Source: a virus. From it: 30,462 nucleotides of DNA. The notes beneath the pieces were generated by a model. It saw nothing but the letters and a program-made list of their open reading frames with translations. It did not search any database and was not told where the DNA came from. A program made the position numbers and the translations under genes. The stretch spans positions 1-30,462 of the IMG/VR virus record IMGVR_UViG_3300048026_000583. One strand, 5' to 3'. The stretch's first letter is position 1. Every line of letters begins with the position of its first letter. Shown here piece by piece: positions 1 to 30,462 of the stretch.

Positions 1-1925
1 CCTGCTACTGTAGTTGGTTTGCTAGTTAATGAAGCAAATGACTGTGCTGGAACTGATGTTAAGTAATTAGAATCATTAGTCCATTGACTAATATTACCGG
101 TTTTGTTTGTAAATTCAGTTGTGCTTGTAGCTGTAGCAGCATCAGTAATTCCGTATCCTGCTAATGTAGTAGGTGTACTTGCAAAGTTGCCCCAATTTAA
201 ATAGTATGCACCATTTTGTCCATTGAGTGTATCAGCATCAAGCCCGCCACCACCTGATGTTGCGTCTGCTGCTGGTGCCCACTGTGCGCCATCCCATTTT
301 AGAACTTGTCCTACGCCTGGTGAGTTACCACTTACATTAGAAAGATCAGCTAGCACGTTGTTAGCAAAGTTAAGTCTTGCACCAACACCATCAACTAGTA
401 GTGTTGAATCATCTGCAAAAACAGAACCAGTTAAATCTCCAGTAAACACACCTTCCGCAGCTGCTTCATATGTGATTTCACCTGTACCGGCATTGTATTT
501 TAAGTAGTTAGCATTTGATGCACCTCTAATTGGTTTGACAACAAAACTACCTGATGTTGTATTCTCCAATGCAGTTCCTGAAGCATTTATAACAATACTA
601 CCTGCTGCTTGATTAGCTGTACCGGCACTAGTACCAATTGCTATTGAGTTTGGACCTAGGTTTGTTTGTCCGGCACTAGCACCAATTGCTATTGAAGCTG
701 AACCTTGTGCTGATTTACCAGCGTCAGTACCAATACCAATTGCATTACCACCTTGACTAGTTTCGCCTGCGTCTTCACCGATTGCTATTGCTCGTGTACC
801 GTGTGATGTTTTACCTGCATTTTTACCTAGTGCAATAGCAGATTCACTTGTGCGTAAGCTTGTTGTATCAACTACACCAACAACTTTAGCATTTATTCCG
901 TCTATAATTACACCTGAGTCATCTGCAAATACTGAACCAGTTACATCGCCTACCAGTGCGCCATAGTGTACGCCACTAACTGCGTCGACTAGTAGTGTTG
1001 AATCATCTCCAAACACACTACCAATTTGATCACCAATTAGTATACCATTTAACGTACCATTGAACGTAGATGCTGTTATGTTTCCGCTAGCATTAATATT
1101 TTGGAAATAACCTGTACCAAAACGTAAAGCCGAAGTACCAATTTCTCCTGTATTAGTTGTAGGTGGAGTAAATGTGCTTGTTAATTCTGTTGTTCCTAGT
1201 TGAACTTTAGTTCCTGCTGTAATAGAACCTATTGTTGGATAGTGTATATCGCCTACAATTTTACCTGCTACTGCATCTATCATTACAGTAGAATCATCTG
1301 CAAACACACTGCCAGTTAAGTCAGCTTGTAATGAGTTTCCAGTAGCACCACTAAAGTAATCATTTATGTATTGATTAATTCCTGCAGTTGTAGCAAACCC
1401 AACATCGTTTGTAAATTCTGATATATTTGTAGGAGCACCTTGTATAGCTGCATACGCAATTTTACCTGTGGTAGCATTAAAAATTAGTGTACCATTGTAA
1501 TCTTTTAAGTCACCGTATAAACTACTAGCCCATACACTGTTAAATTTATTTGTATTACTGCCAAGTAGTGAATTGTTGTTGATTGTAGGAGTAATGTTAC
1601 CTGTGATATCTAAACTTGTAATTCCTACTGCTCCAAAATCACTTAAAGGGCGAAATTCAAGGGCTGTTCCTGCAGCATTTACCGCCGCAAACTTATTTGC
1701 ATTGCCTGTAAACGTATTAGGTGTATCTGATAATTGTAAGAAGTTTTGTGCAACAAGTCTATTGCCTTGAACTGTAATTACAGCAGCTTCTATCGTGCCT
1801 AGTGCAGTAATGTTTTGTACGCCTACAATACTGTTGTCAGCAAGATTTAGATTATCCCCGGTTTGGAGTTCTTTGATCTTATTCGCATCGAGCGTGTCAA
1901 TTACTAGTGGATATCTATTTGCCAT
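1..1925 (-). CDS. Tail fibre / virion structural protein, partial (C-terminus beyond left edge)
   Basis: The reading frame is open from ATG at 1925 to the left edge without a stop, giving about 641 residues. It begins MANRYPLVIDTL. Four copies of a motif of the form GSVFADDST-LVDGV lie at about residues 208, 306, 330 and 500. A block at about residues 355-442 carries five AIAIG-x-x-AG repeats spaced 14-16 residues apart, like the left-handed beta-roll heads of YadA-type trimeric adhesins. Near the left edge is the fibre motif TTLAGYGITDA. The composition is rich in Gly, Ser, Thr, Ala and Asn and there is no signal peptide. A late-type promoter box and AGGA Shine-Dalgarno (SD) lie just upstream. 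It most likely forms a trimeric fibre contacting the host surface. The role is inferred from repeats and neighbours, and the receptor-binding end is not in view. Confidence 0.85.
   Translation of the reverse strand, partial: MANRYPLVIDTLDANKIKELQTGDNLNLADNSIVGVQNITALGTIEAAVITVQGNRLVAQNFLQLSDTPNTFTGNANKFAAVNAAGTALEFRPLSDFGAVGITSLDITGNITPTINNNSLLGSNTNKFNSVWASSLYGDLKDYNGTLIFNATTGKIAYAAIQGAPTNISEFTNDVGFATTAGINQYINDYFSGATGNSLQADLTGSVFADDSTVMIDAVAGKIVGDIHYPTIGSITAGTKVQLGTTELTSTFTPPTTNTGEIGTSALRFGTGYFQNINASGNITASTFNGTLNGILIGDQIGSVFGDDSTLLVDAVSGVHYGALVGDVTGSVFADDSGVIIDGINAKVVGVVDTTSLRTSESAIALGKNAGKTSHGTRAIAIGEDAGETSQGGNAIGIGTDAGKSAQGSASIAIGASAGQTNLGPNSIAIGTSAGTANQAAGSIVINASGTALENTTSGSFVVKPIRGASNANYLKYNAGTGEITYEAAAEGVFTGDLTGSVFADDSTLLVDGVGARLNFANNVLADLSNVSGNSPGVGQVLKWDGAQWAPAADATSGGGGLDADTLNGQNGAYYLNWGNFASTPTTLAGYGITDAATATSTTEFTNKTGNISQWTNDSNYLTSVPAQSFASLTSKPTTVA
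600..860 (-). repeat. YadA-head-like protein repeat region inside the fibre
   Basis: On the minus strand this stretch encodes successive units with a core of the type AIAIG, AIGIG or SIAIG followed by a T/E-x-AG turn. The period is about 42-48 bases. The DNA units differ at many synonymous sites, so this is an old protein-level repeat rather than a recent tandem duplication. In trimeric autotransporter adhesins such repeats build a beta-roll. Here they presumably form a rigid shaft or head segment of the phage fibre. Confidence 0.7.
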
Positions 1926-1948
1926 TGTTATCTACGTCCTGTTTAATA

Positions 1949-1956
1949 TATTTATC
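1949..1956 (-). promoter_or_regulatory. T4-type late promoter box GATAAATA
   Basis: On the minus strand GATAAATA differs from the T4 late consensus TATAAATA at one base. It lies 23 bases upstream of the fibre start at 1925, with an AGGA ribosome-binding site between. It also overlaps the intergenic space after the 439-residue fibre, so the left-most fibre could be transcribed independently. Confidence 0.5.
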
Positions 1957-1964
1957 GTAACTCA

Positions 1965-3284
1965 TTATAGTGCCGCAATTCTTGTCTTAAAGTCAGCAAA
2001 GTCGGTGCTTGCCGCTACCTCTGCTTTTAATGTAGTTAATGTTATAGTTTCAGCTTGTAATGCACTTGCCGCTAATGCACCTTGAGCTGAAGTTGCCGCA
2101 TCTGTGATTCCATAACCTGCTAGTGTAGTTGGTTTACTTGTAATATCTGCAAAACTAAAAGTTGTATCGCCTGCAAGTGCTGTTGTAGAACTTGTACCTA
2201 ATGCTAATGCATCAGTAATTCCATATCCTGCAATAGTGGTTGGTTTACCTGTAACATCAGCAAATGCAACTGTTGTTAGATAATCTGTTCCTGCTACTGC
2301 CGCACTAATGTTTCCGGAACCATCTGCTTTAACTATTCCTGTTATTGCACCTACTACTGGATCTGTTTCTGTAAAGCTTGTTGCTGTAATGTTTAAACTA
2401 TTAACAAAAGTTTGATCTACTCTTGTATCAATTGCAGAATTTACTCTTGCAGTAGTATGATACAAGTTAGTTGTACCTTCTGTTACGTCATCAGTATCAC
2501 CGCTTAATTCACTTAGTGCATCTTTACTTTGTACTTGTGCATCAACGTATGCTTTTACTGATTCTGCTGATGGTACATTAGTTGCACTTGCGCCTGCCAT
2601 AGTGTCTGAATCAACTATTGCATTTTGTACTCTAGCATCTGCCCTAGCATCTGTGTAATATAAATTTGTACCTTCACTTAAATTTGTTGTTGATTTTGCA
2701 GTGAATCCTGCGTCAACTCTAGCGTCAGCTCTTGCTTGTGTGTAATATAAATTAGTATCTTCTGTTAGGTCAGCTGTAGTATGATTAGCAATACTTGAAA
2801 CTGTTCCTGTTACATCTCCTACTAAGCTTCCTACAAACAATTTACCTACAGCATCAACCATAATAGTTGAGTCATCTGCAAATACACTACCAGTTACATC
2901 ACCAATCATTGGACCATACAGTGTACCTGTTAGTCCGTCCATCATCATTTTAGAGTCATCTGCAAATATACTTCCAACCAAGTCTCGAACTTCTACAACA
3001 CCACTATCAACAAGTAATGCGCCGCCTCCGCTCATACTTAATTTTTTACCACCTAAGTAAATAAAATCTTTTACATGTAAGTTACCCCATTGATTAGTGC
3101 CACTTCCTAGATCGTGTGTTCCATTTTGAGAACTAATTAAGCTGCTCTCTAATGAAGTAGGACTTACGAAGTTACCAGCATATAACTCGTTAAAGTTACT
3201 ATTAGCTTTTGTAAATGCAACACGTAAAGGATCACCATCGCCTTTGTTAGCACTTGTACCGATATTAATAGTTTGTCTAGCCAT
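1965..3284 (-). CDS. Tail fibre protein, 439 aa
   Basis: This is a virion fibre-like protein. Residues 1-36 (MARQTINIGTSANKGDGDPL, then a segment ending NFNELYA) match the start of the neighbouring 2932-residue protein (MAKQNVDIGVEGNDGTGDSI, then NFTELYA). This suggests a shared N-terminal attachment module. Two GSIF/GSVFADDS motifs occur at about residues 104 and 132. NLYYT-ARADARV repeats occur around 179-220, and two copies of KPTT-AGYGITDA near 350 and 380. The C-terminus is Ala/Thr-rich and helical. Translation probably follows the 55-residue gene whose stop overlaps this ATG. The repeats shared with the two other fibres in this window suggest exchange of modules. Its position in the virion cannot be told from sequence alone. 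Confidence 0.85.
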   Translation of the reverse strand: MARQTINIGTSANKGDGDPLRVAFTKANSNFNELYAGNFVSPTSLESSLISSQNGTHDLGSGTNQWGNLHVKDFIYLGGKKLSMSGGGALLVDSGVVEVRDLVGSIFADDSKMMMDGLTGTLYGPMIGDVTGSVFADDSTIMVDAVGKLFVGSLVGDVTGTVSSIANHTTADLTEDTNLYYTQARADARVDAGFTAKSTTNLSEGTNLYYTDARADARVQNAIVDSDTMAGASATNVPSAESVKAYVDAQVQSKDALSELSGDTDDVTEGTTNLYHTTARVNSAIDTRVDQTFVNSLNITATSFTETDPVVGAITGIVKADGSGNISAAVAGTDYLTTVAFADVTGKPTTIAGYGITDALALGTSSTTALAGDTTFSFADITSKPTTLAGYGITDAATSAQGALAASALQAETITLTTLKAEVAASTDFADFKTRIAAL

Positions 3285-3444
3285 TTGTTAGGTTTCCTTT
3301 GTCAACTTGTATTCTTATTTTTCCAGCAGTAACAATAACTTCTCTTTTCTGTGGATTTTTAGTATCCTCGGCCTTTGAAGCTCCTTCGGTTACAAGTTTG
3401 TTCATATATTGTTTACTTAATAATGTTTGGTGACTATCGCTCAT
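3277..3444 (-). CDS. Small 55-aa protein between two fibre genes
   Basis: The frame runs ATG at 3444 to TAG at 3277, 55 residues, starting MSDSHQTLLSKQYMNKLVTE and charged in its second half (KREVIVTAGKIRIQVDKG). Its ATG overlaps the stop of the 2932-residue gene by one base (TAATG). Its stop overlaps the next fibre gene's ATG by 8 bases. It therefore fills the whole gap between the fibres and looks translationally coupled on both sides. There is no membrane segment or Cys. I do not recognise the family. Its position suggests a minor structural component or an assembly factor for the adjacent fibre, which is inference. Confidence 0.7.
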   Translation of the reverse strand: MSDSHQTLLSKQYMNKLVTEGASKAEDTKNPQKREVIVTAGKIRIQVDKGNLTNG

Positions 3445-6400
3445 TAGTGTTTACCTACCACAATTTCAACTATACCACGATCACCATCTTGTTTAGATCC
3501 TACAGCCTTACCAATTACAGTACCTACACTAGGATCATTATTAACAATTGCATAGCCTGCGATTGCACTAGTAACTAACAAGTCGCCCTTTTCAACTTTG
3601 CCAATTACTTTACAAGGCACTCTTCCTTGTAGTGCTAGTGCAGTAACATTTAATCCTGACAATGCTGAGTTCATTAAGTGTGCTGGATTAGTAGATACAA
3701 TACCAGCAACTTTTCTATCGCCTTTAATCTCTGTTGTTGTAATTTCTTCTTCGCCACCAAAAACTAGTACAGTGCCTGGCTCATACAAACTATCTGCTAA
3801 GTAATTCTCTGCTAAGTCAGCATAGTAAGCTTCGGTTGCAGTACCATAGAATGTTGTAGCATATATGTCTTTGTATTTAAATGTTGAGCTACCAATATCG
3901 TATGCATTTGTTACATCTGGCACTGCTCCGCTACTGCTAAAGATAAATGGTACAACACTTGATGTTGTAGCACTATCCGCTGTCACAATACCTATTTGTC
4001 CTGCCGCTGTTTTACCAGTATTAGCACCAATTGCTATAGCTGTACTTGCTGCACCTTTTTCGCCTGGTGCTTCAATAAAGCTAGAGTAGATCCAGTCAAC
4101 ACCTAGTACTGCTTCACCGTTAAAGTTTGAAGCATCTTGTAGTACACTTTCTGCAACACCTGTTCCGTCTATATTAACACTACCTGCAATTAATAAATCT
4201 GGTTTACCATTTGCACTAACACCTGTAGTACCTGTGGATCTAAGTATTTCACCTTGTGCAGGTGTTTTCATTATAACTGTCGTAGTATCTAGTGCTAATA
4301 TTTCGTATGATGAATCACCGCCAAGTATTAATGAGTTTACTTGTATACTGCCGTTTAGATCACTTTTAATAATACTGTTTACTTCACCTGTCTTAGTAAC
4401 GTTTGATACAGCATAAGTTCCTGTGCCTGTTTTAATTACAGCTTCACCTGGATCTGATCCTACTGCTATTGTTGTAGTCAAATCAGCATCACCTATTCCG
4501 CCGCCTTCTGAAACTACTGTAGCAAATGATATTTCATCAATGTCATTGTCACTGCTGTCGCCACTCCAGTTACCTAGCACAGTGCCGTCACTTACACGTT
4601 TGATTTTCTTAAGATCAAGTTGTCCATCTGATATTGTAGTCCAACCATTTGTTGTAGTAAACACATCGCTATCAAAAGCAACAACGCCCAAGTCTGCTTG
4701 ACTTATATTTGTTGCATTTATTCTTGTACTAGCAGAATTCATTGCTAGTTTACTTTGTGATATTTGCGCTGCACCGTTGACATCTGCGTTTACAATAGTG
4801 CCTACTTTGATTTGAACATCTAGGTCTACATGTCTGTCAGTTACAACACCGCCTACAATTGTTCTATTTCTGGATGGAGTAAATGATATATCACTATTTG
4901 CTGTTGTTATACCATTTGCCCAAACATCAATTGGGCCTTTTACAAGGGTACCTTGAGCACCACCTACAACACTTACTACATCTTGTGATTCGCCGCTACC
5001 TGCAGGCAATCCGTCTTGGAATGTTCCTGTAACAGGAGTGTATGTTATTTCAATAACATTACCTTCAACACCTACTGTAGTTTTCAAGTCAACAATAGTA
5101 CCTGTGGCGCCACTGTTGTTACCACTTATAGTTTGTCCTTGTACAAACGGTCCACTTACAATCGATCCTGCATTTATAATAAGTTTCTTTTCGCCTGTAG
5201 CAACAAACAAGTTACCTAAAGCATAGTCATTGTATTCAGAACTTCTTAGATCTTCTACTGATGTAGAACCAGCAATATTATCAACATATACCTTTGTTGC
5301 AGCATCACTATCTTGTGCCGGTGCTTTTAAGTTTGTAATTGTATTACTTGCAGCATTTAAATCACCCGTCATTGGTACAACACCATTTGGTGCAAGTACG
5401 CCTGGTCCTAGTTTGTTACTTACTGCTGTACCATTAACATCATATCCTAAACGTCTGTTTACATATCCCCGTACAGCACCTTCGGTTGGCACTGTGTCTG
5501 AAGCATTATCTGTCATTGCTGTATCTGTTGAGAATTCAGTAATAACAACACCACGTTTAAATCCTAGTCCGTCAACATCGCTAAGTGCAATACTTGCACT
5601 AAATGTAACTGTACCAGTACCTTGGTCAACTTGGAAGAATTTACCAACCTTGAAAATACCATTTTGATCTGTACTTACAAAGAATACTCTACCTTTGTTC
5701 TTTTCTACAACTTCATTAGCTTCACTCTTCTCTCCAGGAGGTCCAAATATAAAGTTTGGATAGTTTGATGCATTAAAGCCGCCTGTACCTATATCTAGGA
5801 AATCATGTCCTGTAGCTCTACAAGTTGAAATGTTAACTGTAACTGTACCTGTTGCTCCTGCTTGTAAACCTGCTCTAATAGTGTTAGTTAACCCTGACAA
5901 TACAACTGTGCCATGTATACCTGTTGCATTAGTAGAGTTAATTGTTTCTCCTACTTCAGCTAGATCAACAATAGCGTAAACATCATCTGAAGCTGATACT
6001 TGTTCTGCGCCTCCGCCTGTTACACCTCTATAGTTGTAAACATAATGTTTCTTACCTTTCCAAGAAATAATTGGAGCTTCAGTTAACGTCGAAGTTGACC
6101 AACCTACTGGTCTGTATGCTTCAGGTGTCCTTGCATTATTGTTAAGTCTAAATTTCTCGTTAGCATCTGCTACTGCTTGAAGTGCTAGTCTAACATCACC
6201 TGCTGTTGCACCTTTAGTAGTTCCAGTGCCGCTTAATGCTGTTTCCGCTGCTCTAGTATTATCGATAGTTAATCTAATATAATCATACCCACTATCAAAT
6301 CCTGCTTGGATACTATTAGCACCTAATGTTGTACCTAAACTGTTGCTAGTTAAAAATGATATTGATCTATAAAAGTTTCCTGGATTCTCATTAAACAATA

Positions 6401-9400
6401 CCGCAGTACTTGGTCTAATAGTAAGTAAATCTGGCTGTGCTAAGTCATTAAATATATGTGTTTCGTTGCGTCTATAGTTTATAAGATCGTTGTGCGTTGG
6501 AGATGCAACAATACCGTTTTGTGCATATTGTGCAGATGATGTTGAGAAGTTTAATTTATAAACTGCTCCACTGTAAGTTGGCGTGTCATCTGTTGTAGTA
6601 AGAGCTGTACCCGAGATACTTGCGCCTGTTATTGCACCTGTGCTTGGAGTACTATCTCCCGCATCAACTTGTGTTACTGTAATAGTAGCATCGTTTGCAG
6701 GAGTTGCTCCGCCTAGCTTATCACCTGTAACTAAGAATGTATCATTTTCTCTATAATCTGTACCTGGTGTTTTAATTACAACAGTATATCCATCAGTTTT
6801 TGTTTTGCGTACTTGGAATCTTGCACCAGTAGCTCCAGCTTCTGCAACGGTCTGTGTTGCTGTAATGGGCGGTGTGCCACCTACACCTACTCCATTAAAT
6901 GCACCCAGGTGCGGAGTAGCTAATTCTACATTGCTTACTTCGTATCTTCCTAGTACAGCATTTGGTGATGCATTAGTATGATAGATATCAAATTCTGATC
7001 TGTTTGACGGTACATCTTTCATATCATACACATACATATAAGCTGTAGCTGCTGCGTTTGTGTAACCTGTTGCATCAACTGAAAGGGGTACACTGTTAGC
7101 ACCTAATGCGCCTGTGGTGCTTCCTGTAATTGTGTTTGTTGTGTCGAAACTTCCTGTAGTATCTCGTAAATAAATTTGACTATTACCGTTAGCACCTGTT
7201 GATATAACAACTACACCTGTTGCACCTGTTGATGCTTGTGTAAATGTTTCGCCGGCTACGCCAACTACAGGTCCTGTAGTTTGTAATATAACTGAAGCTG
7301 AGAATATCTTGCCCGGCATAACCATATCTTCTGCTAGAGATACAGCGTCTGGAATTTCGTTTGGATCTGATCCTTCAGCAACTAATCCAAATTCGCCGTA
7401 ACAACTAGACCCTGTTAAAGATCTAATTTGAGAACCGTTTTTAGAATAGTAACTTACATGACAGTAGTATGTAAACATAGATACCATTTCTGATATGCCA
7501 CCGTTTACAGCAACTAGACCATAGCCCAAGTCGTTAATTTGTGTAAAGTCATTACCTAACATACTTCTGTTACCAGCTGTTTGTAGTGTAATGTCGATCG
7601 GCGATGCAACACTTTGCACAGTTTGCCTAATAATTAATGCTCTGTTAGTGTCAATTGCACCATGTGCAGCTTGTAGTCCTGCTGTTGCCCATGTAATCGA
7701 TGGTTTAACAATTGCTGGTACACTGTTTAAGTTTGATGCTTGAATTACATTGATTATAATATCAATCAACACACCTAATTGTGTTGCTGTAGTAGCATCA
7801 GCTGTTAAGCCTGCTGTTACCTGTGTTTCTGCGTTGCCTGTTGATTTAGTAAAACTTACGCCGTTTACAATATCTGACAATAATCCTTTAATATGATTCA
7901 TTGCATTAACTGTTGGAGTAACTTCAGCTGCTGCTAATACAGCTACACCATCATCAATATATGAACGTGCGGCTTGTCTTGATGCAGTATTACCACCGTA
8001 GTTGATATCGTAAGTAATAGCATCAATAATAAATCTTACATCTCTAGCACATTTAACTTCATCATATCCTGGTGCTGGACTATTAAGATTAATAAATGCT
8101 ACTGCTTCTGCACCTAAAAATGTTCTATTTTCTTGTAGCTTTGTACGTGCTTCTACTGACTTAGCGTAAGGTAATGCACTCGGTGCTGAGAAAGTAATTG
8201 TATCTGCAGCAGTTTCAGTTCCTAATGCACCATTGTCAAGTATATCAATAATTTCATCGAAAGCAGCATTTGATCTTGATAATGCTGTTGCGTCACCTGC
8301 AACACTTGATAGTGCGGCAGTTTTAGCTTTAGTAACTTGGATAGCTGCAATAGTTTGTGCTTTTTGATTTGATTGTAAGTATGTACTTACAACGTTACGT
8401 TGATATGCTAATCCGTTTGTTACCGCGTTATAATTTGTGCCAAGTGCTAAATCAAACTGTACAGCGTCTAAAATATAACCTGTATCTCTTTCGCATTTAG
8501 CAACTTCAAATTGAAATGTTCCTACTTGTGTAAGATTAAATCCTGTAATAAGTTCACTAGTAGTGCCTGTAAATCCTGTACCGCTATTTGAACTTCTGTC
8601 TAGTACAAGGATAGCTGTTCCTAATGATTTATCATAATTTGTAATTGCGTTAACTTGGAATCTTCTGCCATCAATGTAAAACGCACAAGGAGTTTGCGGT
8701 TTTCTTACAAACAACCCTTGTGGTTGTGATTGTGATCCTAAACTTTTAATATTTAGAGTAAAAGGATCATTACTTACTCTGCCAGTAACTTGAATAGCTG
8801 AGTTACCTACAAATGCATCTGTATATAGTCCGCCTCTAAATGCTTGCTTGTTTAAACTTGCAGCAAAACTAGATCCTGTTTGTATGTACGGTGATTTAGT
8901 AAGTATTTGTCCATCTGGATCAAGCACACCCATAAATCCACCATGACCTTGCACAGTCATATTACGTAGAATAGTAGCATCGTTTAATAAAAATACGTCT
9001 TGATCTCTATTGTGCTTAGGTGGATTGTAAGATGTATTAAATGCAAAGTTTACAGAGTTTATAAAATTAAGTATAGTAGTATCTATTGTATCTATTTCAG
9101 TCCAATATGTTGCAATTTCTGTTGCATCAAATGTAACACCAGAAGTATGTTGCAGTTTTGGAACATAATATCTTATAACACCTGCTGATGTAAATTTAAC
9201 TACATCTTGCAATTTGTATAATTTACCTGTAGTCCAAGTAGCTGGAGCAGAATCACCATTAGTTAAATCTTGTGCATATACTCTATCACTTGCAGTCCCG
9301 CCCGATTGGTTGTATAATGTACTAGGTGCTTGTCCTTGTAGCAATTTGTTTGCCATTGTGTATATGTGTGCAACACCTGCTACCCATTCGTCATGTACAC

Positions 9401-12242
9401 TGCTAATTAGATTTGGACTAGTTAAACCTTCTTGGTAAATGTCGCCTTGCTCTTGCAAAACAAATTCATTACCACCTAATCTTAAATCTTTTATAATAGC
9501 ATCAACTATTTGTCCAGTCCAACCGAACCATTTTGCCCTAGAATATACTGCTCCTGCTGGCAATGAAGGATATGTCGTTTCAATATAGTTTACGACCTGT
9601 TCTTGAATAAATTCTTTGTTGTCAATAAATGTAAGTGCCGATGTTTCCCAGTTTCCTACGTTAGTGTAACCAGCGCCTATATTTTTTAAACTTCCTGGTT
9701 TTTCTAAATAGTGATAACCAAAGTATCCATCAAATGTTCCTGTGAGCGGGTTTTTATACACGTCACCATTAAGAATAGTATCAACAGTAATATTAATTGC
9801 GGGTGCGCCGCCACTACCTAACTGAGAGTCTTCAATAGTAATTAATTCTTCTTTAACAAAGTTTTTACCTTTTACTGTAGGAGTTGCAGATGTTACTGCA
9901 CCATTACTATCAATTATAATTGTTAAAGTTGCTCCAGTGCCAATATTGCTTGTAGTCATATTAGCACTAGTTACAGTGTAGGTTCCTGCTGTTCTAGATG
10001 AATTAATTTGAGTTTCAAATCTAAGTGTGTTTATTTCTGAAACACCTAGAACCATACCATCAAATTCAGCGTCTCTATAGAAATACGTATCAGCGTATCT
10101 TGATTGAGATATTCTATTCTTAGGTCTTACAATAACTCTACGTTGCTCGTCACCTCTAATAGAAACGTTGTTTGGAACTTTAATTGGAAAGTCTTCGTCA
10201 TAAATGCCTGACTCAACAACAATTACAACCTGTGTTTCATTTTGTACGTTACCGTATTCTAATTCTTCACCTGGTATAAATTCAATTGGTTTTAATAATT
10301 GTAGTTCAATTTCGTCTGTAGTAGCAATACTTACTGCTCGTGATCCAGACTCGTGTTTATAATCTACCATCAGTCCGATAGCACCAGATGTTTTACCTCT
10401 TATAACTTTACCAGGAATAACATCTGTGTTGTTTGGATTAGCTTGATCTAAGAAACCAAAGTTACCATTGTTTGCATTAATCTTATAGGTCGTTGTACCA
10501 TCAACAATTTGCGGAGCATTCAATGCTCCATTATTAATTACATCTAATACAATTTGAAACTTTGCATCGATAGCATCGTCAGCAGTCGCATCTGGAGTGA
10601 TTGAACCGTTTATAAATTGTGTAACTTGTGTTTGATAACTTGTTGGTACTGCTGTGTTTGTTAAAATATAATTTTTAACAATATTTTTAGCATAGGTAAT
10701 ACCTGCAACTGTTTCTGTTTTTTGTGTACCAATGAGTGTTTGGCCTTCAACGCTTGCATAGTAAGTTAAACCTGCATATCTAGATAAGAAGTTTGCGTTG
10801 TTTCCTAACAAAGAATCTAAAGAAACACTATCAAGTATTTCTTCAATACGCTTTTCAAAATCTTCTTCATTATAATCACCTACATGATCTGGATATGTTG
10901 CATTCATGTATGCTGTAACTTCTTTAGCAACAAATTCTTTGTTGTTTATAATAAGTGTTCTAGCATTTGTTCGACCGCTAATTGGTGAAGTAATACCTGC
11001 TGTATTAATTGTTGATAAATTAACACCTGTGTTGTAAGTCAGTGTCTGCATATACGGACCTGGCTCAGGCGGTGCCGAAATAATTATTTCTTCAGCTTTT
11101 CTTGATGCAGCATTTATAGTTTTGTATGCATATCCAATTGCACGACCTTGCTTTCCATCTGGAGTAAAGCGTTGTGTGTCATCACCTTTCATAGTAACAA
11201 ATATGTTTACATCACTAGTAGCCGCAACATTGTCTACATATAGTTTTGATACTGCTTGTAAGTCATCTGGACCATATGGTGTACCTTTACCTGAAAGTTC
11301 GCCTGGATGATCAAACAAGTTTAAAGCACCTGTCATTGTATCACCTTGTCTACGTACTACTGATTTTCTAGGAAGTGCTACATTGTTTAACCAATTACCA
11401 CTAAGTGAAGAATCATAAGCAGCATCTCTAATAGTAAACGTTCCTGAACCACCTGACATTAATAGTCTACCAGTTCCAGCAATTGCGCCTGTTGATGTAG
11501 AATGGAAGCTTAGTGTATTAGCATCTATAACTCTTATAAAATATTGCTGACCGGTAGTAACATTTGTAGGATCAGTACCAGTTGAAGTCCAAACAAAAGG
11601 AGAACCAGTATATGAACCAGGCAATCCATGATTATTAACTATCATGTTGCCTAAGTTTAGACTAGTAATGGTAATTGTATAAGCTGAAGCATCACTAGGC
11701 TCATCTGCTAATCTAATTCCGCCACCTGGCACGTCTTTAGTTTGATAATTGCTGTCAGCATACGCTTTGTTAATAACTAAGTCTGAAACTGTATACTGTG
11801 TATTGTGTACAGCATTAAATGTATCAATAGCTGCTTGCGTTACTGCTACGTTTGCAATTGGCTGAGTTGCCGCATCTAACGGTCCACCTAATACAGGTAT
11901 TGGGTCATTAGACACTTTGGATACAAGTTGTCTAATAATAAGTTTTCCACTTACACTGTAATCAAAACCAATAGTATCAATAGTACCATCTAATGCATTA
12001 TTAGAAGCAAGTTGTAACAAATTCATACCACTGCCATCACCAGCAACGGCAGGCACTTTATTTTCGTTACCTTGATATGTTGACGGTGTATCACTTAGAT
12101 CTGTAAAAGATATTTGTCCACCAATACCAAATACAGCATACAGTTCAGTAAAGTTTTCGTTTACCTTACGAAACGATTCTCTAATACTATCACCAGTGCC
12201 GTCATTACCTTCTACACCAATGTCTACATTTTGCTTTGCCAT
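3444..12242 (-). CDS. Giant modular virion structural / tail fibre protein, 2932 aa
   Basis: This is a very large tail-associated structural protein. Residues 1-40 resemble the start of the 439-aa fibre. A GDTMTG motif with a SKLYVDN segment sits near residue 300, and a second MTGDLN/TKVYVDN near 2290. A beta-helix-like stretch (VVIVVESGIYDEDFPIKVPN, then SIRGDEQRRVIVRPK) lies around 670-710. Two related helical modules begin CERDTGYILDAVQFDL (about 1250) and CARDVRFIIDAITYDI (about 1400). Two others contain NNKEFV or DNKEFI followed by a YI-TTYP-type segment (about 437 and 880). The C-terminal 130 residues start near YYADLAENYLAD and include GTVLVFGGEEEI, a terminal domain I associate with marine T4-like phage fibres. 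An SD (GGAG) precedes the ATG, and the Fe-S carrier gene ends 15 bases upstream. Host-contact or baseplate-peripheral location is inferred. Confidence 0.85.
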   Translation of the reverse strand: MAKQNVDIGVEGNDGTGDSIRESFRKVNENFTELYAVFGIGGQISFTDLSDTPSTYQGNENKVPAVAGDGSGMNLLQLASNNALDGTIDTIGFDYSVSGKLIIRQLVSKVSNDPIPVLGGPLDAATQPIANVAVTQAAIDTFNAVHNTQYTVSDLVINKAYADSNYQTKDVPGGGIRLADEPSDASAYTITITSLNLGNMIVNNHGLPGSYTGSPFVWTSTGTDPTNVTTGQQYFIRVIDANTLSFHSTSTGAIAGTGRLLMSGGSGTFTIRDAAYDSSLSGNWLNNVALPRKSVVRRQGDTMTGALNLFDHPGELSGKGTPYGPDDLQAVSKLYVDNVAATSDVNIFVTMKGDDTQRFTPDGKQGRAIGYAYKTINAASRKAEEIIISAPPEPGPYMQTLTYNTGVNLSTINTAGITSPISGRTNARTLIINNKEFVAKEVTAYMNATYPDHVGDYNEEDFEKRIEEILDSVSLDSLLGNNANFLSRYAGLTYYASVEGQTLIGTQKTETVAGITYAKNIVKNYILTNTAVPTSYQTQVTQFINGSITPDATADDAIDAKFQIVLDVINNGALNAPQIVDGTTTYKINANNGNFGFLDQANPNNTDVIPGKVIRGKTSGAIGLMVDYKHESGSRAVSIATTDEIELQLLKPIEFIPGEELEYGNVQNETQVVIVVESGIYDEDFPIKVPNNVSIRGDEQRRVIVRPKNRISQSRYADTYFYRDAEFDGMVLGVSEINTLRFETQINSSRTAGTYTVTSANMTTSNIGTGATLTIIIDSNGAVTSATPTVKGKNFVKEELITIEDSQLGSGGAPAINITVDTILNGDVYKNPLTGTFDGYFGYHYLEKPGSLKNIGAGYTNVGNWETSALTFIDNKEFIQEQVVNYIETTYPSLPAGAVYSRAKWFGWTGQIVDAIIKDLRLGGNEFVLQEQGDIYQEGLTSPNLISSVHDEWVAGVAHIYTMANKLLQGQAPSTLYNQSGGTASDRVYAQDLTNGDSAPATWTTGKLYKLQDVVKFTSAGVIRYYVPKLQHTSGVTFDATEIATYWTEIDTIDTTILNFINSVNFAFNTSYNPPKHNRDQDVFLLNDATILRNMTVQGHGGFMGVLDPDGQILTKSPYIQTGSSFAASLNKQAFRGGLYTDAFVGNSAIQVTGRVSNDPFTLNIKSLGSQSQPQGLFVRKPQTPCAFYIDGRRFQVNAITNYDKSLGTAILVLDRSSNSGTGFTGTTSELITGFNLTQVGTFQFEVAKCERDTGYILDAVQFDLALGTNYNAVTNGLAYQRNVVSTYLQSNQKAQTIAAIQVTKAKTAALSSVAGDATALSRSNAAFDEIIDILDNGALGTETAADTITFSAPSALPYAKSVEARTKLQENRTFLGAEAVAFINLNSPAPGYDEVKCARDVRFIIDAITYDINYGGNTASRQAARSYIDDGVAVLAAAEVTPTVNAMNHIKGLLSDIVNGVSFTKSTGNAETQVTAGLTADATTATQLGVLIDIIINVIQASNLNSVPAIVKPSITWATAGLQAAHGAIDTNRALIIRQTVQSVASPIDITLQTAGNRSMLGNDFTQINDLGYGLVAVNGGISEMVSMFTYYCHVSYYSKNGSQIRSLTGSSCYGEFGLVAEGSDPNEIPDAVSLAEDMVMPGKIFSASVILQTTGPVVGVAGETFTQASTGATGVVVISTGANGNSQIYLRDTTGSFDTTNTITGSTTGALGANSVPLSVDATGYTNAAATAYMYVYDMKDVPSNRSEFDIYHTNASPNAVLGRYEVSNVELATPHLGAFNGVGVGGTPPITATQTVAEAGATGARFQVRKTKTDGYTVVIKTPGTDYRENDTFLVTGDKLGGATPANDATITVTQVDAGDSTPSTGAITGASISGTALTTTDDTPTYSGAVYKLNFSTSSAQYAQNGIVASPTHNDLINYRRNETHIFNDLAQPDLLTIRPSTAVLFNENPGNFYRSISFLTSNSLGTTLGANSIQAGFDSGYDYIRLTIDNTRAAETALSGTGTTKGATAGDVRLALQAVADANEKFRLNNNARTPEAYRPVGWSTSTLTEAPIISWKGKKHYVYNYRGVTGGGAEQVSASDDVYAIVDLAEVGETINSTNATGIHGTVVLSGLTNTIRAGLQAGATGTVTVNISTCRATGHDFLDIGTGGFNASNYPNFIFGPPGEKSEANEVVEKNKGRVFFVSTDQNGIFKVGKFFQVDQGTGTVTFSASIALSDVDGLGFKRGVVITEFSTDTAMTDNASDTVPTEGAVRGYVNRRLGYDVNGTAVSNKLGPGVLAPNGVVPMTGDLNAASNTITNLKAPAQDSDAATKVYVDNIAGSTSVEDLRSSEYNDYALGNLFVATGEKKLIINAGSIVSGPFVQGQTISGNNSGATGTIVDLKTTVGVEGNVIEITYTPVTGTFQDGLPAGSGESQDVVSVVGGAQGTLVKGPIDVWANGITTANSDISFTPSRNRTIVGGVVTDRHVDLDVQIKVGTIVNADVNGAAQISQSKLAMNSASTRINATNISQADLGVVAFDSDVFTTTNGWTTISDGQLDLKKIKRVSDGTVLGNWSGDSSDNDIDEISFATVVSEGGGIGDADLTTTIAVGSDPGEAVIKTGTGTYAVSNVTKTGEVNSIIKSDLNGSIQVNSLILGGDSSYEILALDTTTVIMKTPAQGEILRSTGTTGVSANGKPDLLIAGSVNIDGTGVAESVLQDASNFNGEAVLGVDWIYSSFIEAPGEKGAASTAIAIGANTGKTAAGQIGIVTADSATTSSVVPFIFSSSGAVPDVTNAYDIGSSTFKYKDIYATTFYGTATEAYYADLAENYLADSLYEPGTVLVFGGEEEITTTEIKGDRKVAGIVSTNPAHLMNSALSGLNVTALALQGRVPCKVIGKVEKGDLLVTSAIAGYAIVNNDPSVGTVIGKAVGSKQDGDRGIVEIVVGKH

Positions 12243-12257
12243 TCTCTAAATGCTCCG

Positions 12258-12629
12258 TTATACCGCTGTTGCCAGCGAGTTATCTAATTTATCCATATCA
12301 AAGTTAATGCTCACTCCACATCCACACTCTGATTTTGTATTTGGGTTTCTAATCTCAAATGTTTGTCCTACAAAAGATTTTACATAATCTACTTCTGTAC
12401 CTGCTAAAAACATTATACTATGAGCTCCAATAACAAAATTCCCCGATCCTGTATCAATAGTAATATCCATTTTCTCTACGTCTTCCTCTTTTTCTACAGA
12501 ATTCCAGTCATACTGGAAACCTGCACAGCCGCCACCAGAGAGGTTTAAACTAACTGCATAGCAATTATTTTCTTCGCATAATGTGTTGACTTGTTGTTTG
12601 GCTGCTTCAGTTAGTGTGCAAATGGTCAT
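12258..12629 (-). CDS. A-type iron-sulfur carrier (IscA/HesB/ErpA-like)
   Basis: This 123-residue cytoplasmic protein has the HesB/IscA family signature. It carries GGGCAGFQY with Cys35 and the C-terminal ECGCGVSI motif with Cys102 and Cys104, the three conserved cysteines that bind Fe or a [2Fe-2S] cluster in A-type carriers. Length is typical for the family. Such proteins pass clusters to apo-enzymes. In a phage it could maintain Fe-S proteins during infection, or the fold could have been recruited to virion assembly. It is the first gene before the giant structural gene, 15 bases apart, under a late-type box with a good AAGGAG SD. Co-expression with late structural genes is odd for a housekeeping carrier. 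Family assignment is firm; the phage role is not known to me. Confidence 0.88.
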   Translation of the reverse strand: MTICTLTEAAKQQVNTLCEENNCYAVSLNLSGGGCAGFQYDWNSVEKEEDVEKMDITIDTGSGNFVIGAHSIMFLAGTEVDYVKSFVGQTFEIRNPNTKSECGCGVSINFDMDKLDNSLATAV

Positions 12630-12650
12630 TGGAGCTCCTTAATTCATATG

Positions 12651-12658
12651 TATTTATC
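12651..12658 (-). promoter_or_regulatory. T4-type late promoter box GATAAATA upstream of the Fe-S carrier
   Basis: GATAAATA on the minus strand is one mismatch from TATAAATA and lies 21 bases before the carrier's ATG at 12629, with AAGGAG between. It would drive the carrier, the 2932-aa protein and the following fibres as one late transcript. Confidence 0.5.
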
Positions 12659-12692
12659 GAACAGTTTTATAATCTTAATGTTAAATATAGTT

Positions 12693-12980
12693 ATGTTCTT
12701 AAAAGAATTTAAAAAAGAAACCCGGCACACACGTACTAGCAAGCTAGGAAACACACATAGATACAATAGATTTCAAACTTTTGTAGTACTAAGGTGCGAC
12801 AGTTGCGATACTGAATTTACTAGACCTAGAGGATCTATGGATCCTAAGCGGTTAACAAATAACTATTTCCATGTGTGTAGTAGTTGCGATGCAAAAAGGT
12901 TTGCACAAAAAAAAGGCGTAGAAAAGAAACAAGTGTGGAATATGACTGCTTCTAGTACTACGCCTATTGGTAAACTTTAG
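12693..12980 (+). CDS. Small zinc-ribbon protein, about 95 aa
   Basis: From ATG at 12693 the protein is 95 residues, basic, with two CxxC pairs (Cys35/Cys38 and Cys62/Cys65) 23 residues apart, as in a four-Cys zinc ribbon. The segment before it (THRYNRFQTFVVLRCDSC) and the one after (CDAKRFAQKKGVEKKQVWNM) are strongly basic, suggesting nucleic-acid or ribosome contact. Earlier in-frame ATGs exist at 12648 and 12681. I prefer 12693 because MFLKEFKKET begins the region that looks conserved, but no start has a clear SD. A TATAAT sequence lies at 12668-12673 without a good -35. It is a lone plus-strand gene between minus-strand blocks, convergent with the next gene (4-base overlap). Function is unknown. 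Confidence 0.75.
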   Translation: MFLKEFKKETRHTRTSKLGNTHRYNRFQTFVVLRCDSCDTEFTRPRGSMDPKRLTNNYFHVCSSCDAKRFAQKKGVEKKQVWNMTASSTTPIGKL

Positions 12981-13234
12981 CCGCTTACGAATTTACCTTT
13001 AGGGCGATACCAATTTTTCTGATGGTATATTCTTCCTAGTAGTTCTTGTATTTCTTTCATTTCTTCTCTTAGTTGGGGAGAAGTCTCCCCTTCAGCAATA
13101 GCTAAGCCTCTTCGACCTGCCTTCGCCCGCAATGCTTGTTCAATAACTTCTATGTCTCTTACTGATAATTTAAAAGTTGTGTTAGGCTTAACCAACGAAC
13201 TAGTCTTCTTGTTTCCAAATAGTCCAAGCGCCAT
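12977..13234 (-). CDS. Small conserved unknown protein, 85 aa
   Basis: I chose the ATG at 13234 (MALGLFGNKKTSS) over one five codons upstream. The N-terminus is short and Lys-rich, and the C-terminal two thirds is charged and helical (SVRDIEVIEQALRAKAGRRG; LREEMKEIQELLGRIYHQKN), consistent with a coiled coil. Its start lies inside the end of the 56-aa membrane protein gene in another frame (35-base overlap), so translational coupling is likely. No catalytic motif is visible and I do not recognise the family. Confidence 0.7.
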   Translation of the reverse strand: MALGLFGNKKTSSLVKPNTTFKLSVRDIEVIEQALRAKAGRRGLAIAEGETSPQLREEMKEIQELLGRIYHQKNWYRPKGKFVSG

Positions 13235-13370
13235 ATGCAATTGCCGCATATGCTAAGATACCTGCTAAAGGTTTTGCAATAAGTACAACAATTCCAAGTG
13301 CAATAAGTGCTGCACCATCCCATGATGTACGTTCTTCAAGTCGAGCTTTGATCCAATCAATTGGGTTCAT
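13200..13370 (-). CDS. Small membrane protein, 56 aa
   Basis: The frame runs ATG 13370 to TAG 13200 with a GGAG SD upstream. The protein begins MNPIDWIKARLEERTSWDGA, an amphipathic charged N-terminus. One long or two closely packed hydrophobic segments follow (ALIALGIVVLIAKPLAGILA, then AYAAIAYGAWTIW) and a short acidic tail. Size and layout resemble small phage inner-membrane proteins, and a holin-like role is conceivable but not shown. It overlaps and probably couples to the 85-aa gene downstream. Confidence 0.7.
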   Translation of the reverse strand: MNPIDWIKARLEERTSWDGAALIALGIVVLIAKPLAGILAYAAIAYGAWTIWKQED

Positions 13371-13438
13371 TATGTTTCTCCATTAGTTTGTTAACACTAC
13401 TATTTAAGCCACTATCTAAATGTAGTTATATGCATACT

Positions 13439-13446
13439 TATAAATA
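13439..13446 (+). promoter_or_regulatory. Exact T4 late promoter TATAAATA
   Basis: TATAAATA on the plus strand is identical to the T4 late consensus. It lies 36 bases before the ATG at 13483, with a GGAGAAAGG ribosome-binding site between. It is the clearest late promoter in the window and shows that the 81-aa gene is probably expressed late. Confidence 0.7.
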
Positions 13447-13482
13447 AAGTTGACATTATTAACCCAAACTGGAGAAAGGATT

Positions 13483-13728
13483 ATGTTCAAATTTTTAGCA
13501 AACTTGTTTAAAGGCCCAGAACCTGTAAAGAAAGAGCCTGTAATCAAAGCTGGTGTAGTAGACACAGGAAAAGCACCTAAAAAGTTTCCTGCTGATAGCG
13601 TACTAAAAGGATTAACCAAAAAAGAGTTGGAAGAACTAGCTCGTACACATGGTGTAGAACTTGATAGACGCAAAACAAAAGTCAATATGATTAAAGAATT
13701 TAAGGATTTACATTCTAAGAAGAAGTAA
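13483..13728 (+). CDS. Small SAP/HeH-like domain protein, 81 aa
   Basis: The start at 13483 is supported by GGAGAAAGG seven or so bases upstream; an ATG at 13450 lies upstream of the SD and is less likely. Residues 1-35 are a basic, Pro-rich arm (MFKFLANLFKGPEPVKKEP). Residues 38-75 (ADSVLKGLTKKELEELART, then HGVELDRRKTKVNMIKEF) form helix-extended loop-helix of the SAP/HeH/Rho-N type, which often binds nucleic acid. The gene is read late, so an internal virion, packaging or DNA-binding role is plausible. Its last 14 bases overlap the convergent coiled-coil gene. Domain call is moderate; function is unknown. Confidence 0.75.
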   Translation: MFKFLANLFKGPEPVKKEPVIKAGVVDTGKAPKKFPADSVLKGLTKKELEELARTHGVELDRRKTKVNMIKEFKDLHSKKK

Positions 13729-13996
13729 TTCTAGTAGCCAGCTGATCTTGAGCAGTTGAAATCCTATTCAACTTACGTTCGAGAACATTAATAGCAGCCT
13801 GCTGCTTTCGAATTTGCTCTTCTAACGCCTGGACATACTTTTGTGTAGGCAAAATTCTTTCAACTCCATCTTCGCCTAACATTGCGATAGTATCAGCCCC
13901 TTGACCTCTAATACCGCCTGCAACTCTGTTTGGATTTTTGTTTGATTCTTTAGGCGACGGCGCTGAACGACCGTACATCTTGTTCAAGTATGTCAT
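13715..13996 (-). CDS. Small coiled-coil protein, 93 aa
   Basis: The chosen start is ATG 13996 (MTYLNKMYGRSAPSPKESNK), with AGGAG upstream and a CATAAATA late-type box beyond that. A longer frame to 14074 lacks these signals. The first half is Gly/Pro/Asn-rich and probably disordered. DTIAMLGEDGVERILPTQKY precedes a C-terminal helix (residues about 58-85, EEQIRKQQAAINVLERKLNR) with a heptad-like hydrophobic pattern. It is probably a minor virion or assembly protein. It overlaps the end of uvsE by 47 bases in another frame. I do not recognise the family. Confidence 0.7.
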   Translation of the reverse strand: MTYLNKMYGRSAPSPKESNKNPNRVAGGIRGQGADTIAMLGEDGVERILPTQKYVQALEEQIRKQQAAINVLERKLNRISTAQDQLATRITSS

Positions 13997-15026
13997 ACTG
14001 TTCTCCTGTGTAGTATTTATGTAGCTCGATACTAGCAAGATTTTTACACTTGCTCTCGCACATAATATCTGCATAGTCTAAGAATGATAGTGCATAATCA
14101 TTTACAAGACGATTAGGATAGTAATCACTATGAGCTCTAAGTTTAGCTTTCTTGTGTCCTGCTTCTAGTAGCCTACTCATACTAGGCATTGTATCGTGTG
14201 CATAGCCTTCGGGCAAATGCTCGTTTCTACTGTAGCTGTAATGTATTACAGGACGCACACCACGCCAACTATCTATTACGCGAGCAAATCTATTGTCGGT
14301 TGGGCTGATGTATTCTCCTTCACGACACCAGTGGTGGTGTATGTCAAGTACAAGTGCGAGGTCGTCTGCAAGTTCGAGGCTGTGTTCGATGCCCCATTTG
14401 TTTTCGTCATTTTCGATTGTGATGCAGTTTCTCGCCTCTTGCGAGAGTCGCTTGAGGGCGGCTTTGATACCGGCTGGACCTTGGCGACCTGAGATGTGTA
14501 CGTTGCACTTAAAGTCTTGGAATTGTTGGCCGTAGCCCATCCATCTGATACAATCCACATGATATTCAAACTCCTCTATACTACGTTCAACTATTTCTTC
14601 ACTATCTGAAGCAAGGACTGTAAATTGGCCTGGGTGCATGCTGAGTCTAACATCGAGCTCTCTTGCTCGTCTACCAACTTCTGCGAAGTGTTTTTCACAG
14701 TACGCCACCACATCAGGCTTGCGCCAAAAATAAGACCAGTCAGGCTGGGTATAAACAGGAAGTACATCGCTACCCAATCGGACCATTCTAAGTTCTGGAG
14801 TAAGAGATCCCACATATTCAATTAGCCTTCCATATGACGCAATATTGTGGACCATAATATCCCACAAGCGTTCTTCAGCAACATCTACAGTTTGTCTATT
14901 CAACCATTGAACAGTAGTGCTACGAGTATTTAGCGGACGCTGAATTTCTTCTAGCAGTTTCTTCTTCTGTGTTTGATCTGGATGCATGTACTTGCATGCA
15001 AAACCTATGCGTTTTGTAGCATTCAT
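13950..15026 (-). CDS. uvsE: UV-damage endonuclease (UVDE family)
   Basis: At 358 residues from ATG 15026, this belongs to the UVDE family of TIM-barrel, metal-dependent endonucleases that nick DNA 5' of UV photoproducts to start alternative excision repair. Visible family features in order are GFACKY near the N-terminus, the VRLSMHPGQF block, NVHISG, CITIENDE, LVLDIHHHWC and the RAHSDYYPN segment. These supply the His, Glu and Asp metal ligands. The start at 15026 has GGAG five bases upstream. The longer frame from 15059 would begin only about 3 bases after the transcription start predicted from the promoter at 15069-15097, so it is unlikely. UV repair fits a phage of sunlit water. It overlaps the next gene by 47 bases. 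Confidence 0.9.
   Translation of the reverse strand: MNATKRIGFACKYMHPDQTQKKKLLEEIQRPLNTRSTTVQWLNRQTVDVAEERLWDIMVHNIASYGRLIEYVGSLTPELRMVRLGSDVLPVYTQPDWSYFWRKPDVVAYCEKHFAEVGRRARELDVRLSMHPGQFTVLASDSEEIVERSIEEFEYHVDCIRWMGYGQQFQDFKCNVHISGRQGPAGIKAALKRLSQEARNCITIENDENKWGIEHSLELADDLALVLDIHHHWCREGEYISPTDNRFARVIDSWRGVRPVIHYSYSRNEHLPEGYAHDTMPSMSRLLEAGHKKAKLRAHSDYYPNRLVNDYALSFLDYADIMCESKCKNLASIELHKYYTGEQYDILEQDVRSFSAVA
14014..14021 (-). promoter_or_regulatory. T4-type late promoter box CATAAATA inside uvsE
   Basis: CATAAATA on the minus strand is one base off TATAAATA and lies 17 bases upstream of the ATG at 13996, within the 3' end of uvsE. It would allow late expression of the coiled-coil gene independently of the early uvsE transcript. 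Confidence 0.5.
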
Positions 15027-15068
15027 ATAATCTCCGCATGTTGTAGTTGCTTTTACCATTGTTTATAT

Positions 15069-15097
15069 AGTATAACACGTTTTTTCAAATTAGTCAA
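15069..15097 (-). promoter_or_regulatory. Sigma70-type promoter for uvsE
   Basis: The -35 TTGACT (15097-15092), a 17-base spacer and the -10 TATACT (15074-15069) preceded by TGT give an extended -10 element. It lies just upstream of uvsE and overlaps the last codons of the oxygenase gene. Transcription would start near 15062. Confidence 0.75.
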
Positions 15098-15707
15098 CTT
15101 TTTTTAACGATTCAAATTTTCTTGGATAGGTATTAAAACTAATACAATATCTCGCTTCGGTGTAATTTATTGCTGTACTATGTTCACACCAACTAGGAAA
15201 TAACCATAGCATGCCTTCCCATGCAGGTACTTCTTGTACATATGAATTATATTCGTTTTGTTCTACAAAAATTGTAGACATATGATAAGGCTTTAGTGGA
15301 CTATGAAGCTGTAAAGGTGGACTATTTCGATTATCTCCTACTATTTTAGGATAAAATGCACCGCTGATTACACTGCCTTCATGCCGATGAGGATTTGTTT
15401 TGCTACCATGACTTCCTTTGTTAATCCAGCTATTCCAAATTCCAAGAGGTTCTAACTTCAACTTCTCTACATATGCATCCACACATCTCTGCATAAGATT
15501 CGTCAGTTCAGGATGTTCTTCCAAATAACTTGAAGAGCCCCATGTGCTACCGTCTCCTTCATTTTTGCTCTCTATTAAGCCATGAGGAGTAATTAGTTTG
15601 TCTACTCCTTCTACTACTTTGTCTTTGTCATACAATTCTCTTAAATCAAATCCTAAAAACAATGTAGGGAAAGCTGTAACTTCAGTTATTTTTAATTCTT
15701 CTGACAT
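15090..15707 (-). CDS. 2OG-Fe(II) oxygenase superfamily protein, 205 aa
   Basis: This resembles the TIGR02466-type group of the 2-oxoglutarate/Fe(II) dioxygenases, common in marine T4-like phages. The double-stranded beta-helix core starts around residue 88. NPHRHEGSVISGAFYP supplies the first metal His (107/109 region) and the SG-x-FY strand. LWLFPSWCEHST (167-178) supplies the second His (176). RYCISFNTY carries Arg187, which would bind 2-oxoglutarate. There is no signal peptide. The substrate, whether protein, nucleotide or metabolite, cannot be read from the sequence. An SD (GAGAGGA) and a consensus sigma70 promoter lie upstream, and the uvsE promoter overlaps its 3' end. The superfamily call is good; its role is unknown. 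Confidence 0.82.
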   Translation of the reverse strand: MSEELKITEVTAFPTLFLGFDLRELYDKDKVVEGVDKLITPHGLIESKNEGDGSTWGSSSYLEEHPELTNLMQRCVDAYVEKLKLEPLGIWNSWINKGSHGSKTNPHRHEGSVISGAFYPKIVGDNRNSPPLQLHSPLKPYHMSTIFVEQNEYNSYVQEVPAWEGMLWLFPSWCEHSTAINYTEARYCISFNTYPRKFESLKKVD

Positions 15708-15733
15708 CAGAATCCTCTCATAGCTTACATATA

Positions 15734-15762
15734 ATTATACTATCTATTGTTTCATATGTCAA
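15734..15762 (-). promoter_or_regulatory. Consensus sigma70 promoter for the 2OG oxygenase
   Basis: TTGACA (15762-15757), a 17-base spacer and TATAAT (15739-15734) match both consensus hexamers exactly. The promoter lies between tRNA-Cys and the oxygenase, so the oxygenase does not depend on the tRNA transcript. The predicted start is near 15727, giving a 20-base leader with an SD. Confidence 0.85.
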
Positions 15763-15771
15763 CTAATAACT

Positions 15772-15845
15772 TGGAGAGGGTACCCGGAGTCGAACCGAGA
15801 TAAGCGGATTTGCAATCCGATGCATAGCCATTCTGCCATACCCTC
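15772..15845 (-). tRNA. tRNA-Cys (GCA)
   Basis: A 74-base tRNA with acceptor stem GAGGGTA paired fully to TACCCTC and an encoded CCA at 15774-15772. The anticodon loop TTGCAAA gives anticodon GCA. The discriminator is U73, the known identity base for tRNA-Cys. The T loop is TTCGACT. The outermost anticodon-stem pair looks mismatched (T opposite C). It is the last of four tRNAs and is separated from the CAU tRNA by one base. Confidence 0.93.
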
Positions 15846-15846
15846 C

Positions 15847-15923
15847 TGGTGGGCCCTGTTGGATTCGAACCAACGATCGATCCGTTATGAGCGGACAGCT
15901 TTAACCAACTAAGCTAAGAGCCC
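15847..15923 (-). tRNA. tRNA with CAU anticodon, probably tRNA-Ile2 (AUA-reading), otherwise elongator Met
   Basis: A 77-base tRNA with encoded CCA and A73, anticodon loop CTCATAA and T loop TTCGAAT. The acceptor GGGCTCT pairs with AGGGCCC. The standard G1-C72 pair rules out initiator tRNA. The C4-G69 pair and U5-G68 are closer to tRNA-Ile2, whose C34 is changed to lysidine by host TilS, than to elongator Met of E. coli. The upstream leader ORF contains three Ile codons, all AUA, and no internal Met, which also favours Ile2. The choice is an inference; structure alone cannot settle it. Confidence 0.88.
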
Positions 15924-15930
15924 GTAAAAT

Positions 15931-16007
15931 TGGTCGGAGCAGTAGGATTCGAACCTACGACCTCCTGGTCCCAAACCAGGCGCACTACCAAGCTGTGCTA
16001 TGCTCCG
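15931..16007 (-). tRNA. tRNA-Pro (UGG)
   Basis: A 77-base tRNA with acceptor CGGAGCA paired to TGCTCCG, including the C1-G72 pair typical of tRNA-Pro. The anticodon stem CCTGG/CCAGG holds the loop TTTGGGA (anticodon TGG), and the CCA is encoded. Its 5' end abuts the CCA of tRNA-Trp with no gap. UGG reads CCA and, when modified, other Pro codons. Confidence 0.95.
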
Positions 16008-16081
16008 TGGCGGGCGTGTAGGGAGTCGAACCCCAGCTTACGGTTTTGGAGACCGCCGTGCTACCGTAACACTTCACACCC
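16008..16081 (-). tRNA. tRNA-Trp (CCA)
   Basis: A 74-base tRNA with acceptor GGGTGTG paired to CACGCCC, discriminator G73 (a Trp identity base) and encoded CCA. The anticodon loop CTCCAAA gives anticodon CCA. It is the first tRNA of the cluster. Its 5' base lies 2 bases after the U-tract of an intrinsic terminator, so transcription must pass that terminator to make it. Confidence 0.94.
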
Positions 16082-16083
16082 AT

Positions 16084-16114
16084 AAAAAAAGCCCCTTGCT
16101 TTCGCTTGGGGCTT
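16084..16114 (-). terminator. Intrinsic terminator immediately upstream of the tRNA cluster
   Basis: On the minus strand AAGCCCC (16114-16108), a 12-base loop containing GCGAAAGC, GGGGCTT (16095-16089) and a run of seven T from 16090 form a G/C-rich hairpin with a U-tract. It stands between the leader ORF and tRNA-Trp. It could end read-through from the queD-glycosyltransferase operon, and it can also serve as the attenuator described separately. Confidence 0.85.
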
Positions 16115-16170
16115 GTTTAAAACTTAATGTAAATAAATCACATCAAAACAAACCCCTCCCAAAAGGTGGG
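16084..16170 (-). promoter_or_regulatory. Predicted transcription attenuator (leader-peptide type) controlling tRNA genes
   Basis: Four RNA segments can be drawn as in amino-acid operon attenuators. Segment 1 is CCCACC (16170-16165), over the Cys-Pro-Pro codons. Segment 2 is GGAGGGGTTTGTTT (16159-16146), at the end of the ORF. Segment 3 is AAACAAGCCCC (16118-16108). Segment 4 is GGGGCTT (16095-16089) with its U-run. Segment 2 GGGGTTTGTTT pairs with segment 3 over 11 continuous base pairs with one G-U, which would break the 3:4 terminator. Segments 1:2 pair through CCC-A-CC/GG-A-GGG around one A-A mismatch. A ribosome stalled at AUA-UGG-UGC would cover segment 1 and favour 2:3. A ribosome at the stop codon would cover segment 2 and favour termination. 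Confidence 0.7.
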
Positions 16171-16208
16171 CACCATATATTAGATATTATTTGTCTTGTG
16201 TTCTTCAT
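16143..16208 (-). CDS. Putative 21-aa leader peptide of the tRNA operon
   Basis: The frame begins ATG 16208 and ends TGA 16143. An AAGGA ribosome-binding site lies about 9-10 bases upstream and a sigma70-type promoter about 26 bases before the ATG. The peptide begins MKNTRQIISNI and continues WCPPFGRGLF. Its three Ile codons are all AUA, and codons 11-15 are AUA UGG UGC CCA CCU (Ile Trp Cys Pro Pro). These match the four tRNA genes that follow (CAU/Ile2, Trp, Cys, Pro). The peptide itself probably has no function, and its translation would be the sensor. It is too short for coding statistics, so the support comes from start signals, codon content and the RNA structures around it. Confidence 0.7.
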   Translation of the reverse strand: MKNTRQIISNIWCPPFGRGLF

Positions 16209-16233
16209 TACTCTAATTCCTTATTGTGTATTT

Positions 16234-16262
16234 ACTATAACACACCTATTTATCGTTGTCAA
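16234..16262 (-). promoter_or_regulatory. Strong sigma70-type promoter of the tRNA leader, with embedded late box
   Basis: TTGACA (16262-16257), a 17-base spacer and TATAGT (16239-16234) preceded by TGT form an extended -10 promoter. Transcription would start near 16227, 19 bases before the leader ATG. The spacer also contains GATAAATA (16254-16247), one base from the T4 late consensus, so the tRNA operon might also be transcribed late. The late use is speculative. Confidence 0.8.
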
Positions 16263-16265
16263 CCA

Positions 16266-17111
16266 CTATTTCCAGTTTCTTTGAACCCAGTCGTCTTTAC
16301 AATAATGTGGATTAGGATCTCCGTGAAAGACAGCAATAGATGTTTCATCTAGGAGAGCAGGTTCTCCTTTAGTTACAAAATCCCTAGTACCTCTTGGACC
16401 TCCAGTCATTTGAGGCTTTCCTCTCATTTCCCATTTATAACTTTGTATCCAATCTACAGGCCAATAATTATATTCATCTTTTATTGAATGCCGTATCCAA
16501 TCTTGATCTCCTTGGAACCTTCTACTGATATTATTTTTATCTGCCATATAATCATGATAGACTTGAGCATGTTGTCCAGTGTTTAGTCTAAAAATACTAG
16601 AATTAAATTTATCATAATTGCGTACAACATGCCTATTAAAGTCTTGTATGATTATAAATTCGTTTGGCTTGTATGAAAATAGTTTATTAATGTTTTTAAA
16701 AATTATCATATCAAGATCGAGAAACAATACAACACCGTCTAATCCTAAATTAGGATTAAAGAACATGGGCTTGTACCACCATCCTTCTATTCCAGGCATT
16801 AGTTCTAAATCTATTACTCGAATACCTGGAACTAGATTAGCTGGTTGTTCAGTAAAGCAAATAAATTCATGATTGATAGTTAAATTACGCTGAACCATAT
16901 GATATAGTTTGTTTACATATTCAGGGCCGTATTTGTCTCCCCATTTTAAACAAACTACATAGTATTTTTTATTAGGATCTGGTTCATTATATATTTCAGG
17001 CTTTCGAGCTTCGGACTGAGGTGCGTTGGCACTTGGAGTTATACCCTTGCTAGCATTTTTCCTCGCCTTCCGTTGTGCTTTGGTTTCGCCTGGAATATAT
17101 TTTTTAGCCAT
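16266..17111 (-). CDS. Glycosyltransferase-like protein (GT-A fold), 281 aa
   Basis: Residues 1-45 are a basic, probably disordered leader (MAKKYIPGETKAQRKARKNA). The core starts near residue 50 with YYVVCLKWGDKYG, continues with HEFICFTEQP, and has a DxD motif in VVLFLDLDMIIF (Asp132, Asp134), the metal/nucleotide-sugar site of GT-A enzymes. QGDQDWIR and AVFHGDPNPH near the C-terminus resemble acceptor-site and metal-binding His segments of GT8-like families. There is no membrane segment. The likely target, whether virion protein, DNA or host glycan, is unknown. Its ATG overlaps the stop of the QueD gene by 8 bases, so the two are co-translated. Downstream lies the promoter and terminator of the tRNA leader. 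Confidence 0.75.
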   Translation of the reverse strand: MAKKYIPGETKAQRKARKNASKGITPSANAPQSEARKPEIYNEPDPNKKYYVVCLKWGDKYGPEYVNKLYHMVQRNLTINHEFICFTEQPANLVPGIRVIDLELMPGIEGWWYKPMFFNPNLGLDGVVLFLDLDMIIFKNINKLFSYKPNEFIIIQDFNRHVVRNYDKFNSSIFRLNTGQHAQVYHDYMADKNNISRRFQGDQDWIRHSIKDEYNYWPVDWIQSYKWEMRGKPQMTGGPRGTRDFVTKGEPALLDETSIAVFHGDPNPHYCKDDWVQRNWK

Positions 17112-17583
17112 CTGTAAATTTTAACTTCTGAACTTCGTATGGTGTATAGATAGCACTATTAGCACCATGTTCAGAACACTCAACTGACTCGCACCAACAA
17201 CGGTTATCAGTTCCTTCACGTATAAGTTTGTCTGCAAATGCCCATGCATGTTCAGCAAACTTCTCTGCACCTACGCCATCAAGCTGTGTAATCTGTGCTA
17301 GTCCTTTTGTTTCAAGTAATAACAAATCGTCCTTCATAGGATCGTTCACATCAATCACTGTTTGATGATCAAATGTATCTTCTAACCATTTTTTCAAAGG
17401 CTTTAGCCCGCCAAAGTCAACAGCCCAGTTGCGATGATCTAATTCGCTTGCTCCAAATGTAAATTTAAATTGCAAACTATATCCATGCAAGAATCTACAG
17501 TGTGAATGATCTGCATGTGGTTGACGGAACACCGCTGATAGTCCGATGTTGTGTCCGTATGTTTTAGTTGAATAATATGCCAT
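17104..17583 (-). CDS. queD: QueD / 6-pyruvoyltetrahydropterin synthase-like protein, variant metal site
   Basis: At 159 residues this is a member of the PTPS/QueD family. QueD makes 6-carboxytetrahydropterin on the route to preQ0 and 7-deazaguanine bases, used in queuosine tRNA or, in some phages, in modified DNA. The family core HCRFLHGYSLQFKFTF is at residues 28-43, followed by WAVDFGGLKPLKKWLEDTFDH (the D-F-G/L-K substrate region) and a C-terminal Cys/His stretch (CWCESVECSEHG). Canonical QueD has His-Gly-His as zinc ligands; here it is His-Gly-Tyr (33-35), with extra His at 23, 26 and 28. No other queuosine gene is in the window. The SD is AAAAGG and a sigma70 promoter lies upstream. Confidence 0.82.
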   Translation of the reverse strand: MAYYSTKTYGHNIGLSAVFRQPHADHSHCRFLHGYSLQFKFTFGASELDHRNWAVDFGGLKPLKKWLEDTFDHQTVIDVNDPMKDDLLLLETKGLAQITQLDGVGAEKFAEHAWAFADKLIREGTDNRCWCESVECSEHGANSAIYTPYEVQKLKFTDG

Positions 17584-17607
17584 ATAGATTACCTTTTAAT
17601 TGTATTA

Positions 17608-18198
17608 TTAATTATAGCGTAGATTTGCTAATTTGTCAACCGTTACATTACTATTTTTCCATTCTTTTGGTATTACCCAATCTTCATCTTGATGAATAAT
17701 AAACTCTTTATTTGAAAAGTGTTTAAATATTCGACCTATTTGGTGTATCCAGTAACTAGGATCAACTGCTCGTTTTGTTGCTACATTATAGTTATCTGTG
17801 TCTTTGTATATGTTATTAGTAAACTGGTCTTTACTATATAAATCAAATCCTAACAAGTGTATTTCGTCACTATGTTTTGTAGCTAATAACACTGCATATG
17901 GTCCTGCTCCCCAATGCCAAGGTACGTCCCATCTTTCGTAACCTGTAAAAGGCAGTTCTGGAACAGTTCTTAAGTTCCTTTTGTTTTGAAAATATCCAAC
18001 CCAGTCATGACGTGTGTATATTTTACTATTCTTTTGAAATCCTGCGTTAATAGCTTCTTGACACATTCTTTTATCAACACAAACTAAGTGATCCACATAA
18101 TAATCTCGATAAATAGCATTACACCCAATTTTTTTCATAGGTATATTATTAATGTTTACATCTTTGCGACTTTCACCGTTGCCTACAACTAGTATCAT
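17608..18198 (-). CDS. Unknown protein with N-terminal nucleotide-binding-like motif, 196 aa
   Basis: The protein starts MILVVGNGESRKDVNINNIP, a beta strand followed by a Gly-rich turn. It continues CNAIYRDYYVDHLVCVDKRM and a central DVPWHWGAGPYAVLLATKH, then EIHLLGFDLYS. This layout recalls DUF115/MptE-like or sialyltransferase-like Rossmann proteins that start with a GNGPS-type motif, and many phage genomes carry similar genes beside glycosyltransferases. No catalytic residues can be assigned. It is divergent from the fibre gene at 18238 with only 39 bases between. There is no clear SD. Nucleotide-sugar or pterin-related chemistry is a guess, the latter suggested only by the adjoining queD. 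Confidence 0.6.
   Translation of the reverse strand: MILVVGNGESRKDVNINNIPMKKIGCNAIYRDYYVDHLVCVDKRMCQEAINAGFQKNSKIYTRHDWVGYFQNKRNLRTVPELPFTGYERWDVPWHWGAGPYAVLLATKHSDEIHLLGFDLYSKDQFTNNIYKDTDNYNVATKRAVDPSYWIHQIGRIFKHFSNKEFIIHQDEDWVIPKEWKNSNVTVDKLANLRYN
17611..17639 (-). promoter_or_regulatory. Consensus sigma70 promoter for the queD-glycosyltransferase operon
   Basis: TTGACA (17639-17634), a 17-base spacer and TATAAT (17616-17611) match both consensus hexamers. The promoter is embedded in the last codons of the upstream 196-aa gene. The predicted start is near 17604. Confidence 0.85.
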
Positions 18199-18208
18199 GT
18201 TGTATTTA

Positions 18209-18216
18209 AATAAATA
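18209..18216 (+). promoter_or_regulatory. T4-type late promoter box AATAAATA before the plus-strand fibre cluster
   Basis: AATAAATA is one base off TATAAATA and lies 21 bases before the ATG at 18238, with AGGTAGG as ribosome-binding site. It probably drives the whole plus-strand cluster from 18238 to 23152, where genes are spaced by no more than about 11 bases or overlap. Confidence 0.5.
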
Positions 18217-18237
18217 CTGTAACAGGTAGGATAACTA

Positions 18238-19980
18238 ATGACAGCATATATTGACACGTTTAGAAGCGTAGTTTTAACACCAGATAATATAACATTACTA
18301 GCAGATGGTGTTTCTGATGCACTTACTATCAATGCAGACGCAAATAAAGGACTTAGTCTTAGTGCTTCCGCAGAAGGCAGTGACACGCTAGACTTGAACG
18401 TAGACTATTCATTTAGTGTTCCTATTGGAACAAGTATTCTACGCCTGCAAGATGTAAACGCTAATCAAAAAGATATTACATTATCAGCTGGTGCAAACAT
18501 TACTATTACTAGAAATAGTAGTAGTGAACTTGTATTAAGTTCTACAGTAGGTGGAAATAGTAAAACAGTTACAGATGCTACAGCTGCCAATCCAGTTGTT
18601 ATTACAACTAACACCGCACACGGATTTACTGAAGGAACTCCTGTAACACTTACAGATATTGTAGGTATGACGCAACTCAACGGTAATGAATATTTTATGG
18701 ATATTCTTACTAGTAATACGTTTGCTCTTTATACAGACGCAGTGTTATCAGCTAGTTTAGACGGAACAGCTTTTACTGCTTACACCAGCGGTGGCGTTGC
18801 TACAGCTGAGTATCAAACAACAAATCTAGTTGACATGGGCGATGTACTGTTGACAAGTCCTAGTATTGGCAAAGTGTTGTATCATAATGGCACAAAGTGG
18901 GTTGATCAAATTATTGACACTTCAGTTATTACAGAAAACACAAATTTATTTTATACTGACACAAGAGTAGATAATAGATTTGATACAAGACTTGCACTTA
19001 AATCAACTAGTGATTTAGCAGAAGGCACAAATTTATACTATACAGACACAAGAGCTAATAGTGCTATTGACACTAGAGTAACTGGTGCTTATATTAGTAC
19101 ACTAAGTGGTGTTATAGCAGACAGCGTTGATGGTGATCTAACTGGTAGTGTTTTTGGTGATGACTCTACGATACTAGTTGACGGTGTAAGCAATACTTTG
19201 CATGGTAATTTAGGAACAGTAACAGCAACCGAAAGTATTAAGATACACGGATTTGCTCCTGCATTGGAGAATGATTACACACAAAATAACGATGTGTCAG
19301 TTCGTGATGCTTTAGTTCTTTCAGCCTTTGCAAGTGGAGCGTCTAGTGCAGGCTATGAAGCTTCTCCTGCTATGGTTGCTTCAAAATCATTAGAAGCTAG
19401 TTGGGCACCTGTGACGGGTACTAGTTATTCGCATACAAAAGCAGGATTGAGATTAATTAAAGGAAACACCAGAGACACATTGAGGAATGGTTTAAGTTTG
19501 TCACCATTGGGTTTAGGGGACACTGTTATACTTGGTAATATAGATGACGATGGCGGAACTGCCCAAGTAGTATCAGGTTTGTCAATTGACGGAACAAGTA
19601 TATATTTACAAAGTAACGTTGGTGACGATGATACAATTACTATACGTCAAAGATCAAGTGGGGGCTATTTAAATTTCATCAGTGAGGATGTTGGGGCTAG
19701 CCAATGGACCGAAATAAAGATGACTCCTACAAATATTAGATTGGAGGGCGCAATAACAGCAACCGACACTATTTCAGGAAATCTTAGTGGTACAGTTACT
19801 GGAAATTTAACTGGTACAATGTCTGGTTCAGTATTTGGCGATGACAGTTCATTGCTTGTTGACGGTATCAATAATAGACTAGTTATGGCTAACAATACAA
19901 CAGATGATTTAGCTGAAGGATCCAACAATAAATACTTTACAAATGGTAGAGCTATTGCAATGACGATAGTATTCGGATAA
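18238..19980 (+). CDS. Tail fibre protein, 580 aa
   Basis: The N-terminus is MTAYIDTFRSVVLTPDNITL. A module at about residues 120-180 (NPVVITTNTAHGFTEGTPVTL, then NGNEYF and SNTFALY) is the repeated HGF-x-G-x-VT fold found in many phage fibres. NLFYTDTRV and NLYYTDTRANSAIDTRV repeats lie at about 238 and 265, with GSVFGDDST-LVDGV near 303 and 530. The last residues (EGSNNKYFTNGRAIAMTIVFG) look like another NLYYT-ARA repeat that ends abruptly, as if the fibre lost a C-terminal part. Adhesive function may have moved to the small proteins that follow. It starts the late plus-strand operon; the fibre assignment is firm. Confidence 0.85.
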   Translation: MTAYIDTFRSVVLTPDNITLLADGVSDALTINADANKGLSLSASAEGSDTLDLNVDYSFSVPIGTSILRLQDVNANQKDITLSAGANITITRNSSSELVLSSTVGGNSKTVTDATAANPVVITTNTAHGFTEGTPVTLTDIVGMTQLNGNEYFMDILTSNTFALYTDAVLSASLDGTAFTAYTSGGVATAEYQTTNLVDMGDVLLTSPSIGKVLYHNGTKWVDQIIDTSVITENTNLFYTDTRVDNRFDTRLALKSTSDLAEGTNLYYTDTRANSAIDTRVTGAYISTLSGVIADSVDGDLTGSVFGDDSTILVDGVSNTLHGNLGTVTATESIKIHGFAPALENDYTQNNDVSVRDALVLSAFASGASSAGYEASPAMVASKSLEASWAPVTGTSYSHTKAGLRLIKGNTRDTLRNGLSLSPLGLGDTVILGNIDDDGGTAQVVSGLSIDGTSIYLQSNVGDDDTITIRQRSSGGYLNFISEDVGASQWTEIKMTPTNIRLEGAITATDTISGNLSGTVTGNLTGTMSGSVFGDDSSLLVDGINNRLVMANNTTDDLAEGSNNKYFTNGRAIAMTIVFG

Positions 19981-19989
19981 GGATAATAA

Positions 19990-20394
19990 ATGGCAAACCC
20001 AAATATAGTACAAGTAAGCACAATTAACGGTAAATCAATGGGATATGCACTCGGAACAACCAACGGGACGATGATACCGCCGCTCCAAGGCGCTGGTTTA
20101 AGTATTGTGCCAAATGATGAAGTATATAAAATAAATTCTATAACAATATCTAATATTACAACAGGCACAACAGCTTGGGCATCGGTATGGCGGAACGCCA
20201 CCGTAGCTGGTCCATATGGTACTAGTAGTGTCAATGGATATCTAGCATATCAAATAGATATTCCGCCAAAAGCTACTATATCCATCCTAGGAAAATCAAC
20301 CAGCATTTATCTCAATGAAGGTCATAGTATTGTAGCAGTTACAAATCAAGCTTCTACACTAACGTTTACGGCAAGTTATGAGGTGATAAGCTAA
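19990..20394 (+). CDS. Small beta-rich structural protein, 134 aa (paralogue 1)
   Basis: This 134-residue protein is rich in Thr, Ser and Ile strands (MANPNIVQVSTINGKSMGYA). Its C-terminal half has the order INSITISNITT, YLAYQIDIPPKATISILGKS, IYLNEGHSIVAVTNQASTLT and SYEVIS. The next gene repeats this order, so the pair arose by duplication. Such small all-beta proteins downstream of fibres in marine phages may be tip or decoration subunits. It has no signal peptide, Cys or enzymatic motif. Its stop overlaps the next ATG (TAATG). Function is inferred from position only. Confidence 0.75.
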   Translation: MANPNIVQVSTINGKSMGYALGTTNGTMIPPLQGAGLSIVPNDEVYKINSITISNITTGTTAWASVWRNATVAGPYGTSSVNGYLAYQIDIPPKATISILGKSTSIYLNEGHSIVAVTNQASTLTFTASYEVIS

Positions 20395-20780
20395 TGGCAC
20401 ATAATATTGTTAACACAGGAACAATTTGGGGTATTACACAGCAAGTGCAGCCATCTAATGCTGGACCGAGTGGAAGTTATCTAACTGTAGGGCCTGAACT
20501 AGCAGGCAGAATAAAAAAAGTAAACACTATTCTTGCTGTTAATACAAGTACTACAACAGACTACGAAGCAACTGTATACCATTATATTCAAGATAATGGA
20601 GGCCCAGGTATACCAATTTCAGTTCCGCTTTGCCAGAATGTTGTAGTTCCTGCAAAGTCTACTATGGTTATTGTTAGCAGTGATAATCCTGTGTATGTTG
20701 AAGAAGGTGGTTATATTGCAGGCTATGCAAATGTAGTAAGTACACTGACGTATACTTTATCATATGAGGTTATATTCTAG
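20394..20780 (+). CDS. Small beta-rich structural protein, 128 aa (paralogue 2)
   Basis: This is a paralogue of the preceding protein: VNTILAVNTSTTTDYEATVY, VVVPAKSTMVIVSSDNPVYV, EEGGYIAGYANVVSTLTYTL and SYEVIF align with segments of that protein in the same order. The N-terminus (MAHNIVNTGTIWGITQQVQP) has diverged. It is coupled on both sides, TAATG upstream and TAGTG downstream. A hetero-oligomeric tip made of both paralogues is possible, though unproven. Confidence 0.75.
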   Translation: MAHNIVNTGTIWGITQQVQPSNAGPSGSYLTVGPELAGRIKKVNTILAVNTSTTTDYEATVYHYIQDNGGPGIPISVPLCQNVVVPAKSTMVIVSSDNPVYVEEGGYIAGYANVVSTLTYTLSYEVIF

Positions 20781-21331
20781 TGTATAGACACAACGGTGGA
20801 CTTAAAGGAAAAAAACGAGGTGATGCATCACAAAGTGGAATGTGGACAGCGGCCAAAGGTGTAATACGTGGTCGTTCAAATGGTGGCTTTATGGGTGTGG
20901 AAATGCGTAGTGCTGATCTACAAGATAACATAAACAAGCTATCAGGAATTTGGCCATTACACGGTACCAAGTTTGTACCAAACGGTGCATCTGTAACAAC
21001 AACTAGTCAAGTAGATAATTCTTATTATACATACCCTGATCCTTATCAAGCTTACCAAGAAACTGGTAGAACCTATCAAGGCGGCGGCTATCGATGGTTT
21101 CCAGGCGCTGACGCTACTAATTGTGGAATGCCAACGTGGCCTGATGGTTCTTTTAGCGGCTATACTCGACAATGGACTCAAGTCGGAAGTGTTAACTGCT
21201 CAGGCTGGGTATTTGATATATACACTGTAACAGGATACTATTACACTGTTACTCCAGATCCGGTATATAACGAACAGATAGATACGGTAACTACTACTAC
21301 AGATTACGATGTGTGGGACTGGTTTGGTTAA
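20780..21331 (+). CDS. Probable virion structural protein, 183 aa, GTG start
   Basis: The GTG at 20780 overlaps the preceding TAG (TAGTG), which supports this start. The N-terminal 35 residues are basic and contain SQSGMWTAAKGV, similar to the short SGVW-type motif common at ends of phage structural proteins. Residues about 80-183 are rich in Tyr, Trp, Thr and Gly (YYTYPDPYQAYQETGRTYQG; WVFDIYTVTGYYYTVTPD), a composition often seen in carbohydrate-contacting tips. Two Cys are present (in TNCGMP and NCSGW). It lies in the fibre operon. Receptor binding is a hypothesis from composition and position. Confidence 0.65.
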   Translation: MYRHNGGLKGKKRGDASQSGMWTAAKGVIRGRSNGGFMGVEMRSADLQDNINKLSGIWPLHGTKFVPNGASVTTTSQVDNSYYTYPDPYQAYQETGRTYQGGGYRWFPGADATNCGMPTWPDGSFSGYTRQWTQVGSVNCSGWVFDIYTVTGYYYTVTPDPVYNEQIDTVTTTTDYDVWDWFG

Positions 21332-21342
21332 AGGAGAATAAT

Positions 21343-21723
21343 ATGACTATTATAGCATTTCAAATTGATGAGTTTGGTACAACTGGTAGAACAAATGATG
21401 GTCAAGTATTAAGATCTAATACTATTCCTACTTTTAGTTTCGACTATGATGTTCTCACATATACTCAAAATGAACGTAGCAGATTTTGGCAATTAGAACG
21501 GCACAAACTTACTGAAGAACAAGAAGCAGAAGTAGAACGTCATATAAGTGGCATTGTTGTTGATACAGAACTTACAAAACGTATGGCACAAAATCATCAA
21601 GCAAGAAAAATACTAGCACAAACTGATTGGTACGTTGTAAGAAAGATGGAAACTGGAAAAGAGATTCCCGATCAAATCATTGCTATGAGAATGCAAGCTA
21701 GATCAAATGTTGTAAATGACTAA
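21343..21723 (+). CDS. Probable tail-fibre assembly chaperone, 126 aa
   Basis: The start at 21343 has AGGAG at a good distance; a longer frame from 21313 overlaps the previous gene and lacks an SD. The C-terminal segment ILAQTDWYVVRKMETGKEIP followed by QIIAMRMQARSNV matches the pattern of tail-fibre assembly and chaperone proteins, in which an L-x-x-TDW-x-x-x-R-x-x-E-x-G-x-x-x-P helix pair precedes Arg residues. The N-terminal part (MTIIAFQIDEFGTTGRTNDG) is beta-rich. Its position directly after fibre genes agrees with helping them trimerise or fold. The chaperone role is inferred from the family pattern. Confidence 0.7.
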   Translation: MTIIAFQIDEFGTTGRTNDGQVLRSNTIPTFSFDYDVLTYTQNERSRFWQLERHKLTEEQEAEVERHISGIVVDTELTKRMAQNHQARKILAQTDWYVVRKMETGKEIPDQIIAMRMQARSNVVND

Positions 21724-23152
21724 TATTGTTATAGTAGGTGGCGGCACATCAGGGTGGAGTGCGGCAGCTTTTCTTTCAAAAAATTCAGAATTTAATGTAA
21801 CTATAATTGAACCAAGCGATATTCCTACAATTGGTGTTGGTGAAAGCACAATTCCTTATATTAATATTACACACAAAGAAATGGAATTAGATGTATTCAA
21901 TACACCTGAATGGATAAACAAAGTTGATGGCTCATTAAAATTTAGTATTGAATTTGCAGATTTTAATCGGATTGGAGAAACTTGGATTCATCCATTCTTA
22001 GTATCAGGCTCAAATGATAATATAATGTCAGCTGAAACTTGTTCTTCTCACATACCGTTAAACATATACGAATCACAGCCTGACTACGTTAACGACAACT
22101 ATATATTGCCAAACATACGTAGTCAAACATTTGTTCAACCAGAAGGACAAAACGAAGATGGCCGCCTTGGTATGGTCGGTTATCATATTGATGCTACTAA
22201 GTATGCACAGTTACTAAAAGAAGAGTCTCTTAAGCGATCTAACTTATCGTTAATTGACGCACATGTTACTGACATTGCTGTTAAAGATCAAAGCATTTCT
22301 AGTTTAACACTTAGCAACAGAGAAACAATTACTGCTGATCTATTTATAGACTGTACCGGATTCAAAGCATTATTATCAAATGCTGTAGATTCAAAATGGG
22401 ATACATCTTATAGTGATAGATTATTTGTTGATTCTGCTCTAGCAGTACAATTACCATACCGTGATAAAGAAACTCAAATGCGTAATACTACATACTGCCA
22501 TGCATTACAAAATGGCTGGGTATGGAACGTGCCATTACAAACAAGAATAGGAACAGGATATGTTTATAGCTCGAGACATACTAGCGAAGATGATGCTAGA
22601 ATGGAGTTTAAGAAACACCTCAACGAAATGTATGGATATAACAAAGAAGAACTATCATTCCGCAAATTAGACTTCGGTGTAGGTATTCGTAGAGAAAGTT
22701 GGAAGAATAATGTTGTTTCTATTGGGCTTAGTAGTTTCTTTTTAGAGCCAATTGAAAGCACAGCAATATCAACTATGCATCATCAAATTTCTACTGTGTA
22801 TAATATGCTTATGCATGATTACATTTTACCTAAAGATAAAATAAAACGTTTCAATGAAATTAATAACCTTGCAGTTGATGCTATTGCAAGTTACATAGAG
22901 TTACACTACACAATGACTAAGCGGACTGATAGTCAATTTTGGAAAGACGTTGCTTCAATAGAGTTAACTGACGAACAAAAAAATACACTAGATTTATATG
23001 TTAATCCAAACAAAAGATTTGATAGAAGTACATTGAAAGCTACTACTAACGGACATAGCATGTTCGATCAGAGTAGTTATTTGTTTTTATATTTGGGATA
23101 TGACTTACTACCAAACAATACTTATTCTATGGATGATCACGAAACCCTTTAA
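21716..23152 (+). CDS. Flavin-dependent tryptophan halogenase family protein, 478 aa
   Basis: This soluble FADH2-dependent halogenase is of the PrnA/RebH type. The FAD-binding GGGTSGW is at residues 8-14, followed by the acidic end of strand 2 (IIEPSD) and VGESTIP (41-47). Lys75 in SLKFSIEF fits the conserved catalytic lysine that forms the chloramine. The family fingerprint WxWxIP appears as WVWNVP (268-273). FLEPIESTAI (342-351) carries the catalytic Glu region. Length is close to the usual 500-540. It adds Cl or Br to an indole-like ring. Free tryptophan, a peptide or a virion residue could be the substrate. It overlaps the chaperone gene by 8 bases, so it is made with the fibre genes. Confidence 0.87.
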   Translation: MTNIVIVGGGTSGWSAAAFLSKNSEFNVTIIEPSDIPTIGVGESTIPYINITHKEMELDVFNTPEWINKVDGSLKFSIEFADFNRIGETWIHPFLVSGSNDNIMSAETCSSHIPLNIYESQPDYVNDNYILPNIRSQTFVQPEGQNEDGRLGMVGYHIDATKYAQLLKEESLKRSNLSLIDAHVTDIAVKDQSISSLTLSNRETITADLFIDCTGFKALLSNAVDSKWDTSYSDRLFVDSALAVQLPYRDKETQMRNTTYCHALQNGWVWNVPLQTRIGTGYVYSSRHTSEDDARMEFKKHLNEMYGYNKEELSFRKLDFGVGIRRESWKNNVVSIGLSSFFLEPIESTAISTMHHQISTVYNMLMHDYILPKDKIKRFNEINNLAVDAIASYIELHYTMTKRTDSQFWKDVASIELTDEQKNTLDLYVNPNKRFDRSTLKATTNGHSMFDQSSYLFLYLGYDLLPNNTYSMDDHETL

Positions 23153-23450
23153 CATCATCTACAACTTCTTTTATATCTTGTTTTACTTCCAGTAAGTTAT
23201 CTTCTGTATCTTTTAGTGTTTTGTAAACTAAGTTAACTGTCATTACAGTCCATATCCACCAAGCACAACTAATACTACTAACTAGTATCAGCGTAATCCA
23301 AAATGCATTATGAAAATCAACATAGTTGAATCCTACAAGAACAAAATTAAGAATTAAAATTAGTGCAGGAACTGCTTTTGCAAACATATCCCAACGTTGC
23401 ACCTTTTTCCTCACATAGCTTTGCCGACGGCGAACCTGCTTATTAGCCAT
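23127..23450 (-). CDS. Two-helix membrane protein with C-terminal coiled coil, 107 aa
   Basis: A very basic N-terminus (MANKQVRRRQSYVRKKVQRW) is followed by hydrophobic segments at about residues 24-43 (AKAVPALILILNFVLVGFNY) and 49-73 (FWITLILVSSISCAWWIWTV). A charged helix then ends the protein (TLKDTEDNLLEVKQDIKEVV). Topology would be N-in/C-in. It lies 18 bases after the upstream structural gene with an AAAGGA SD. Its end overlaps the halogenase's end convergently by 26 bases. It could be a lysis-related or host-membrane protein. I do not recognise the family. Confidence 0.7.
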   Translation of the reverse strand: MANKQVRRRQSYVRKKVQRWDMFAKAVPALILILNFVLVGFNYVDFHNAFWITLILVSSISCAWWIWTVMTVNLVYKTLKDTEDNLLEVKQDIKEVVDDVKGFRDHP

Positions 23451-23468
23451 TATCTTTAATCCTTTGAT

Positions 23469-24572
23469 TTAAATTGAAATTTGGCCGAAAGCCTTCCAGT
23501 TTCCTGGAGTGCCTGCCGTTAAACAAATCCATCCAACGTATCCGCTAGATGTAGGATTATCGTTCCATACTATGTCGCCCTTATTGTAGGATCCTGAAGA
23601 AGGAATATCTAACCCAGTTTCGAATTTTTTACCCTGAAATTTTACAGGACCTCCTGTTTCTATATCAACAGAAGGATTATTAACATTTATACCCAACTTA
23701 CCTGTGATTTTAGTTTTATTTTCACTGTGACTTCCTAGTACAATATCTCCGTATGCATTTATGCTTATTCTTGGAGTATTATCAGTAACAATATCCAATG
23801 TGTCAGTAGTCCAATTACCAATTTTGGTAGTTGAGCCTTCGCAATCTACAATAAATTCAGATTCTAAACTTACAACACTAAGTTGAGCATTTGGAGCTTC
23901 TGTACCAATACCTAGTCTATTTGAGTCTGCTTCATAGTAGATCCAATCGTCAATTGTTAAATTATTAGATGTTTTAAGATTATTAAGTGTACCAACTGTA
24001 GACAAACTACTTTTGCTAACTGTGCTACCTAATTCGTTTTGACTTACAACAGGAACATTTCCAATGTATAGGCTACAACCATCGTTTAGGTCTAAACTTT
24101 CTGTAGTCCATATTCGATCTGGATTTGCCCTATAAATAAACTGTTTTGTTGGACCGTGATCTCGCCACTGTAGTCCTTTACCGTATATTCCAGCATCTCC
24201 TTCTGGAATAAATTCTAATGGACTAGAACGCTCATTACGTATATCAGCAGTCAGTTCATTTACATGCAGTTTCTGTGCAGTGATACTACCTTCAACATTT
24301 AAGTCACCTTTTACAGCAACTGGACTTAAAATTTCATTTACAGTTATGTTATCAACGTGTAACCCTAAGTCATTCACTAGTACAGTATCGTGTGTGCTTT
24401 CATCACGGATACCTTGGCTTTTGAATTTGGTTATCATTCCGCCATGTATTTTATTACCGCTTAAACTACGATCATTAATTTCGATTTCAGTTTCAGAATC
24501 ATTTGCTAGATCTTGTATAGCAGATGCTAGTGATGACAAACTGTCTGTTACTTTTTGAATATCTGTGCTCAT
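23469..24572 (-). CDS. Virion structural / fibre-like protein, 367 aa
   Basis: The N-terminal 60 residues form helices then a charged segment (MSTDIQKVTDSLSSLASAIQ). The middle is a beta-rich shaft (TVNEILSPVAVKGDLNVEGS; LGIGTEAPNAQLSVVS; LGINVNNPSVDIETGGPVKF) with the LGIGT/LGINVNNP style seen in phage fibres and chaperone-linked endosialidase-type proteins. The C-terminal domain (YNKGDIVWNDNPTSSGYVGW, then ICLTAGTPGNWKAFG) resembles the GDIVWN/GW-C-T-G-TPG-W-FG end found on many phage tail proteins. It starts 8 bases after the 432-aa gene's stop. It is likely a minor tail or head fibre; location is unknown. Confidence 0.75.
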   Translation of the reverse strand: MSTDIQKVTDSLSSLASAIQDLANDSETEIEINDRSLSGNKIHGGMITKFKSQGIRDESTHDTVLVNDLGLHVDNITVNEILSPVAVKGDLNVEGSITAQKLHVNELTADIRNERSSPLEFIPEGDAGIYGKGLQWRDHGPTKQFIYRANPDRIWTTESLDLNDGCSLYIGNVPVVSQNELGSTVSKSSLSTVGTLNNLKTSNNLTIDDWIYYEADSNRLGIGTEAPNAQLSVVSLESEFIVDCEGSTTKIGNWTTDTLDIVTDNTPRISINAYGDIVLGSHSENKTKITGKLGINVNNPSVDIETGGPVKFQGKKFETGLDIPSSGSYNKGDIVWNDNPTSSGYVGWICLTAGTPGNWKAFGQISI

Positions 24573-24580
24573 ACTAATAT

Positions 24581-25879
24581 TTATCCAGATACCTTTAATA
24601 GTATTGTATCCAGATTAATACGCCCATTGAGCTTTGTATCAGTAGTTTTAATTTCATCTAAGTACTTTCTTAGTGCAACTTTACCTGCACCTTTAAACTC
24701 TTTTAACTGATCTTCTGGCTTACGTAAGGTTTTCTGTATACTTAACTTTTCATCAAAGCCAATAATAGTAGTGCCTTTTACACTAAGTCCAGTTCCGTCT
24801 CGTCCTAATCCTTTTGGATCAATACTGCTAGCAACGTATTTGCCAATCTTACGTGTTTTAGTATTAAACACCCAAAGCTCATTAGCACCAACAATTTCAG
24901 TAGGAACAATACTTGCTAGTTTATACTTGTCGTTTGTTTTTGCAAACTTTAACTTTTCAACAACTTTATCAGCACTACGTGGTTTAGATTTACGTGGCTT
25001 ACGTGTAGCTTTACTGGTGTCTATAACGTAGTTACAAGCTTCTACAAGCGATTCTAGTGCAGAGATAAACTTTTGTACATCTTTTTTATTAAGATGTGCG
25101 TAACCTTCTTTTAACTGTTCCCACCAATCAGCATCTTTTTCATCCATTTTAGATAATTGACCAGCAGTTGGCATCTTTTGTAGTTCGCGAAACTCTTCTA
25201 GTTCGCCCTCGTAAAATTTAATAATCTTACGTGCATGAGCTTGTGTAACGCCTTTCTTTTGAAAGTGTTTCTTAAAGTCAAACCCTTTTGGATCAAAGCC
25301 GTCTTTATTTGTAACAAACTCATCTAACCAAATATCAATTTCTTCCGATGCTTCAGAAGCTTGATCGCGTATACGTTCTTGTATGCTAGGAACATAAACA
25401 TCAGATTTTGCTTTTTCTTCTACTTTCTTAGTTGCAGAAATTTTTGATCCTTCTTCAACTAGTTCAGCGATCCTTTCCTTCATATAATCTGTAATCGGAG
25501 ATATTACTCCTTGTGTGCCGGGCAAGCTTTCCCAATACTCAGCTTCTTTAGGATTAAATGCTGGCATACCATCTAATAATAATTTAGCATTAATGCACAG
25601 GCCATGTTGTATTTTCCAATTAGGCAATGCCTTAAGTGACGTTATATCATTTTTAGTATATTCATCTTGAGCTAGCATCCACTGAAATAAATGAGCATGT
25701 AGTTCAGTAGCTTTAAAAGTTTGGTAGTACCAATCATGTGAATGACGTCTAAAGGTATGGAATTTTTGACCATCCCATTCTTCCCAGCCATCCCATTGTG
25801 GGACCATTGACTTTGCAGATTTTGTTATACGAGAAGCTCTTGCTTTTTTCTTCTTCGGTGCGCCTTTGATAGATACCAT
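24581..25879 (-). CDS. Conserved unknown protein, 432 aa
   Basis: The N-terminus is very basic (MVSIKGAPKKKKARASRITK). Residues 28-110 are Trp/His-rich (WDGWEEWDGQKFHTFRRHSH). A long helical, charged middle (EELVEEGSKIS region to about 300) contains KKGVTQAHARKIIKFYEGEL, resembling a small helical DNA- or protein-binding bundle. A C-terminal beta segment from about 325 reads KYKLASIVPTEIVGANELWV and then FNTKTRKIGKYVASSID. No catalytic motif is evident. It has its own sigma70 promoter and a GAGGA SD, and precedes two genes in the same direction. Similar proteins seem common in marine T4-like phages, but I cannot name a function. Confidence 0.7.
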   Translation of the reverse strand: MVSIKGAPKKKKARASRITKSAKSMVPQWDGWEEWDGQKFHTFRRHSHDWYYQTFKATELHAHLFQWMLAQDEYTKNDITSLKALPNWKIQHGLCINAKLLLDGMPAFNPKEAEYWESLPGTQGVISPITDYMKERIAELVEEGSKISATKKVEEKAKSDVYVPSIQERIRDQASEASEEIDIWLDEFVTNKDGFDPKGFDFKKHFQKKGVTQAHARKIIKFYEGELEEFRELQKMPTAGQLSKMDEKDADWWEQLKEGYAHLNKKDVQKFISALESLVEACNYVIDTSKATRKPRKSKPRSADKVVEKLKFAKTNDKYKLASIVPTEIVGANELWVFNTKTRKIGKYVASSIDPKGLGRDGTGLSVKGTTIIGFDEKLSIQKTLRKPEDQLKEFKGAGKVALRKYLDEIKTTDTKLNGRINLDTILLKVSG

Positions 25880-25910
25880 TTGCCGTTCCTCTTTAATGAC
25901 TGTTATATCT

Positions 25911-25939
25911 ACTATATAGTCATTTGTTTAAAAAGTCAA
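25911..25939 (-). promoter_or_regulatory. Sigma70-type promoter for the 432-aa gene
   Basis: TTGACT (25939-25934), a 17-base spacer and TATAGT (25916-25911) have the same geometry as the other early-type promoters here. It lies in the gap between the 147-aa and 432-aa genes. Confidence 0.75.
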
Positions 25940-25950
25940 GTTTTTTTGAT

Positions 25951-26394
25951 TTATTCGTGTTCGCCGCCAGCGCCTCTACCATTGCGACTTTGAAATGCTG
26001 TGAATGCTGTTGGCTTACGTTTGGCTGTTTCAAATGTACCAACTGTAATCGCAACAGCACCTAGTAGCATTACATGTGCAATAGCACTAATACCAAATAC
26101 AGTCCAACTGCCAACTAGCATAGCAAATACAATGCACCACATCCATGCTAGTACTTGCATAATTAAGTGCCTTACTTGTAAGTCTGGAATGTTTTTTAAT
26201 GGATTATGATTCATATCCATTATACTGTTCCAGCTATTTACAATAAATGTTCTCATTGGTGCGTATCCTTTTTCGAATGTTACTTTAATTGGGTAATATG
26301 CTTCTGCATCTTCTTTAAACTCGATAGCGTCAAATACGTTATCGAATAGTTTAGATATTTTGTGTGTTTTAAAAATCGCTGTTACTCTAAACAC
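25951..26394 (-). CDS. Membrane protein, 147 aa (paralogue of the 116-aa protein), GTG start
   Basis: The GTG at 26394 follows AAGGA and overlaps the glycosylase stop by 13 bases. Residues 1-60 are soluble (MFRVTAIFKTHKISKLFDNV). NHNPLKNIPDLQ (62-73) leads into two hydrophobic segments (RHLIMQVLAWMWCIVFAMLV; AIAHVMLLGAVAITVGTF), and the tail is basic. The NPL-x-x-IP hinge and both membrane segments match the 116-aa protein at 27160-27510, so the two are paralogues, this one with an extra N-terminal domain. Function is unknown. It is the last gene of the ligase operon. Confidence 0.75.
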   Translation of the reverse strand: MFRVTAIFKTHKISKLFDNVFDAIEFKEDAEAYYPIKVTFEKGYAPMRTFIVNSWNSIMDMNHNPLKNIPDLQVRHLIMQVLAWMWCIVFAMLVGSWTVFGISAIAHVMLLGAVAITVGTFETAKRKPTAFTAFQSRNGRGAGGEHE

Positions 26395-26792
26395 TCTGCT
26401 GTTCCTTTCAGTTCTTCATTTATATATCTTTTTAGTTCGTGGTCGCCAACATCTTCGGGGATTTCGTTTTTATAAAATAGTCTATAACTGTCGCTACCGT
26501 ATTTTCCAATGCCATATAAGTTAGTAGCATCGTTACCGTCCCATGTAAGAAAGTCTTTGGACATCTGTCTAATACGTTTCTCTCTTACATTTACCATGCC
26601 AAGTGGTTTAAGTATGGCTTTTAGTAATGCTGGTCCTGTTTTTAGTAAACGTTGTGGAGTAGGACAATGTTCAAACAGTTCAGGAAGAACACGTTTGACT
26701 TGATGTCTACTTGTTTGATTAAGACAGATAACACCTACCATATGTTGCCATACAGATGATACCTGTTGTTGCACCATTAAGTCATCTCTCAT
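26382..26792 (-). CDS. HhH-GPD DNA glycosylase, MBD4-like, 136 aa
   Basis: This compact helix-hairpin-helix glycosylase starts in the core domain (WQHMVGVICLNQTSRHQVKR). It contains FEHCPTPQRLL, LKPLGMVNVREKRIRQMSKD and the HhH-GPD motif LYGIGKYGSDSYRLF (92-106), whose Asp101 corresponds to the catalytic Asp of MBD4 (GKYG-x-DSYRIF). MBD4 removes T or U opposite G. There is no Fe-S cluster loop and no methyl-CpG domain. It would repair deaminated bases in phage DNA, fitting the ligase and uvsE nearby. It overlaps both neighbours (ATGA upstream, 13 bases downstream). Family call is strong; exact substrate is inferred. Confidence 0.85.
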   Translation of the reverse strand: MRDDLMVQQQVSSVWQHMVGVICLNQTSRHQVKRVLPELFEHCPTPQRLLKTGPALLKAILKPLGMVNVREKRIRQMSKDFLTWDGNDATNLYGIGKYGSDSYRLFYKNEIPEDVGDHELKRYINEELKGTAECLE

Positions 26793-26908
26793 GACTTTAG
26801 TGCTTGTGCAATTTTATCAATAAGCCATTTTTCATGTGCAGTAGGCACCCAACTTTCTTCTGGCTTCATTGTGTCGAATGTTTGCCACATTGCATCTTGT
26901 TCATTCAT
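26789..26908 (-). CDS. Very small protein, 39 aa, coupled to the glycosylase
   Basis: The frame runs ATG 26908 to TGA 26789 and starts MNEQDAMWQTFDTMKPEESW, ending with a helical WLIDKIAQALKS. Its TGA overlaps the glycosylase ATG as ATGA, and its ATG follows the previous gene's stop by 4 bases. It therefore fits the tight operon exactly and leaves no unexplained space. It is acidic and Trp-rich (3 Trp). There is no known family. A translational coupling peptide or a partner of the glycosylase are both possible. Confidence 0.6.
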   Translation of the reverse strand: MNEQDAMWQTFDTMKPEESWVPTAHEKWLIDKIAQALKS

Positions 26909-26912
26909 GTTT

Positions 26913-27155
26913 TTATACTTTCTTATTAGTTTTAATAGCTTCTAGTATATCTGTTTGCTCTTTTCTAAATTCTTTGTACTGTCTCCTAATTAAGTCAACA
27001 GTCATATCAAGAAAGATTAAAACAGGTGCAATAATCATACCGCCATTAATAATAAATTCTGCGATAATTCCTAGTGCAAAATATGCAAACATACGTTTTG
27101 TATACGGTTGCATATCAGTTAAATTCCATTTTATAAAATACAAAAATCTTTTCAT
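26913..27155 (-). CDS. Small membrane protein, 80 aa
   Basis: An N-terminal amphipathic stretch (MKRFLYFIKWNLTDMQPYTK) is followed by one long or two tight hydrophobic segments at about 23-52 (MFAYFALGIIAEFIINGGMI, IAPVLIFLD). A charged cytoplasmic helix then ends the protein (RRQYKEFRKEQTDILEAIK). Spacing to neighbours is 4 bases on each side, inside the ligase operon. It resembles small phage membrane proteins of unknown role. Confidence 0.7.
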   Translation of the reverse strand: MKRFLYFIKWNLTDMQPYTKRMFAYFALGIIAEFIINGGMIIAPVLIFLDMTVDLIRRQYKEFRKEQTDILEAIKTNKKV

Positions 27156-27159
27156 TAAA

Positions 27160-27510
27160 TTATCCTTCTTTTTCTAAGTCCCATACACACTTATTTTTAT
27201 CTGCTTCATAATACGTTGTCTTCGATTTAGGTTGTCTTTTTACCCATAAGTGTCCGTTCTTTTCTGCATCTTCAAATGTAAGTGCAGTAATAAAGAACGC
27301 ACCAATTACAAGCAAATGCCCGCCTACACTGCCTATACCAAAGTAAATTGTATATCCGGTCCAGATGGTAAACACTACTGTCCACATCACGCTTAGATAA
27401 AACATCAGTATAAACTGTGTAAATGCATTAGGTATATGACGTAATGGATTGTATTTAAGATTAAAAAAGAAATTGTACGTATCATAAATCCAAAAACCTA
27501 TCTTCTTCAT
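27160..27510 (-). CDS. Membrane protein, 116 aa (paralogue of the 147-aa protein)
   Basis: MKKIGFWIYDTYNFFFNLKY leads to NPLRHIPNAFTQ and two membrane segments (FILMFYLSVMWTVVFTIWTG; GSVGGHLLVIGAFFITALTF), then a charged tail with EADKNKCVWDLEKEG. The NPL-x-x-IP turn, W-x-x-VF and the second segment ending in TF align with the 147-aa protein three genes downstream. Its ATG overlaps the ligase stop by 4 bases (ATGA). A pair of related membrane proteins flanking the glycosylase may work as a complex, but the function is unknown. Confidence 0.75.
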   Translation of the reverse strand: MKKIGFWIYDTYNFFFNLKYNPLRHIPNAFTQFILMFYLSVMWTVVFTIWTGYTIYFGIGSVGGHLLVIGAFFITALTFEDAEKNGHLWVKRQPKSKTTYYEADKNKCVWDLEKEG

Positions 27511-28829
27511 AATTTTTCGCCTGGCTCAAAGCCTCTAAAAGTTTTAAAACGTGGAAAACGTAAACTGTAAGTTCCGTCTTGATTTTGCGTTACTGCATCT
27601 GCCCTAACTTCAACAAGCTGACCAACAAGAGCATCGCGATCAGTCCAAAAACTGGTTCTGTTATCATCCGTAAAGCCACTGCCAACATTGACACGTATAT
27701 CTTTGCCGTCATCTGTCCCAGAGCATACCACAGCCCCCAAACGCCCTTCGTTTCGTCCTGTTCCTTCTTCAACATCAATCACCTCCAATGTTACTTCTAT
27801 AAATGGTTTTGCTTTGAGCCAAGCATGACTTCGCTTGCATTCATATGGTGCATCAATGTCTTTTATCATTACACCTTCATAACCACCGTCTACAGCCGCT
27901 TTATTAAGCTCTACAAAGCGTTTTTCACCTTCAGCAGTACTCAAGTCTACATCTTCCCAGTCTAGTGCTTGTACGTGCTCTAAGACGCTTGCATGTTGCT
28001 CTACCCAAGCTTTAACTGCTTGACTTCTAAAGTTTTGTGGTTTATCCCAGCTACCATCTCTAAAATTACTAAGAGGAAGCATATCAAATAAGTGTAGTAC
28101 AGCATCAGTAGACTGCTTACCATCTTTACGATGTACTTGCTTCATAAGGTCTTGGAAGTTAGCACTCATTACTTCGCCATCTAATACTAGCGGATACGGA
28201 GCAGGGTTGTCTTTAATGACAGCTTCAATCTCTGCAATAATATGTCCAAAGTTATGAAACTGTTTGCCATTACGACTAAACATTTCTACTTTGTCATCAC
28301 GTATAATAGTAACAACTCGAACACCATCTAGCTTAATTTCAATTTGCTTTGGTCCAACCATTTTCTTTTCATGATTAGCTGAGTCATGTGCAAGCTGACA
28401 AGTAAATGTAGGAATAGCATATTGTGGGAATTTCTTAGCTACTTTGTTTACTGTCTTTTCGCTACAACCACAACGTAGATCTTTAATAAGGATTCTACGA
28501 TAAAACATATTCCACTGTTCAGTAGTAGCAACACTCATTGCAAGTTCAATTGCATCACGTGCCGCATGTCCAGTTAGCTTACGTCCTGCAAGATTCATTG
28601 CAAGTTCAACAAATGTTTCCCAAGCTAACCCCTGTCCTGTAAGAACGTCCGACCGCTCTGGTACTTGCTTTACACCAAATGTAATAAGCGGATCAAGTGC
28701 CATACGCACACCTTCAAAGAACTCGTCTAGTCCTTCTTCCATTGCTTCTAGTATTACTGCTTCTTTAGCTAGACGTGAATTGTCTGCTTCTAATCGTTCG
28801 ATGATTACTTGTGGTTGTGTTCTTACCAT
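27507..28829 (-). CDS. ATP-dependent DNA ligase, 440 aa
   Basis: This phage-type ATP-dependent ligase seals nicks in replication and repair. The N-terminal helical domain spans about 1-155. Nucleotidyltransferase motif I EIKLDGVR has the AMP-accepting Lys166, followed by FSRNGKQF (motif Ia), LDGEVM (motif III), GYEGVMIKD (motif IV) and SHAWLKAKPF (motif V). The C-terminal OB fold begins near 345 and ends SLRFPRFKTFRGFEPGEKL. Length is slightly below T4 gp30 (487). It overlaps the SWIM gene start-side by 7 bases and the 116-aa gene by 4 bases. Transcription probably begins at the promoter at 29602-29630. Confidence 0.93.
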   Translation of the reverse strand: MVRTQPQVIIERLEADNSRLAKEAVILEAMEEGLDEFFEGVRMALDPLITFGVKQVPERSDVLTGQGLAWETFVELAMNLAGRKLTGHAARDAIELAMSVATTEQWNMFYRRILIKDLRCGCSEKTVNKVAKKFPQYAIPTFTCQLAHDSANHEKKMVGPKQIEIKLDGVRVVTIIRDDKVEMFSRNGKQFHNFGHIIAEIEAVIKDNPAPYPLVLDGEVMSANFQDLMKQVHRKDGKQSTDAVLHLFDMLPLSNFRDGSWDKPQNFRSQAVKAWVEQHASVLEHVQALDWEDVDLSTAEGEKRFVELNKAAVDGGYEGVMIKDIDAPYECKRSHAWLKAKPFIEVTLEVIDVEEGTGRNEGRLGAVVCSGTDDGKDIRVNVGSGFTDDNRTSFWTDRDALVGQLVEVRADAVTQNQDGTYSLRFPRFKTFRGFEPGEKL

Positions 28830-29047
28830 TTCATTACTCCCTCTACTTTGTTCAAAATTGCTTGACTGTGTTTGCAGGAACCCCTAAATGTAAATCCTGG
28901 ACAATCACAATCAAATCCCTTGTCGTGTAGTTCTACACTATACTCGTTATCTTTAGAACCTTTTACAGGCCAAACAGTACCTACCATCCAATGTCCTTTC
29001 GGCTTAAAGATGGTAGGTACCAAATATCTTGCTTTGAACTTGCTCAT
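28823..29047 (-). CDS. SWIM zinc-finger protein, 74 aa
   Basis: A 74-residue protein with a SWIM-type zinc motif: Cys47-x-Cys49, eight residues, Cys58-x-His60 (FDCDCPGFTFRGSCKHSQAI). The N-terminal half is beta-rich and basic (MSKFKARYLVPTIFKPKGHW), with strands leading into the finger. SWIM fingers bind DNA or proteins in DNA-repair and ATPase complexes. Here it sits between the phosphoesterase and the ligase, overlapping both (4 and 7 bases). A role as DNA-binding partner of ligase or in replication is inferred from context. Confidence 0.8.
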   Translation of the reverse strand: MSKFKARYLVPTIFKPKGHWMVGTVWPVKGSKDNEYSVELHDKGFDCDCPGFTFRGSCKHSQAILNKVEGVMKW

Positions 29048-29565
29048 ACTAACTCCTCAATGTTAAGTGGAGTGTAGTTGATTTGTTCAACACAAACACA
29101 CTTGTAAGGTCCTTCTGGTGAAGGGTTACTGTGTATGTGTCCATGCACGTTCAATATAGGACCTTTACCAAACCTATGTGATTCAGAAAGTGTACTTGCA
29201 TGTTGCGGGGTGTGAGTAAACAACAAACCTATGTCGCTCATATCAATCCACATCTGAACATCTTTGAAGAATGGACTAAGAAACTTTAAGTTGTCGTGGT
29301 TTCCAAGGACAAGCCTTTTCTTACCAGGCAACTTTGCAAAGTTTGCTAATAACCAATCAACCTTGTTGTGTCCAAACAATACATCTCCACAGTGAATAAC
29401 AGTATCATTAGGCTTTACAACACTAGTCCAGTTATCCAACATAGTTTCGTTCATATGATTAACATCAGTAAATCCGCCTCTAGGTGGCTTACCTGCGTAA
29501 TCTTTGAAAGTAAGGATTGCGTCGTGATTAAAATGAGTATCGCTTATAACCCATATATCTGACAT
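29044..29565 (-). CDS. Calcineurin-like metallophosphoesterase, 173 aa
   Basis: The start at 29565 follows GAGGG and lies downstream of the -10 at 29602-29607. A longer frame to 29616 would begin upstream of the transcription start, so it is rejected. Metal-site motifs in order are ISDTHFNH (Asp9, His11), HCGDVLFG, VLGNHDN, LLFTHTP and NVHGHIHSN. These are the five blocks of the calcineurin-like family, of the small YfcE/phage type. It probably cleaves a phosphodiester or cyclic nucleotide; DNA-end processing or a signalling nucleotide such as a defence messenger are possible. It leads the ligase operon and overlaps the SWIM gene by 4 bases. The substrate is unknown. Confidence 0.87.
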   Translation of the reverse strand: MSDIWVISDTHFNHDAILTFKDYAGKPPRGGFTDVNHMNETMLDNWTSVVKPNDTVIHCGDVLFGHNKVDWLLANFAKLPGKKRLVLGNHDNLKFLSPFFKDVQMWIDMSDIGLLFTHTPQHASTLSESHRFGKGPILNVHGHIHSNPSPEGPYKCVCVEQINYTPLNIEELV

Positions 29566-29601
29566 TGTGAAGCCCTCTGTGTTTCTATTAACTATACTAC
29601 T

Positions 29602-29630
29602 ATAATAGCACCACAAAGGGCATTTGTCAA
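29602..29630 (-). promoter_or_regulatory. Sigma70 promoter of the phosphoesterase-ligase-glycosylase operon
   Basis: TTGACA (29630-29625), a 17-base spacer and TATTAT (29607-29602) give a near-consensus promoter. Eight tightly packed genes to 25951 follow without another recognisable promoter. The -35 sits just downstream of the 85-aa gene's stop. Confidence 0.8.
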
Positions 29631-29631
29631 C

Positions 29632-29889
29632 CTATTTTTTTACATTATCTTGGACTAATGAATTACAAGTGTCCAAACGTCTTTCTAATTCGTTTATCTC
29701 TTGTTCTAGATCTAGTATTTCTTCTTCGTCTGTCCAAATTTCATAGTTTGAACAACCATCATCTGTACAAGTCAAATCGTCCAAATAATAGTAGGTATTA
29801 ATTACTGGAGGTATTGCGGCAATAGTCCATAATATCCCAAGTAATATAACAATCACCTTTATGGCGTTGTTTAAAGCGGTAGTTAGCAT
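29632..29889 (-). CDS. Membrane-anchored coiled-coil protein, 85 aa
   Basis: One N-terminal hydrophobic helix (residues about 9-30, AIKVIVILLGILWTIAAIPP) precedes an acidic segment with two Cys (LTCTDDGCSNYEIW) and a heptad-patterned helix (LDLEQEINELERRLDTCNSL). This layout, an anchor plus periplasmic coiled coil with cysteines, is like small phage inner-membrane spanins, but no outer-membrane partner gene is seen. It lies 9 bases after the blue copper gene and may be expressed with it. Spanin function is only a suggestion. Confidence 0.7.
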   Translation of the reverse strand: MLTTALNNAIKVIVILLGILWTIAAIPPVINTYYYLDDLTCTDDGCSNYEIWTDEEEILDLEQEINELERRLDTCNSLVQDNVKK

Positions 29890-29898
29890 AACAGATCC

Positions 29899-30345
29899 TT
29901 AGTTTAATTCTGAGATTAATTTTTCTAGTTTCTTTTTACTCTTACCTTTTACTTTCTTATTGGCGGCAATAGCGTCTTTGTTGTTAGTATTGCCATCAAT
30001 TACAACTAGACCAATCATACCCATTGACTTATGCGGAGTGCATTGATAAAGATATACTCCTGGTACATCAAATGAAAGTGTAACTTCCTTGCCTAGTTTA
30101 CTTTTCTTTGGTAGTTCAGCAGAATCAGGTCCTGCAATAAATTCTACATTGTGTCCTTTTGATGTCGGAAGCCAAGTAATATTTTGACCAGCTTTAGCAT
30201 CGATAATGTCTAAACTGTAGACCATCTTTGCTCCGTCATCTCGTTTGTTGAGCATGTCAACTTCTATGTCTCCGCCAAATGCAAATGTTCCAATTGTCAT
30301 AAATGCAAATACAGATACAATTTTAATTAAGTAGTTTTCAATCAT
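29899..30345 (-). CDS. Pseudoazurin-like blue copper protein with signal peptide, 148 aa
   Basis: A periplasmic type-1 copper protein that would shuttle electrons. The start at 30345 has AAAGGA about 10 bases upstream; longer frames begin inside the preceding gene. Residues 1-24 (MIENYLIKIVSVFAFMTIGT, then FAFG) form a signal peptide. Copper ligands fit the pseudoazurin pattern: His65 in SKGHNVEF, and Cys102, His105 and Met110 in YQCTPHKSMGMIG. The PDSAELPKKS loop also matches pseudoazurin rather than plastocyanin. A Lys-rich tail follows (KKVKGKSKKKLEKL). It could support host respiration or redox flow during infection. It overlaps the preceding gene by 8 bases. Confidence 0.85.
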   Translation of the reverse strand: MIENYLIKIVSVFAFMTIGTFAFGGDIEVDMLNKRDDGAKMVYSLDIIDAKAGQNITWLPTSKGHNVEFIAGPDSAELPKKSKLGKEVTLSFDVPGVYLYQCTPHKSMGMIGLVVIDGNTNNKDAIAANKKVKGKSKKKLEKLISELN

Positions 30346-30462
30346 TAGCAACATCCTTTCTGCTATACCACTTATGGTCAGTTTCGTCCCAGAAAGCATT
30401 CATTGCTCTTTGAGGTCTGTGTGAAACTGTTTTACCTTTTGATTTCCGGGTCTTACCCGGTA
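30338..30462 (-). CDS. C-terminal end of an unknown protein (partial, runs off right edge)
   Basis: About 40 codons are visible from the right edge to TGA at 30338. The first part is basic (PGKTRKSKGKTVSHRPQR), then AMNAFWDETDHKWYSRKDVA. The stop overlaps the copper protein's ATG by 8 bases, a coupling typical of this genome. There is too little sequence to identify it. Confidence 0.6.
   Translation of the reverse strand, partial: PGKTRKSKGKTVSHRPQRAMNAFWDETDHKWYSRKDVAND

Follow-up and report, generated by a model that had tools for sequence, protein, structure and literature searches.

A compact cassette in a virus record from IMG/VR has the organization of a ribosome-mediated transcription attenuator, in which the phage's own tRNA operon is the output and the availability of the isoacceptors encoded there is the signal. 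We give this reading a probability of about 0.87; it rests on no RNA, ribosome or reporter data. The parts of the cassette, their conservation, the mutually exclusive helices and the match between leader codons and downstream tRNA genes were observed directly. Comparison with relatives (codon tracking, and conservation of the ORF and of the helices) supports the attenuator that a first-pass annotation of this DNA had proposed, with termination, stalling and feedback remaining inferences. The record (IMGVR_UViG_3300048026_000583; 30,462 nt) was analysed over its whole 30-kb length and is referred to below as the window.

A leader and four tRNA genes on one strand

The whole cassette lies on the minus strand at 16262..15772 and consists of a promoter, a short ORF, two helices that exclude each other and four tRNA genes (Table 1). 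The first-pass annotation had described a TTGACA-17-TATAGT promoter, an AAGGA-preceded ORF of 21 codons whose three isoleucine codons are all AUA and which contains the run AUA UGG UGC CCA CCU, an 11-bp pairing at the end of the ORF, and a terminator using the same CCCC arm. All of these are present, the promoter at 16262..16234 (-), the AUA codons at positions 7, 8 and 11 and the codon run at codons 11-15. A TG also precedes the -10 element. The tRNA-Trp gene had been placed just after the U-tract, ahead of Pro, CAU and Cys, and indeed starts at 16081 where the U-tract ends at 16084.

Table 1. Positions of the leader elements and tRNA genes in the window
Feature	Position	Strand	Remarks
Sigma-70-type promoter	16234..16262	-	-35 TTGACA 16262..16257, 17-nt spacer, -10 TATAGT 16239..16234
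Shine-Dalgarno-like AAGGA	16218..16222	-	9 nt 5' of AUG
Leader ORF MKNTRQIISNIWCPPFGRGLF	16143..16208	-	21 codons, stop UGA; ORF kept in 69 distinct relatives
Sensor codons	16164..16190	-	AUA 7 and 8, AUA 11, UGG 12, UGC 13, CCA 14, CCU 15
Segment 2 GGGGUUUGUUU, antiterminator 5' strand	16146..16156	-	overlaps final leader codons
Segment 3 AAACAAGCCCC	16108..16118	-	common to antiterminator (2:3) and terminator (3:4)
Intrinsic terminator	16084..16114	-	stem AAGCCCC/GGGGCUU, tip GC-GAAA-GC, 7-nt U-tract
tRNA-Trp (CCA), first cluster gene	16008..16081	-	
tRNA-Pro (UGG)	15931..16007	-	
tRNA, anticodon CAU	15847..15923	-	ARAGORN annotation Met
tRNA-Cys (GCA), last cluster gene	15772..15845	-	

The sensor codons of the window match the tRNAs encoded downstream, namely Trp, Cys, Pro and the CAU tRNA of Ile2 type. 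The last of these is probably a tRNA-Ile2 that reads AUA, with its lysidine modification inferred: its only E. coli match is annotated as tRNA-Ile, and an AUA codon occurs in all 10 leader cores (the core being the 10 codons around UGG) whose cluster holds a CAU tRNA. In a random 20-codon ORF with the codon usage of this phage, AUA, UGG, UGY and CCN occur together with p = 0.005; a further requirement of three or more AUA codons lowers this to ~1e-4.

Two helices that share segment 3 can form in the window leader. Pairing of GGGGTTTGTTT (16156..16146) with AAACAAGCCCC (16118..16108) spans 11 bp and gives a stand-alone duplex of -17.4 kcal/mol, a value matched by 1.9% of shuffled segments. The terminator hairpin (16114..16089) has an energy of -14.7 kcal/mol, and seven U residues occupy 16090..16084; a simple terminator scan did not detect this terminator in the window, probably because of its internal loop. 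As a whole, the leader folds better than all of 200 shuffles (z = -3.4). Masked folding with a ribosome at UGG leaves 2:3 present and the terminator absent, and with a ribosome at the stop codon it leaves the terminator alone. The ribosome-free fold depends on whether segment 4 has already been made; before that point 2:3 is favoured, which suggests that the untranslated state may leak. The weakest detail of the first-pass annotation was a competing CCCACC/GGGAGGG hairpin said to be able to hold the antiterminator strand. Segment 2 is paired upstream in the ribosome-free minimum-energy fold, but its partner is a different one.

Conservation among relatives

Homologous loci were found at 131 positions in viral contigs, and from these came 69 distinct leaders whose tRNA cluster could be read. 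The IMG/VR scans comprised one for a terminator before tRNA-Trp and two for the antiterminator DNA that made no demand for a tRNA or for sensor codons. The terminator scan required tRNA-Trp and its ORF picker required UGG; the two antiterminator scans required no tRNA. A scan that included the sensor codons was the source of only three of the 69 leaders (the window, L088 and L089). Every one of the 69 leaders contains UGG and has tRNA-Trp as the first gene of its cluster. Searches with neighbouring genes (glycosyltransferase, 2OG oxygenase, UvdE) recovered few tRNA-bearing loci, since the cassette sits elsewhere in most relatives, and it was the motif scans that found the family. A covariance model identified a single full-length strong site per record in 19/19 phage records searched.

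The viruses that carry the leader are, as far as their sequences allow a judgement, probably uncultured marine jumbo phages. The terminase of a leader-bearing 275-kb relative is nearest to that of the Pseudomonas jumbo phage PA5oct (54% identity), which suggests this assignment. Of six long records searched for a T4-like capsid, five lacked it, and the sole positive one had been reached via its glycosyltransferase alone. The window itself encodes a UvdE endonuclease (PF03851), a tryptophan halogenase, a QueD-like protein, a glycosyltransferase and an ATP-dependent DNA ligase. Between tRNA-Cys and a 2OG-Fe(II) oxygenase gene it carries a perfect TTGACA-17-TATAAT promoter (15762..15734, -), so the oxygenase gene is probably transcribed separately. 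Two relatives, L002/L088 and L089, have the same neighbourhood as the window, with different leader codons and different tRNA sets. The L089 homologue of the window glycosyltransferase (16266-17111) is ORF 5351-6214, and a tRNA-Arg(ACG) gene lies inside it at 5429-5505 (+), so that the frame runs through the tRNA gene.

Whether homologous leaders keep the ORF had been posed as a test, and it is kept across the 69 distinct relatives. An SD-like motif (loose pattern) occurs in 69/69 of them and a promoter-like TTGAC..TA pattern lies upstream in 61/69. Peptide length is 17-22 codons in 67 of the 69 leaders and 15 in two that have an earlier stop, before GGGG. In L214/L190 and L200 a UAG stop stands directly 5' of GGGG, earlier than usual, with the downstream RNA kept. 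Seven leaders (L255, L267, L282, L270, L277, L286 and L303) have an extra ~70-100 nt between the terminator and tRNA-Trp; in L255 this stretch contains a perfect inverted repeat, ACTACACTACA...TGTAGTGTAGT, and an Rfam search with it returned no fitting family. In L302, ARAGORN calls a tRNA whose anticodon, UUA, would pair with the stop codon UAA; it lies 78 nt 5' of the leader.

Both helices occur in all 67 leaders that were folded, with energies of -13.7 to -21.7 kcal/mol for the terminator and -9.8 to -22.8 kcal/mol for the antiterminator. These are the leaders passed by an automatic terminator finder (67/69); the two that failed, L175 and L226, show this terminator layout too when inspected by eye. 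The 2:3 and 3:4 pairings, whose retention in related phages had been in question, are thus kept in every foldable relative. The geometry is also preserved: in most relatives UGG lies 8-10 codons 5' of the stop, and segment 2 starts 10-21 nt from UGG. Exchanging segment-3 partners among phages weakens the mean 2:3 energy from -16.11 to -15.55 (p = 4.5e-4), and exchanging terminator arms weakens the mean 3:4 energy from -18.50 to -15.74 (p = 5e-5). When 20 sequences were aligned, 84% of the 2:3 cells paired in register, compared with 25-59% when the strands are slid. Compensatory changes, which the first-pass annotation had asked for, exist in the helices of this alignment but are few. Because both strands of 2:3 are highly conserved, its covariation by column is modest: 5 cells differ on both sides, a number reached in 38/500 shuffles.

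Leader codons and the tRNA genes behind them

The first-pass annotation had asked whether the leader codons change together with the downstream tRNA set. They do, to the level of synonymous codons. With Trp excluded, 120 of the 131 tRNAs in the leaders' own clusters have a cognate codon in the core; permutation within leader types gives 88.9 ± 3.6, with a maximum of 104 in 20,000 (stratified p = 5e-5). Only 32 of 121 tRNAs in leaderless upstream clusters on the same contigs match the core. A Fisher test on the own and leaderless counts gives 4e-28, but it treats relatives as independent, and we therefore rely on the stratified permutation. The leaders are related and their counts not independent, a dependence that stratification corrects only partially. 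Judged against permuted sets and leaderless clusters, the leader meets the attenuator criterion that regulatory codons be related to the function of the operon.

The association is sharpest where synonymous codons can be distinguished. Where the cluster includes an AUA-reading tRNA (CAU or UAU), 17/17 cores contain AUA and 0/17 contain AUU/AUC; where it does not, the counts are 7/52 and 30/52. Serine UCN codons track tRNA-Ser(UGA), but AGY codons do not. Tyr codons occur in 6/6 leaders with tRNA-Tyr and 25/63 without, one of the latter being L307 (Tyr-Trp-Tyr), scored as lacking the gene though a tRNA-Tyr lies 603 nt downstream. For Gly(UCC), the core matches in 4/4 cases behind a leader versus 4/19 that are not. 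Permutation inside leader types returned p values of 5e-5 for Ile-AUA, 5e-5 for Tyr, 5.5e-4 for Cys, 7.5e-4 for Ser UCN and 1.3e-3 for Gly; the Pro and Arg associations are marginal, and that of Gln, which is explained by leader type, vanishes once stratified.

Individual leaders illustrate the replacement of codons as the gene set changes. At the position where the window, which has no tRNA-Tyr, reads AAU/UUU, its sister L089, which has that gene, reads UAU/UAC. L251 (Trp, Pro, Ser, Cys) carries AAU AUU ACU UGU UGG CCA UCA; L284, with the same set plus tRNA-Ile(UAU), carries UCG AUA AUA UGU UGG CCA UCA; and L264 (CAU, UAU and Gly, no Cys) carries UCG AUA AUA GGU UGG CCA UCA, the Cys codon UGU of the other two having become the Gly codon GGU. 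Similarly, AAU precedes UGG in L295 (Trp, CAU) and GGU stands there in L310, where Gly is added, while UGU UGG UGC CCA UCA in L224 (Trp, Pro, Ser, Cys) corresponds to CGU UGG UGC CCG GAA in L225, which has Arg(ACG) and Glu.

Strong as it is overall, the match is imperfect. For 11 of the 131 own-cluster tRNAs the core offers no cognate codon (for example Arg(GCG), 0/3), and in some leaders Cys or Pro codons persist where tRNA-Trp is the only tRNA gene found downstream. L253 is such a case; neither tRNA-Cys nor tRNA-Pro was found in the 67-kb record of its phage. A second, leaderless tRNA cluster lies upstream of the controlled one in L326, L328, L329, L331 and at many other leader loci, its recurrent and typical members being Ser GCU/ACU, Gly UCC, Thr UGU, Leu UAG and Asn. 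Only one subset of the tRNAs of these phages is therefore under leader control.

Three other explanations have to be set against these data. It is scarcely credible that the hairpin merely terminates an upstream gene, the ORF being a chance frame and the codon match luck: on this window alone the four codon classes could fall together in a 20-codon ORF with the probability given above, but a promoter and an ORF of its own accompany the terminator in 69 distinct leaders, always before tRNA-Trp, and with the codon-tRNA association at p = 5e-5 the comparative data already refute luck in practice. We regard as very improbable a conserved RNA that acts without translation, as a protein-binding antiterminator or a small RNA, with the peptide frame secondary. 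Segments 2 and 3 and their linker are better conserved than the peptide, as such an RNA would have it, and several Rfam cis-regulatory and sRNA models match weakly, below threshold; yet the ORF, the SD-like motif and the stop beside segment 2 are all kept, and the codons follow a tRNA set in a way that is readable only by decoding.

The leader might also be a real attenuator that senses amino-acid starvation as trp and his leaders do, with tRNA genes merely happening to be under its control. A ribosome stalls on any shortage of aminoacyl-tRNA regardless of its cause, Cys or Pro codons persist in some leaders without matching tRNAs, and Elf and Ehrenberg (PMC1183508) provide a reason for a plain amino-acid sensor to use the codons of scarce isoacceptors. 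That reason leaves unexplained, however, why the choice follows the genes behind the leader. Nor does starvation account for the replacement of AUU/AUC by AUA in precisely those leaders whose operon includes an AUA-reading tRNA, for UCN rather than AGY tracking tRNA-Ser(UGA), or for Gly(UCC) counting only behind a leader, and a shortage of amino acid is not relieved by extra tRNA. We consider this explanation unlikely. The choice among synonymous codons (AUA versus AUU/AUC, UCN versus AGY) favours a sensor of tRNAs over one of amino acids, so the earlier proposal of shortage sensing stands, refined in that what is sensed is the isoacceptors and not the amino acids.

Proposed control and comparison with known systems

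The leader satisfies the further criteria of an attenuator: a Shine-Dalgarno sequence and short ORF with regulatory codons, exclusive helices sharing segment 3, and a suitable geometry of stall and stop sites. Translation, termination, stalling, read-through and feedback are inferred from here on. A ribosome would trail RNA polymerase along the leader ORF. With charged Trp, Cys, Pro and AUA-reading tRNAs in ample supply, it would reach the stop just past segment 2 and cover that segment, leaving segment 3 free for the 3:4 terminator, and the tRNA genes would be off. Were one of these tRNAs scarce, the ribosome would stall at the cognate codon, some 8-10 codons before the stop; segment 2 would then be exposed, 2:3 could form while RNA polymerase moves on, and the tRNA genes would be transcribed until supply recovers.

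The purpose of such a switch is more speculative. Tentatively, and with somewhat less than even confidence, we suggest that this isoacceptor-specific sensor gauges decoding capacity for just the tRNAs supplied by its operon, brings in substitutes once those of the host run low, for instance through cleavage by host tRNA nucleases, and so acts as an inducible counter-defence with feedback. The tRNA-Tyr of T5 and SP15 acts against retron-Eco7 (PMC11555353), and anticodon-loop changes let phage tRNAs evade a host defence that depletes tRNAs (PMC10264068). For T5-like phages a need for particular tRNAs under destruction by host defences has been shown (PMC11555353), which gives the switch a plausible use. 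The findings bear on the long-standing question of why phages carry tRNA genes and when these are expressed: a switch whose codons are exchanged with the gain and loss of tRNA genes indicates which tRNAs are limiting in infection, and points to a phage that responds to supply and does not express these tRNAs constitutively.

The first-pass annotation knew of no tRNA operon controlled in this way, and none was found in GenBank phages, GTDB, Rfam or the open-access literature at the scope searched. In GenBank phages the leader was not found at the sensitivity used, the only similarities being to tRNA bodies or short and due to chance. A strict pattern had 0 matches in GTDB genomes; five matches to a loose pattern were dismissed as chance, none being followed by a tRNA or in leader context. 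The covariance model had no match in the two bacterial genomes, the only ones searched with it. Although PA5oct and Sinorhizobium phage Phosso carry tRNAs, neither has a leader of this kind, and terminator-like sites in the tRNA region of PA5oct do not suggest one. In the open-access literature we found no leader-peptide attenuator acting on tRNA genes; PMC9693318 cites 1980 work by Goldfarb and Daniel on how transcription of the phage T4 tRNA operon is controlled. Among the Rfam amino-acid leaders (Trp_leader, Thr_leader, Phe_leader) none met the gathering score of 55, the best being Thr_leader (RF00506) on the right strand and span, with 17.5 bits (E 0.46) in the window and 23.6 bits (E 0.035) in L255. 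A T-box covariance model gave no match at gathering or at E up to 10. The class of mechanism is known; what is new, as far as our searches reach, is that its output is tRNAs, that its sensor reads isoacceptors through several codons and that it has coevolved with the gene set.

The tRNAs of T5/SP15-type phages resemble those described here in restoring a supply that the host may lose, and Tyr is also among the leader-cluster sets; in contrast, what could be consulted of PMC11555353 and PMC10264068 describes a very strong promoter and no conditional switch. T-box riboswitches likewise attenuate transcription according to tRNA charging, but they bind uncharged tRNA directly by a specifier loop and do not need translation, unlike the phage leader. 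A parallel in architecture is provided by the enterobacterial attenuators of the trp/his/thr type (Rfam RF00513, RF00506, RF01859), which share with the phage leader a short SD-preceded ORF carrying regulatory codons, a stall site 5' of segment 2, and a 2:3 antiterminator opposed to a 3:4 terminator with a U-tract. The phage leader differs from them in that its output is tRNA genes and not biosynthetic or synthetase genes, in that it codes for several amino acids at once and shifts them with gene content, and in that it is phage-borne, reaches no Rfam family and chooses codons at the level of the isoacceptor. On our reading, attenuation thereby extends from the enzymes of amino-acid metabolism to the tRNAs themselves, at isoacceptor resolution.
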